From Burkholderiales bacterium (GTDB lineage Bacteria > Pseudomonadota > Gammaproteobacteria > Burkholderiales > Burkholderiaceae_C): a stretch of DNA of 64,000 nucleotides. Made by a program: the position numbers and the translations under genes. The DNA lies in NCBI GenBank assembly GCA_016191995.1, contig JACPVA010000074.1, forward strand, positions 1 through 64,000, read 5' to 3'. Positions 1 through 64,000 of this stretch are shown here, in pieces (position 1 is the stretch's first letter; every line of letters starts with the position of its first letter). The notes beneath the pieces were generated by a model. It was not told the DNA's origin, searched no databases, and worked only from the letters and a program-made list of their open reading frames with translations.

Positions 1-368
1 CGAGGGTGCCGTGGCGGCCGCGCGCTGCGGTGCCGGGCGCTGCGGCGCCGGGCGCGGGCGCGCCGGCACCGACGATGGCGGGCGAGGGGGGTTGCGGGCG
101 GGCGGGGCCATGACAGCCCGGGATTGGACCACGTCGGGTCGGGCAGGTCGAAGGCCGCGCGATCCGCGCACAGCGGCTGGTTCGGGTTGTCCGGCAGCAC
201 CAGCCGCCCGCCGGGGCGCAGCCGCTGCAGCAGGGCCCGCACCCGCTCGGTCTGCAGGTCCTGGCCCTGGTCGACGATGCGTCGCCCTCCCGCGATCGCG
301 GCCCCCACGGCGGCGCGCCGCGCGGCATCGCGTCCCGGGCCCACCCCCAGCCGGCGCAGAATACCCGC

Positions 369-872
369 ATGCCACCCCCCGCCCCCATCGACCTGCGCCC
401 CGGCGTGCGCGAGCCGGTGGTGCTGCTCATCTCGCGCCGCGAGGTCGAGCAGGCGGACCTGGACTCGGTCCTTTCGCGGCTGAAGCCCTTCCTGGCCACG
501 CGCGAGGACGCGCGGCGCTACCGCGGCCAGATGACGCTGGTGGTCGCCGGCTACCACGACGACCCGCGCGAGCTGGTCGACATCCCCGAGGTGCGCACGC
601 TGCTGCGCCGGCTGGCGGCGCAGTGGCCGTACTGGGCCTACTTCTTCAACCAGGTCGACGACAGCGTCAAGCTGCTGCTGTCCTGCGCCGCCGGCAGCCG
701 CTTCCTGGGCCGCGGCGCGGTGGAGATGGACCCCGTGGCAGTCGGCCACGCGCTGGCGCACGGCTTCGGCGGCATGAACGAGGTGTTCGAGCGCTTCGGC
801 TTCCCGGAAGACGAGCTCGAGCAGGCCAGCCGCGGGCTGGTCGAGCTGATCGAGCAGGCGGGGATGGCCTGA
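369..872 (+). CDS. hypothetical protein (167 aa)
   Basis: Open frame with plausible composition (MPPPAPIDLRPGVREPVVLLISRREVEQADLDSVLSRLKPF...); no family recognised. Confidence 0.6.
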   Translation: MPPPAPIDLRPGVREPVVLLISRREVEQADLDSVLSRLKPFLATREDARRYRGQMTLVVAGYHDDPRELVDIPEVRTLLRRLAAQWPYWAYFFNQVDDSVKLLLSCAAGSRFLGRGAVEMDPVAVGHALAHGFGGMNEVFERFGFPEDELEQASRGLVELIEQAGMA

Positions 873-952
873 TCGCGTGGCATCGCTTCCCGCGGCCTGG
901 CGGCGCTGCGCGCCCGCCAGCCAAGCCGCGCGGCGCCACGCCGCGAGCCAGC

Positions 953-1555
953 CTACTTGCCGCGGATGCCGAACCAGAGCTGGTCGTAGTAGACGATGCC
1001 GCCGACGCCGCTCGTCGGCTCGCCGAAGCCGACGAAGACCCGGTCGCTGAAGCTGCCGGACCAGTTCGCATAACGCCCGGTGCCGCCGGCGATCATTCCG
1101 TCGCCGCCACCGGCGATCACGACCAGTGCGCCGAGCTCGGGGTACTTCGGCGCCTTCAGCGCGGGGTCGATCGGCGCGCCGCAGGTGCCGTTGGGCCCGG
1201 AGACGATGTGCAGGTTGCCCTGGGCGAGCGCGAAGACGATGAACTCGCTGAAGCACAGCGAGCCGCCGGCGCCGTAGGCGAAGTCCCGGCCCCACACATA
1301 GGCCATGCCCATGGGCTTGCCGTTGCCCGGGTCGTAGACCGGGAACTCGGTCGTCGGGAAGCAGCGCCCGCTGCACCAGTCGGCGAACGCCGACGTCGCC
1401 GGCGGTGCGCTGGCATTGGCCGCCGGGATGCCATCGGCGACGAACTGCAGGTTCTGCGTGGCGGCGGCAGGGCCGGCCCACGCCGTCAGGCCCGCCAGCG
1501 CGGCGGTCGCGAGCGCCATCGAGGCGCGGTGCTGCGAGGAACGGCTTGGACTCAT
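953..1555 (-). CDS. hypothetical secreted protein
   Basis: N-terminal signal-peptide-like segment (MALATAALAGLTAWAGPAAA) then a soluble 170-aa domain; no family recognised. Confidence 0.6.
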   Translation of the reverse strand: MSPSRSSQHRASMALATAALAGLTAWAGPAAATQNLQFVADGIPAANASAPPATSAFADWCSGRCFPTTEFPVYDPGNGKPMGMAYVWGRDFAYGAGGSLCFSEFIVFALAQGNLHIVSGPNGTCGAPIDPALKAPKYPELGALVVIAGGGDGMIAGGTGRYANWSGSFSDRVFVGFGEPTSGVGGIVYYDQLWFGIRGK

Positions 1556-2061
1556 GAGTGTCTCCGGTTGGGCCAGGCAATGCGCACTGGGGTAGTCGCA
1601 GCGCGGCCGCGCTGCGCGAAGCGCTTCTAAACCCCTGCGTCCCGGCGCGTGGGTGGGCGCCTCAATGCCTCGGTCGCCCCCAGGGTCGGGGGCCTCGCGG
1701 CAAACGACCCCGGTGCCCAGGGTGACCGCGCGACGGCAGCCGCCGCCGCATCGACCTGGGCTGAAAGCGGACGCACCCGGGTGGGATGGCCGGCGCGCCG
1801 GGCGGCTACCGTCCGGACGTGGCGAGGTACATCGCCAGCGCGCTGCAGGGCTACCGCGAGCTCGGGCCCGACAAGCGCCAGGCGATCGCGCTGGGGATCG
1901 CGTTCCTCCGCCTCGTGTGCCGATGCATGCCCGGGTCGGCGGCCGAGCCGAAGCGGACGGTTCGCGTCGACGGCCATGGCTTGGGCCGGGTGCGCCACGG
2001 CGGCCAAAACGGCCTCCTCGACCCGCGTCGAAGTGCTACAAGAGGCGCCGCGGAGGGATCC

Positions 2062-4140
2062 ATGAACCTGACGACATCGATCCTGGCACTGGCCCTCTGG
2101 TCGGGTGGCGCGATGGCAAATGCAGCGGACGAAGATCCCTACCTGTGGCTGGAAGTCGTGGAAGGCGCGAAGGCGCTGGGCTGGGTCGGGTCGCGCAACG
2201 CCGAGAGCCGGAAGTCGCTCGAGGCCGACGTCTCGTTCAAGCCCCTGTACGAACGCCTGCTCGCGATCAGGAACAGCGACGCGCGCATTCCCCACATCAC
2301 CAAGATCGGCAGCCGTTACTACAACTTCTGGAAGGACGCTGACCACGTCCGCGGCATCTGGCGCCGGACGACGCTGGACGAGTACCGCAAGGCCGAACCG
2401 GCCTGGGAGACGGTGCTCGACATCGACGCCTTGAACAGGGCCGAGAACGCGAACTGGGTCTGGAAGGGCGCCGAGTGCATCGAGCCCCAGCAGGATCGCT
2501 GCCTGGTTTCACTGTCGCGCGGCGGCGGCGACGCGGTCGAGGTGCGCGAGTTCGACCTGCCGAGCCAGTCCTTCGTCAAGGGCGGCTTCGTGCTGCCGGA
2601 GGCGAAGTCCGAGGCCGGTTGGAAGGACCGCGACACGCTCTACCTCGGCACCGACTTCGGCACCGGCTCGCTGACCGACTCCGGCTACCCGCGCACCGTG
2701 CACGAGTGGAAGCGTGGCACGCCCTGGAAGGACGCGCGCAAGATCTTCGAGGCCCGGCCCGCCGATGTCGTTGCCTACGGCTTCAGCGACTACGCCCAGG
2801 GCGTGCGCCACGACGGCGTGGTGCGTGCCCCGAGCTTCTTCCGCAACGAGACGCAGCTCTTCCGCGGCGGCGAGCTCGTCAAGGTGCCGAAGCCGGACGA
2901 CGCCGAGATCGGCTTCTTCCGCGACTACGCCCTGATCACGCTGCGCAGCGCCTGGAAGCCCGGCCGGCGCATTTTCCCCGCCGGTGCGCTGGTCGCGATC
3001 AGGGTCGACGACCTGTTCGCGGGCAAGGACGGGTTCGAGCTCCTGTTCGAACCCACCGCCAGGCGCTCGCTGGCGGGCTACTCGGCGACCCGCAACGCGG
3101 TGCTGCTGAACATCCTCGACAACGTCCGCAGCCGGCCGGAAGCCATGTCGCGCGAAGGCGGCAACTGGAAGCGCATTGCAGTCCCGGTGCCCGCGAACGC
3201 CGAGGTCAAGCTGGTGGCCGAGGACGCGGAACTGAGCGACGACTACCTCATGACCCTCACCGGCTTCCTGACGCCGACCTCGTTGGCGCGCGCCGCCGTG
3301 CACGGCGAGACGCACGGGGTGCTGAAGCGCCAGCCGGCCTATTTCGAGTCGGAAGGCCTGGTCGTCGAGCAGCACGAGGCGACGTCGAAGGACGGCACCC
3401 GGGTCCCCTACTTCGTCGTGCTGCCGAAGGACCGGGCCCGCGACGGCACGATCCCGACCCTGCTCTACGGCTACGGCGGCTTCGAGGTCTCACTGACGCC
3501 GGCCTACTACGCCAGCGCCGGTGCCGGCTGGCTCGAGCGTGGCGGCGCCTTCGTGCTCGCCAACATCCGCGGCGGCGGCGAGTTCGGCCCGGCCTGGCAC
3601 CAGGCCGCGCTGAAGGCCAACCGCCAGCGCGCCTACGACGACTTCATCGCCATCGCCGAGGACCTGATCGCACGCAGGATCACCTCGCCCAGGCACCTCG
3701 GCATCGAGGGCGGCAGCAATGGCGGGCTGCTGACGGGCGTGATGTACACGCAGCGCCCGGACCTGTGGGGCGCGGTGCTGTGCGCAGTGCCCCTGCTCGA
3801 CATGAAGCGCTACAACAAGCTCCTCGCCGGCGCGAGCTGGATGGGCGAATACGGCAACCCTGACGTGGCCGAGGAATGGGCCTACATCGCCAGGTACTCG
3901 CCTTACCACAATGTCGATGCGGCCAGGGCCTACCCGCCGATCCTGTTCGTCACCTCGACCCGCGACGACCGCGTCCACCCGGGCCACGCGCGCAAGATGG
4001 CGGCGAAGCTGATCGCTCTCGGCAAGGACGTCACCTACTACGAGAACATCGAAGGCGGCCACGACGCTGCCACGAACAACCAGCAGGCGGCATTCATGGA
4101 CGCGATCGGCTACGTGTTCCTGTGGGAGCGGTTGAAATGA
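2062..4140 (+). CDS. S9 family prolyl oligopeptidase, exported
   Basis: Signal peptide MNLTTSILALALWSGGAMANA, GGSNGGLL nucleophile motif, YGYGGFE...NIRGGGEFG; RBS-like ggagg upstream of ATG 2062. Confidence 0.92.
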   Translation: MNLTTSILALALWSGGAMANAADEDPYLWLEVVEGAKALGWVGSRNAESRKSLEADVSFKPLYERLLAIRNSDARIPHITKIGSRYYNFWKDADHVRGIWRRTTLDEYRKAEPAWETVLDIDALNRAENANWVWKGAECIEPQQDRCLVSLSRGGGDAVEVREFDLPSQSFVKGGFVLPEAKSEAGWKDRDTLYLGTDFGTGSLTDSGYPRTVHEWKRGTPWKDARKIFEARPADVVAYGFSDYAQGVRHDGVVRAPSFFRNETQLFRGGELVKVPKPDDAEIGFFRDYALITLRSAWKPGRRIFPAGALVAIRVDDLFAGKDGFELLFEPTARRSLAGYSATRNAVLLNILDNVRSRPEAMSREGGNWKRIAVPVPANAEVKLVAEDAELSDDYLMTLTGFLTPTSLARAAVHGETHGVLKRQPAYFESEGLVVEQHEATSKDGTRVPYFVVLPKDRARDGTIPTLLYGYGGFEVSLTPAYYASAGAGWLERGGAFVLANIRGGGEFGPAWHQAALKANRQRAYDDFIAIAEDLIARRITSPRHLGIEGGSNGGLLTGVMYTQRPDLWGAVLCAVPLLDMKRYNKLLAGASWMGEYGNPDVAEEWAYIARYSPYHNVDAARAYPPILFVTSTRDDRVHPGHARKMAAKLIALGKDVTYYENIEGGHDAATNNQQAAFMDAIGYVFLWERLK

Positions 4141-4145
4141 CCCCG

Positions 4146-4653
4146 GGCTCCTGATGTCGCGCCGCCGGCGCCGCCGCGCGAGCGCATCGCGCTGGCGCTG
4201 CTGGTGGACTGCTCGGGGTCGATGGGCGGCGGCGGCATCGCCTCGGCGCGGCGCGCGCTGCACGGCGTGCTGGACGCGCTGGCGCCGGGCGACGAGGCCA
4301 GCCTGAGCCGCTTCGGCAGCCAGGTGGAGCACGCGCTCGGGCCCGGCCCGTGCAGCGACGACGCGCGCAGCCTGCTGCACCGGGTGGTGGATGCGACCGA
4401 CGCCAGCCTGGGCGGCACCGAGATGGCGGCGGCGCTGCGCGCGGTGTTCGGGCTGTGGCACGCGGGCCGCGCGGGCAGCGACGGCGACGCGCAGGCGCAG
4501 GCCGTGCTGCTGCCGCTCGTACGGGCCGTGGACCCGGCGCAGCGGGAGCTGGCGCGGCGGGTCGTGGAGGGTGTCCTGGGGGGTGGCGTGGATGCAGCGG
4601 ACGACGCGGGATCGGCGCGGGCACGGCGGCCGCGGCGGGCACTGCTGCCTTGA
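4146..4653 (+). pseudogene. truncated, internally deleted duplicate of the VIT/VWA gene at 8746-11055
   Basis: 4161-4466 matches about 9530-9835 and the remainder matches about 10876-11052 at high nucleotide identity; no N-terminal VIT region and no ATG start. Confidence 0.85.
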
Positions 4654-4781
4654 GGGCACATGGCCTCAGAGAGTCCGAGCGCGATCGCCGTGTGGTGCTG
4701 GCGCGGCCGGCTAGCAGTCATCCGGTCGAGAACGACCCCATCGGTCGGAGTCGACGCAGGCGCCGGCGCCGTGTCGATTCG

Positions 4782-5195
4782 ATGGCAGACTGCCGCATCG
4801 TGGATGCCGCGCCCTGCCCCTTCTGTACCCTTCCCGACACCCGCATCGTCGACCGCGCGGGTCTTGCAGTGAGCGCGAGGGACGCCTACCCGGTGTCGCC
4901 GGGGCACACGTTGATCATCCCGTTGCGGCACGTCGGCTCGTTCTTCGAGCTGGGGGCCGACGAGCGGCAGGCGATGCTCGCGCTGCTGGACCGGGCCAGG
5001 GCCGACCTGAACCGCGAGTACGCACCTGCCGGCTACAACATCGGCATCAACGACGGACCGGCTGCCGGCCAGACGGTGCGGCATGTGCACATGCACCTGA
5101 TACCCCGCTTCCCCGGCGACGTACCGGACCCCCGCGGCGGGGTGCGCTGGGTCATTCCGGGCAAGGCACGCTACTGGCGCGATGGCAGCCGCTGA
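4782..5195 (+). CDS. HIT family protein (histidine triad hydrolase/transferase)
   Basis: CPFC...VSPGHTLIIPLRHV...HVHMHLIPR histidine triad. Confidence 0.9.
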   Translation: MADCRIVDAAPCPFCTLPDTRIVDRAGLAVSARDAYPVSPGHTLIIPLRHVGSFFELGADERQAMLALLDRARADLNREYAPAGYNIGINDGPAAGQTVRHVHMHLIPRFPGDVPDPRGGVRWVIPGKARYWRDGSR

Positions 5196-6201
5196 CGGAC
5201 ACGGGCCCGATCCGGCGCTGCGGTCGTACCAGCAGCGCTTCGCCCGGCTCATCGTCAATGTCCGCCACGGCCGCGCAAGCCCGCACAAGATCTGCATGCT
5301 GCTGGCAGTGCTCGACCTGGCGCGCGCCGGCGCCCTGGTGGACAACCGCGTCGTGTACGCCCCGCCGCTGCTGGAGCGCTACCGGCGCTTCTTCGACGCC
5401 GTGCGCGCGCCGGGCGACCATCCGAGCCCCTGGTTTCCGTTCTTCCACCTCGGCGGCCGATTGCGCGGCGGTGAGGCTAGTTTCTGGCACCTGGAGCCGC
5501 TTCCGGGGCGAGAAGCCGTGCTCCATTCCATGAGCACCGCGCGCAGTGCCGGCGACATCACGGCCAACGTCGCATTCGCCCGCCTCGATCCCGAGTTGCA
5601 TCGACTCGTCCAGGACCCCGCGATCGCTGACGACCTGGTGGCCGCGCTCGGCGGACACTGGTTCGGCCGCGGCCTGGAGGACCTCGGCGCCGTCGTCGAG
5701 CGCAGCGCCCGGGTCAGCCGCTACGAGCGCGAGCTTCGCCTGGGCGCGGCGGCGCCGGCGGCGCGCGAGGCGCCACCCCCTTCGTACGTACGCGACCCGG
5801 CGTTCCGCCGTGTCGTCACCCAGGCCTACGACTACCGCTGCGCGGCCACCGGCGCGCGCATCCTGCTGCCCAGCGGCGAGGCGATGGTGGAAGCGGCCCA
5901 TATCCACCCCTTCGGCGAAGCCGGCGACGACGACCCGCGCAACGGCCTGGCGCTGACGCCGGACATGCACTGGGCGATGGACCGCAACCTGATCGCGCCC
6001 GGGCCGGACTTCCGGTGGCACGTGAGCCCGACGCTGGACCGTCGCATCCCGGACCTGCGGCCCCTGTGCGAACTGGCCGAGCGGCCGCTGCTGCTGCCCG
6101 CCGAGCCGAGGATGTATCCGCGCCAGGAGGTATTGGCGTGGCGCATGGAGCGGCTTCGCGACGCGGACTGGACGGCGTCGGACGCGCGGCCTGTCGGTTG
6201 A
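5182..6201 (+). CDS. HNH endonuclease, COG3440-like; N-terminal domain possibly related to sulfur-binding (SBD) type IV restriction domains
   Basis: C-terminal YRCAATGARIL...VEAAHIHPFGEAGDDDPRNGLALTPDMHWAMDRN HNH motif; N-terminal SPHKICMLLAVLD...FWHLEP resembles SBD-HNH proteins; 14-bp overlap with HIT gene. Confidence 0.8.
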   Translation: MAAADGHGPDPALRSYQQRFARLIVNVRHGRASPHKICMLLAVLDLARAGALVDNRVVYAPPLLERYRRFFDAVRAPGDHPSPWFPFFHLGGRLRGGEASFWHLEPLPGREAVLHSMSTARSAGDITANVAFARLDPELHRLVQDPAIADDLVAALGGHWFGRGLEDLGAVVERSARVSRYERELRLGAAAPAAREAPPPSYVRDPAFRRVVTQAYDYRCAATGARILLPSGEAMVEAAHIHPFGEAGDDDPRNGLALTPDMHWAMDRNLIAPGPDFRWHVSPTLDRRIPDLRPLCELAERPLLLPAEPRMYPRQEVLAWRMERLRDADWTASDARPVG

Positions 6202-6559
6202 ACTGTCGGGACGCCGCCGAGAAGGACGACGAGGCGAGTCGAGGTCCGGGGTCGATCCGGAAGAGAGGAGTCAGCCTCTTGCGGAGAGAACACGTCAGGA
6301 ACACCCCTCTCGTGTGGATCGCGTTCCACGATGGCTCGGGCGCCGTCCGACGGCCGCAAGCCGCTGTGGTCGAGCCCGGTCTTCGCCGCCGGGCTCGATC
6401 TGGCGCATCGCCACCAGCTCGGCTTGCCGACCGGCCTGGTCGTCGGGTTTGTCGGGGCCATGCTCGGGCTGGTCGTGGTGGCGCCGCGCTCCCCGAGACA
6501 GGGTAGCGTGTCGCCGCTGCGGCCCGCGCGTGGTTCTTCCAGATCGCTCGGCCGTGCCG

Positions 6560-7168
6560 TCACACCGCGGCGACGTTGAACCGATCGCAGAGCTCATCCA
6601 GTTGCTGCGCGCCGAGCTTCCCCGCGCGCAGCCTGCTCAGCCCGCTGCGCTCGAAGACCGCGTAGGCAAACCCCTTGTTCATCTGGCGCGACACGTAGCG
6701 GATGCCGTCCCAGCGTCGGCTCGCGCCGTGGATGGCCTGCGCCCAGGCCTGGCTCGTCGAGTAGTCGGCGGACGCGCTGATGTCGTTGTTCAGGCCAAGG
6801 GCCTTGAGTGCCGCACCTGTCAGGTCGGCCAGGACGAGCGTCTTGCGCCGATCGCACACGAAGTGAACGACCGAGCGCCCGGTCAGCTCGGCAGCAGGCA
6901 CCTCGTAGCTGCCGCGCACGAAGCGCCCGCACTCGTGGATGACACTCTCCGCAAAGGCCACCTCGATCGTGCTGGCGGTGTAGCAGGTGCCGACCGCGCC
7001 GGCGCGGCCGGGGTCCGGATCGTCGAAGCGGTAGACGCCGGACGACCAGTACGGCTCGGTGGCAGGGTGGCGGCTCAGGCGCACCAGCGATGCCACCTCG
7101 ATCCGGACCGGCCGCAGCAGGTCTTCGAACGATCCGGGTTCAGGCAACCGAAGCGACACGCGCTGCAC
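6560..7168 (-). CDS. RES-domain toxin (NAD+ phosphorylase family)
   Basis: VYRFDDPDPGRAGAVGTCYTASTIEVAFAESVIHECG ... NDISASADYSTSQAWAQAIH...GIRYVSRQ typical of RES domain. Confidence 0.85.
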   Translation of the reverse strand: MQRVSLRLPEPGSFEDLLRPVRIEVASLVRLSRHPATEPYWSSGVYRFDDPDPGRAGAVGTCYTASTIEVAFAESVIHECGRFVRGSYEVPAAELTGRSVVHFVCDRRKTLVLADLTGAALKALGLNNDISASADYSTSQAWAQAIHGASRRWDGIRYVSRQMNKGFAYAVFERSGLSRLRAGKLGAQQLDELCDRFNVAAV

Positions 7169-7754
7169 CCCGCTCGCGCGCCCACGCCGCGGCCAGGCGT
7201 TCGACCTTGACCACGGGCGTGCCGGCTTCCAGCGCGGCGGCGACGCTCTGCCCGGCGAGGGCGCCGTGCCCGCGCAGCCAGAAGACCAGCTTCTCGCTCG
7301 GGCCGAGGTCGCCGAGTGCGCGGCAGATGGCGGCCACGGTCTGCCGGTCCATGTCCAGGAACGCCTGCGGGTAGTACAGCCGGTTGCCGATCTTCACGGC
7401 GAAGATCTCACCCCGGTCGGCGGCCGGTGCCAGAGCCTGGCGGGTGAGTCCCCATGCCTGCGCAAGCTGCTCGCCCGGCACGACGAGGCCGTCCCTGACC
7501 CACTGGACGCGCGCGGCCTCGCCGCGAACGGTCGCGCCCGCCAGGCCGCCGGCGGCCTGGGCGCGGGGATCTTGCGCAGCGGCGGCCTCGGTGCCCGCGG
7601 CGCGCGCGCGACCACCTCGCGTCCGTGGCAGATGCAGCCCTTGCGCGCTGACCGCCGAGCGGAGCGTGCCGAGGTCTTCGCTGAGGCGCCCTACGGCAGC
7701 TTCGAGCTGCGCGATCCGGCGAAGCAGGACAGGCGTGCTCAGATCGGTGCTCAT
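7140..7754 (-). CDS. putative cognate antitoxin of RES toxin
   Basis: Immediately upstream of and overlapping the RES gene; C-terminal segment FWLRGHGALAGQSVAAALEAG resembles Xre/MbcA/ParS toxin-binding region. Confidence 0.7.
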   Translation of the reverse strand: MSTDLSTPVLLRRIAQLEAAVGRLSEDLGTLRSAVSAQGLHLPRTRGGRARAAGTEAAAAQDPRAQAAGGLAGATVRGEAARVQWVRDGLVVPGEQLAQAWGLTRQALAPAADRGEIFAVKIGNRLYYPQAFLDMDRQTVAAICRALGDLGPSEKLVFWLRGHGALAGQSVAAALEAGTPVVKVERLAAAWARERGAARVASVA

Positions 7755-8155
7755 GCGCGCATGTTAAGCAAATAGAGACAACCTGACAAATGGGAGGATC
7801 GACGGGGAGAGTTGACGGGACTGCGGGCGATGCCCGGGCGCAACGGCAGCGCCATCACCTGCGCTAGGCCAGTCATTCGGCCGGAGACGAGTGCGGCGCC
7901 CTCACGGCCCCGACCGGACAGGCTCACTCTTTGAGCCACCGACCCCCTACGCTGTCTCCACGGCCGGGCATCGCGCCCGCCGGCACCTACAGGAGACACG
8001 CCTTGGACGACGCCCCACCCGTCACACCTGCGGCAGACCGACGCCCACGCCAGCCTGTCTTCCGTTGCCCGCCGCCCAGCCGCGATCGCTCCCCGCGATC
8101 ACGGCCTGCGCGTGCTTGTCCTGAGCCAGGTCCCATGGTGTCGACTTTACGCCAG

Positions 8156-8192
8156 TTGACTGGCCGTATCCAATGTCGTTCAATGCGACATG
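8156..8192 (+). promoter_or_regulatory. candidate merR promoter and operator dyads, start codon inside dyad
   Basis: TTGACT-N17-TTCAAT (8156-8184); GCCAGT-TG-ACTGGC at 8151-8164; ATGTCG-N7-CGACAT at 8173-8191. Confidence 0.45.
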
Positions 8193-8636
8193 CCCACCCC
8201 AACCCCGCCGCGCCACTTCCCGGTCGACGAGCTCGCCGCGCTGGCCGGCGTGACGCCGCGCACGGTGCGCTACTACATCGCCGAGGGGCTGCTGGACCGG
8301 CCCGAGGGCGAGAAGCGCGGCGCCTATTACCTGCCGCGCCACCTGGACCAGCTGCTGCTGATCCGGCGCTGGGCCAACGCCGGGCTGAGCCTGGAGCGCA
8401 TCCGCGAGCTGCGCGCCGGCGCGCCCGACGACCCGCCACCGCGCCCGGTGCGCCCGGGCACGGTGGAGGTCTGGAGCCGGGTGACGCTGGCCGACGGGCT
8501 GGAGCTGCAGGTCGAGCCCGGCCGCGCCGGCCTGAGCCCCGGGCAGCTGCGCGAGCTGGTCCGCGAGGTCACGGCCGCGTACCGGCGCGTTCGATCGCAG
8601 CCGCAGAGCCGGCAGGAGGTGCGCGGGGACTCCTGA
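8190..8636 (+). CDS. MerR family transcriptional regulator
   Basis: FPVDELAALAGVTPRTVRYYIAEGLLDRPEGEKRGAYYLPRHLDQLLLI winged-helix MerR N-terminus. Confidence 0.9.
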   Translation: MPTPTPPRHFPVDELAALAGVTPRTVRYYIAEGLLDRPEGEKRGAYYLPRHLDQLLLIRRWANAGLSLERIRELRAGAPDDPPPRPVRPGTVEVWSRVTLADGLELQVEPGRAGLSPGQLRELVREVTAAYRRVRSQPQSRQEVRGDS

Positions 8637-8745
8637 AGCCACCGGCCGCAGCCGCGCGGCCCCCGGACATGGACGCGGCACGCAAGACCCCCACCACGGG
8701 GCGGCGCCCGCGCGCCGCCGCACGACAACGACACGCTCAGGGAAC

Positions 8746-11055
8746 ATGACCATGGACGCCCGCATGACCGACCCCGCCTTCGCGCTGCACGCCCGCGGCA
8801 GCCGCCAGACCCCGCCCGTCCTGCAGGGCGTGGCGGCCAGCGGGCGGCTGGACGGGGTGCTGTTCACGATGACGCTGCGCCAGACCTGGTGCAACCGCAG
8901 CGGCCGCAACCTGGAGGCGATCTACAGCTTCCCGCTGCCGGCGCAGGCGGTGCTGCTGGGCTTCGCGGCGCAGTTCGGCGCCCGCCGCGTGCAGGGCCAG
9001 GTGCTGGCCCGCTCGCAGGCCGAGCGGGTCTACGAGGACGCGCTGGCCGGCGGCGACGCGCCGGCGCTGCTGGAGGCCGGGCGCGACGGGCTGCACACCG
9101 CCAGCCTGGGCAACCTGCTGCCGGGCGAGCAGGTGGTGCTGGAGCTTCGCTTCGCGCAGCTGCTGGCGTTCGAGCAGGGGCGGCTGCGGCTGGTGGTGCC
9201 GACGACGATCGCGCCGCGCCACGGCAGCGCGCTGGCCGCCGGCGTGCCGGTGCACCAGCAGCCCGAGGTCTCGCTGGCAGCCGAGTACCCGCTGGCGCTG
9301 GAGCTGACGGTGGCAGGCTCGCTGGCGTCGGGCCGCATCGAGTGTCCGACCCACCCGCACACGCTGCAGCGCAGCGATGCCGGCGCGCGGCTCGTGCTGG
9401 CCGAGGGCGCGCGGCTGGACCGCGACGTGGTGCTGCTGGTCACCCCGCCCGAGCCGCGGCCGGACCTGCTGGTGACCGCGCGCGACGGCGCCGGCGTGGT
9501 CGCGCTGGCGGCGTTCCAGCTGCCGCCGGCGCCGCCGCGCGAGCGCATCGCGCTGGCGCTGCTGGTGGACTGCTCGGGCTCGATGGGCGGCGACGGCATC
9601 GCCTCGGCCCGGCGCGCGCTGCACGGCGTGCTGGTCGCGCTGGCGCCTGGCGACGAGGCCAGCCTGAGCCGCTTCGGCAGCCAGGTGGAGCACGCGCTCG
9701 GGCCGGGCCCGTGCGGCGACGACGCGCGCAGCCTGCTGCACCGGGTGGTGGATGCGACCGATGCGAGCATGGGCGGCACCGAGATGGCGGCGGCGCTGCG
9801 CGCGGTGTTCGGGCTGTGGCCCGCCGGCCGCGCGGTGGACGTGCTGCTGATCACCGACGGCGAGGTCTGGGATGGCGACACGCTGGTGGCGGCGGCGCGC
9901 GCCGGCGGGCACCGGGTGTTCGCGATCGGGGTCGGCAGCGCGCCGGCCGAGGGCGTGCTGCGCCGGCTCGCCGAGGCCACCGGCGGCGCGTGCGAGTTCG
10001 CCACCCCGGGCGAGGCGTTGCAGGCTGCGGCGGCCAGGATGCTGGCGCGCATCCGGCAGCTTCCCCACGCCGGCGTGCGGGTGGACTGGGGCACGCAGCC
10101 GACGTGGGAGCTGCCGGTGCCGGCGGGGGTCTTCGGCGGCGACACGGTCGTGGCCTGGGCGGGCTTCGGGCGTGGGCTGGGGGAGTGCGCGCGCGCGCGG
10201 CTGCTGGCCGGCGCGGGGGACGGCGCGGGGGCCGGTGCGGGGGCCGGCGCAGAGCTGGCCCGCACCTGCGTCACGCTGCCGGCCGAGGGGACGGACCTGG
10301 CGCGCATCGCGGCGTCGCGCCGGCTGGCGATGGCGGACGAGGCGCAGGCGCTGCAGCTGGCGCTGGACCACCAGCTGCTGACCGACCGGACGCACTGCGT
10401 GCTGGTGCACCGGCGTGCGGACGAGGACAAGCCCGCCGAGGAGGCCGAGCTGCACCGGGTGCAGTCGATGCTGGCGGCGGGATGGGGCGGCACGGGGAGC
10501 GTGCGGGAGGAGGTGCATTTCTCGCGGTCGCACGACATGGAGTACTCGATGCCGATGGCGACACCATCCGTCTGGCGCAGCGGCCGCACGGCGTCGGGCA
10601 GGGTCGAGGCGCTGCTGGACAGCGGGATGGACGAGGTCGAGATACCGGCCTTCCTGCGCAGGCAGGGTGCCGAGGAGCCGTGCATGACGCTGGCCGACAT
10701 CGCCGCGGGCGTGGCCAGGCACCTGCGCCGCGGCGGCGAGCTGGCGCGGCTGCCAGCGCACTGCAGCCGGTGGTCGCTGCCGGCGCCGGTGCGGCGGGTG
10801 CTGCGCGAGCTTGCCGCCCACGGCATCGACGAGCCCCACGCGTGGCTGCTGCTGGCCGACTGGATCGCCGGCCGCCCGGGCAGCGACGGCGACGCGCAGG
10901 CGCAGGCCGTGCTGCTGCCGCTCGTGCAGGCCGTGGACCCGGCGCAGCGGGATCTGGCGCGGCGGGTCGCCGAGGGTGTCCTGGGGGCTGGCGAGGGGGC
11001 GGCGGACGACGCGGGATCGGCGCGGGCACGGCGTTTGCGGCAGGCGTTGCCGTGA
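8746..11055 (+). CDS. VIT and VWA domain-containing protein
   Basis: N-terminal VIT domain (NLEAIYSFPLPAQAVLLGFAAQFG...), VWA MIDAS DCSGSMGGDGI. Confidence 0.9.
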   Translation: MTMDARMTDPAFALHARGSRQTPPVLQGVAASGRLDGVLFTMTLRQTWCNRSGRNLEAIYSFPLPAQAVLLGFAAQFGARRVQGQVLARSQAERVYEDALAGGDAPALLEAGRDGLHTASLGNLLPGEQVVLELRFAQLLAFEQGRLRLVVPTTIAPRHGSALAAGVPVHQQPEVSLAAEYPLALELTVAGSLASGRIECPTHPHTLQRSDAGARLVLAEGARLDRDVVLLVTPPEPRPDLLVTARDGAGVVALAAFQLPPAPPRERIALALLVDCSGSMGGDGIASARRALHGVLVALAPGDEASLSRFGSQVEHALGPGPCGDDARSLLHRVVDATDASMGGTEMAAALRAVFGLWPAGRAVDVLLITDGEVWDGDTLVAAARAGGHRVFAIGVGSAPAEGVLRRLAEATGGACEFATPGEALQAAAARMLARIRQLPHAGVRVDWGTQPTWELPVPAGVFGGDTVVAWAGFGRGLGECARARLLAGAGDGAGAGAGAGAELARTCVTLPAEGTDLARIAASRRLAMADEAQALQLALDHQLLTDRTHCVLVHRRADEDKPAEEAELHRVQSMLAAGWGGTGSVREEVHFSRSHDMEYSMPMATPSVWRSGRTASGRVEALLDSGMDEVEIPAFLRRQGAEEPCMTLADIAAGVARHLRRGGELARLPAHCSRWSLPAPVRRVLRELAAHGIDEPHAWLLLADWIAGRPGSDGDAQAQAVLLPLVQAVDPAQRDLARRVAEGVLGAGEGAADDAGSARARRLRQALP

Positions 11056-11098
11056 GGGATCGTTGCCGCGGGTCCAAGGCCCTGGCGGGCGCGGCGGG

Positions 11099-11404
11099 CT
11101 AGCTGGCGGTCTCGTTCCGCGCGGGTGAGGCGTGCAGCCTCAACCCCAGCGCACGGATGACCTTCAGCACGGTCGCGAACTCAGGATTGCCGCTGGCCGA
11201 GAGTGCCTTGTACAGGCTCTCGCGACCGACCCCGGCTGCACGGGAGACGCCGGTCATGCCCTTGGCGCGCGCGATGTCGCCGAGTGCCGCGGCGACGAGC
11301 GCCGGATCCCCGTCTTCCAGTGCGGCCTCCAGGTACGCGGCCATGTCCTCGTGCGTGTGCAGGTGGTCCGCGGGATCCCAGGGCGTGGTCGTCGTCTGCG
11401 CCAT
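11099..11404 (-). CDS. HigA-like addiction module antidote protein
   Basis: AYLEAALEDGDPALVAAALGDIARAKGMTGVSRAAGVGRESLYKALSASGNPEFATVLKVIRALGLRL family signature. Confidence 0.92.
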   Translation of the reverse strand: MAQTTTTPWDPADHLHTHEDMAAYLEAALEDGDPALVAAALGDIARAKGMTGVSRAAGVGRESLYKALSASGNPEFATVLKVIRALGLRLHASPARNETAS

Positions 11405-11407
11405 GGC

Positions 11408-11704
11408 TCACTCCTTCAGGTCGCGCGCCAGCGACTTCGCGATCTCGATGTCGCGCGGTTGCGAGGACTTGTCGCCACCCGCGAGCAGGACGACGATCGA
11501 AGCGCCGCGCTCGATGAAATCCACGCGATAGCCGGGCCCGTGATCGATACGCAGTTCCGAGACGCCTTGGCCCACCGGCCTGACATCGCCGGGGTTGCCC
11601 AGCGACAGGCGGCGGATGCGGATGTCGATTCGGGCCTTGGCTCGGCGATCCCGAAGCGCGGCAAACCACGCCGCGTGGACGCCGGTTTGCCGAACCTCGA
11701 GCAT
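11408..11704 (-). CDS. HigB/RelE-ParE family toxin
   Basis: WFAALRDRRAKARIDIRIRRLSLGNPGDVRPVGQGVSELRIDHGPGYRVDF; 5' neighbour of HigA-like gene. Confidence 0.92.
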   Translation of the reverse strand: MLEVRQTGVHAAWFAALRDRRAKARIDIRIRRLSLGNPGDVRPVGQGVSELRIDHGPGYRVDFIERGASIVVLLAGGDKSSQPRDIEIAKSLARDLKE

Positions 11705-11714
11705 TGGCCCAACT

Positions 11715-11730
11715 GTATCACGTGGGATAC
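11715..11730. promoter_or_regulatory. candidate HigA operator
   Basis: GTATC-acgtgg-GATAC dyad 11 bp upstream of higB start (11704). Confidence 0.55.
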
Positions 11731-12061
11731 GAACGCGCTTCCCGGGAGCCCGGCCCCTTCCTCGCCGGCCGGACGTGCCGCGGTCCAGCCGACGATCGGT
11801 GCGGCATACAGCGCCACCAGCGGTTGCATCGGATCGCGCTGCGGGCGGGCGGCCTGTCGCCCCAGCGCGAATACCGGCGCCGGGCGCGACGCGTCAGGCA
11901 TGTGGTGCCGGCGTCGCGGCGTTGGCGCGCGCGGTGGATTGCGCCGGCGCCGCCCCCAGCGCCTCGGTGTAGACGACGCCGTGGAAGCTGACGCCGGGAT
12001 CGTTCAGGCGCCCGGAAGCTCAATGTCGCAATCCGGCCGCACGGCTGCTGAGCGCGCCGGC

Positions 12062-12240
12062 GACCTCGGCCTCCGGCTCCGGCCTCTTCCTGGTCGCGCC
12101 GCGGCGTACCGGCAAGAGCACCTTCCTGCGCGAGGACCTGCGGCCGTCGCTCCAGCGGCACGGCGCGGTCGTCATCTATGCGGATCTCCGGGCCGACAGG
12201 GCCGCCGACCCCGGGGACGTGATCGTCGCGGCCACATCGA
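12062..12240 (+). pseudogene. AAA ATPase remnant (P-loop fragment)
   Basis: Reading GLFLVAPRRTGKSTFLREDLRPSLQRHGAVVIYADLRADRAADPGDVI gives a Walker A motif but no intact ORF. Confidence 0.6.
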
Positions 12241-12723
12241 ATGGTTCATCGCCCGGCTGCCGTTCGGGCGTGAGCTGGATGCCGATCAGGTCTGCCAGTG
12301 GTTCGCCGAGGCTGCCTGCCGCCCTGAAATCCTCGGTGGCGCCGTCGACGCGCTGGTCTACGACCTGGATGCGCGTCATGCCCAAGGCCGGGCCGGGCTG
12401 CGCGCCGTTCGAAGCCCAGACGATGGCGCGCTAGCGGGCCGCCCTGGCCGCCACGGCCCCCGACTCGGGGGTGGAGCCGGAGACCAACAACGTCTGGCCG
12501 TCTGCGGCAGTTCTGCGCAGCGCCCGGCCCTCCCTCGGCAAGACCGCAGCTCACGGGGCCCTTCGGGTCGCACGCTGGGCAGCCCCTCGATGCCGGTCGG
12601 CTCGACCTCGAACGGAGATCTCGCGCAGCTTGCCGGGGGTTGCACCGATCGCGCCCGCGCGGCGAGATCGCCGCCATGGATCCCCGATTGCGCGCGAAAA
12701 CCCCCCGCGCCCCTCGCGCCCCC

Positions 12724-13731
12724 TCAAGGCACCAGCACCGCCGCCCCCACCAGCTCCCCCGCGCGCAGCCGCCGCAGCGCCTCGTCGGCCTGCTCGAGCG
12801 GGAAGGGTGTGGCGCTGACCTGCAGCGCCAGCGTGCGCGCGGTGGCCAGGAACTCCTCGCCGTCGCGGCGCGTCAGGTTGGCCACCGAGACGATCTCGCG
12901 CTCCTCCCACAGCAGCCGGTAGCGGAACGCCGGGATGTCGCTCATGTGGATGCCGGCGCAGACGACACGCCCGCCCTTGCGCAGCTGCGCCAGCGACAGC
13001 GGCACCAGCGCGCCGACCGGGGCGAACAGGATCGCGGCGTCCATCGGCTCGGGCGGCGCCTCGTCGCTGCGGCCGGCCCAGTCGGCGCCGAGCTGGCGCG
13101 CCAGCGCCTGCGCCGGCGCGTCGCCGGCGCGCGTGAAGGCGAAGACGCGCCGGCCCTGCGCGCGCGCCACCTGCACGATCAGGTGCGCGGCGGCGCCGAA
13201 GCCGTACAGCCCCAGCACCCGCGCATCGCCGGCCATGCGCAGCGCGCGCCAGCCGATCAGCCCGGCGCACATCAGCGGCGCGGCGTGCACGTCGTCCAGC
13301 GGCACGCCCTCCAGGTCGAAGACATAGCGCGCGTCGGCGACGGCGTGGCTTGCGAAGCCGCCGTCGCGCGTGTAGCCGGTGAAGACCGGCCTGTCGCACA
13401 GGTTCTCGCGCTGCATGCGGCAGTAGCGGCAGTGGCCGCAGGTCGCACCCAGCCACGGCACGCCGACGCGCTGCCCGGGCGCGAAACCGGCCACGCCGGG
13501 GCCCAGCGCATCGACATAGCCGACGATCTCGTGCCCGGGCACGATCGGGCGCGCCAGCGGCGGCAGGTCGCCGTCGACGACATGCAGGTCGGTGCGGCAG
13601 ACGGCGCAGGCGGCCACGCGCAGCCGAAGTTCGCCGGCGCCGGGTGCCGGTAGCGGACGCATCTCGGGCAGCAGCGGCGCGCCAGTGGCGTGCAGCACCA
13701 TCGCGTGCATCGTCGGGCCGGTGGCGTCCAT
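12724..13731 (-). CDS. zinc-dependent alcohol dehydrogenase family protein
   Basis: CAVCRTDLHVVDG, GHEIVGYV, GATCGHCRYCRMQRENLC Zn-binding motifs. Confidence 0.92.
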   Translation of the reverse strand: MDATGPTMHAMVLHATGAPLLPEMRPLPAPGAGELRLRVAACAVCRTDLHVVDGDLPPLARPIVPGHEIVGYVDALGPGVAGFAPGQRVGVPWLGATCGHCRYCRMQRENLCDRPVFTGYTRDGGFASHAVADARYVFDLEGVPLDDVHAAPLMCAGLIGWRALRMAGDARVLGLYGFGAAAHLIVQVARAQGRRVFAFTRAGDAPAQALARQLGADWAGRSDEAPPEPMDAAILFAPVGALVPLSLAQLRKGGRVVCAGIHMSDIPAFRYRLLWEEREIVSVANLTRRDGEEFLATARTLALQVSATPFPLEQADEALRRLRAGELVGAAVLVP

Positions 13732-13751
13732 CGTGCGCGCCTTTCGCGCTT

Positions 13752-14933
13752 TCAGCGCCAGCCGAACATCATCTGCCGCGCCAGCATCGACTTCAGCGGC
13801 GCGGCGCGCTGCAACGCCGCCAGCGCGACGCCGCGCGCCAGCTCCAGCCCCGGCAGCCGCCAGGTGAAGCTGCGCGCGAGGAAGTCGGTGGTGGCGATCG
13901 TGCCCCAGCGGTCGGGCGCGCGCGCCCACTCGACGCGCGCCAGCGCGGCGTCGACGCCGGCGGCCGTGCGCAGCGCGTCGACCAGCTCGTAGGCGTCGCG
14001 CAGCCCCAGGTTGAGCCCCTGGCCGGCGACCGGGTGCAGCGTCTGTGCCGCGTTGCCGATGCGCACCGTGCGCTGCCGCACCAGCGTGCGCTCGGCGTTC
14101 AGCCCGAGCGGGAAGGCCTTCAGCGGCGTGATCGCCGTGATGCGGCCGGCCTCGGGGGGGAAGATCGTATTCAGCAGCGCCAGCCGCTGCGGCTCGGCCA
14201 GGTCGCGCACCGGGTCGTCGCGCGCGTCGACGCACCAGACGAGCGATGCGCGCGGCGCGCCGTCGCCGGCGCGCGGCAGCGGCAGCAGCGCTGCCGGCCC
14301 CTGGCGCGTGAAGCGCTCGTACGCGGTCCCGGCGGCACCGCCCTCGACCGTCGCCTCGCCGACCCAGGCCGTCTGCGCATAGTCGTGCACCAGCGCCTTG
14401 CGCGCCTGCTCGCCGAACACGCCGCCCTCGGCGACGACCGCGAGGTCGAAGCGCTCGACGACGCCGGCGTCGACCTCGACCCCGCCGGCCAACGGCGCCA
14501 GCCCCTGCACCGGCGTGCCGAAGCAGCTCGCGAGCCGCCCGCCGGAGGCCGCGGCCGCCGCCAGCCAGGCCTGCTGCATCGGCGCCACCAGCCGGCCGTA
14601 GCGCAGCACCGCACCGAGCATGCTCACGCCCTCGTCGGCGGCGCTGATGCGCACCGCGGCGTCGGCCAGCGACGGCGGCGCCTGCGAGACGTGCACGGCG
14701 GCGATCGGCGCCGCATCGTCCTGCGGCCAGGCGCCGAGCTGCTTCAGCCAGCGGACGCTGCCGAGCGCCAGCGCGAGCGCGCGCGGGTCGGCGCCGACGT
14801 CGCGCGCGAGCGGCCGGGCGTCGAACAGCGTGATGCCCGCCTCGGGCAGCCGGCGCGCCGCATCCAGCGCCAGCGCCAGCCCGACCGGGCCGGCGCCGAC
14901 GACGGCGATGCGCAGCGGGTTTCGTGGCACCAT
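13752..14933 (-). CDS. UbiH/UbiF family FAD-dependent hydroxylase
   Basis: VVGAGPVGLALAL FAD motif, RIGNAAQTLHPVAGQGLNLGLRDAYEL signature. Confidence 0.9.
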   Translation of the reverse strand: MVPRNPLRIAVVGAGPVGLALALDAARRLPEAGITLFDARPLARDVGADPRALALALGSVRWLKQLGAWPQDDAAPIAAVHVSQAPPSLADAAVRISAADEGVSMLGAVLRYGRLVAPMQQAWLAAAAASGGRLASCFGTPVQGLAPLAGGVEVDAGVVERFDLAVVAEGGVFGEQARKALVHDYAQTAWVGEATVEGGAAGTAYERFTRQGPAALLPLPRAGDGAPRASLVWCVDARDDPVRDLAEPQRLALLNTIFPPEAGRITAITPLKAFPLGLNAERTLVRQRTVRIGNAAQTLHPVAGQGLNLGLRDAYELVDALRTAAGVDAALARVEWARAPDRWGTIATTDFLARSFTWRLPGLELARGVALAALQRAAPLKSMLARQMMFGWR

Positions 14934-14939
14934 GCACGC

Positions 14940-15560
14940 ATGATAAGGATGCAGCATGACCCGGCGGTGCGGACCGACGACGCGCCCGGCAGCGCGGGCG
15001 CGTCCGAGGTGCCCGGCTGCGCAGCAGCGGCCGCGCTGCCGGCACCCGCGCGGCGCGCCTGGCTGCAGGCGGCGCTGGCCGGTGCCGCGGCGGCACTGGG
15101 CGCACGGCCGCTGCGCGCGCAGCCGGCGGCCGACGATCGCCCGCTGCCTGCCGTCGGCACGCCGCTGGCGCTGCCCGAGGTGGCGCTGCTGGATGGCAGC
15201 CGCTTCCTGCCGGCGCGCGCCGACGGGCAGGTGCTGGTGCTGTACTGGTGGGCGAGCTGGTGCCCGTTCTGCGCCGCGATGTCGCCGCTGATCGACGAGC
15301 TGTGGCGCGCGCAGGCGGCGCGCGGGCTGATGGTGCTGGGGCTGTCGATCGACAAGGCGCCGGCCGATGCGCTGGCCTACCTGCGGCGCAAGGAGCTTGG
15401 ATTCCCGTCGGGCATGGTGACGGCCGAGGTCGCGCGCGCGCTGCCCAAGCCCAAGGGGCTGCCGGTCACGGTGGTGCGCGGCCGCGACGGCCGGGTGCGG
15501 ATGGCCGAGGCCGGGCAGCTCTTCCCCGAAGACGTGCAGGACATCGCGCGTTTCCTGTGA
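14940..15560 (+). CDS. TlpA-like thiol:disulfide reductase family protein
   Basis: WWASWCPFCAAMSPLIDELWRAQ thioredoxin CXXC motif. Confidence 0.85.
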   Translation: MIRMQHDPAVRTDDAPGSAGASEVPGCAAAAALPAPARRAWLQAALAGAAAALGARPLRAQPAADDRPLPAVGTPLALPEVALLDGSRFLPARADGQVLVLYWWASWCPFCAAMSPLIDELWRAQAARGLMVLGLSIDKAPADALAYLRRKELGFPSGMVTAEVARALPKPKGLPVTVVRGRDGRVRMAEAGQLFPEDVQDIARFL

Positions 15561-16555
15561 GCGCCGACGAACGGGACCAGGCCGGCACGGCCGCCGCGCC
15601 GCATGCCGCCGAGGATGCGCATCGGGATGCACACCGGCATGGGCGAGGGCAGGCGCATGCCCATGCGCATGGCCACGCGCGCGCGCATGCCGCAGAGGGC
15701 TTCGACCGCGCGTTCGCGATCGGCATCGGGCTGAACCTGGCCTATGTCGCGCTGGAGGCCGGCGTCGGCTGGCGCGTCGGGTCGCTCGCACTGCTGGCCG
15801 ATGCCGGGCACAACCTCGGCGATGTCGCCGGGCTGGTGCTGGCCTGGGGCGGCGCGCTCGCCGGGCGGCTGCGGCCCGACGCGCGCCACACCTACGGCTG
15901 GCAGCGCGCCAGCATCCTGGCCGCCTTCGTCAACGCGCTGCTGCTGCTGTTCGCGATGGGTGCGCTGGCCTGGGAGGCGGTGCAGCGGCTGGGCGAGCCG
16001 GTCGCGGTGCCGGGCGCCACGGTGATGGCGGTCGCGGCGCTCGGCATCGCGGTCAATGCCGGCACCGCGCTGCTGTTCATGCGTCGCCGGCACCAGGACC
16101 TGAACATCCGCGGCGCCTTCCTGCACATGGCGGCCGATGCGCTGGTGTCGGCCGGCGTCGTCGTCGCCGGCGCGCTGACGCTGGCGCTGGGCTGGCTCTG
16201 GCTCGATCCGGTGGCGAGCCTCGTGATCGCCGTCGTCATCGTCGTCGGCACCTGGGGGCTGTTCAGGCAGTCGCTGCACCTGTTGTTCGACGGCGTGCCC
16301 GACGACATCGCGCTGCCCGAAGTCGAGTCCGAGCTCGCCGCGCTGCCCGGCGTGGCGCGCGTGCACGACCTGCACGTGTGGGCGATGGGCACGGCGCAGG
16401 TCGCGCTGACGGCGCACCTGGTGATGCCCGAAGGCGGCGCCGACGACGACTTCCTGCGCGCCGCCGGGCAGCGGCTGCGTGATCGCTTCGGCATCGCGCA
16501 TGTGACGCTGCAGGCGGTGCGCGAACCCTTCGCCGCCGGCTGCGCGCGGCGCTGA
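15557..16555 (+). CDS. cation diffusion facilitator (CDF) family transporter
   Basis: His-rich N-terminus, LADAGHNLGDVAGLVLAWGG, LHMAADALVSAGVV; GTG start overlaps upstream stop. Confidence 0.92.
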   Translation: MSADERDQAGTAAAPHAAEDAHRDAHRHGRGQAHAHAHGHARAHAAEGFDRAFAIGIGLNLAYVALEAGVGWRVGSLALLADAGHNLGDVAGLVLAWGGALAGRLRPDARHTYGWQRASILAAFVNALLLLFAMGALAWEAVQRLGEPVAVPGATVMAVAALGIAVNAGTALLFMRRRHQDLNIRGAFLHMAADALVSAGVVVAGALTLALGWLWLDPVASLVIAVVIVVGTWGLFRQSLHLLFDGVPDDIALPEVESELAALPGVARVHDLHVWAMGTAQVALTAHLVMPEGGADDDFLRAAGQRLRDRFGIAHVTLQAVREPFAAGCARR

Positions 16556-16787
16556 TGCGGGATTGCGTCCAAGGCTTTGACTGGCGCTTGCGGTCGAACG
16601 GCCGCGGCCGTCAGTTCGCGACACTCGCGACGATCTGAAGCGGTTGTTCGTCGTGCCATCGCGCAGTGAAGACCGGCCCGGTTCGGGCGGTCGTCGACGA
16701 TGGCGTCGAGGTCGTGTGGCCGGGGGCCAGCGCGCTCAGGCACCCTCTGCCGGCCCTGTCTCTGCCACTGCGGTGCGCAGGCGAGGA

Positions 16788-17204
16788 CTATGCGACCGCA
16801 GGCTTTCTTGGCCGCCCACCCATCTTGCCGTTCTCGCGTGACGCGGCAGCCTTTGCTGGCGACTTAGCGAGTCCGCCCGATCTGCCCATGACTCCTGCCA
16901 TCCACTTCCGCGACCCGAGGGCACCCTCCAGCAACGCGGGCAGGTACAGATCGGCGTCCAGCCTGGGAAAGTGAAGACCGAGGCCGCTCGGGCTGATCTC
17001 AATGACGGCCAGGTCGCCGGGTCTTGCCTGTTCGAGGCCTTGGGCCAGATGTGGCGGAAACGCCAGTTCCAGGCCGGTCTCGAGCTGGACGACCACGCGC
17101 GCGACACGCCTGTCATAGCGCGCGGCAACCGCACGAGGTCCCGACTCGAGGCGGGACCGCATGCGCGCCTCGGCTCGCTTCAGGTCTGCATCAGTGATCG
17201 CCAT
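16788..17204 (-). CDS. DUF2442 domain-containing protein
   Basis: VVQLETGLELAFPPHLAQGLEQA...GLGLHFPRLDADLYLPALLEGALGSRKWMA; paired with DUF4160. Confidence 0.8.
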   Translation of the reverse strand: MAITDADLKRAEARMRSRLESGPRAVAARYDRRVARVVVQLETGLELAFPPHLAQGLEQARPGDLAVIEISPSGLGLHFPRLDADLYLPALLEGALGSRKWMAGVMGRSGGLAKSPAKAAASRENGKMGGRPRKPAVA

Positions 17205-17439
17205 GAATCGTTTTCCAGGAGTGGCACAACATGGCCAGTTCGGCCTGAAGATAGGCCGCAATTCGGTTGGCTTCTCGAACAGCCAGTCCCATCGACTCGC
17301 GCAGTTCGGGAGGCCCGTCGGGGCAATGCAGGTGGAATACAGCCTCGCACCCGGCCCCCACGACGTACACGTGGGCAGGGGGGTGGTCATTGGTGTACAT
17401 GACCACTCGGTAGGCCCTGTACCTCGAGACCGTTGGCAC
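17191..17439 (-). CDS. DUF4160 domain-containing protein (GTG start)
   Basis: RAYRVVMYTNDHPPAHVYVVGAGCEAVFHL...WKTIHGDH. Confidence 0.8.
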   Translation of the reverse strand: MPTVSRYRAYRVVMYTNDHPPAHVYVVGAGCEAVFHLHCPDGPPELRESMGLAVREANRIAAYLQAELAMLCHSWKTIHGDH

Positions 17440-17449
17440 GAGCTACTGT

Positions 17450-17467
17450 AACCTATTCGCTTAGGTT
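17450..17467. promoter_or_regulatory. candidate operator of DUF4160/DUF2442 module
   Basis: AACCTA-ttcgct-TAGGTT dyad 11 bp upstream of the GTG start at 17439. Confidence 0.45.
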
Positions 17468-17701
17468 TTCAATGCCCATGCGGGCCCGGCACCGTGCTGA
17501 ACGGCTCCTTGCCGATCGAACGCAAACGCGCATCAGCCCGTGGCTGTGCGCGGCCGCAGGCGCCGCGCCGCCTGCGCCGACCAGCGGCTGCCCCCATGCG
17601 GCGGCCGGCGCCCCGGCGCGCGCCACGATGACCCGCTCGCGGCGCCGCCGCGCCTGCGCCGCTATGCTCGCCGGCCATCGTCGACCCCCCGGATTCACCC
17701 C

Positions 17702-18682
17702 ATGCAATACCGCCGCCTCGGCCATGCCGGCCTGCGCCTGAGTGCCCTGTCGCTCGGCTCCTGGGTCACCTACCACAACCAGGTCGACGTCAAGTCGGCG
17801 GCCGAGATGATGGCCGCCGCGTACGACGCCGGCGTCAACTTCTTCGACAACGCCGAGGTCTACGCCGGCGGCCGCAGCGAGGAGATCATGGGCGCGGCGC
17901 TCGCACAGCTCGGCTGGCCGCGGCTGAACTATGTCGTCTCGTCGAAGTATTTCTGGGGCCTGGACCGCGCCGGCGAGGCGGTCAACCGCAAGGACACGCT
18001 GAACCGCAAGTACCTGATGCAGGTGGTCGACGGGTCGCTGAAGCGGCTCGGGCTGGACCACCTCGACCTGATCTACTGCCACCGCGCCGACCCGGCGACG
18101 CCGATCGACGAGACGGTGCGCGCGATGAACGACCTGATCGTGCAGGGCAAGGCGCTGTACTGGGGCACGAGCGAGTGGAGCGCCGACGAGATCCGCGCCG
18201 CGTGGATGGTGGCCGACCGCCACGGCTGGCACCGGCCGGTCGTCGAGCAGCCGCAGTACCACCTGTTCCACCGCAAGCGCGTCGAGCAGGAGTACGCGCG
18301 GCTCTACGAGGACATCGGACTCGGGCTGACGACCTGGAGCCCGCTCGCCTCCGGGCTGCTGACGGGCAAGTACCGCGCCGGCGTCCCCGCGGGCAGCCGC
18401 GGCGCGATGGACAGCATGGCCTTCCTGCGCGACGGGCTGACCGACGCGGCGAAGAATGCCGCGGTGGCGCAGCTCGAACCGATCGCCGCCGAGCTCGGCG
18501 GCAGCGTCGCGCAGCTGGCGATCGCTTGGGCGGCGTCGAACCCGCGCGTCAGCAGCGTGATCACCGGCGCGTCGCGGCTGGCGCAGCTGCACGACAACCT
18601 CGGCGCGCTCGCGCTGCTGGAGAAGATGACGCCCGAGGTCAAGGCGCACATCGAGGCGCTGACGGGGCATCTGGCGGCATGA
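17702..18682 (+). CDS. aldo/keto reductase (Kv-beta-like)
   Basis: [53 protein letters not shown]. Confidence 0.93.
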
Positions 18683-18858
18683 GCCCGCCGGGCCGCCCCA
18701 AGGGCGAATGCCGCAGGGCGAAGCCCGAAGGTTCCCCGGTGAGCCCGTGACGGGGCGGAGTCGTGAGTCGGAGAATCCCGATTCCGGCTCGGAGAGCGTC
18801 CGGATCTCGTCGCTGGCGCGGGCCGCGGTAAGGGCGGCCTTTCCGCGCTCGGCAATGT

Positions 18859-18891
18859 TTGCGAGTTTTGCGCTTCTTGCGATTATTGCGA
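18859..18891. promoter_or_regulatory. four 9-bp iterons (TTGCGA/C) upstream of HTH/PIN module
   Basis: TTGCGA 18859, TTGCGC 18868, TTGCGA 18877, TTGCGA 18886; exact 9-bp spacing. Confidence 0.65.
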
Positions 18892-18928
18892 GTCGATGCT
18901 ACATTGGGCGTCCTTAGGATGCGTCCCC

Positions 18929-19654
18929 ATGACTCGCGCGAACCGTCCCGCCGCTGCCCGAGCTGCCGGCACCGGGCATCGGCCCGGTCGATCCGATCCT
19001 GCCGATCCGCTCGAGCCGCTGCTCGACGCGGTTCAGGAGGCTCTGGTGCAGCGCGTCACCATGGTGCCGACGCGCGGCCGTGGCTCCGTCCTGCGGGTCG
19101 AAGGCCTCGAGTTCGCGGTCGGCGCAGGCAAGACCCTGGACCCGCGCCAGCCCGGCGTGCAGCTGCGCCGTGCGCTCGAACATGTCGTCGCCGATGCGCT
19201 CAGGTCCTCCGTTGGCGCCCCCACTGCCGAAGGCAGGCGGCTGCGCCTGACCCTCGCGCACGAGCTCCTCGCGATGGACGCGGGTGAGCCGGGTGGCGGA
19301 CGTGGCGAGGTGGGCGACGAGGGCGACTCCTGGCTCAGGACCGCCGAGGTCGCGGCTCGGCTCGGCGTGAGCCGTCCCCATGTCTCGATGCTGTGCGATG
19401 CCGGGAAGCTCGGTGAGCCCTCCAGGACGGAAGGCGGGCACCGCCGCATTCGTCGATCCGCCGTCGACGCCTATCTGGCCGCCCGCAAGGTTGCCGACCT
19501 TGGCGCCCGGTCGCCGCGCGAAGCCGCCGTGGTAGCGGGCATGTACGCGGTCAGTGACAAGGCCTATGCCAAGGCGGCGCGCCGGCCGGCGGCCGGGCCG
19601 GTGACGCAGTCCGCGCGCAGCAGGCCGAAACCCGGTCGAGCCCTCGACACGTGA
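18929..19654 (+). CDS. excisionase-type HTH antitoxin-like protein
   Basis: WLRTAEVAARLGVSRPHVSMLCDAGKLGEPSRTEGGHRRIRRSAVDAYL; overlaps PIN gene. Confidence 0.8.
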   Translation: MTRANRPAAARAAGTGHRPGRSDPADPLEPLLDAVQEALVQRVTMVPTRGRGSVLRVEGLEFAVGAGKTLDPRQPGVQLRRALEHVVADALRSSVGAPTAEGRRLRLTLAHELLAMDAGEPGGGRGEVGDEGDSWLRTAEVAARLGVSRPHVSMLCDAGKLGEPSRTEGGHRRIRRSAVDAYLAARKVADLGARSPREAAVVAGMYAVSDKAYAKAARRPAAGPVTQSARSRPKPGRALDT

Positions 19655-20304
19655 AGCTCGCGGCGACGCTGGTCGTCCTCGACACCTGCGTTCTGATGCC
19701 GCCGCGCCTGTCCGACGTTTTGATGGACTTGCGCGGCGAGGAGCTGTTCTCGCTGCACTGGACAACAGCGATCGAGGTGGAATACCTCAGGAACATGCAA
19801 ACGGCTTTCGGGTTCCCGCAGGAGGCTGTTCGCGGACGCCTGCGTGCCATGCGCGGCCGTTGCCCGGAATGGGAAGTGCACGTATCGCCAGCCGCCCGCG
19901 CGAAGGTCCCTGCCAAGGTGGATCCCGAGGATGGCCACGTCGCGGCGGCCGCATTGACCTTGCGGCACTACGTCGACGAGGAGCGTGACCCGGCAGCGTA
20001 TCAGGTCTTCCTGGTCACCGACAACGTTCGGCACTTCGCCAGGGGCGAAATGGGCAAGCTCGGCGTCGAGGTCATGAAGGCGGGCGCCTTTCTCGACCGG
20101 GTCTACGGGGAGCACCCGGAAGAGACCGGGCGCGCCGTGCAGCGCGCGGTCAGCGATCTCAGTCGTGCGCCCTATACCGAGGGGGAACTGCTGGCAGCCC
20201 TCGAGGCTCACGGCGCCCGAAAGCTGGTCGAGGGCCTGACGACTCGATTGGGTGTGACGACCGTGCGGCGTGCTGGCGGCAGGCCCCGAGTCCGCAAGCC
20301 CTGA
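19651..20304 (+). CDS. PIN domain toxin-like protein
   Basis: VVLDTCVLMPPRLSDVLMDL ... PEDGHVAAAAL ... FLVTDNVRHF acidic PIN motifs; GTGA overlap with HTH gene. Confidence 0.85.
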   Translation: MKLAATLVVLDTCVLMPPRLSDVLMDLRGEELFSLHWTTAIEVEYLRNMQTAFGFPQEAVRGRLRAMRGRCPEWEVHVSPAARAKVPAKVDPEDGHVAAAALTLRHYVDEERDPAAYQVFLVTDNVRHFARGEMGKLGVEVMKAGAFLDRVYGEHPEETGRAVQRAVSDLSRAPYTEGELLAALEAHGARKLVEGLTTRLGVTTVRRAGGRPRVRKP

Positions 20305-20497
20305 GCAGCCGCCGCCGGTGGCATCCCCGCCAGGCGCAGCGCGTCGGACCGCAGCGCATCGTGCTGTCGACCGCATCGGCCACTCCACGCCGCGGTATGC
20401 GCCGAAGCGACGAGGCCCCGTCAGCGCGGGGTCTCGCGTCCATCCCGCTCCGACCCCCGTGCCGGCAAGCGCCGGCACGGGGCGGGACCTGCCGCGA

Positions 20498-22585
20498 TCA
20501 GGTCCCGACCACGCCACCGTCGGCGCGCCGGACCACGACCGTCGCCGAGCGCGGGCGCTGCGACGCGCTGCCGTCCGGCCAGCGGCTGAATGCGGTCGGG
20601 TTGCGCGCGATCCAGTTGTCGCCGCCGTACTCGGCGGGCTTGTTCGGGTGGCTGCCGACCTCGCCCGGGTGCTGGATGTTGACGAACATCGTCTTGCGGT
20701 CCGGCGTCCAGGTGATGCCGGTGACCTCGCAGCCCGCGGGGCCGACGAGGAAGCGGCGGATCTCCTTGGTCTGCGGATCGGCGATCAGCATCTGGTTGTT
20801 GCCCATGCCGGCGAAGTCGCCGCTGTTGCTGTAGCTGCCGTCGGTCTGGATCCACATGCGGCCGAAGCTGTCGAAGGCCAGCCCGTCCGGGCTGTTGAAC
20901 AGGTTGTCCAGCGTGATGTTGGCCGACGGCGCGCGCGCGTCGGTGACCGAAGGCTGGCCGGCGAGGACGAAGATGTCCCAGTCGAAGGTGAGGGCGCTGG
21001 CATCGCCGCCGGCCTCGTTCCAGCGCAGGATGTGGCCCCAGACATTGTTCGCGCGCGGGTTGGCCTCGTCGACCGGCGGGCGCGCGGAGCCGCCAGGTGT
21101 CGTGCCGTCCGGATTGTTCGACGACGTGCCGCCGCGGCGGCTGTTGTTGGTCAGCGTGACGTAGACCTCGCCGGCCTTGGTCGGGTTGGCCGCGACCCAC
21201 TCGGGCCGGTCCATCATCGTCGCGCCGACGCGGTCGGCGGCCTGGCGGGTCTTGATCAGCACCTCGGCCTGATTGGCGAAGCCGTTCTCGGGGGTCAGGC
21301 CGTTGGCGCCCCAAACGAGCGGGATCCACACGCCGGTGCCCATCCTGTCGCCCGCGGTCGCGCCGGGGTCGAGCCGGGCCACGTAGAGCGTCCCGTCTTC
21401 CAGCAGCCGGCGGTTCGCGGCGCTGGTCGGGTTGGCGGCGTCGAAGCTGCCGCTGGCGACGAACTTGTAGAGATACTCGTTGCGCTCGTCGTCGCCGCTG
21501 TAGACGACGACCTTGCCGTTCGGCGCGACGACGAGCTCGGCATTCTCGTGCTTGATGCGGCCGAGCGCGGTGCGCTTGACCGGCTTGCTGCCGGGCGCGA
21601 AGGGGTCGATCTCGACGATCCAGCCGAAGCGCTGCGGCTCGTTCGGATGCGCGGCGACGTCGAAGCGCGGGTCGACCTCGTGCCAGCGGTAGCCGAAGCC
21701 GCCCGCGGCCACGCCGTAGCGGGCCTCGAGCGTGGTCTGCGCGTGCTCGCCGTTCCAGCCGAAGTAGCCGTTCCAGTTCTCCTCGCAGCTCAGGTAGGTG
21801 CCCCAGGGCGTGCGGCCGTTGCCGCAGTTGTTCAGCGTGCCGAGGACCTCGGTGCCCGACGGGTCGGCCTCGGTGCGCAGCAGCGCGTGGCCGGCGGCCG
21901 TGCCCTGCAGCGTCATCGGCGTGTTGCCGTGGATGCGGCGGTTGTACGGCGAGCTCTTGACATGCTCCCAGCTGCCGTCGGCGGCACGCTTGACGTGCAG
22001 CACGCTGACGCCGTGCGCGGCCTGCGCGCGGCGCGCCTTCTCGTAGCTGAACGGCGACATCCAGTCGTCGGGGTCGGTGTCCGGGGCGTAGAAGTATTCG
22101 GGGTTGATGTACTCGTGGTTCATCACGAGCAGGCCCTCGTCGCTGCGGTCGCCGAAGCCGTTGCCGGCGGCGTTCAAGCCGAAGAAGGCCATGCCGTCGT
22201 GGTTGTCGCCGACCTGCTGCTCCTGTTCCAGCGCGCTGCCGGTGGCGTCGGCCTTGAACGCCGGCGCGCGGTCGTCGATCGGCTCGCCCCAGGCGGCGAA
22301 GGCGGTGGCCACGTAGCCGGCGGGAACGACGACGTCGTCGCCGGAGGAGGTCGGCACCGCGGTGATGCCGAGGATGCGCTCGGTCGGCGCGACCGGGTCG
22401 TCGTCGCTGCCGCCGCAGCCGGCCAGGCCGCCGAAGAAGGGCAGCATCGCCGCGCCGAGGCCGCCGAGCAGCATGCGCCGGCGCGTCGGTTGCGCCGCGA
22501 TCGCGCGCTCGACGACGTCGGTCAGGGAGGCGTTGTGCGACGGGTTGGAGATGCCGTCGTCGTTCAGAAGGAGATTGCGGGACAA
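20498..22585 (-). CDS. PhoX family alkaline phosphatase-like protein (DUF839)
   Basis: TRRRMLLGGLGAAMLPFFGGLAGCGG Tat/lipobox-like N-terminus; MNHEYINPEYF, EENWNGYFG, PDGLAFDSFGRMWIQTDG; TTG start inferred. Confidence 0.88.
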   Translation of the reverse strand: MSRNLLLNDDGISNPSHNASLTDVVERAIAAQPTRRRMLLGGLGAAMLPFFGGLAGCGGSDDDPVAPTERILGITAVPTSSGDDVVVPAGYVATAFAAWGEPIDDRAPAFKADATGSALEQEQQVGDNHDGMAFFGLNAAGNGFGDRSDEGLLVMNHEYINPEYFYAPDTDPDDWMSPFSYEKARRAQAAHGVSVLHVKRAADGSWEHVKSSPYNRRIHGNTPMTLQGTAAGHALLRTEADPSGTEVLGTLNNCGNGRTPWGTYLSCEENWNGYFGWNGEHAQTTLEARYGVAAGGFGYRWHEVDPRFDVAAHPNEPQRFGWIVEIDPFAPGSKPVKRTALGRIKHENAELVVAPNGKVVVYSGDDERNEYLYKFVASGSFDAANPTSAANRRLLEDGTLYVARLDPGATAGDRMGTGVWIPLVWGANGLTPENGFANQAEVLIKTRQAADRVGATMMDRPEWVAANPTKAGEVYVTLTNNSRRGGTSSNNPDGTTPGGSARPPVDEANPRANNVWGHILRWNEAGGDASALTFDWDIFVLAGQPSVTDARAPSANITLDNLFNSPDGLAFDSFGRMWIQTDGSYSNSGDFAGMGNNQMLIADPQTKEIRRFLVGPAGCEVTGITWTPDRKTMFVNIQHPGEVGSHPNKPAEYGGDNWIARNPTAFSRWPDGSASQRPRSATVVVRRADGGVVGT

Positions 22586-22772
22586 GGGGGGGACTCCTGC
22601 GTGGTGGGCGGAACTGCTCTGGCGCGAGCCGAACGCGCAGTCTCCCGGCCGATCGTGACGACGCCGTGAACAAAGCGTGACGGATCGCGCAGGGCGCAGG
22701 CGGCGGCGTGGGCGCCAGCATGTCGGCGCACGGCGCGGCGGATCGCCGGCCGCGCGCGAAGGCACGCGCCGC

Positions 22773-23453
22773 TCAGCCCTGCAGCGCCGCCCAGCGCTCG
22801 GGCGTGCCGACGTCGGCCCAGTCGCCCTGCCAGCGGATGCCGCCGGCGCGCCGGGCGGCGATCGCGCGCTCCAGCACCGGCCGCAGCGGCATGCGCGTGC
22901 CGGGCGCGATGGCGTCGAACAGCGAGCGCCGGAACAGGCCGACGCTGGCCCAGGTCAGGCGCTCGCGCCGCAGCGCATCGGCGCCGGCGAGCAGCAGCCC
23001 GTCGTCGCCGATCGCGAAGTCTCCCTGCGGGTGATGGGCGGCGTTGGGCACCATCCACAGCAGCGCGTCGAGCGCCGGCGGCAGTGCGGCGTCGAAGGCG
23101 AATCCGGGCAGGAAGACGTCGCCGGCGACGACCCAGAAGACCTCGTCCAGCCACGGCAGCGCCTTGGCGATGCCGCCGGCGGTCTCGAGCGCGCCGCCGT
23201 GGTCGCGCCCCTCCATCGAATAGCAGATGCGCAGCCCGAAGCGCGCACCGTCGCCCAGCGCCGCGGGGAAACGATCTTCCAGCCACGCGGTATTGACGAC
23301 GACCTCGCGCACGCCGGCGCGCGCCAGCGCCTGCAGGTGCCACTCGATCAGCGGCCGGCCGCGCACCGGCAGCAGCGGCTTCGGCGTGGTGTCGGTCAGC
23401 GGCCGCATGCGCTCGCCGCGGCCGGCGGCCATGACGAAGGCGGTGGCAGGCAT
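22773..23453 (-). CDS. murU: nucleotidyltransferase, MurNAc-1-phosphate uridylyltransferase-like
   Basis: FVMAAGRGERMRPLTDTTPKPLLPVRGRPLIEWHL. Confidence 0.8.
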   Translation of the reverse strand: MPATAFVMAAGRGERMRPLTDTTPKPLLPVRGRPLIEWHLQALARAGVREVVVNTAWLEDRFPAALGDGARFGLRICYSMEGRDHGGALETAGGIAKALPWLDEVFWVVAGDVFLPGFAFDAALPPALDALLWMVPNAAHHPQGDFAIGDDGLLLAGADALRRERLTWASVGLFRRSLFDAIAPGTRMPLRPVLERAIAARRAGGIRWQGDWADVGTPERWAALQG

Positions 23454-23627
23454 CGGCGCGCAGTGTAGGGGCCGGCGCGCCCGCGCCGCGACATATACCC
23501 CAAGATGTATGCGAGCCTGTAGAATCGGCCGCTCGCTCGCGCCCGGCCACGTCGCGTGTCCGGTCGCGCGGCCTGCCAGGCGGCGCGCGAGCCGCCTGCG
23601 ATCCCAACCCCTCGACCCGTGCCGGCC

Positions 23628-26698
<3,071 letters not shown>

Positions 26699-26729
26699 CG
26701 CGCCCAAGCGTCCAAGAGGCGCACGCGGG

Positions 26730-26753
26730 AGCCGGGCCGAGGCCCGGCTTTTT
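26730..26753 (+). terminator. rho-independent terminator of gap
   Basis: AGCCGGGC-CGAG-GCCCGGCT hairpin followed by T run. Confidence 0.85.
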
Positions 26754-26780
26754 CGTGGCCCACCGCCTACACTGGCGCGC

Positions 26781-28853
26781 ATGAGCGCAAGCCCTTCCCG
26801 GACGATGCCGCGCGACGCGACCGGGCGCGTCATCTGCCGACCGCTGGCCACGGCGCGCCTGGCACCGCTTTGGCGCCGCGCGCGCATCGCCGCGCTGTCG
26901 CTCGCGCTGGCGCTGCCCGCGTGGGTCGGCGCGCAGGCCCCGGTGGCCTCTGCAGCGCGCGCCGAGCCGGCGCGCGTCATCGTCTCGCTGAAGGCCGATG
27001 CCGCGCCCGTCGCCACCGACCGCCGGCCGTTGGCGGCGGACGATCCGGCGCGCCAGGCCGAGCGGCTGCAGGCGCGCGCCGACACGCTGGCGCGCGGCGC
27101 AGGGCTGGCGCTGCGCAGCGGGCGCGCGCTCGGCGAGCGCCAGCAGGTGCTGCGCGCCGAGGGGCTGACGAGCGAGGCGCTGGCGGCGCGGCTGGCGGCG
27201 CTGCCCGAGGTCGAGTGGGCGGTGCCGGATCGGCGCCGGCGCGCGCTGTTCGTGCCGAACGACCCGCTGTACGGCGAGGCGCCGCGGCCGCTCGGCCCGG
27301 ACGCCGGGCAGTGGTATCTGAGGCCACCGGACGGGCTGTTCCGGTCGGCGGCGGATTTCGAGCGCGCGTGGGACCTGCGCCGTGGCGACGCCGGGATGGT
27401 CGTCGCGGTCGTCGATACCGGCGTGCGGCCCGACCACCCCGACCTGAATGGCGTGCTGCTGCCGGGCATCGACGCCATCGACGACGCGGACATCGCCAAC
27501 GATGGCGACGGCGCCGACGGCGATGCGGCGGACCCGGGCGACTGGGTCAGCGACGCCGATTCGCGCGCGCGGCCGGGGCTGTTCCCGTCGGAGTGCATCG
27601 CCGACAGCTCGTGGCACGGCACGCTGGTGTCGACGATCGTCGCCGCCGTCGGCAACGAGGGTGCCGGCATGGCCGGCGCCGCGCACGGGGTGCGGATCCT
27701 GCCGGTACGGGTGCTCGGCAAGTGCGGCGGCTACGACTCCGACATCATCGCCGGCATGCTGTGGGCGGTCGGGCTGCAGCGGGTGGCCGGCAGGACGAAT
27801 GCCAACCCGGCGCGCGTCCTCAATGTCAGCCTGGGCGGTGGCGGCGAATGCACGCAGGCCTATGTCGACGCCGTCGCGCGCATCGTCGACGCCGGTGCGG
27901 TCGTCGTCGCGGCGGCGGGCAACGGCGTCGGCACCGCGGTCGGATCGCCGGCCAACTGCCCGGGGGTGATCGGCGTCGGCGGGCTGCGCCACGCCGGCAG
28001 CAAGGTCGGGTTCAGCGACCTCGGGCCCGAGATCGCGCTCAGCGCGCCGGGTGGCAACTGCGTCAACATCGATCCCGGCGAACCCTGCCTGTATCCGATC
28101 CTCGCCGGCACGAACAGCGGGACGCGGGGGCCGGTGGCGGGGGGCTCGACCTGGACCGACAGCTACGACATCAGCGTCGGCACCAGCTTCGCCACGCCGC
28201 TGGTCAGCGCTGCGGCGGCGCTGGTGCGGCTGCAGCGGCCGGCGCTGACGCCGAACGAGGTGCGCCAGGTGCTGCAGCACAGCGCGCGCGCGTTCCCGCA
28301 GGACGGCGCCGACAACGGGCCCGACGATCCGACGCCGGTGACCCTGTGCCAGCCGCCGGGCGTGCTGGAGCAGCTGCAGTGCTACTGCCCGAACCCGGCG
28401 CAGCACGGCAGCTCGCTGTGCGGCGCCGGCATGCTCGACGCCGCCGGCGCGGTGCAGGCGAGCGCGGGGGCCTTCGCGCGCATCGCGGTGGCGCCGTCGA
28501 TCGCGGTCGTCGGCCAGCCGCTGCGTCTGGATGGCTCGGGCAGCCTCGCATCGGTCGGCGGCGTGATCGTCGGCCGTGCCTGGACGGTCGTCGCCGGGGG
28601 CAGCGGCGCCGCACGCTTCGACGGCGCGACCGACGGCGTCACGGCCGACCTCGTGCCGACGCGCGCCGGCAGCGTCGTCGTCGCGCTGACGGTTTCCGAC
28701 GACCGCGGCGCGCAGTCGAGCACGCAGCTGGAGCTCGCGGTCGCGCCGGCCGACGATGGCGGCAGTGGCGGCGGTGCGCTCGGCGCCGGCTGGCTGCTCG
28801 CGCTCGGATGCGCGGTGCTCGCGCTGCGTCGGACGCGGCTGGCGCGCGGCTAA
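26781..28853 (+). CDS. S8 family serine peptidase with C-terminal GlyGly-CTERM-like tail
   Basis: VVDTGVRPDHPDL, SWHGTLVSTI, GTSFATPLVSAAAAL catalytic motifs; C-term GGSGGGALGAGWLLALGCAVLALRRTRLARG. Confidence 0.93.
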   Translation: MSASPSRTMPRDATGRVICRPLATARLAPLWRRARIAALSLALALPAWVGAQAPVASAARAEPARVIVSLKADAAPVATDRRPLAADDPARQAERLQARADTLARGAGLALRSGRALGERQQVLRAEGLTSEALAARLAALPEVEWAVPDRRRRALFVPNDPLYGEAPRPLGPDAGQWYLRPPDGLFRSAADFERAWDLRRGDAGMVVAVVDTGVRPDHPDLNGVLLPGIDAIDDADIANDGDGADGDAADPGDWVSDADSRARPGLFPSECIADSSWHGTLVSTIVAAVGNEGAGMAGAAHGVRILPVRVLGKCGGYDSDIIAGMLWAVGLQRVAGRTNANPARVLNVSLGGGGECTQAYVDAVARIVDAGAVVVAAAGNGVGTAVGSPANCPGVIGVGGLRHAGSKVGFSDLGPEIALSAPGGNCVNIDPGEPCLYPILAGTNSGTRGPVAGGSTWTDSYDISVGTSFATPLVSAAAALVRLQRPALTPNEVRQVLQHSARAFPQDGADNGPDDPTPVTLCQPPGVLEQLQCYCPNPAQHGSSLCGAGMLDAAGAVQASAGAFARIAVAPSIAVVGQPLRLDGSGSLASVGGVIVGRAWTVVAGGSGAARFDGATDGVTADLVPTRAGSVVVALTVSDDRGAQSSTQLELAVAPADDGGSGGGALGAGWLLALGCAVLALRRTRLARG

Positions 28854-29245
28854 TCCGCGGCTGCGCCCGGCTTCGGCGCCGCGCCCGGGGATTGCGATCG
28901 CGCCGCCGGGGCGCCCTCGGCGTCGCCCTTCGCCGCGCCATTCTGGGCCGCCGCTGCGCCCGGCGCCGCATCGGTCCGCGGCGCTCCTGCATCGCCCGGC
29001 CCGGCGCCCGGCGGGGCCACCGCATGGCCTGCCGGCAAGGCTGGCAGAGCCTCGCCCGGCGCCACCGCCCCGTCGCGCAGCGGCGTCACCGTCACCGCCT
29101 GCGGCCGCAGCTGCGTGGCGAGGCGATGCGGCTCGCGCTGCCCGGCATCGCCCGGCGGCGGCAGCCAGCCTTCGAGCCAGCCTTGCGCCCACGCAAACCA
29201 CAGCAGGTTGGCCGCCACGAGGGCGACGACGAGCGCCCTCAGCAT
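28850..29245 (-). CDS. hypothetical membrane-anchored Pro/Ala-rich protein
   Basis: N-terminal TM MLRALVVALVAANLLWFAWAQGW; directly downstream of birA. Confidence 0.65.
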   Translation of the reverse strand: MLRALVVALVAANLLWFAWAQGWLEGWLPPPGDAGQREPHRLATQLRPQAVTVTPLRDGAVAPGEALPALPAGHAVAPPGAGPGDAGAPRTDAAPGAAAAQNGAAKGDAEGAPAARSQSPGAAPKPGAAAD

Positions 29246-30150
29246 CGGGGAGGCCCCGCGTCGTGCCGGGCATCGCGCCGGGGCCCGGCCACTGCGATCG
29301 GGCCGCAGCTGCGCACGCTGACCTCGCCGCTGACGATGGCCTGCACGCCGTCCGCGCGGCGCAAGCGCAGCGCACCGTCGGCGTCGATGCCGTCGGCCAC
29401 GCCCTCGGCGACCGCCTGCCCGTCGATGCCGAGCACGACGACCGGCTGGCCGGCGAGCATGTCGCGGTGCGCGAAGCCCGCGGCGAGCATCGCCGGGCCC
29501 TCGGCCGCGAAGGCCAGCACGCGCTGCACCAGCGGCGGCGCGACGCGCGCGAGCACCCCGGGCGCGGTGGCTGCGGGATCGATCTCGGACAGGCTCGCGA
29601 AGCCCTGGCCGAACGCGGCCGGACCGGCGTCCGGCAGCGGCAGCAGGTTCAGCCCGACGCCGACCACCACCATCCGCTGCGGACCGACCGCCACCGTCTC
29701 GACCAGGATGCCGCCGAGCTTGCGCCCCTGGCCCGGCGCCTCGCGCAGCCAGAGGTCGTTCGGCCACTTGATGCCGACGCGCGGCGCGGCGCCGGGATGC
29801 GCCGGGTCGAGCGCGTCGGCGATCGCCAGCCCGACCGCCAGCGACAGCCCCGACCAGCTCGCAGGCGCCAGCGGCAGCGCGAGCGAGAAGGTCAGCGACG
29901 CACCGGGCGCCGAGACCCAGCCCCGGCCCATGCGCCCGCGCCCGCGCGTCTGCTGCTCGGCCACGCGCAGCGTCGGCTGCGCGTCGTCGCCGCGCCCGCC
30001 GGCCAGGCCGCGCGCGCGCTCGACGAGGTCGTCGTTGGTCGATCCGGTGCGCGCGACGACCTCGACCGCGATCCCCGGCAGCAGCGGCGCCAGGCTGCGC
30101 CGAAGCGACTCGGCGTGCCAGTCCAGCGCGGGCCGCGGCGAGCCTGGCAT
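29239..30150 (-). CDS. birA: biotin--[acetyl-CoA-carboxylase] ligase
   Basis: GSTNDDL, QTRGRGRMGRGWVSAPGASLTFSLAL, IKWPNDLWL, KLGGILVE. Confidence 0.93.
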   Translation of the reverse strand: MPGSPRPALDWHAESLRRSLAPLLPGIAVEVVARTGSTNDDLVERARGLAGGRGDDAQPTLRVAEQQTRGRGRMGRGWVSAPGASLTFSLALPLAPASWSGLSLAVGLAIADALDPAHPGAAPRVGIKWPNDLWLREAPGQGRKLGGILVETVAVGPQRMVVVGVGLNLLPLPDAGPAAFGQGFASLSEIDPAATAPGVLARVAPPLVQRVLAFAAEGPAMLAAGFAHRDMLAGQPVVVLGIDGQAVAEGVADGIDADGALRLRRADGVQAIVSGEVSVRSCGPIAVAGPRRDARHDAGPPRC

Positions 30151-30719
30151 CAGCGGCGCCGCCTGGGGGCCAGCATGGTGCCGCGGCACGATGGCGTGCC
30201 GCAGCGGCATGCATACTGGCGCTTCACGCGCGGGGTCTGGCGCTCGTCGAGCACCAGCCCGTAGTCGTAGAACAGCTCCTCGCCCGGGTGCAGCTCGCGC
30301 AGCGCCTTGACCCAGACCCGGCCATCGACCTCCTCGGCCTCGCAGTTGGGCTCGCAGGCGTGGTTGATCCAGCGCGAGGCGTTGCCGCCGACCTTGGCGT
30401 CGATGACCTCGCCCGACTCGAGCGAGAAGTAGAAGGTGTGGTGCGGGTCCGACGGGTCGTGCGGGTGGCGCTTCAGCGCTTCGGGCCAGCCGATGCGCTC
30501 GCCGGTGTACTCGATGATGCGGCTGCCGGCGGCGATCGTGCGCAGCGCGAACACGCCCTTGCCGTGCACGCCCGAGCGCCGCACCTGGATGCGCCGGCCG
30601 GGCGCCGGCGGCGCGGCGCGCGCGGCATCGCGCCGGCCGCGGGACGGCATGTCGCGCGGGGTGTCGCCAGGGGCGGGGGTGGCGGCGCGGCGCGTGCCGG
30701 CTTGCGCGGTCTTCGTCAT
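30150..30719 (-). CDS. SET domain-containing protein methyltransferase
   Basis: GKGVFALRTIAAGSRIIEYTGERI ... WINHACEPNCEAE ... GEELFYDYG ... CRCGTPSCRGTM. Confidence 0.9.
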   Translation of the reverse strand: MTKTAQAGTRRAATPAPGDTPRDMPSRGRRDAARAAPPAPGRRIQVRRSGVHGKGVFALRTIAAGSRIIEYTGERIGWPEALKRHPHDPSDPHHTFYFSLESGEVIDAKVGGNASRWINHACEPNCEAEEVDGRVWVKALRELHPGEELFYDYGLVLDERQTPRVKRQYACRCGTPSCRGTMLAPRRRR

Positions 30720-30827
30720 TCGGTACATTGTCCGTATGGGTGCGCGCCCGCGTGCACGTGCGTGCACGCATATACACGCATCGGCAGGGGGGCGCGCGAG
30801 AGCACGCGGATTCTAGGCAAGGCAGGC

Positions 30828-33422
<2,595 letters not shown>

Positions 33423-33832
33423 TGGGTCGTCTGCGGGCCAGAGAGACGACGCGCGCTTGCGGCCCCAGCAGTCCTTCGACGGCGCAGGCCGAGTGGCTGT
33501 TCCAGACTGGTCAGAGTCACTCGCCTTCGCCGGCCGAGTGTCGGCGGCATCCGGGACCGGTCCTTCGAGGGCATCTGCCGTGACTGACCGCTGACCTCTC
33601 AAAGCAAACGGTCGTCGAGTCCAGAGTGGCCGGCACCTCGCCGATGACCGCTTCCGCCCCGGGCGAACTCGACAAACCGACCCTGAGCCGACATCCGCGG
33701 TCTCGAATTCGCCGCCCCTAAAGCTGCCGGTCAGACCAAGGCGACACACCCGAACGTGGTCCCGCGACGGAACGCACACATCGGCGGGCGACCCTCAGGG
33801 CGATTGTTGCGAGGAGTACGGCTTGAGACCGT

Positions 33833-35447
33833 GTGGGCTCACCACTTCGGGAGCCTCGCGTGCAAGCCATCGGCTGGCAGCCCCAGCGGGCGCCGGATGG
33901 CGCCCCGGTCCATTACGAGCGCCACCGCCCGGAGCAGACCACGCTGCACCACCTGGTGCAACAGTACGCAGCCAGCTTCATCGCCCACACCGAAGCAAGC
34001 ACGGGTGCCGAGCTGCCCCGCTTCATCAAGGACGAGTTCGACGCCTTCCTCGAGTGTGGCATCCTGGCCCACGGCTTCCTTCGGCTGCGCTGCGGCGAGT
34101 GCGGCCACGACAAGCTGCTGGCCTTCAGCTGCAAGCGGCGTGGCTTCTGCCCCTCATGCGGCGCGCGGCGCATGTCGCAGACCGCGGCGCACCTCGTCGA
34201 CCACGTCATACCGCATGTGCCGGTGCGGCAGTGGGTGCTGTCGCTGCCGATCCCGCTGCGCTTGCTGCTGGCCGCGCAGCCGGAACTGGTCACGCCGGTG
34301 CTGCAGGTGGTACAGCGCGTGGTCACGCGCCATCTGCTGGGGCGGGCGGGGCTCAAGGCCGACGAAGGCCACGGCGGCGCCGTCACGCTGATCCAGCACT
34401 TCGGCTCGGCCGCCCCTCAACATACATCTTCATTGCCTGGTGCTGGACGGCGTCTACCGCTGCGACGCCGACGGCGTGCCGACCTTTGTCGAGGTGGGCA
34501 CGCCCAGCGACGACGAACTGCACGCGCTGCTGCAGACGGTCCTTACCCGGCTGATGAAGCTGCTCACGCGCCGGGGCGTGCTGATCGAGGAGATGGGGCA
34601 GACCTACCTGGCCGAGCCGGACGCCCACGGCGAAGAGTCGCGCACGCTGCGGCCGCTGCAGGCGGCGGCCATCACCTACCGCATCGCCTTCGGGCCGCGC
34701 GCCGGGCAGAAGGTGCTGACCCTGAGGGGCGCGACGCCGCGCGAGACCGCAACGCGCCAGCCTTTGTGCGCCGACATCGACGGCTTCAGTCTGCACGCCG
34801 CGGTGCGAGTCGAGGCGAACGACCGCAAGCGGCTGGAACAGCTGTGCCGCTACATCACGCGGCCGGCTCTGTCCGACGAGCGGGTTCAGCTCAACGCCGC
34901 CGGGCAGGTGGAGCTCAAGCTCAAGACGCCGTGGCGCGACGGCACCACGCACCTGGTGCTGAGGCGGGACGCAAACAGTCCGGTGGACTGTTTGCGCCAG
35001 CCGAAGGGCCCGAGCTCTGCGAGGGCGCGGCCTGCAAGGTTGAGCCCGATGGAGTTCATGCAGCGCCTGGCGGCGCTGGTGCCAAGGCCGCGGTTGCATC
35101 TCATCCGGTTCCACGGCGTGCTGGCTCCGAACGCGAAGCTGCGGCCTGTGGTGGTGCCTCAGGGACCTGAGGTACAGGAGCGGACCACCGAAGTCGCAGC
35201 TGCCAGCGAATGCGAGGTCGAGACGGTTCAGACCCGGCCGCACCGGATCAGCTGGGCGCGGCTGCTCAAGCGGGTCTTCGACATCGACATGCAGCACTGC
35301 CCGAACTGCGGCGCCGGGGAACTGAAGATCATCGCGGCCATCCTGGATAGGCCGGTGATCGAGAAGATCCTGACTCACCTGGGACTGGATCCGCAGCCGC
35401 CACCCCGGGGGCGGGCGCGCGCGGCGTGGATTGACTTCGCCACCTGA
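33833..35447 (+). pseudogene. IS91 family transposase, frameshifted near 34415 and carrying a palindromic insertion at 34964-35044
   Basis: SCKRRGFCPSCGARRMSQTAAHLVDHV and PRPRLHLIRFHGVLAPNAKLRP, HCPNCGAGELKIIAAILDRP; reading frame changes between ...LIQHFGSAA and LVLDGVYRCDADGVP. Confidence 0.9.
34964..35044. repeat. 81-bp palindromic (REP/MITE-like) insertion with possible TGAG target duplication
   Basis: CGCAAACAGTCC-GGT-GGACTGTTTGCG hairpin at 34970-34996; interrupts the otherwise contiguous HLVL|SPMEFMQRL; TGAG at 34960-34963 and 35041-35044. Confidence 0.75.
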
Positions 35448-35826
35448 GCCGCGCCGTCCGTCACAAACACCCCGCAGCAGGCTGCACTGCCAGCGACAGC
35501 CGGGGTGGCGCTGCGCCGCATGTCGACTCGATACCGACTGACCCAGGGGTAACCCTGAAATCCAAGGCCCAACGAGCCCCAATCGAACCGTCAGGGGCAG
35601 GCCGAATCACGACAAGACGACGTCGCAGCCGCCAGTTCCAAGTCATTCAGGCCGGCATCGGCCCGGCATCGGACGCCAACCCATGGTCAGTCGGGCCTTC
35701 CAGAGGCCAGAGGCCGTTTGAAACTCCTATGCCCCCTATGCCCTCCTATGCCCTGACGTCGGTGAGGGTGCCCACGTTGGCGCCGATGGAGCACACGGCC
35801 GTACGACCCTTGCCTAGAATCTGCGC

Positions 35827-36069
35827 ATGCCGGTGGTGTTCCGCTACAAGGGTTTCCGATTCTTTTTCTACTCCAACGAGGGCAGCCCTCGCGAGCCGGT
35901 GCATGTGCATGTGCGCTCCGGCAGCAGTGAGGCCAAGCTGTGGCTTGAACCACAGGTTCGAGTTGCCGCCAGTTTCGGCTTCGATGCCGGCACGCTGCGC
36001 GAGTTGGTGGAAGTCGCACAGAGCAATCGGGTGCTGATCGAGAGGACTTGGCATGAGTACTTCAGCTAA
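35827..36069 (+). CDS. DUF4160 domain-containing protein
   Basis: MPVVFRYKGFRFFFYSNEGSPREPVHVHVRSGSSEAKLWLEP. Confidence 0.85.
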   Translation: MPVVFRYKGFRFFFYSNEGSPREPVHVHVRSGSSEAKLWLEPQVRVAASFGFDAGTLRELVEVAQSNRVLIERTWHEYFS

Positions 36070-36304
36070 AGCCGTGCGCTTCGACGACGACAGCATGTGG
36101 GTCGACCTGGACGACGGCAGACGCATGGCCGTCCCGCTGGCCTGGTTCCCCCGCTTGCTGGCTGCTACCCCTGAACAGCGCGCACAGTTCGAACTGAGTC
36201 CGCGTGGCATCCACTGGGAAGCGCTAGACGAGGACATCTCCATCGACGGCCTGCTGGCCGGCCATGGTGATCGGACCCATAGCCGCCTCGTCGCGCCGGC
36301 CTGA
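36053..36304 (+). CDS. DUF2442 domain-containing protein
   Basis: DDSMWVDLDDGRRMAVPLAWFPRLLAATPEQRAQFELSPRGIHWEALDEDISIDGLLAG. Confidence 0.88.
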   Translation: MSTSAKAVRFDDDSMWVDLDDGRRMAVPLAWFPRLLAATPEQRAQFELSPRGIHWEALDEDISIDGLLAGHGDRTHSRLVAPA

Positions 36305-36656
36305 GGTCATGGGCCGTCGCCCAAACGCGAGGCGAACCGAGAGATTCGAGCGACCGGTCTGACCGGACTCGAATGCCGCTTGATGGCCGATTCCGTCGGT
36401 TCAGCCGACATGGAAGCGGTCGGCGGTGGGACGCAGGCACCGCCGGCCGAGCTGCACGGCTGCTGTAACCCGGACCGTCGCCATTCAGCTCGGGCCGGTT
36501 GGTGAACTGGATGACCGCTTCGTGGCGGTCAGCGTGAGTTGGCCAAAGTATCCCCAGCGACTCCTCACGCTGCACTGCGGCTGATGCCGGCACCGACGGC
36601 TACGATCGCTCCGGGCCGACAGCCGACCCCAGACATCGTCGCGGCGGCTCCGTTCG

Positions 36657-37625
36657 ATGACCCTCGATATCTTCTACAAGCTGCTGGCGATCCTGGCCAC
36701 CGTGATCCTGGGCTGGGTCGCCGGGCGTGCGGGCTGGCTCGCGCATGGCACCGATGCGCGCGACCCGGCGCGGGTGCTGGGCAACGCGGCCTTCCACATC
36801 TTCGTGCCGGCGCTGCTGTTTCGCACCGTCGCGCGGCTGGACTTCGCCGCCATGCCGTGGCGCATCGTCGCCGCCTACTTCGTGCCGGCGGTCGCGTTCG
36901 CGCTCGCGTTCTACCTCTGGGGGCGGCTGCGCGCGTCGGCGCAGCCGGCGGCGCCTGCTGCGCGTGCAGTGTCGGCGTCGTTCGGCAACTCGGTGCAGCT
37001 CGGCATCCCGATGGCGGCGGCGCTGTTCGGCGAGGCCGGGCTGGCGGTTCATATCGCGCTCGTCAGCCTGCACGCGCTGATCATGCTGACGCTGCCGACC
37101 GTGCTCGTCGAGCTCGACCTGGCGCGCGCCGCGCCCGGGTCGCGCCGGATCATGGCGACGCTGCGCACGACGGTGCGCAATACTGTCGTCCACCCGGTCG
37201 TGCTGCCGGTGCTCGCCGGGCTGGCGTGGAACCTCGCCGGCTTCGGGCTGCATCCGGTGGCCGACCAGGCGCTGGCCGGCCTCGGTGCGGCGGTGGTGCC
37301 GGTGTGCCTGGTGCTGATCGGGATCTCGCTCGCCTACGAGGGCGCGGGCGGGCCCTGGCGCGGCGTGCTGCAGCTGGCGCTGGCCAAGCTGGTCGTGCTG
37401 CCGGCGCTGGTGCTGGCGGTCGCGCGCTGGGGTTTCGGCCTCGACGGCATCGCGCTGGCGGCGGTCGTCATGATGGCGGCGCTGCCGACCGGCAACAACG
37501 CGCTGCTGTTCGCGCAGCGCTACCGCGTGCGCATCGACGAGGCGACGACGGCGATCGTCGTGTCGACCTTCGCCTTCGTCGGCACCTCGTCGGCCTGGCT
37601 CGCGGTGCTCGCCTGGCTCGGTTGA
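36657..37625 (+). CDS. AEC family transporter
   Basis: Ten-helix hydrophobic pattern; [53 protein letters not shown]. Confidence 0.9.
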
Positions 37626-37716
37626 GCGCGGTTCGCGGCCTCGCTCCGAGCGCCGCGGTTCGGGCGGCGCCGGGCGGCGGACTCGTCGCGGCGGGGCCTG
37701 CGCGACAATCGGCGTC

Positions 37717-38991
37717 ATGGCCAGCACCGACATCGTCGCCACCATGGACCGCCTTGGCGCCGCCGCGCGTGCGGCCGCCACGGCGATGGCCGCCGCGCCG
37801 ACGGCGGCCAGGGATGCCGCGCTGCGCGCACTGGCGCGCCGGCTGCGCGCCGCGCTGTCGGCGCTGCAGGCGGCGAATGCGCTGGACCTCGACGCCGCCC
37901 GCGCCGCCGGGCTGGCGCCGCCGATGGTCGACCGGCTGCGCCTGACCGACGCCGTGATCGCCACCGTCGCCGAGGGCTGCGAGCAGATCGCCGCGATGCC
38001 GGACCCGATCGGCGAGATCACCGAGCTGCGCCGCCGCCCGAGCGGCATCGCCGTGGGGCGCATGCGCGTGCCGCTGGGCGTCTTCGGCATGATCTACGAG
38101 AGCCGCCCCAACGTGACGATCGAGGCCGCGTCGCTGGCGATCAAGAGCGGCAACGCCTGCATCCTGCGCGGCGGGTCGGAGGCGATCCGCTCCAACCTCG
38201 CGCTGGCGCGCGAGGTGCAGGCGGCGCTGGCCGAGGCCGGGCTGCCGCCGCAGGCGGTGCAGCTCGTCGAGACGACCGACCGCGCCGCCGTCGGCCGCCT
38301 GATCGCGATGCCCGAATACTGCGACCTCATCATCCCGCGCGGCGGCAAGGGGCTGATCGAGCGCATCGCCGCCGAGGCGCGGGTGCCGGTGATCAAGCAC
38401 CTGGACGGCAACTGCCACGTCTATGTCGACGCCGAGGTCGACCTCGAGATGGCGCTGCGCGTGACCGACAACGCCAAGACGCAGAAGTTCAGCCCCTGCA
38501 ACGCCGCCGAGTCGCTGCTCGTGCACGCGGCGCAGGCGCCGGCCTTCCTGCCGCGCATCGGCGCGATCTTCGCCGCCAAGGGGGTCGAGATGCGCGGCTG
38601 CCCGCGCAGCCTGGCGATCCTGGCCGGCCTGCCCGGGGTCGTCGCCGCGACCGAGGCCGACTGGGGCGAGGAGTATCTGGCGCCGGTCATCAGCATCAAG
38701 GTCGTCGACTCGCTCGACGAGGCGATCGCGCATGTCAACCGCCACGGCTCGCACCATACCGATGCGATCCTGACGAGCAATCTCCCGAATGCGATGCGAT
38801 TTCTGCGTGAGGTCGATTCTGCCAGCGTGATGGTGAATGCGAGCACTCGCTTCGCGGACGGTTTCGAATATGGGCTGGGGGCCGAGATCGGTATCTCGAC
38901 CGACAAATTCCATGCCCGCGGGCCGGTCGGGCTGGAGGGGCTGACCTCGCTGAAGTGGATCGTGCTCGGGCAGGGCGAGCTCAGAGGCTGA
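37717..38991 (+). CDS. proA: glutamate-5-semialdehyde dehydrogenase
   Basis: [46 protein letters not shown]. Confidence 0.97.
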
Positions 38992-39076
38992 GGGCGCGGG
39001 CGGCGTCGGCGTTGCCGCCGCCCGGACGACGCCGCAGCGTGCCCACGCCCCGTCACCGCGCCGGTGCGGGCCGGGT

Positions 39077-39478
39077 TCAGTCGCCGTTGTAGCCCCGTCT
39101 CAGCCTGATCGGGCCTTGCGCGCGGTCGTCGCCGTCGCCGTCGATACCCAGCGCGATCTGCGTGCACACCGCGCGGCAAAGCCCGGCGGCGCGCTCGTCG
39201 CCGATCCGGTAGTAGATCTGCGTCGCGTCGCGCCGCCGCGCCAGCACGCCGGCGCGGTACAGCGTCGACAGGTGCTGGCTCATGTTGGGCTGGGTGGTGT
39301 CGATCTCGGCCAGCAGCTGCGAGACGTTCTTCTCCTGCTGGCACAGCGCGCTGATGATCTTGAGCCGGATCGGTGTGGCCAGCAGCCGGAAAAGCTCCGC
39401 CGCCGACGAGAAGACCTGGTCGGACTGCTCGGCGATCGATGGGTCGCAGGCGGCGCCCGCGCGCGGTTCGGGGTCCAT
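39077..39478 (-). CDS. ArsR/SmtB family transcriptional regulator (sulfur-responsive SoxR/sHdrR-like by context)
   Basis: LFRLLATPIRLKIISALCQQEKNVSQLLAEIDTTQPNMSQHLSTLYRAGVLARRRDATQIYYRI; Cys in ALCQQ and GLCRAVC. Confidence 0.88.
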   Translation of the reverse strand: MDPEPRAGAACDPSIAEQSDQVFSSAAELFRLLATPIRLKIISALCQQEKNVSQLLAEIDTTQPNMSQHLSTLYRAGVLARRRDATQIYYRIGDERAAGLCRAVCTQIALGIDGDGDDRAQGPIRLRRGYNGD

Positions 39479-39551
39479 GCGCACTTCTTTATCCGTGCGC
39501 AATGATGGACGGATCGATGCCTGCGCGTCAATCCGGGCTCTTACGCCGCGA

Positions 39552-39631
39552 CGGCCGGACGCGCGCCGACCCGCCTGCCTCCCGGGTCGGGTGCAGGCGG
39601 GTCGGCTTCGAGAAAACCGCGCGTCCGGCCG
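39552..39631. other. composite long hairpin between cyt c gene and arsR
   Basis: Outer stem 39552-39565/39618-39631 (14 bp) and inner stem 39566-39578/39593-39605 (13 bp), both perfect. Confidence 0.75.
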
Positions 39632-39653
39632 GGCGCGCCGGGATCCTTTCAGT

Positions 39654-39680
39654 GCGGGCCCGCGTCGGCAGCGGGCCCGC
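39654..39680 (-). terminator. hairpin just downstream of cyt c gene
   Basis: GCGGGCCCGC-gtcggca-GCGGGCCCGC; no clear U tract. Confidence 0.5.
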
Positions 39681-39686
39681 CGGGCG

Positions 39687-40004
39687 TCACTTGGCGCCGC
39701 CGAGGATCCACTTGGCGAGCGTCTTGACCTCGTCGTCGGTCGGCTTGGGCTGCGCCGGCATCGGCACCGGGCCCCATTTGCCCTTGCCACCCTCGCGAAT
39801 GCTCTTGGTAAGGGTGGCTTCGGCGTCGGCCTGGCCGGCGTACTTCTTGGCCACGTCGGCATAGGCCGGGCCGACCAGCTTCTTGTCGACCGCGTGGCAG
39901 GCCACGCAGGCGTGCTTCTTGGCCAGGTCGAGGTTGGCCCAGGCCGGGGCGCTGGCGGCGGCCAGGACGACGGCAGCGGCGATCGTGGCGGGCAGACGGG
40001 ACAT
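39687..40004 (-). CDS. c-type cytochrome, class I
   Basis: Signal peptide; CVACHAVDKKLVGPAYADVAKKYAG ... MPAQPKPTDDEVKTLAKWIL. Confidence 0.93.
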   Translation of the reverse strand: MSRLPATIAAAVVLAAASAPAWANLDLAKKHACVACHAVDKKLVGPAYADVAKKYAGQADAEATLTKSIREGGKGKWGPVPMPAQPKPTDDEVKTLAKWILGGAK

Positions 40005-40242
40005 CGTGGTCTTCCTTTCCGAAGGAACGGCGGTGGGGGTGTGATTGCCCGCTCACAACGCGGCGGCGGGATATCCGGTTGACCGTGCAGTCCCCCGCGG
40101 CGGCGACGGGCGGGGACGCGGACGCGGACGCGATTGTGAAGGAATTGTTGCCCGATCGTCGACGCGCGGCATCCAGGCGCCGTGCCATCCGCGCCACGCG
40201 GCCGCTGCTGCGGTCGCCCGGCGCGGCGCGGGCGGGGCTAGC

Positions 40243-41364
40243 TCAGGCGTTCTCTTCGCGCCAGAGCGTGTACTTGAGCATCCCGGCCGACCCGGCGAGG
40301 ATGCCGGCCAGCGCGATGAAGGAGCCGATCGCCAGCGTCGAGATCCCGCTCAGCCCCTGGCCGATCGTGCATCCGAGCGCGGTCACGCCGCCGAAGCCCA
40401 TCAGGATGGCGCCGGCGAGCTGGCGGCGCAGGTCGGCGAAGTTGGCGAAGCCCTCCCAGCGGAAGCTCTTCGAGGCCAGCGCCCAGGCTGCCGATCCGGC
40501 GACCACGCCCAGCGCCGACGCGACGCCGAAGCTCAGGCCGAGCGACTGGTCGGTCCACAGCAGCAGCAATTCCAGCGTGTAGGCCACCGGGCCGACGAAG
40601 CTCATCGACTCGAGCATGCGCGAGTTGGTGGCGAAGAAGACATCTTCCATCGTTTCCGGGTGCTCGCCGTAGCCGAGATGCCCGCTGACATACCAGCCGC
40701 CGACGACGACCAGCCCGATCACGACGCCACCCAGGATCTGCGTCGCGTTGGCGCGGAAGCGCTTGTCCGCGAACACGAATCCCAGCAAGGCCAGCGCCAG
40801 CACCGCCGCCACCGCGAGTCGTGCGCCCGCTGCGTCCATGCCGCTCGCGCGCGCCAGCGCGGTCGACAGCGACTGGTCGGTCCAGCCGGCGTCGCCGAGG
40901 CGGATCGCCACCGGGTCGAGCCAGTTCGCGCGCCACTGGCCGAACAGCCCGCGCATCGTCATGTAGGCGGCGATGCCCATGAAGACCAGCACGACGACCG
41001 ACCGCAGGCTGCCGCCGCCGGCGCGCACCAGGTTCTTGTTCGCGCAGCCGCCGGCCATCGTCATGCCGATGCCGAAGGTGACGCCGCCGACGAGCAGCGA
41101 CAGCCAGTTCAGCGTCGGGCGCTGCATGATCGCGCGCGACAGGTCGACCTGGCCGGTAGCGGCCAGCGCGCTGGCGCCGAGGATCGCCACCGCGATCGCC
41201 AGCAGCCACATCCGCATGCGGCCCCAGTGCCCGATATTGACGATGTCGGACACCGCACCCATGGTGCAGAAGTTGGTCTTGTTGGCCACCGCGCCGAAGA
41301 CGAAGGCGAGCACGAATCCGCCGGCGACGACGATGCTGGAGAGGTCGGCTGGGCTGTCGTTCAT
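40243..41364 (-). CDS. YeeE/YedE family sulfur transporter (DUF395)
   Basis: GGCANKNLVRAGGGS ... GFGGVTALGCTIGQGLSGISTLAIGS repeats. Confidence 0.92.
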   Translation of the reverse strand: MNDSPADLSSIVVAGGFVLAFVFGAVANKTNFCTMGAVSDIVNIGHWGRMRMWLLAIAVAILGASALAATGQVDLSRAIMQRPTLNWLSLLVGGVTFGIGMTMAGGCANKNLVRAGGGSLRSVVVLVFMGIAAYMTMRGLFGQWRANWLDPVAIRLGDAGWTDQSLSTALARASGMDAAGARLAVAAVLALALLGFVFADKRFRANATQILGGVVIGLVVVGGWYVSGHLGYGEHPETMEDVFFATNSRMLESMSFVGPVAYTLELLLLWTDQSLGLSFGVASALGVVAGSAAWALASKSFRWEGFANFADLRRQLAGAILMGFGGVTALGCTIGQGLSGISTLAIGSFIALAGILAGSAGMLKYTLWREENA

Positions 41365-41431
41365 CGCCGCGCTCGCAAACGCTGACTCGGGGGCTGCCGC
41401 GAGGCCCTCGGCCGGGGCTCGGATGGCGCGA

Positions 41432-41902
41432 TCAGATGAACAGGCAGACGTCGGTCTCGCCGGCGAACTTCATGAAGGCCGCCGCGCCCGCGTACTCGAT
41501 GCCGTCGATGAACTCGCTGGTGCTGAACTCGAACAGGTCGACCGTCATCTGGCAGGCGATGAACTTGACCTCGGCCTCCTGGCACAGGCTGCGCAGCTCC
41601 TCGAGCGAGGCCACGCCCTTCTTCTTCATCTTGGCCTTCATCATCGAGGTCGCCATCGCCTCCATCCCGGGCAGCACCGAGACGACGACCGGCATCGGCA
41701 TCGGCATCGGCATCGCCGGGTTGGCCAGCGGGCTGATCTTGATCCCCGACAGGTCCTTGCGCAGCAGCTGGAGGCCGTAGAAGGTGAAGAAGATCTGCAC
41801 GTCCCAGCCGAGCGCGGCCGCGGTCGACGCCAGGATCAGCGGCGGGTAGGCCATGTCCAGCGTGCCCTTGGTGGCGATGATGGCCATCTTCTTGGTCGTC
41901 AT
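41432..41902 (-). CDS. DsrE/DsrF/DrsH family protein (DsrE2-like)
   Basis: AIIATKGTLDMAYPPLILASTAAALGWDVQIFFTFYGLQLL, ACQMTVDLF. Confidence 0.9.
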   Translation of the reverse strand: MTTKKMAIIATKGTLDMAYPPLILASTAAALGWDVQIFFTFYGLQLLRKDLSGIKISPLANPAMPMPMPMPVVVSVLPGMEAMATSMMKAKMKKKGVASLEELRSLCQEAEVKFIACQMTVDLFEFSTSEFIDGIEYAGAAAFMKFAGETDVCLFI

Positions 41903-42054
41903 GTCTTGTTTCCTCGGCGGCGGCGCGCGTGGCGCCGGGTGATGCGGGGCGGGTTTTGGTCAGTCGGGCGCAGGCGAGGGCGCGTGGCGCAGGCGGCCAC
42001 TCGCGCCGCAGGTGCTGCCGCACCGCGCGGCACGTCGGCGCGGCAGCTGCGGCG

Positions 42055-42282
42055 TCAGCCCTTCTTGATCAGGAAGACGTACTTGCCGCCTTCCTCGCCG
42101 GAGTGCAGCAGCGGGTTGCCGGTCTGCTCGGCGAAGGCCTGCATGTCGCACACCGAGCCGGGGTCGGTGGCGACCACACGCAGGACCTGGCCGCTGGCCA
42201 TCCCGGCGAGCGACTTCTTGGTCTTGACGATGGGCAGCGGGCAGGCGAGGCCCGAGGCGTCGAATTCCTTGTCGTATTGCAT
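42055..42282 (-). CDS. tusA: TusA family sulfurtransferase
   Basis: DASGLACPLPIVKTKKSLAGMASGQVLRVVATDPGSVCDM. Confidence 0.92.
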   Translation of the reverse strand: MQYDKEFDASGLACPLPIVKTKKSLAGMASGQVLRVVATDPGSVCDMQAFAEQTGNPLLHSGEEGGKYVFLIKKG

Positions 42283-42399
42283 GGCTTCAATCTCCGTTCC
42301 GAACAGGGGGCGCAGGCCCGTCACAGCGGGCCGCCGGGCCGGCCCCGATTACGGGCCGTTCGCGCCCGGCCGTCCATCACCGCGATGGCGTGCCCACGA

Positions 42400-42415
42400 T
42401 AACCCATGAGGGTAA
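42400..42415. promoter_or_regulatory. candidate sulfur-regulon operator, copy 1
   Basis: TAACCCATGAGGGTAA (reverse complement TTACCCTCATGGGTTA), 118 bp upstream of tusA; 13/16 identical to 49384-49399. Confidence 0.5.
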
Positions 42416-42474
42416 TGGGGTGCGCGCGTCACGGCCACGCGCCCGGCGCGCGGCCGTGCGGCCCCCGCAGGCCG

Positions 42475-43830
42475 TCAGAAGCGGTGCGAATACATCAGTT
42501 GCAGGTTCTGCTGGCTGTGGCGGATCTCGATGCCGCTCATGTCCACCGTCTTCGTCGTCGGCGCGATCGCCAGCGAGGCGTTGAGCTCGCTGGCCGGCGA
42601 GAAGCGGTAGCCGACACCGAAGGTGTAGTGCTTCTCGACCGTGGCCGGGAATAGCGGGTTGACGAGCGGCTCGGGGATCGGGTTGTCGGCCAGGTTGATG
42701 CCGGCACGCAGCGTCAGCGCGCTGTTCATGGCCCAGGCGACGCCGAGGTTGAGGACGGTCTGGTCCTTCCAGTCCTGCGGCAGCGCGAAGTCGAGCGACC
42801 CGTCCATGCCGCTGCTGGCGGGCGCCGCGCTGTCGAAGCGCATGCGGAAGCTCTTCATGACGTCCGACCAGCCGATACGCTTGAGGTCGGCGGCCACCAG
42901 CAGCGCCGGCGTTGCCTGCCAGGCGGCGCCGACGGCGAGCATCGACGGCCACTGGAAGTCGACCACGGTGATGCGGCCGGGGATCGTTCCCATGCCCTGG
43001 ATCGACATCGACGCGCCGGTGGTGTGCGTCTTCATGTCGCCGAGGTCGGACTCGAACTGGTACGACGCCCCCAGCGTCAGCGCCGGGCTGGCCTTGTAGA
43101 CCATGCCGAGCTTGGCCGCCCAGCCGGTCGAGTTGGCCTGGCCGGTGAAGTCGCTGTCGTCGCTGAAGTCGATCCGGCCCCAGGCGCCGGCCGGCAGCAT
43201 GCCGAGCGCCCCGGGAAGGTTGGCGATCAGGCCGCCGCTGCCTCCGGTGACGAGTCCGCCGAGCTGGGTCGCGGGGGCGGCCATGCGCAGGTCCAGCCCG
43301 GCCCACATGAAGTCCAGCGTCGCGCCGACCGCGAACTCGGGCGTCAGGTCGAAAGCCAGCGGCAGCATGATGCGGCCGACGCCGAGCTCGGAGCGCACCG
43401 GCTCGCCCGATCCGGCAGCGAGGAAGGTATTCGCCCCGTACTCGGTGCCCATCCCGCCTTGTGCGAACACGCCCAGCCCGTAGACGAGGCGGCCGCTGCG
43501 GCGCACGTAGCCGAACGCCGGCATGATGTATTCGGTGCCGCCGGATTTGGCGCTCATCGGCCCGGCGCTGGCGCGAATGTCGGGACCGAGCAGGCCGAGC
43601 GCGACGTCCAGTCGCGCGCCCTGGCCCATCAACGCGAGCGTGGCCGGGTTCTGCGCCAGCGCCGCGGCGCCGTGGTCCATCGCCTGCGAGGCGCCGCCCA
43701 TGCCGGTCGAGATCGGGCCGTAGCCCTCCATGTTCATGCCGTTGGTCGCCAGCGCCGGCAGCGCGGCGAGCAGCGCGGCGGCGGCAACGGCGCTGGCGCG
43801 CAGCGCGAGGCGGGGGGTGGTCACAGCCAT
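42475..43830 (-). CDS. OmpP1/FadL family outer membrane transporter
   Basis: LATNGMNMEGYGPISTGMGGASQAMDHGAAALAQNPATLALMG; C-terminal beta-strand ending MYSHRF. Confidence 0.9.
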   Translation of the reverse strand: MAVTTPRLALRASAVAAAALLAALPALATNGMNMEGYGPISTGMGGASQAMDHGAAALAQNPATLALMGQGARLDVALGLLGPDIRASAGPMSAKSGGTEYIMPAFGYVRRSGRLVYGLGVFAQGGMGTEYGANTFLAAGSGEPVRSELGVGRIMLPLAFDLTPEFAVGATLDFMWAGLDLRMAAPATQLGGLVTGGSGGLIANLPGALGMLPAGAWGRIDFSDDSDFTGQANSTGWAAKLGMVYKASPALTLGASYQFESDLGDMKTHTTGASMSIQGMGTIPGRITVVDFQWPSMLAVGAAWQATPALLVAADLKRIGWSDVMKSFRMRFDSAAPASSGMDGSLDFALPQDWKDQTVLNLGVAWAMNSALTLRAGINLADNPIPEPLVNPLFPATVEKHYTFGVGYRFSPASELNASLAIAPTTKTVDMSGIEIRHSQQNLQLMYSHRF

Positions 43831-43957
43831 GGTGCTTGTCTCCTGATCGAAGGGGTCGTGGGGTGGGTACTGCGGGGAAAACGCGGGCTATGCGTTCGGG
43901 CGGGTCGGTCGCGGGTGTCCAGGGCGTGGATGCGGGTGTCGGTGCGGGCCGTATGCG

Positions 43958-44581
43958 TCACCAGCGCGCCCAAAGCCGCCCGCGCAGGACCTTGGTCGGC
44001 CACTGCGCGAGCGTGCCCTGGCCCTTGGCGATGCACTTGCCGCTTTGCACGTCGAACGCCCAGGCATGCTTCGGGCAGGTCAGCGTGGCGCCTTCGAGCG
44101 CGAGCTCGGGGATGTCGGTCGCCTGGTGCGGGCAGCGGCTGTCGTAGACGCGCCAGCCGTCCTCGGCGCGGTGGACGAACAGCGCGCGGCCGTCGCACTC
44201 GACGCGCGCGGTGCGGCCGACCGCGAAGCCCTTGGTCGGCATCAGCTCGTGCCACTCGCCGCCGCCCATCGCGCCGGGCTGGAAGGCCGGCAGGTCCATC
44301 GCGAGGATGATGTCGACCGCCCAGACGATCCTCGCCAGCCCGAGCGCCGGGAAGGCCATCAGCAGCGCGTCGAGCACCTCCTCGGCGCTGCAGCCCTCGC
44401 GCAGCGCGCGCGTCAGGTACTGGCGCAGCCCGCGCTCGGTCTGGCTGTGGACCTTGGTGATGACGGAGATCAGGTTGCGCGTCTTCGGGTCCAGCTTCGA
44501 CCCGGCGGCCTTGAGGAACTGGAAGTACGGCCCGATCGCGTCGGGCCGCGTCTTGGCGAGGTAGGCGAGGGCGTCGCTCAT
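43958..44581 (-). CDS. AhpD-like/carboxymuconolactone decarboxylase domain fused to Rieske [2Fe-2S] domain
   Basis: N-term KLDPKTRNLISVITKVHSQTERGLRQYLTRALREGCSAEEVLDAL; C-term CPHQATDIPELALEGATLTCPKHAWAFD. Confidence 0.88.
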   Translation of the reverse strand: MSDALAYLAKTRPDAIGPYFQFLKAAGSKLDPKTRNLISVITKVHSQTERGLRQYLTRALREGCSAEEVLDALLMAFPALGLARIVWAVDIILAMDLPAFQPGAMGGGEWHELMPTKGFAVGRTARVECDGRALFVHRAEDGWRVYDSRCPHQATDIPELALEGATLTCPKHAWAFDVQSGKCIAKGQGTLAQWPTKVLRGRLWARW

Positions 44582-44648
44582 GGTTCGGGCGGAGGTGGCG
44601 GCGGTGTCGGGGGGTGGATCGGGGCGGGCAGCGGCACCGGCGCGGCGC

Positions 44649-45602
44649 TCAATGGACCGCCTGGTAGTAGAGGTTCTGTGGATGGTTCGCCTGCGCGAAG
44701 AAGAACCAGCGCTCGGCCAGCAGCCCGGCGTACTGCAGCGCGAAGGCGATCGTGGCCAGCGCCGGCGGCGCGCGGCCGGCCAGCGCCAGCGCCAGCAGCA
44801 GCGCCGGCAGCGCGAAGGCCAGGACGGCGAAGGCCGGCATCACCCAGCGCATCGTCCCCGGGCTCGCGCCGTGGAAGAACTCGCGCAGGTTGAACGCGCC
44901 GCCCGTGAAGCCGCGCGAGGTCTGCACGATTTGCGGGTGCTGGATGCCGATCGCCGACTGAAGCGTCGAGCGCGGCACGAGCCGCGCATTGCGCCACAGC
45001 GACGCCGCGCGCCCCGCCGCGCCGGCCAGCGTCAGCGCCAGCGCCCAGCCGGCGAGGAAGGCCGCGTGCGGCGGCGCGAGCGCGGCCGCCAGCGCCGCCG
45101 CCAGCGTGAAGCCCGACGCGCTGCCCAGCAGCGTGTAGTTCAGCGGCGTCAGCGGCGTGTGCCACTCGGCCAGGAAGCGCACCGCGGCGTAGATCATCCC
45201 GGTGCAGACGAACAGCGCCAGCGACAGCACCGAGGCCGCCAGCCCGACGGCGAGCGCCGCATCGGCCATCGGCGCGCCCAGCCCATGCAGCAGCCCGTAC
45301 AGCGCCACCGCGGCCATGAACGCCGGCAGCACGATGACCTCGCGCGACAGCCACGAGGTGCGCCACTGCGCGGCCGCGCGCCATGCGCGCTCGGGGCGGC
45401 CGAGGTGGAAGAACGACGCCACCAGCCCGGCCGCCAGCAGGCCGAGCGCGACCAGGCTGCCGACGAGGTAGAACGCCGTCGTCGCCGGGGCCGGCAGCAG
45501 CGCCAGCCAGGCCCAGGCCTGCACCGTCACCAGCGCCATCAGCAGCCCCTGGCCGGTGCCGATCAGCGTCGTCAGCAGGATGACCGAGGCGGCGGGATGC
45601 AT
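44649..45602 (-). CDS. soeC: DmsC/SoeC-like membrane anchor subunit
   Basis: Multiple TM helices; SFFHLGRPERAWRAAAQWRTSWLSREV signature; downstream of SoeB. Confidence 0.85.
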   Translation of the reverse strand: MHPAASVILLTTLIGTGQGLLMALVTVQAWAWLALLPAPATTAFYLVGSLVALGLLAAGLVASFFHLGRPERAWRAAAQWRTSWLSREVIVLPAFMAAVALYGLLHGLGAPMADAALAVGLAASVLSLALFVCTGMIYAAVRFLAEWHTPLTPLNYTLLGSASGFTLAAALAAALAPPHAAFLAGWALALTLAGAAGRAASLWRNARLVPRSTLQSAIGIQHPQIVQTSRGFTGGAFNLREFFHGASPGTMRWVMPAFAVLAFALPALLLALALAGRAPPALATIAFALQYAGLLAERWFFFAQANHPQNLYYQAVH

Positions 45603-45621
45603 GGCGGGCGGTCGTGCGGGA

Positions 45622-46359
45622 TCACCACGGGGCGACGTCGTCCAGCGTCGCGGCGTCGGGCGCCGGCCGCGGCGGGTGGCCCTCGACGCGCAGCGGGTTG
45701 TCGGCGCGGACCAGCTCGTCGTCGTGGATGCGGATGCGCGTGATGCGCCGCGGCAGGTAGTGGTTGGCCGGCTTGGTGCCCCACTCGGGCATCAGCGCGT
45801 AGCCGCCATGCTCGCGGATCGCGACCGACGCCGCCGACTGCGGGTCGTGGATGTCGCCGAAGATACGCGCCGAGGTCGGGCAGGCCTTGACGCAGGCTGG
45901 CAGCCGGTCCGCCTCGGGCAGCCGGGCGTCGTAGATGCGGTCGACGCACAGCGTGCATTTCTTCATCACCTTCTGCTGCGCGTCGACCTCGCGCGCGCCG
46001 TAGGGGCAGGCCCAGCTGCAGTACTTGCAGCCGATGCACTTGTCGTAGTCGACGAGGACGATGCCGTCCTCCGCGCGCTTGTACGAGGCCCCGGTCGGGC
46101 ATACCGGGACGCAGGGCGGCTCCTCGCAGTGCAGGCAGGACTTGGGGAAGTGCACCGTCTGCGTGTCCGGGTACTCGCCGACCTCGAAGGTCTGCACGCG
46201 GTTGAAGAAGGTCCCCGACGGGTCGGCGCCCCAGGGCTGCTGGTCGCTCATCGGCCCCGCGGCCCCGGCGCCGTTCCACTCCTTGCAGCTCGTCACGCAG
46301 GCGTGGCAGCCGACGCAGACGTTGAGGTCGATGACGAGGGCGAGCTGGCGCTTGCTCAT
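45622..46359 (-). CDS. soeB: 4Fe-4S ferredoxin subunit, SoeB-like
   Basis: DLNVCVGCHACVTSCKEWN, CLHCEEPPCVPVCPTGA, DKCIGCKYCSWACPYGAR, CTLCVDR. Confidence 0.9.
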   Translation of the reverse strand: MSKRQLALVIDLNVCVGCHACVTSCKEWNGAGAAGPMSDQQPWGADPSGTFFNRVQTFEVGEYPDTQTVHFPKSCLHCEEPPCVPVCPTGASYKRAEDGIVLVDYDKCIGCKYCSWACPYGAREVDAQQKVMKKCTLCVDRIYDARLPEADRLPACVKACPTSARIFGDIHDPQSAASVAIREHGGYALMPEWGTKPANHYLPRRITRIRIHDDELVRADNPLRVEGHPPRPAPDAATLDDVAPW

Positions 46360-46366
46360 CGGGGCC

Positions 46367-49279
46367 TCACGGCTTGCGCCTGGCGGCCAGGTCGGCCGGC
46401 CGCACCAGTTCGTCGGCGGGGGCTGCCATGCCCGGGTAGCGGCGCAGCGGCGCGAACTGCGGCGAGGTCTGGTGCGGCTCGTCGTCGGCGCACTTGACGA
46501 GGCGAACGCGAACGTCGTACCACGCGGCCTGCCCGGTCACCGGGTCGGCGTTGGAGATCCGCGCGTCGCTGCCGCGCAGCGGCAGCTCCTCGCTGATCAG
46601 GTGGTTGAGCAGGAAGCCGTCGCGCGACTCGTTGGCGTCCGGGGCGAGGTTCCAGGCGCCGGCGGCCTTGCCGATCGCATTCCAGGTCCACACCGTGCCG
46701 GGCTCGACCGCCTGGGTCAGCGCCGCGCGGCAGCGCACGCGGCCCCAGGCCGACTCGACCCAGACCCAGTCGCCGTCGGCGATGCCGGCCGCACGCGCGG
46801 TGGCGGCATTGACGAACAGCGGGTTGGCGCCGTGGATCTGGCGCAGCCAGGCGTTCTGCGAGTCCCACGAGTGGTACATCGCCATCGGCCGCTGCGTGAC
46901 CGCGGCGAGCGGGTAGGCCTGCTTGTCGACGACATGCGACTCGAGCGGCTCGTAGTAGAACGGCAGCGGGTCGCAGTAGCTGCGCACGCGGTCGCGCAGC
47001 CTCGGCGGCGGCTTGCGCGTGATCCCCTTGCCCTCGGCGGCGGTGCGGAATCGCTGCAGCACCTCGGAGTACAGGTGGATCAGGATCGGCTCGGCGTAGC
47101 GCGTGATGCGGCGCGAGCGCGACCACTCGAGGTAGCCCTGGTTCCAGTTGCGCATGTACTGGTAGCTGCGCGGCAGTCGGTGGTGGTAGACGCAGTCGTT
47201 GCGCTCGTACATCTCCCACTGGCGCGGATTCGGCTCGCCGACGAGGAATTTCTCGCCGCCCTTGCCGCGCCAGCCGGACAGGAAGCCGATCCCCGATCCG
47301 GGCTCGGTCTCCCAGTTGACGATGAAATCGGGATAGTCGCGAAACTTGCGCTGGCCCTGCGCGGTGACGAAGGCCGGCAGCTTCAGCCGCGTGCCGAGCT
47401 CGATCAGCACCTCCTGGAACGGCTTGCACTGGCCGGTCGGCGGCAGCACCGGCACGCGCACCGCGTCGACCGGGCCGTCGAACTCCGAGATCGGCCGGTC
47501 CAGCAGCGACATCACGTCGTGCCGCTCGAGGTAGGTGGTGTCGGGCAGCACGAGGTCGGCGAATGCCGTCATCTCGGACTGGAAGGCGTCGACGACGACG
47601 AGGAAGGGGATGCGGTGCTCGCCTTGCTCGTCGCGGTCGTCGAGCATCTGCCGGATCTCGGCCGTATTCATCGTGGAGTTCCACGACATGTTGGCCATGA
47701 AGATCAGCAGCGTGTCGATGCGGTAGGGGTCGCCGCGCCAGGCGTTGGTGATGACGTTGTGCATCAGCCCGTGCACCGCCAGCGGGTACTCCCACGAGAA
47801 GGCCTTGTCGATGCGCACCGGCTCGCCGTCGTCGTCGACGAACAGGTCGTCCGGGTCGGCCGGCCAGCCCAGCGGCATGCCGTCCAGCGGCTGGTTCGGC
47901 CTGACCGCGCGCATGTCGTTCGGCGTGCGCGCGCAGGGCGGGATCGGGCGCGGGAACGGCGCCTTGTGGCGGAACCCGCCCGGGCGGTCGATCGTGCCGA
48001 GCAGCGACATCAGGATCGCCAGCGCGCGAACGGTGTGGAAGCCGTTCGAATGCGCCGCCAGCCCGCGCATCGCGTGGAAGGCCACCGGGTTGCCGCTGAC
48101 GGTATCGTGCTCCTGGCCCCAGGCGTCGGTCCACGCGATCGGCAGCTCGATGCGCTGGTCGCGCGCGGTGATTCCCATCTCGTGCGCCAGGCGGCGGATC
48201 GTCGAGGCCGGGATGCCGGTGACCTGCGCCGCCCACTCCGGCGTGTAGTCCTTCACCCGCTCCTGCAGCAGCTGGAACGCCGGCTTGACCGCGGTGCCGT
48301 CGGCGAGCCGGAACTCGCCGCGCAGGTAGGGGTCGGCCCCGGGCGCGTGGCTGAGCACCGGCCGGTTCGTATGCCGGTCCCACCACAGCTTGTTCTGCGG
48401 GTCGTAGCAGGCCTCCTCCTGCGGCACCTCGGTGCGCACGAACATGCCGAACTCGTCGCTCGCGGCGTCGACGTCGACCAGCTCGCCGCCATTCGTGTAG
48501 CGGACGACGAAGTCGCGGTCGTACAGCCCGCTGGCCAGGATCTCGTGGATCCACGCCAGCAGCAGCGCGCCGTCGGTGCCGGGGCGGATCGGGACCCATT
48601 CGTCGGCCACCGCCGAGTAGCCGGTGCGAACCGGGTTGACCGAGACGAAGCGCCCGCCGTCGCGCTTGAACTTCGAGATCGCGATCTTCAGCGGGTTGCT
48701 GTGGTGGTCCTCGGCGGTGCCGAGCATCACGAACAGCCGGGCGCGGTCGAGGTCCGGGCCGCCGAACTCCCAGAACGATCCGCCGATCGTGTAGATCATC
48801 CCGGCGGCCATGTTGACCGAGCAGAAGCCGCCGTGCGCGGCGTAGTTCGGGGTCCCGAACTGGCGCGCGAACAGCCCGGTGAGCGCCTGCATCTGGTCGC
48901 GCCCGGTAAACAGGGCGAACTTCTTCGGGTCGCTGGCGCGGATCGCGGCCAGCCGCTCGGCCAGCAGCGCGAACGCCTCCTCCCACTCGATCTCGACGAA
49001 GTCGCCGTCGCCGCGCGCCGCCCCCTCGCGGCGCCTGAGCGGCCGCGTCAGCCGCGCCGGCGAGTACTGCTTCATGATCCCCGACGAGCCCTTGGCGCAG
49101 ATCACGCCCTGGTTCAGCGGGTGGTCGGGGTTGCCGTCGATGTAGCGCACGACGCCGTCGCGCAGGTGCACCCGGATGCCGCAGCGGCAGGCGCACATGT
49201 AGCACGTCGTCTTGCGCACATCGTGCGCGGCGTCGGCGTGCGGGTCGGCGAGCGGGTCGTGCAGCGGAGGCGTGGCCAT
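46367..49279 (-). CDS. soeA: molybdopterin oxidoreductase, SoeA-like sulfite dehydrogenase subunit
   Basis: CYMCACRCGIRVHLRDG...GVICAKG N-terminal Fe-S motif; gene order A-B-C; identification as Soe rests on context. Confidence 0.85.
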   Translation of the reverse strand: MATPPLHDPLADPHADAAHDVRKTTCYMCACRCGIRVHLRDGVVRYIDGNPDHPLNQGVICAKGSSGIMKQYSPARLTRPLRRREGAARGDGDFVEIEWEEAFALLAERLAAIRASDPKKFALFTGRDQMQALTGLFARQFGTPNYAAHGGFCSVNMAAGMIYTIGGSFWEFGGPDLDRARLFVMLGTAEDHHSNPLKIAISKFKRDGGRFVSVNPVRTGYSAVADEWVPIRPGTDGALLLAWIHEILASGLYDRDFVVRYTNGGELVDVDAASDEFGMFVRTEVPQEEACYDPQNKLWWDRHTNRPVLSHAPGADPYLRGEFRLADGTAVKPAFQLLQERVKDYTPEWAAQVTGIPASTIRRLAHEMGITARDQRIELPIAWTDAWGQEHDTVSGNPVAFHAMRGLAAHSNGFHTVRALAILMSLLGTIDRPGGFRHKAPFPRPIPPCARTPNDMRAVRPNQPLDGMPLGWPADPDDLFVDDDGEPVRIDKAFSWEYPLAVHGLMHNVITNAWRGDPYRIDTLLIFMANMSWNSTMNTAEIRQMLDDRDEQGEHRIPFLVVVDAFQSEMTAFADLVLPDTTYLERHDVMSLLDRPISEFDGPVDAVRVPVLPPTGQCKPFQEVLIELGTRLKLPAFVTAQGQRKFRDYPDFIVNWETEPGSGIGFLSGWRGKGGEKFLVGEPNPRQWEMYERNDCVYHHRLPRSYQYMRNWNQGYLEWSRSRRITRYAEPILIHLYSEVLQRFRTAAEGKGITRKPPPRLRDRVRSYCDPLPFYYEPLESHVVDKQAYPLAAVTQRPMAMYHSWDSQNAWLRQIHGANPLFVNAATARAAGIADGDWVWVESAWGRVRCRAALTQAVEPGTVWTWNAIGKAAGAWNLAPDANESRDGFLLNHLISEELPLRGSDARISNADPVTGQAAWYDVRVRLVKCADDEPHQTSPQFAPLRRYPGMAAPADELVRPADLAARRKP

Positions 49280-49383
49280 GCGTCGGGGGGCAAAGACGGG
49301 ACGTCCGGGCGCACGCGCACCGCGGTCATCCACCGCGCTGGCCCCGACATTTCATTAGGCGCAAGGGCGACGCTCAGCGTCTA

Positions 49384-49399
49384 TTACCGTGATGGGTAA
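49384..49399. promoter_or_regulatory. candidate sulfur-regulon operator, copy 2
   Basis: TTACCGTGATGGGTAA, 104 bp upstream of soeA, in the divergent soeA / phosphoesterase-qmo intergenic region. Confidence 0.5.
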
Positions 49400-49517
49400 G
49401 CGCAGGCTACCCACCCGGGTGATTACCGGCGGCGCTCGCCCTGTGTTCAAGTCCGACCGGCGCGCGCGCAGGCCCCGGTGGCCCGCGCGCGCGCGGACCG
49501 CGAACAGGCCCGCCGCA

Positions 49518-50024
49518 TTGAAGATCTGCATCGTCTCCGACAGCCACGACCGCGCCGACGCACTCCGTGCGGCGATCGATGCCGCGCGCGCCGACGGCGC
49601 GCAGGCGGTCGTGCATTGCGGCGACGTGATCGGGCCCAACACGCTGCGACCGCTGCTCGGCGCCGGCGTGACGCTGCACGTCGTGCACGGCAACAACCTC
49701 GGCGACTGCACCGCGCTGGCGCGGCTGGCGGCCGGATCGGGCGGCGCGCTCGTCTACCACGGCGGCGATGCCGATTTCGTCCTCGGCGGCAAGCGCATCT
49801 ACGTCACCCATTTTCCGCACCAGGCGCGCGGCATGGCCTGCACCGGGGACTACGACCTGGTGTGCTGCGGTCATACGCACGAGGCGAGCGTGCAGCGGCA
49901 GCTCAATATCGAAGGAGGCCATACATGGCTGGTCAACCCGGGCACGGTCGCCGGGCTCGGCGCGCCCGCGTGCTGGGTGCTGGGCGACCTGGAGCGGATG
50001 CAGTTCGAGCTGCGCGCGGCATGA
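49518..50024 (+). CDS. YfcE/MJ0936-like metallophosphoesterase (TTG start)
   Basis: ICIVSDSHDRADAL, VVHCGDVIG, VHGNN, CCGHTHEASV, NPGTVAG. Confidence 0.9.
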   Translation: MKICIVSDSHDRADALRAAIDAARADGAQAVVHCGDVIGPNTLRPLLGAGVTLHVVHGNNLGDCTALARLAAGSGGALVYHGGDADFVLGGKRIYVTHFPHQARGMACTGDYDLVCCGHTHEASVQRQLNIEGGHTWLVNPGTVAGLGAPACWVLGDLERMQFELRAA

Positions 50025-50040
50025 GCGCAGGAGGCAGGCC

Positions 50041-51336
50041 ATGAACGCGCAGGCCACCCCCACGGCGCAGACGCTGCTCGTCGTCGGCGGCGGCATCGCC
50101 GGCATGACAGCGGCGCTGGAGGCCGCCGAGGCCGGGCGCGAGGTCGTCCTCGTCGAGCGCTCGCCGACGCTGGGCGGGCGCACCGCGCGGCTGTGGCGCT
50201 ACTTCCCGAAGATGTGCCACCCGACCTGCGGGCTGGAGATCAACCTGCGCCGACTGCGCGCGAACCGGCGCGTGCGCGTGCTGACGATGACCGAGCTGAC
50301 GGCGGTGCGCGGCAGCGCCGGCGCCTACGAGGTCACGCTGCTGCAGCACCCGCGCTACGTCGACGAGCGCTGCACCGGCTGCGGCGACTGCGCGCGCGCG
50401 GTGCAGACCCGGATCCCGAACCCGCACGACTACGGCCTGAGCCAGATCCCGGCGGCCTACCTGCCGCACGGGCTCGCCTACCCGCCGCGCTATGTGATCG
50501 ACCCGTCCATCGTCGGCACCGAGGACGGCGAGCGCGCGCGCGCGGCCTGCAAGGTCGGCGCGGTCGACCTGACGATGCAGCCGCAGACGCTGACGCTGAG
50601 CGTCGGCGCCGTCGTCTGGGCCACCGGCTGGAAGCCCTACGACGCCGCGCGCATCCAGCCCTACGGCTACGGGCGCATCCCGAACGTCGTCACCAGCGTC
50701 GAGTTCGAGCGCCTGGCGGACCCGGCCGGCCCGACCGGCGGGCGGCTGCTGCGGCCGTCGGATGGCCAGCCGGCGAAGAATATCGCCTTCATCCAGTGCG
50801 CCGGCTCGCGCGACGAAAACCACCTGCGCCACTGCTCGCGCATCTGCTGCATGGCGACACTCAAGCAGACGCGCTACGTCGCCGAGGCCTACCCCGAAGG
50901 CGACGCGAAGAGCACCGTCTACTACATCGACATCCGCGCGATCGACCGCCTGGAGGACTTCAACGCGATGGTGCACGCGGATCCGAACGTGCGCTTCGTC
51001 AAGTCCAAGGTCGCTCGCATCGCGCCCGACGCCGCGACCGGCAACCCGGTGCTGCACGGCGTCGATACCGAGGGCTACCACCGCTACGCCAACGCGCACG
51101 ACCTGGTCGTGCTCGCGGTGGGCATGCAGCCCGAGACCGACGGCATCGAGCTGCCCGACGACATCGTCCGCGACGGCAGCGGTTTTATCGAGGGCTGCAC
51201 GAGTGGCGGCCAGTTCGCGGCCGGCGCCGCCGCCGGCCCGCTGGACGTCAACCGCGCGGTGCAGAGCGCCACCGCGGCGGCGCTGCGCGGCATCCAGGTG
51301 CTGCACCGCGCCGCGGGCACGGAGGTCGAGCGATGA
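50041..51336 (+). CDS. qmoA: QmoA (HdrA-like flavoprotein)
   Basis: VVGGGIAGMTAALEAAEAGREVVLVERSPTLGGRTARL, YRFPK-type MCHPTCGLEINLR; neighbours qmoB/hdrCB. Confidence 0.9.
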   Translation: MNAQATPTAQTLLVVGGGIAGMTAALEAAEAGREVVLVERSPTLGGRTARLWRYFPKMCHPTCGLEINLRRLRANRRVRVLTMTELTAVRGSAGAYEVTLLQHPRYVDERCTGCGDCARAVQTRIPNPHDYGLSQIPAAYLPHGLAYPPRYVIDPSIVGTEDGERARAACKVGAVDLTMQPQTLTLSVGAVVWATGWKPYDAARIQPYGYGRIPNVVTSVEFERLADPAGPTGGRLLRPSDGQPAKNIAFIQCAGSRDENHLRHCSRICCMATLKQTRYVAEAYPEGDAKSTVYYIDIRAIDRLEDFNAMVHADPNVRFVKSKVARIAPDAATGNPVLHGVDTEGYHRYANAHDLVVLAVGMQPETDGIELPDDIVRDGSGFIEGCTSGGQFAAGAAAGPLDVNRAVQSATAAALRGIQVLHRAAGTEVER

Positions 51337-53582
51337 CGGCGATGAAGACGGCCGCCTACGTCTGCACCGGCTGCGGGCTGGGCGAGGCGCTGGACGCCAG
51401 CCAGCTCGCCAAGGTCGCCAAGCGCGAGGGCAAGATGGCGATCGTGCGCGAGCACCCCTTCCTGTGCAGCGAGGAGGGGGTGGCGACGATCCGCAAGGAC
51501 CTCGCCGAGGAGGAGGTCACGCATGTGATGCTGGCCGCGTGCTCGAGGCGCATGAAGGCCGAGGCCTTCCACTTCCCCGAGGCGGCGATGGCGCGCGCCA
51601 ACCTGCGCGAGGGCGTGCTGTGGGCGGTGGCGCCGGGCGAGGCGCACGACGAGGTGCGCCAGGAGATGGCCGACGACTACGTCCGCATGGCCTGCGCCGA
51701 GCTGAAGAAGCTCAAGATCCCGGCCGGCAACCCGAACGCCGAGAGCGCGCGGCGCGTGCTCGTCGTCGGTGGCGGCGTCAGCGGCATGACGGCGGCCCTC
51801 GGCGCGGCCGACGCCGGCATCGATGTGCTGCTCGTCGAGCGCGGGCCCGAGCTCGGCGGCTGGGCGGCGCGGCTGTGGCGGCGTGCGCCGTCGCACGAGC
51901 CCTACGACAAGCCGCAGCCGACCGGCGTGGCCGAGCTCGCCGCGCGCGTTCGCGCGCACCCGCGCATCGCGCTCGCGCTGTCGACCAAGGTCGCGCGCAC
52001 CGACGGCGCGCCGGGGCGCTTCCGCGTCACGCTGGCGGCGGCCGACGGCACGACGCGCGAGGAGACCGCGGGCGCGATCGTCCAGGCCAGCGGCTTCGAG
52101 ACCTACGACATCGGCAAGCTGCCCGAGCTCGGCGGCGGCAGCGTGCCGCACGTGGTCGACCAGGCGGGGCTGGAGGCGCTGGCGCGCCAGGCCGACGGCG
52201 GGACCATCGTTCGCGCCGACGGCAAGCCGGTGCGCAGCGTGGCCTTCGTCCAGTGCGCGGGCCAGCGCGATCCGACCGGCAGGCACCTGCCCTACTGCTC
52301 GGGCCACTGCTGCGCGACCAGCATCAAGCAGGCGCTGTACTTCAGGCTCGCCGACGCCGGCATCGACACCGTCGTGCTGTATACCGACCTGCGCGTGCCG
52401 GGCATGGGCGAGGACCTGTACCGCGGCGCGCAGGAGCGCGGCGTGACCTTCACCAAGGCGGTGGTCCGCGGCGTCGAGGCCGCAGGTGACGGCGCGCGCG
52501 TCAGCTTCCGCGACCTGATCCTGGACCAGGATGCGAGCCTGGACGCCGACCTCGTCGTGCTGGCCACCGGGCAGGTCGCCAACGCCGGCGTCGACCTCGA
52601 TACCTGGACCGCGACCGTCACCGCCGCCGAGTCCGGCTCGGCCGAGGCGGCGGAGAAGAAGGTCGAGCTGCAGAAGCAGTCCGTGCTCAACCTGAGCTAC
52701 CGCCAGGGGCCGGACCTGCCGCAGCTGCGGCATGGCTTCGCCGACTCGCACTTCATCTGCTTCCCGTACGAGACGCGGCGCACCGGCATCTACGCCGCCG
52801 GCCCGACGCGCCGGCCGATGGATATCGCGCAGGCGATGGAGGACGCCGCCGGGGCGGCGATGAAGGCGATCCAGGCGATCGAGAACGCCGCCGTCGGCCG
52901 CGCCGCGCACCCGCGCAGCGGCGACCTGAGCTACCCGATCGTGCGCCTGGAGGGCTGCACGCAGTGCAAGCGCTGCACGGTCGAATGCCCGTTCGGCGCC
53001 ATCGACGAGGACGAGCGGCGCTACCCGGTCTTCAACGAGAGCCGTTGCCGCCGCTGCGGCACCTGCATGGGCGCCTGCCCGGTGCGCGTGATCTCGTTCG
53101 AGAACTACTCGGTCGACAGCGTCGGGGCGCAGATCAAGGCGGTCGACATGCCCGACGAGTTCAGCGAGAAGCCGCGCATCCTGCTGCTGGCGTGCGAGAA
53201 CGACGCCTATCCGGCGCTGGACATGGCGGGGCTGCAGCGGCGCAGCTACTCGGCCTTCGTGCGCGTGATCCCGGTGCGCTGCCTCGGCTCGGTCAATACG
53301 ATCTGGATCACCGACGCGCTCAACGGCGGCTGGGACGGCGTGATGATGCTGGGCTGCAAGAAGGGCGACGACTACCAGTGCCACTTCGTCCGCGGCTCGG
53401 AGATGGCGCACTACCGCATGAGCAAGGTCGACGACACGCTCAAGCAGCTGGGGCTGGAGACCGAGCGCGTCGTCAGCCACGAGGTCGCGATCACCGACAT
53501 CGAGCGGCTGCCGCAGCTGATCGACGACTACGCTGCCAAGATCGCCGAGATCGGCATGAGCCCGCTGAAGGGCTTCGCGTGA
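51333..53582 (+). CDS. qmoB: QmoB (HdrA/MvhD-like)
   Basis: YVCTGCGLGEALDA, FAD motif VLVVGGGVSGMTAAL, two 4Fe-4S motifs CTQCKRCTVECPFG/CRRCGTCMGACPV, C-terminal MvhD-like region. Confidence 0.92.
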   Translation: MTAMKTAAYVCTGCGLGEALDASQLAKVAKREGKMAIVREHPFLCSEEGVATIRKDLAEEEVTHVMLAACSRRMKAEAFHFPEAAMARANLREGVLWAVAPGEAHDEVRQEMADDYVRMACAELKKLKIPAGNPNAESARRVLVVGGGVSGMTAALGAADAGIDVLLVERGPELGGWAARLWRRAPSHEPYDKPQPTGVAELAARVRAHPRIALALSTKVARTDGAPGRFRVTLAAADGTTREETAGAIVQASGFETYDIGKLPELGGGSVPHVVDQAGLEALARQADGGTIVRADGKPVRSVAFVQCAGQRDPTGRHLPYCSGHCCATSIKQALYFRLADAGIDTVVLYTDLRVPGMGEDLYRGAQERGVTFTKAVVRGVEAAGDGARVSFRDLILDQDASLDADLVVLATGQVANAGVDLDTWTATVTAAESGSAEAAEKKVELQKQSVLNLSYRQGPDLPQLRHGFADSHFICFPYETRRTGIYAAGPTRRPMDIAQAMEDAAGAAMKAIQAIENAAVGRAAHPRSGDLSYPIVRLEGCTQCKRCTVECPFGAIDEDERRYPVFNESRCRRCGTCMGACPVRVISFENYSVDSVGAQIKAVDMPDEFSEKPRILLLACENDAYPALDMAGLQRRSYSAFVRVIPVRCLGSVNTIWITDALNGGWDGVMMLGCKKGDDYQCHFVRGSEMAHYRMSKVDDTLKQLGLETERVVSHEVAITDIERLPQLIDDYAAKIAEIGMSPLKGFA

Positions 53583-53604
53583 GGCCGGGCCCGAGGACGA
53601 TGCG

Positions 53605-54225
53605 ATGACGACCGCCCACGACACCGCCAGCCGCCCCTACCACGTCGACTTCCTGCGCGAGGTCGAGCGCGAGGTCGAGGGCGGCGAGATGGTCAAGATG
53701 TGCATGCAGTGCGGCGTATGCGCCGGCTCGTGCCCGTTCGGCCCGCACTGGCAGCACTCGCCGCAGAAGATCTTCATGATGATCCGTGCCGGCCAGCGCC
53801 AGGAGGTGCTGACGTCGGACGCGATGTGGATGTGCACGAGCTGCTACAACTGCGTCGTGCGCTGCCCGCGCAAGCTGCCGATCACGACCATCATGCACGG
53901 GCTGGCGGCGCACTCGCACAAGCTCGGGCTGGCGCCGAAGATGCAGCCCACGCGCGACTTCTCGCTGCGCTTCTTCGACAACTTCAGGCGCGCCGGGCGT
54001 GTCAACGAGCTCAAGCTGACGCTCGGGCTGTATTTCAAGGACGGCTTCGTCGCCGGGCTGAAGAATGCGTGGACGATGCGCCACGTCGGCCTCGGGCTGC
54101 TCAAGGCCGGGCGGCTGAACCCGCTGGAGATGCTCGGCGGCCACAAGGTCAAGGACCAGCGCGGGCTGGCGGCGATGCTGGCCAAGGTGCAGGAGATCGA
54201 GCAGCGCGAGCGCGCGAGCGGCTGA
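53605..54225 (+). CDS. hdrC: HdrC-like iron-sulfur protein
   Basis: CMQCGVCAGSCPFG and CTSCYNCVVRCPRKLP. Confidence 0.9.
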   Translation: MTTAHDTASRPYHVDFLREVEREVEGGEMVKMCMQCGVCAGSCPFGPHWQHSPQKIFMMIRAGQRQEVLTSDAMWMCTSCYNCVVRCPRKLPITTIMHGLAAHSHKLGLAPKMQPTRDFSLRFFDNFRRAGRVNELKLTLGLYFKDGFVAGLKNAWTMRHVGLGLLKAGRLNPLEMLGGHKVKDQRGLAAMLAKVQEIEQRERASG

Positions 54226-54347
54226 ACCCCTAATCCCCGCCGCGCGCGGCGGGCGGCGGTCGACGGCCGCGCCCTTCGCAAGCGACACCTTGCGCAGCGC
54301 CGCACCCTGCGGCGCACGCACAGGCCAATCCGATAGAGGCTACCCCG

Positions 54348-55247
54348 ATGGCGAAGAAGCAGTATGCGTTCTACCCCGGTTGCTCGTCGCAGCTCAAGGC
54401 GTCGGCGTCGAACTACCTGACGTCGACGAACGCGATGTGCAAGACGCTGGATATCCAGCTCACCGAGATCCCCGACTGGAACTGCTGCGGGGCGTCGATC
54501 AGCTATACCGGCGCCGGCGAGCTGACGCGGCATGTGCTGAACGCGCGCAACTTCGCGCTCGCCGAGAAGCACCTGCCCGGGCAGAGCGTGGTCGCGACCT
54601 GCGCCGCGTGCTGGCTCAACGCGCGCGAGAGCAAGGAGAAGCTCGACGTCGACCACGACTTCATGGCCAAGGCCAACGAGGCGCTGAAGGAGGCCGGGCT
54701 GCAGTACCAGGGCAAGGCGCCGGTCAAGCACATGGTCGAGGTGCTGATCGAGGACTTCGGCTACGAGGCGCTCGCCAAGCCGGTGGTCAAGCCGCTGGAA
54801 GGGATCAAGTTCGCCGGCTATGTCGGCTGCCAGACGAATCGGCCGTTCGGCATCGCTGGCGAGTCGTTCGAGAACCCGGTGTACCTCGACAAGCTGGTCG
54901 AGACCGTCGGTGCCGAGCCGATCCCCGAGTACGAGCAGAAGGTCACCTGCTGCGGCGGCGCGCTGGCGTTCTCCGAGCCCGACAAGAGCCAGAAGCAGAT
55001 CCGCGACATCGTCGAGGCCGCGTACGACCACGGCGCCGACATGATCGTCACGCCCTGCCCGCTGTGCCAGGCCAACGTCGAGGTCTACCAGTCCGAGATC
55101 AACCGCAAGCAGGGAACCAGGCTGGCGATGCCGGTGACCTATTACAGCCAGCTGATGACTGTGGCCTACGGCGGCAGTGCCAAGGAGGCGGGGCTGGACG
55201 GGCACCTGATCCAGCCGACCAAGCTGCAGGCGCTGGCCGGGCGTTGA
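54348..55247 (+). CDS. hdrB: HdrB-like protein (CCG domains)
   Basis: YPGCSSQ...WNCCGAS...CAACWLN and GCQTN...TCCGGAL...CPLCQ, two CCG motifs. Confidence 0.93.
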   Translation: MAKKQYAFYPGCSSQLKASASNYLTSTNAMCKTLDIQLTEIPDWNCCGASISYTGAGELTRHVLNARNFALAEKHLPGQSVVATCAACWLNARESKEKLDVDHDFMAKANEALKEAGLQYQGKAPVKHMVEVLIEDFGYEALAKPVVKPLEGIKFAGYVGCQTNRPFGIAGESFENPVYLDKLVETVGAEPIPEYEQKVTCCGGALAFSEPDKSQKQIRDIVEAAYDHGADMIVTPCPLCQANVEVYQSEINRKQGTRLAMPVTYYSQLMTVAYGGSAKEAGLDGHLIQPTKLQALAGR

Positions 55248-55286
55248 GCGCGGGGCCGCGTCGCGGGCCCGGGCCCGGCAACAGGC

Positions 55287-55475
55287 TCACTCGCGCACGC
55301 CGGCCTTCTTCAGCATCGTCGCCAGCGGGCACCAGCCGGTGAAGGCACTCTGGGCGAGGTTGAGGCCGACGAAGGCCGGCAGTGCGAGCCAGTAGGCGTG
55401 CACGTAGTGCGCCAGCGCGACACCGACGAGGACCATCAGGCCGGCGGCGAGGTGGACGATGCGATCGACGTTCAT
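55287..55475 (-). CDS. DUF2892/YgaP-like small membrane protein
   Basis: MNVDRIVHLAAGLMVLVGVALAHYVHAYWLALPAFVGLNLAQSAFTGWCPLATMLKKAG. Confidence 0.88.
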   Translation of the reverse strand: MNVDRIVHLAAGLMVLVGVALAHYVHAYWLALPAFVGLNLAQSAFTGWCPLATMLKKAGVRE

Positions 55476-55577
55476 GGTGTTCTCCTCGTGCGCGGCGCGC
55501 CGTCCCGGCTGCGCCCGCGCGGCCGGGCGCGGGCGCAGCCGTCGCGTTGCAGCGCCGGCGCGCCCCGCGCGGCGGGG

Positions 55578-56777
55578 TCAATACTGATAGGCGACCTGGA
55601 AGTTGACGATGTTCTGCTTCAGCTCGATCGTGTTGGCCGGCCCGACGCTGGACGTGACGCGGTTGTTGAACGCATGAACCCAGGACAGCGAGCCGCTGAT
55701 GCGATCGGTGAAGCGGCGCGTCAGCCCGAGCGCGAGGTGCTTCTCGACCACCGCCAGCGACCCGAAGTTGGCGTTGACGTCCTCGGGGCCGATCGGCGAC
55801 TTGCCGTAGTTGAAGCCGGCGCGCAGCTGCATGCGGTCGCCGAGGTCCTTCTGCACGCCGAGGGCGACCACGGTCTGGTCGCTCCAGCCGAAGGGCATCG
55901 CCGGCGGGATCGCGCCGGCGTAGCCCGCCGGGCGCTCGATGGCGACGCGGTCGAGCACGTCGCTGAACCAGATCCGCTTGACGTCGGCCTCGACCAGCAG
56001 CCCCTGCATCGGCCGGAAGGCGACGCCGACGGCCAGCGTCTGCGGCGCTTCCATGCGCATCGCGAAGCGGCCGTCGGCGGTATTCCACTCGAACTTGCCC
56101 ATGCGCTGCTTGTTCGACCACGAGGCGCCGAGCTGCAGCGCATCGTTCAGGTGCCAGACCATCCCCGCCGTCAGACCCCAGCCGAAGACCTGGTTCTGCG
56201 GCAGCGAGAACGCCGGCGTGGCCAGCGCCAGGCTCTGGTAGTTGAGGTTGATCGTCGCGCCGAGCGCGAGCCGGTCGCTGACGCGGTAGGCGAATCCGGG
56301 CGCGACCTTGAAGAACTGCTTGGTCGTCACCACCGCCTGCTGCCCGGGAAGCCCGACGGTATCGGCGAAGTCCACCCCCATGCCCGACAGCCCGCCCAGC
56401 CCCATGCCGACGACGAGCTTCGGGCTGACGCGGAAATTGACCGCGCCGGCGGGCATCATGTAGAGGTTGGAGTCGCTGTCGTTGCCGTTGACATTGCGCG
56501 GCGGGTTCAGGAAGCCGACGCCGAGGTCGAAGCGGACCTCCTGCGTCCCGAGCTCGGCCATGCCGGCCGGGTTGACGAGCAGCGTGACGGCATCCTGCGG
56601 CGCGGCGACGACGGCGCCGGCCATGCCGTTCTGGATCGCCGACAGGCCGAGCATCTGGTCGCCGTTGGTGGCGCCGGCGTGCGGCGCGACGAGCAGCGCG
56701 GCGGCGGCCAGCGCGGCCGCGCCGGCGCGCGGGGCGCCCGGCGTCGGCGCCGGGCGTGCGGGGGTGGGTTCATGCAT
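55578..56777 (-). CDS. OmpP1/FadL family outer membrane transporter (second copy)
   Basis: ATNGDQMLGLSAIQNGMAGAVVAAPQDAVTLLVNPAGMAEL; C-terminal FQVAYQY. Confidence 0.9.
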   Translation of the reverse strand: MHEPTPARPAPTPGAPRAGAAALAAAALLVAPHAGATNGDQMLGLSAIQNGMAGAVVAAPQDAVTLLVNPAGMAELGTQEVRFDLGVGFLNPPRNVNGNDSDSNLYMMPAGAVNFRVSPKLVVGMGLGGLSGMGVDFADTVGLPGQQAVVTTKQFFKVAPGFAYRVSDRLALGATINLNYQSLALATPAFSLPQNQVFGWGLTAGMVWHLNDALQLGASWSNKQRMGKFEWNTADGRFAMRMEAPQTLAVGVAFRPMQGLLVEADVKRIWFSDVLDRVAIERPAGYAGAIPPAMPFGWSDQTVVALGVQKDLGDRMQLRAGFNYGKSPIGPEDVNANFGSLAVVEKHLALGLTRRFTDRISGSLSWVHAFNNRVTSSVGPANTIELKQNIVNFQVAYQY

Positions 56778-56798
56778 GGGGAGGCTCCAGGTTCGGTG

Positions 56799-57410
56799 TC
56801 AGCGCTTCAGGCGCGGTTCGTAGGCGCTCGCGCCGGGCTGGCCGCGGAAGTGGTTGTGGCAGGCGACACAGCCCGAGGTGATGGTCCCGTAGTGCTGCGC
56901 CGCGGCGACCATGTCGCCGCGATCGGCGGCGTCGGCGAGCTGGCGCGCGCCGCCCTCGACCGCGGCCTCCATCGCCGGCAGCACCGACAGGCCCTCGTTC
57001 GTGACCTTGTCCAGCGGCAGGTAGGGCAGCATGCCGCCGCGCGGCAGCCGGTGGCCGGCGATGCGGCGCGCGGCGTCGGCCGCGGCGGCGCCGTTGTCGA
57101 CCGCGATCGCCGCGCCCGCCGCCTGGTAGTCGGCCAGGATGTCGTGCATCACCTGGCGCAGCGTCAGCGTATCGCTGCGGCGCTCGTGGCGCAGCGCGAC
57201 CTTCATCAGGAACTGCCGGATCTCGGGCGACAGCGCGCGCGCACGCTCGACGAGCTCGGGCGTCATCGTCGCCATCTGCTTTTGCATCAGCTCCTGGGCG
57301 AGCTTCATCTGCTCGGGCGGGAGCGGCTGCTGCGCCAGCGCCGGGGCGGCAGCCGCGCTCGCGAGGGTGGCCGCGGCGAGCGCGCGGGCCAGGGTTCGAC
57401 GGGTCTTCAT
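56799..57410 (-). CDS. monoheme c-type cytochrome (class II-like)
   Basis: Signal peptide; single C-terminal heme motif CVACHNHF. Confidence 0.82.
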   Translation of the reverse strand: MKTRRTLARALAAATLASAAAAPALAQQPLPPEQMKLAQELMQKQMATMTPELVERARALSPEIRQFLMKVALRHERRSDTLTLRQVMHDILADYQAAGAAIAVDNGAAAADAARRIAGHRLPRGGMLPYLPLDKVTNEGLSVLPAMEAAVEGGARQLADAADRGDMVAAAQHYGTITSGCVACHNHFRGQPGASAYEPRLKR

Positions 57411-57568
57411 GCGGGTAGGCCTCCTGGGGGCGTTCGGCCGCCGGCGATGCGGCGGTGTGCGCGGCAGCGTAGGCGGGCGGGGTTTCCGGCCGGTGTCAGC
57501 GCGGCGCCGTCGGTGTCGGTCTGTTGCAGCGCCCGTTGCATATGCGCGCGCGATCGGTGATGAGGGAC

Positions 57569-58279
57569 ATGAAGGCGATGAATCGCACCCGACCCCGGCT
57601 GCTCGTCGTCGACGACGACGAGGGCTTGCGCGAGCTGCTCGTGCGCTACCTGTCGGACAACGGCTACGAGGTCGCCGGCGTGGCCGACGGCGCGGCGATG
57701 CGGCGCCACCTGGCCGCGCAGCCGGTCGACCTGCTGCTGCTCGACGTGATGCTGCCGGGCGAGGACGGGCTGACGCTGGCGCGCACGCTCGCGGCCGACG
57801 GCGGCCCCGGCATCATCATGCTGTCGGCGCGCGGCGACGAGGTCGACCGCATCGTCGGGCTGGAGGTCGGCGCCGACGACTACCTCGCCAAGCCCTTCAG
57901 CCACCGCGAGCTGCTGGCGCGCGTCGCCGCGGTGCTGCGGCGGCGCCGCCCCGGGCCCGAGACCGGCCGGCTGCGCCACTTCGGGCCGTATACGGTCGAC
58001 CTCGATGCGCACCGGCTGACGTGCAACGGCGCCGAGGTGGCGCTGTCGGGTGCCGAGTTCGCGCTGCTGCGAACGCTGCTCGACCACCCGGACCGCGTGC
58101 TCAGCCGCGATACCCTGGTCGAGCTGCTCAAGGGCTACGACCGCGCGCCCTTCGACCGCATGGTCGACGTTCGCGTCACCCGTTTGCGGCGCAAGATCGA
58201 GCCCGACCCCTCGCACCCGGTCTACCTGCGCACCGTCTGGGGCGTGGGTTACCTGTTCTGCCCGCGCGGGGCGGGGTGA
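57569..58279 (+). CDS. OmpR-family response regulator
   Basis: LLVVDDDEGLRELLVRYL, LLLLDVMLPGEDGL, LAKPFSHRELLAR; C-terminal winged helix. Confidence 0.95.
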   Translation: MKAMNRTRPRLLVVDDDEGLRELLVRYLSDNGYEVAGVADGAAMRRHLAAQPVDLLLLDVMLPGEDGLTLARTLAADGGPGIIMLSARGDEVDRIVGLEVGADDYLAKPFSHRELLARVAAVLRRRRPGPETGRLRHFGPYTVDLDAHRLTCNGAEVALSGAEFALLRTLLDHPDRVLSRDTLVELLKGYDRAPFDRMVDVRVTRLRRKIEPDPSHPVYLRTVWGVGYLFCPRGAG

Positions 58280-59646
58280 TGCCGCGCTCGCTGTTCGGCC
58301 GCATGGTGCTGGCGATCGCGCTGGTCGCGCTCGCATGCCAGGTGGTGACGATCGCGATCGTCGTCGCCTTCGGCCTGTGGCCGCTCGGTCGGCTCGCCAC
58401 CGGCGACCTGGCGGCGCTGATGATCGAGGCCGTGAACGACTGGCAGGCCACGCCCGACGACGCGTCGCGCCGCTGGCTGGCGCGGCACCTGGCCGAGGAA
58501 CACGGGCTGCACCTGCTCGACGCGCCGCCCGGCGCCGACGCCGACTGGCCGGCGCCCAAGGTCGAGCCTGTGCAGGCGGCGCGGCTGCTGCCCTACTTCC
58601 ACCTGCTCGAGTCGGCGCTGGCCGAGCGCAGCGGCGCGCCGGTGCCGCTGGTGCACGGGCGCGACGCCGGCGGTGGCTCGTGGTACTGGGCGGCGCTGCC
58701 GGCCGGCGACGGCGGCGCGACGCTGCGCGTCGGCTTCGACGCCGCGCGCGTCGCGGTGCAGCCCTCGCTGGCGCTGCTTCTGGTGCTGACGGTCGGTGCG
58801 CTGGTGACGCTGGCCGCCGCCGCGGCGATGGCGCGCTGGCTGATCGGGCCGCTGCAGCGGCTGGTCGAGGCGACGCAGCCGATCGGCCAGGGCCGCCGCA
58901 CGGCGCCGCTGCCCGAGTCCGGTCCGCAGGAGCTGGCGCAGGTCGCGCGCGCCTTCAATGCGATGGCCGAGCAGGTGCAGGAGCTGCTCGCGAACCGCAC
59001 GACGCTGCTGGTCGGCGTGTCGCACGACCTGCGATCGCCGCTGGCGCGCATCCGGCTCGCGCTGGGCATGGCCGCCGAGCGCCCGGACCCGGCGCTGCTG
59101 GAGCGCATCGTGCGCGATGTCGACGCGATGAACGAGCTGATCGGCCGCTGCCTGGAAGTCGGGCGCGACTTCAGCGAGCGCGAGACGGCCGAGGTCGACC
59201 TGTGCCGCATGATGGCCGAGGTCGCGCAGGAGCATGCGCACCAGCGGGTGCAGGTGCGCGGGCAGCGGCGCGCGGACTGCCGGCTGCGCGTGCGGCCGCT
59301 GGCGCTGCGGCGCATCGTCTGCAACCTGGTCGACAACGCGGTGCGCTACGGCGGCGGGCAGCCGGTCGACATCGAGCTGCGCGTCGCCGACGGCGTGGCC
59401 GAGGTCGCGGTGCTCGACCGCGGCCCGGGCATCCCCGAGGGCGAGCGCGAGGCGGTGTTCCGCCCCTTCCACCGCCTGGAGGCCTCGCGCAGCCAGCGCA
59501 CCGGCGGCAGCGGCCTCGGGCTGGCGATCGTGCGCCAGATCGCCAGCGCCAACGGCTGGACGGTGCAGCTGCGCGCGCGCCCGGGCGGCGGCACCGAGGC
59601 CTGCGTGCGGCTGCCGCTGGAGGGTGCCGCCGTCATGAGCTCATGA
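58279..59646 (+). CDS. sensor histidine kinase (EnvZ-like)
   Basis: HAMP region, VSHDLRSPLARIRLAL H-box, NLVDNAVRYGG, DRGPGIPEGEREAVFRPF, GSGLGLAIV. Confidence 0.95.
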   Translation: MPRSLFGRMVLAIALVALACQVVTIAIVVAFGLWPLGRLATGDLAALMIEAVNDWQATPDDASRRWLARHLAEEHGLHLLDAPPGADADWPAPKVEPVQAARLLPYFHLLESALAERSGAPVPLVHGRDAGGGSWYWAALPAGDGGATLRVGFDAARVAVQPSLALLLVLTVGALVTLAAAAAMARWLIGPLQRLVEATQPIGQGRRTAPLPESGPQELAQVARAFNAMAEQVQELLANRTTLLVGVSHDLRSPLARIRLALGMAAERPDPALLERIVRDVDAMNELIGRCLEVGRDFSERETAEVDLCRMMAEVAQEHAHQRVQVRGQRRADCRLRVRPLALRRIVCNLVDNAVRYGGGQPVDIELRVADGVAEVAVLDRGPGIPEGEREAVFRPFHRLEASRSQRTGGSGLGLAIVRQIASANGWTVQLRARPGGGTEACVRLPLEGAAVMSS

Positions 59647-60104
59647 CGAATCCGTCCTTGCCCGCGGCGACGGCGTCGCCGCACAATGCGGGCCCCGCCG
59701 AGCGAGCCGCGACGATGGAACACCTGCACCCGACCGAGGCCTACGAGCGACTGCAGGCCGAACCGAACATGCTGCTGGTCGACTGCCGCAGCGAGGTCGA
59801 GTTCTATTTCGTCGGCCACCCGGTCGACGCCGTCAACATCGAGTGGAATACGGCGCCGGACTTCGAGCTCAACCCGCACTTCGTCGACGAGGTGCTGCGC
59901 ATGGCCGGGCGCAAGGACCGCCCGATCGTCCTCATCTGCCGCAGCGGCAAGCGATCCGTCGACGCCGGCCGGGCGCTGGAGGAATCGGGCTTCACGCACG
60001 TGGCCAACGTGCTCGAGGGCTTCGAGGGCGATCTCGACAAGCAGCACCACCGCGGCACGCTCGGCGGCTGGCGCAAGCACGGGCTGCCCTGGCGGCAGGT
60101 CTGA
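59643..60104 (+). CDS. rhodanese-like domain protein
   Basis: LLVDCRSEVEFYFVGHPVDAVNI, LICRSGKRSVDAGRAL active-site loop. Confidence 0.92.
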   Translation: MTNPSLPAATASPHNAGPAERAATMEHLHPTEAYERLQAEPNMLLVDCRSEVEFYFVGHPVDAVNIEWNTAPDFELNPHFVDEVLRMAGRKDRPIVLICRSGKRSVDAGRALEESGFTHVANVLEGFEGDLDKQHHRGTLGGWRKHGLPWRQV

Positions 60105-60222
60105 TTCGGGATCGCGTTCAAACCCTCAACTTGCGCCTGCGGTCGAACGGCCGCGGACGGCACGTAGCGGACCTTCACCAGTGCCCACTGTTTGCCATGT
60201 GCGGCGTTCGACGTCCGCGCGT

Positions 60223-60390
60223 GCCAAGGCCGGCGGGCACCCTCCCACTCCATGCCCGGGGACAGTGCCCCGGGCGCTCGCCAGGCACAAACAGTCCGCA
60301 GGACTGTTTGTGTCCGGGCTCGCTCCCCCGGGCCGGGCTGCGCCCGCCCCTCCTCCTTTACTTACGTGGAGGGTGCCCGCCGACCTTGGC
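60223..60390. repeat. structured palindromic element, unit 1 (inverted partner of unit 2)
   Basis: Closing stem 60223-60245/60368-60390; hairpins 60254-60275, 60286-60312, 60334-60346. Confidence 0.85.
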
Positions 60391-60437
60391 CTGCCAGCGC
60401 CCTGGTATCCAACCGTCGAATACCAGCTCGGTGGCCT

Positions 60438-60608
60438 GCCGAGGACGGCGGGTGCCCTTGCCCGTAAGTAAAGGAGGAGCCAGCGGCCGAAGGCCGGTGG
60501 CGGGGGAGCGAGCCCGGACACAAACAGTCCAGCGGACTGTTTGTGCCTGGCGAGCGCCCGGGGCACTGTCCCCGGGCATGGAGGGCAAGGGTACCCGCCG
60601 TCCTCGGC
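60438..60608. repeat. structured palindromic element, unit 2 (inverted partner of unit 1)
   Basis: Closing stem 60438-60463/60583-60608; hairpins 60484-60496, 60519-60545, 60556-60577. Confidence 0.85.
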
Positions 60609-60846
60609 CCGCGCGATCGCTGCGAACTACGAGAAGGCAGGCACCCGATGACTGCAACGGGCTAACGGCGATCAATCGCCGCCGACCCAGTCCTTGGCGA
60701 TCGTACGCGAACGCGTATTGTCTCTGGTCTGATGCCGAGACCGCGCGGGCACGCTGGTTCCTCGCAGACCAAGAAAGGTGACCCACCGCGACCTCGTCGA
60801 CAGCCCGAAGCGAGCGGTCTGCGGCCGCAAGGCTGCCGCGCAGGGT

Positions 60847-61272
60847 TCAGCGCGAAGACGGGTCGCCAGATGGGCTGGACACGGCGGCTGCGGGATCGGC
60901 CGGCTCCAGCCCCGGCGCCTTGCGCGCGTTCCCGCGCGAAAAATCTATCGGATAGCGCTCGGCGTTGCGGCGCAGCTTGTCGCGCACCGCCTCGTCGAGG
61001 TCGATACCCAGCACGTCGGCCAACCGTGCCAGGTACAGCAGCACGTCGGCGATCTCGTCGCGCACCGCGCGTGCGGTCGCCGGATCGCGCGCGACCGTGC
61101 GCGACTCGTCCTCGGTCAGCCACTGGAAGACCTCGAGCAGCTCGCCGGACTCGCCCGCGAGCGCCATCGCCAGGTTCTTCGGCGAGTGGAAGCGCTCCCA
61201 GTCGCGCTCGCGAGCGAACTGCGCCAGCGCCGCCTGCAGCGTGCGGAGGTCGGCCAGCGGGGCGTCGTTCAT
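60847..61272 (-). CDS. MazG-like nucleotide pyrophosphohydrolase
   Basis: FHSPKNLAMALAGESGELLEVFQWLTEDE ... DEIADVLLYLARLADVLGIDL. Confidence 0.93.
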   Translation of the reverse strand: MNDAPLADLRTLQAALAQFARERDWERFHSPKNLAMALAGESGELLEVFQWLTEDESRTVARDPATARAVRDEIADVLLYLARLADVLGIDLDEAVRDKLRRNAERYPIDFSRGNARKAPGLEPADPAAAVSSPSGDPSSR

Positions 61273-61373
61273 CGGGGCGATCGGGGCGGTCGTGAGGATC
61301 GGGGCCGTGATCGTCTGCGCGATCGACGGCGGGGTCGGCGCGCAATACGGGACCGTGCCCGGCCGCGCCGCTG

Positions 61374-62267
61374 CTACACGTCGACGAAGGCGCCGCCCTC
61401 GTCGTCCTCGCGCGCGAGCCGCTCGGCGGCCTCGCGCTCGAGCTGGGCGCGGCGCTCGGCCAGGCGCTGGCGGCGCTGCTCGACGCTGTCGGTGTGCAAT
61501 GCGATCGACATCTCGCCGAACAGCACCTGGCGCAGAAAGCGGTAGCCGAACTGCAGCAGTTCCAGGTCGTCCTCGAGCGCCAGTCGCAACTCCTCGGGCG
61601 GGACGTCGAAGGTGCCGACGAAGGCGTCGCTGGCGACGAAGCTGCGGAAGCGGTCGACGTCGTAGCAGGTCATGAAGAAGAGCTCCAGGCTGCGCTTGCT
61701 CGGCTTGCCGACCGTCGGCCCGGAGCTCTTCTTCTTCAGGATCAGCTGGCGCCAGCCGCGCGCCGCCTCGTCGACCTCGACCACGCCCTGCGCGGCGCGG
61801 TATTCGTCGATCGTCTGCGTCACCGGCTCCCGGTGCCCCAGGCAGTGGTCCTCGCGCACGACGGCGTACTGCTGGCGGTCGACGGACTCGTCCTGCTTGC
61901 GGATCGACAGCAGCGCCACCGGGTAGTAGCGGCAGGCGGTCGGGCGGTCCTCGTAGACGCTGCAGCCCTCGGGCGTCATGAAGCGGCACGCGCTGCCGCC
62001 CTCGACCGGCTTGAGCTTGACGCCTGCGATGCCGTCCTTCTCGAGCTCGTAGGGGACGGTGTAGTCCCTGAGAAATTCCGACGACGCCAGCCCGAGCCGC
62101 TGCCTCAACCGCACGATATCGACCGGCGTCAGCGAGATGTCGATATTGCTGCAGCAGGCGTTCCAGCACGCGATGCCCTTGCGGCAGCGGAACTGCAGCG
62201 GCGCGCTGCCTTCCAGCGTGACCGGGACGACGGGGCTTTGCGGGAAGGGGGACTCGGACTCGTTCAT
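61374..62267 (-). CDS. YkgJ family cysteine cluster protein
   Basis: FRCRKGIACWNACCSNIDISLTPVDIVRLRQRLG, CRFMTPEGCSVYEDRPTACRYYPVAL. Confidence 0.92.
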   Translation of the reverse strand: MNESESPFPQSPVVPVTLEGSAPLQFRCRKGIACWNACCSNIDISLTPVDIVRLRQRLGLASSEFLRDYTVPYELEKDGIAGVKLKPVEGGSACRFMTPEGCSVYEDRPTACRYYPVALLSIRKQDESVDRQQYAVVREDHCLGHREPVTQTIDEYRAAQGVVEVDEAARGWRQLILKKKSSGPTVGKPSKRSLELFFMTCYDVDRFRSFVASDAFVGTFDVPPEELRLALEDDLELLQFGYRFLRQVLFGEMSIALHTDSVEQRRQRLAERRAQLEREAAERLAREDDEGGAFVDV

Positions 62268-62361
62268 GCGCGGATTGTCGTCGTTCGGGCGTGGCCGCGC
62301 AGCAGCAGGGGCGGCTCGCGCGGGCGCCGCACGCGGGCGCGAGGGCGCGCGCGGGATGGGC

Positions 62362-62874
62362 CTAGGCCGGGCAGGAGGCGCTGTCGCCGGCGACCTTGCC
62401 GACCAGCAGCAGGAACTGCTCGAACGGCCCCATCACGCCCATCGCCTCCATCTTCGGGCCGCTGAAGCGCAGCGCGCCGAACATCATCGCGCGCATCGGC
62501 CCGTACTGGCCGCGCCCCATCTCGCCCCAATGCTCGGTCTTGGCGTGCATGACGTAGTCGACGCCGGAGTCCAGCTTCGTGTGCTCGACCCGCCCGCCGT
62601 AGACGCAGACCGCCTTGCCGTCGCGCGCGGCGACGCGCAGCTCACGCCGGGTCGCTTCGCCGCACTCGCTGCGGTACAGGTGGATCAGCTTGAATCCCTT
62701 GCCGCCGTCGTTGCGGACCCACGAGCCGCCGAGTTCGTCGACCAGCGCCGGCGTGGCGTTCCACTGCGCGCAGGCCTGCGCGGCCCATTCGTCGGACATC
62801 ATCGTCACGGGCTGCGCAGCGTGGGCGGCTGCCATGCCGGCGAGGCCGGCATGGCCGAGGATCAGTCGCTTCAT
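62362..62874 (-). CDS. secreted SCP2-like/uncharacterised protein
   Basis: Signal peptide MKRLILGHAGLAGMAAAHAA; MRAMMFGALRFSGPKMEAMGVMGPFEQFLLLVGKV resembles SCP2-type proteins. Confidence 0.6.
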   Translation of the reverse strand: MKRLILGHAGLAGMAAAHAAQPVTMMSDEWAAQACAQWNATPALVDELGGSWVRNDGGKGFKLIHLYRSECGEATRRELRVAARDGKAVCVYGGRVEHTKLDSGVDYVMHAKTEHWGEMGRGQYGPMRAMMFGALRFSGPKMEAMGVMGPFEQFLLLVGKVAGDSASCPA

Positions 62875-63033
62875 GCGATCTCCTTCAGGGGCATGGATCG
62901 GCGCGCGCGGCGCGCCGCAATGAAAGATGCCGGGCCGCCACGCTCGCGCGCGGCGTGCCCGGCATGCTCGGGGTGGCGGCGCGCCCCGTCCGGGGCGCGG
63001 CACCGGGGCCGCCGGCCGGCCGGCGGCCTGGCC

Positions 63034-64000
63034 TCAGTGCGCCGCGGCCTTGAACAGCTTGCTCTTGTCGACCAGGTCGACGTGGCGGCGCTTGAAGCAG
63101 GTCCACTTGCGCGTCGACTTGTCGTAGACCGAGTTGACGAAGCAGTGCCAGTTCTCCTCGTCGACGAAGTTCTTGTCGGTCCGGTAGTAGAAGCCCGGGT
63201 AGCGGCTCTCCTGGCGGAACTGGATGTGCTTCATGTGCGCTTCCGCGGTCAGGATGCGGTGGTAGTTCTCCCAGGCGCGCAGCAGCTCGTGGAGATCCTT
63301 TGCGCGCATCTTGCCCGCGTCCTCCTTCAGCATCTCGAGCTTCTGCTCGGCGACGTTCAGCATCACCTCGTTGGTGTTGTAGTAGGTCGCCACGCCCGCG
63401 ACATACTCGTCCATGATCTTCTGCAGCCGGAACTGCAGCATCTTGGGCGTGATGTAGTGCGGGTTGATGTCGATCGCGGTCGTGTAGTCCTTGTGCTGCA
63501 GGTAGGTGCGCACCGGCTTGTAGATCTGCTCGGCGAGCTCGGCGGGGTCGGTGTCGAGCTCGGGCGTCCAGCCGGCGTTGTCGAGCGCGAACCTGACCAT
63601 CGCCTTGGCCGCGAGCCGGCCCTCGGCGTGCGAGCCGGAGCTGAACTTGTGGCCCGAGGCGCCGACGCCGTCACCGGCGGTGAACAGGCCCTTGACGGTG
63701 GTCATCGAGCGGTAGCCCCAGTTCCAGCCGCGCGGCAGGTGCGCCGGCACGCCGTCGATCTCGGGCTCGTCGGCGCTCGGCGCGCCGACGTCGGTCGGGC
63801 CCGAGACCCAGATGCCGCAGCAGCCCGAGTGCGAGCCGAGCAGGTAGGGCTCGGTCGGCATCAGCTCGCTCATCGTCTTCTCGGGCTCGATGTTCTCGCC
63901 GACCCAGATCCCGCACTGGCCGATGCACATGTCGAGGAAGTCCTCCCAGGCCTCGGCCTCGAGGTGCTTGACCTCCTTCGGCGACAGCGTCTCGCGCAGC
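63034..64000 (-). CDS. aprA: adenylylsulfate reductase alpha subunit, partial (N-terminus beyond window)
   Basis: GSHSGCCGIWVSGP, RGWNWGYRSMTTVKGLFTAGDGVGASGHKFSSGSHAEGRLAAKAM, C-terminal KNFVDEENWHCFVNSVYDKSTRKWTCFKR. Confidence 0.95.
   Translation of the reverse strand, partial: LRETLSPKEVKHLEAEAWEDFLDMCIGQCGIWVGENIEPEKTMSELMPTEPYLLGSHSGCCGIWVSGPTDVGAPSADEPEIDGVPAHLPRGWNWGYRSMTTVKGLFTAGDGVGASGHKFSSGSHAEGRLAAKAMVRFALDNAGWTPELDTDPAELAEQIYKPVRTYLQHKDYTTAIDINPHYITPKMLQFRLQKIMDEYVAGVATYYNTNEVMLNVAEQKLEMLKEDAGKMRAKDLHELLRAWENYHRILTAEAHMKHIQFRQESRYPGFYYRTDKNFVDEENWHCFVNSVYDKSTRKWTCFKRRHVDLVDKSKLFKAAAH

Follow-up and report, generated by a model that had tools for sequence, protein, structure and literature searches.

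A probable MITE-like element family with paired, strand-specific folds behind TGA stop codons in a Burkholderiales genome

Introduction

Two large palindromes stand head to head between a rhodanese-like gene and a mazG-like gene of a Burkholderiales bacterium, within the 64,000-nt stretch of DNA analysed here (the window). The question raised by this locus is what such a structure is and how it came to lie there. The first-pass annotation offered two answers, a non-autonomous mobile element moved as a folded single strand or a structured RNA. The analysis below indicates that the locus probably belongs to a non-autonomous, MITE-like element family that prefers TGA stop codons and carries a paired, strand-specific fold. 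Most mobile elements damage or avoid genes. An element that lands on a stop codon and restores it could spread through a genome without doing harm, placing one and the same structure behind many genes.

The palindromic units

A repeat search recovered both palindromic units where they had been reported, including their terminal stems, their hairpins (among them CACAAACAGTCC) and the 115-nt inverted repeat (93%) that joins them. Unit 1 (60223..60390) is closed by a 23-nt terminal stem (60223-60245/60368-60390, 96%) and unit 2 (60438..60608) by one of 26 nt (60438-60463/60583-60608, 96%), so that pairing is nearly perfect in both. Between them lies a central imperfect hairpin (60391..60437), whose TTCGACSGTCGAA core is present in other copies. 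The hairpin pattern has 3 matches in the window vs 0 expected. Both units fold at far lower energies than shuffled sequences (unit 1 as DNA, z -7.3; unit 2 as RNA, z -9.3). The more stable fold is on the minus strand for unit 1 (-123.4 vs -115.3 on the plus strand) and on the plus strand for unit 2 (-131.9 vs -123.8 on the minus strand).

The description of the units held in that both are real, but it had taken as fixed a hairpin-bearing block that is optional across copies. This 69-nt A module, with GCCCGGGG and CACAAACAGTCC hairpins, lies at 60255..60323 on the plus strand in unit 1 and at 60508..60576 on the minus strand in unit 2. It is absent from many copies, including one nearly identical to that in the window (C141), and it occurs in both, one or neither unit of a copy, always at the same position. 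The invariant part of the unit is CATGTCCCCCG-hairpin-CTCCTCCTYTACTT within the terminal stem. Near-invariant in 29 units are the conserved CTCCTCCTTTACTT of unit 1 (60350..60363, plus strand; AAGTAAAGGAGGAG on the favoured strand) and the AAGTAAAGGAGGAG of unit 2 (60466..60479, plus strand). As the first-pass annotation held, this is more elaborate than a REP: the units are 100-171 nt long, compared with the 20-40 bp palindrome of a REP or REPIN.

The whole element and its insertion

The units were correctly located, but the span first given, 60223-60608, covers only the core of a 613-bp element (60105..60717). Homology between copies extends outward past this core, up to imperfect terminal repeats, and the resulting ends are common to many copies in the same genome. 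The element begins at the base that follows the rhodanese stop and ends with the right terminal repeat. Its left terminal inverted repeat, type a (TTCGGGATCGCGTTCAAACC, 60105..60124, plus strand; consensus TACGGGATCGCGTTCAA), scores 26.2 against the end profile, and its right one, type b (TACGCGTTCGCGTACGATCG, 60698..60717, minus strand; consensus TACGCGTTTGCGTTCGATCG), scores 29.9. These repeats are about 20 bp long and follow the pattern TACSG..TYGCG.TC, also written TACSGNNTYGCG.TC; ends a and b have TACGSGWTYGCGTTCRA in common.

The upstream gene (59715..60104, plus strand) encodes a rhodanese-like protein of 129 aa, identified by Pfam (Rhodanese, 3.7e-15) and by synteny, and its TGA stop (60102..60104, plus strand) is the presumed insertion target. 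The rhodanese and mazG-like genes are adjacent in eleven members of the genus. Between the aligned ends of the two genes, eight of these have 13-77 bp and one has 129 bp; the remaining two have a longer gap filled with other sequence. In the window, the gap is 752 bp. Given that eight of the eleven relatives have only the short gap, the window segment is an insertion between the two genes.

Elements range in size from ~0.1 to 1 kb, the minimal copy being 140 bp with the same ends, and their contents vary: the units, other palindromes, or a DUF4160/DUF2442 gene pair. A second end pair in the window (16556..17532, 977 bp), matched by its ends and lying directly behind the TGA stop of a Pfam-identified cation-efflux gene, encloses DUF4160 and DUF2442 genes (Pfam) in place of the palindromes. 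This gene pair resembles a toxin-antitoxin cassette, and its flanks are TGA and an inverted TCA, with no direct repeat.

Outer ends differ among genera, and ends of the type found in this genome were not found in 80 other members of the genus. The end TGATACSGNNTTGCGNTC is present in 12 of 301 family genomes (L398-L413), several times followed by CCGTTCGGGCTGAGCTTGTCGAAG-like sequence; thus, other repeats may use the same ends.

Copies in the genome and the family

The genome searched is a 4.55-Mb draft in 199 contigs (a MAG). Unit 1 has 95 matches in it, which resolve to at least 40 loci and so establish a multicopy element. At most of these loci, two units of different stem type face each other head to head around the central hairpin. 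When a covariance model was run on 201 genomes of the family, 89 had the unit; by genus, this is 70 of 141. Most occurrences are inverted pairs with spacings of some 40-60 bp, and both orders are seen. About half of the genera sampled in this large family thus have the unit, which is undescribed as far as searched: the open-access literature yielded no described family for these elements, nothing relevant on stop-codon MITEs or Burkholderiaceae repeats, and only unrelated papers for the hairpin 11-mer.

Related hairpins also occur elsewhere. Within the window, a Y2 (IS91-type) transposase gene (ORF 34731-35300, plus strand) contains an in-frame A-type hairpin, GCAAACAGTCCGGTGGACTGTTTGC (34971-34995), apparently as an insert of ~26 residues; Pfam PF04986 matches across it. 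A similar hairpin pair was seen by eye inside another Y2 (IS91-type) transposase gene (L325), and three tandem hairpin copies with 80-nt spacing are present at L094. The exact hairpin ACAAACAGTCC-NNN-GGACTGTTTGT also occurs outside the family, in sequence contexts quite unlike the present one: in Clostridia/Oscillospiraceae and, once, in Phyllobacterium (loci including L095, L098, L099, L101, L104, L112 and L115); in Clostridia/Oscillospiraceae it is several times found beside a tRNA-like GGTTCGAAC sequence.

Covariation and the favoured strand

Sixteen units from other species, which have in common only CATGTCCCCCG, CTCCTCCTYTACTT, the hairpin position and a 22-bp stem, were aligned for an analysis of covariation. 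Compensatory changes are present at 25 of the 30 pairs, 89.5% of cells pair, and none of 500 shuffles reaches this level; slid controls collapse. The terminal stems thus covary. Mismatches in terminal stems are strongly asymmetric, with an A.C:G.T ratio of 116:19 in 81 family units and 39:5 in units of the window's own genome. An A.C mismatch in one reading is a G.U wobble on the complementary strand, and it is this complementary strand that folds more stably in 77 of the 81 units from the family and in 47 of 51 from this genome, although related copies are not independent and the strand P-values are therefore indicative. The near absence of G.U had suggested a strictly DNA-level palindrome, an idea rejected once the mismatches proved to be A.C, and hence G.U on the opposite strand. 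Since G.U is tolerated on one strand, the fold is selected on a single strand, as RNA or as single-stranded DNA, and the proposal that the structure is under selection is upheld by both the covariation and the asymmetric mismatches.

Because the units are inverted, the favoured folds lie on the minus strand for unit 1 and on the plus strand for unit 2, both read from the centre towards the ends, and each strand receives one favoured fold whichever way the element inserts. The core is built of two units in inverted orientation, and a covarying stem of its own encloses the AAGTAAAGGAGGAG-hairpin-CGGGGGACATG of each. The favoured strand may function as RNA where transcription continues beyond the end of a gene, or as single-stranded DNA that folds, and the strand-specific G.U pattern makes this distinction testable.

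Of the alternative views, the one that survives best takes the units as structured RNA in transcript 3' ends, serving stability, or CsrA or ribosome binding through GGA or SD-like tracts, with mobility only the means by which they spread. This view is compatible with a MITE-like element and is a serious possibility, if somewhat short of an even chance. It is consistent with the tolerance of G.U but not A.C on one strand, with conservation of the purine tracts AAGGAGGAG and CGGGGGA, which lie outside the helices, and with insertion directly behind stops. However, folding of single-stranded DNA accounts for the same asymmetry, no Rfam model matches above its gathering score, and consensus searches revealed neither a promoter nor an intrinsic terminator (a stem followed by a T run). 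The Rfam matches by e-value were below-threshold microRNA models and were discarded. On the favoured strand, e.g. at window 60466-60580, a conserved SD-like AAAGGAGG is followed by a hairpin and then CATG, an arrangement that by sequence resembles a ribosome binding site in which the hairpin would shorten the spacing to the ATG.

Insertion at TGA stop codons

TGA or TCA stands outside the element ends. Nine of the 15 two-ended copies in the genome (L004, L008, L200, L204, L255, L256, L260, L269 and L314) have a direct 3-bp TGA/TCA duplication, as do four of the five two-ended copies in genus G149, whose ends, TACCGACTTGCGATC/TACGGTTTTGCATTC, are similar. Taking the two genera together, 13 of 20 two-ended copies have a duplicated target. 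The copy in the window is without a clean 3-bp duplication, having TGA on the left and TTG on the right, with a TGA 12 nt further out within a repeated GGTCTGAT. Two end pairs carry inverted TGA flanks, and the ratio of direct to inverted TSA flanks (13:2, P 0.007) indicates that the TGA/TCA flank is no part of an inverted repeat. Exact ends and duplications are established in these two genera only; in the other genera, some 15-120 bp separate the stops from the units, and the ends are undefined.

These trinucleotides are nearly always the stops of long frames. In a set partly biased to TSA (the search pattern contained TSA, and the profile begins with the A of TGA), the open frame that ends at the TGA has 94 codons or more for 29 of 31 TGA-flanked ends. 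Among control TGAs, the median frame is 35 codons, and 21% reach 100 or more. Pfam confirmed upstream genes, among them those for 5-FTHF cyclo-ligase, ornithine cyclodeaminase, Fur, alanine racemase, MOSC, cation efflux, LuxR, Leu/Glu dehydrogenase and a TonB receptor; 5 of 20 upstream frames tested had no Pfam match, and an open frame alone is no proof of a gene. The element usually lands exactly behind the TGA stop codon of a gene and, with TGA duplicated behind the stop, the upstream gene keeps its stop.

An enzyme with no preference for stop codons could leave the same pattern if purifying selection removed all other insertions, as would suit a gene-dense genome in which 36 of the 46 genes called in the window end in TGA. 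Selection alone is nevertheless an unlikely explanation: 29 of 31 is more than the 54% expected even on conservative assumptions (P 2e-6), although the gene calling behind this enrichment is crude and genes were missed.

How the element may move

The proposal of a non-autonomous mobile element has gained from the analysis, both by the insertion relative to the short gap in relatives and by the many copies. No transposase was seen inside the two-ended copies read, one of which holds the DUF4160/DUF2442 pair. By eye, the 2.5-kb gap between two units at L209 was likewise rejected as a transposase site. Terminal inverted repeats with a 3-bp target duplication are the mark of double-strand cut-and-paste, and such repeats with a short, fixed duplication suggest a transposase of the DDE type supplied in trans. 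This enzyme would cut at TGA with a 3-nt stagger, an expectation taken from the TNA-targeting elements of the IS5/IS1031 type. A transposase gene with these ends was not found in the genome or its relatives, and the draft MAG may miss the gene. More tentatively, the locus may reflect a transposition system, and a previously undescribed mobile family, that recognises TGA stops, duplicates the stop so that the gene survives, and delivers an inverted pair of strand-specific domains, one in the sense strand of the gene followed.

Movement as a folded single strand by a RAYT or IS200-type (Y1) enzyme, as the first-pass annotation had envisaged, fared poorly. Here, the element would be REPIN-like and its strand bias that of a strand-specific single-stranded DNA hairpin. 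Inverted hairpin pairs and strand-specific folding do look REPIN-like, and GTAG REPs can supply stop codons and sit behind genes (PMC3733652). However, the genome has a single Y1 gene, and no clear match to the repeats lies within ~1.5 kb of this gene or of the Y1 genes in relatives, unlike a RAYT flanked by its REPs. Moreover, 19 of 37 genomes searched have no Y1 match at E 0.001, several of them carrying these repeats, and terminal repeats with target duplication are not Y1 features, so that a Y1 mechanism is quite improbable. The genome's single Y1 gene (L067) adjoins, by eye, its own repeat, GGGTCAGGTCT..AAATCGAAACCCCC, unrelated to these elements.

Least probable by far is an ordinary palindrome, made by recent inverted duplication and DNA-level conversion with no selection on a folded strand, since, although the window units are 93% complementary over 115 nt, stems within units beat pairing between units in 20 of 20 pairs from other genomes (swapping 3' arms between units of other species weakens the mean pairing energy considerably, from -53 to -33 kcal/mol), the mismatches are strand-asymmetric, and the arrangement recurs family-wide.

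Comparison with known systems

Integron attC sites are folded, strand-specific palindromes right behind a stop codon. The units share these features, but no attC core-site motif was seen by eye, and the genes beside the element in the window are native and syntenic rather than cassettes. IS1031-type elements of the IS5 family make a 3-bp TNA target duplication. The TGA duplication is alike, but no transposase was found here.

REP, BIME and REPIN sequences associated with RAYT, such as the GTAG and CGTC REPs (PMC3733652), likewise form inverted palindrome pairs behind genes, and contiguity with stop codons is reported for GTAG REPs (PMC3733652). In contrast, the present units are ~100-170 nt long with their own terminal stems, have no link to a RAYT, and are accompanied by target duplication.

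Among MITEs moved by IS transposases, the likeness is to elements such as MITEAba12, which has a target duplication in 40% of copies (PMC6382973). The family in the window differs in its 3-bp TGA duplication at stops, its nested palindromes and its covarying, strand-specific units, and in that no parent IS was found. Like MITEAba12, it has no transposase of its own, is bounded by terminal inverted repeats, shows a partial target duplication (13 of 20 copies here) and is multicopy.
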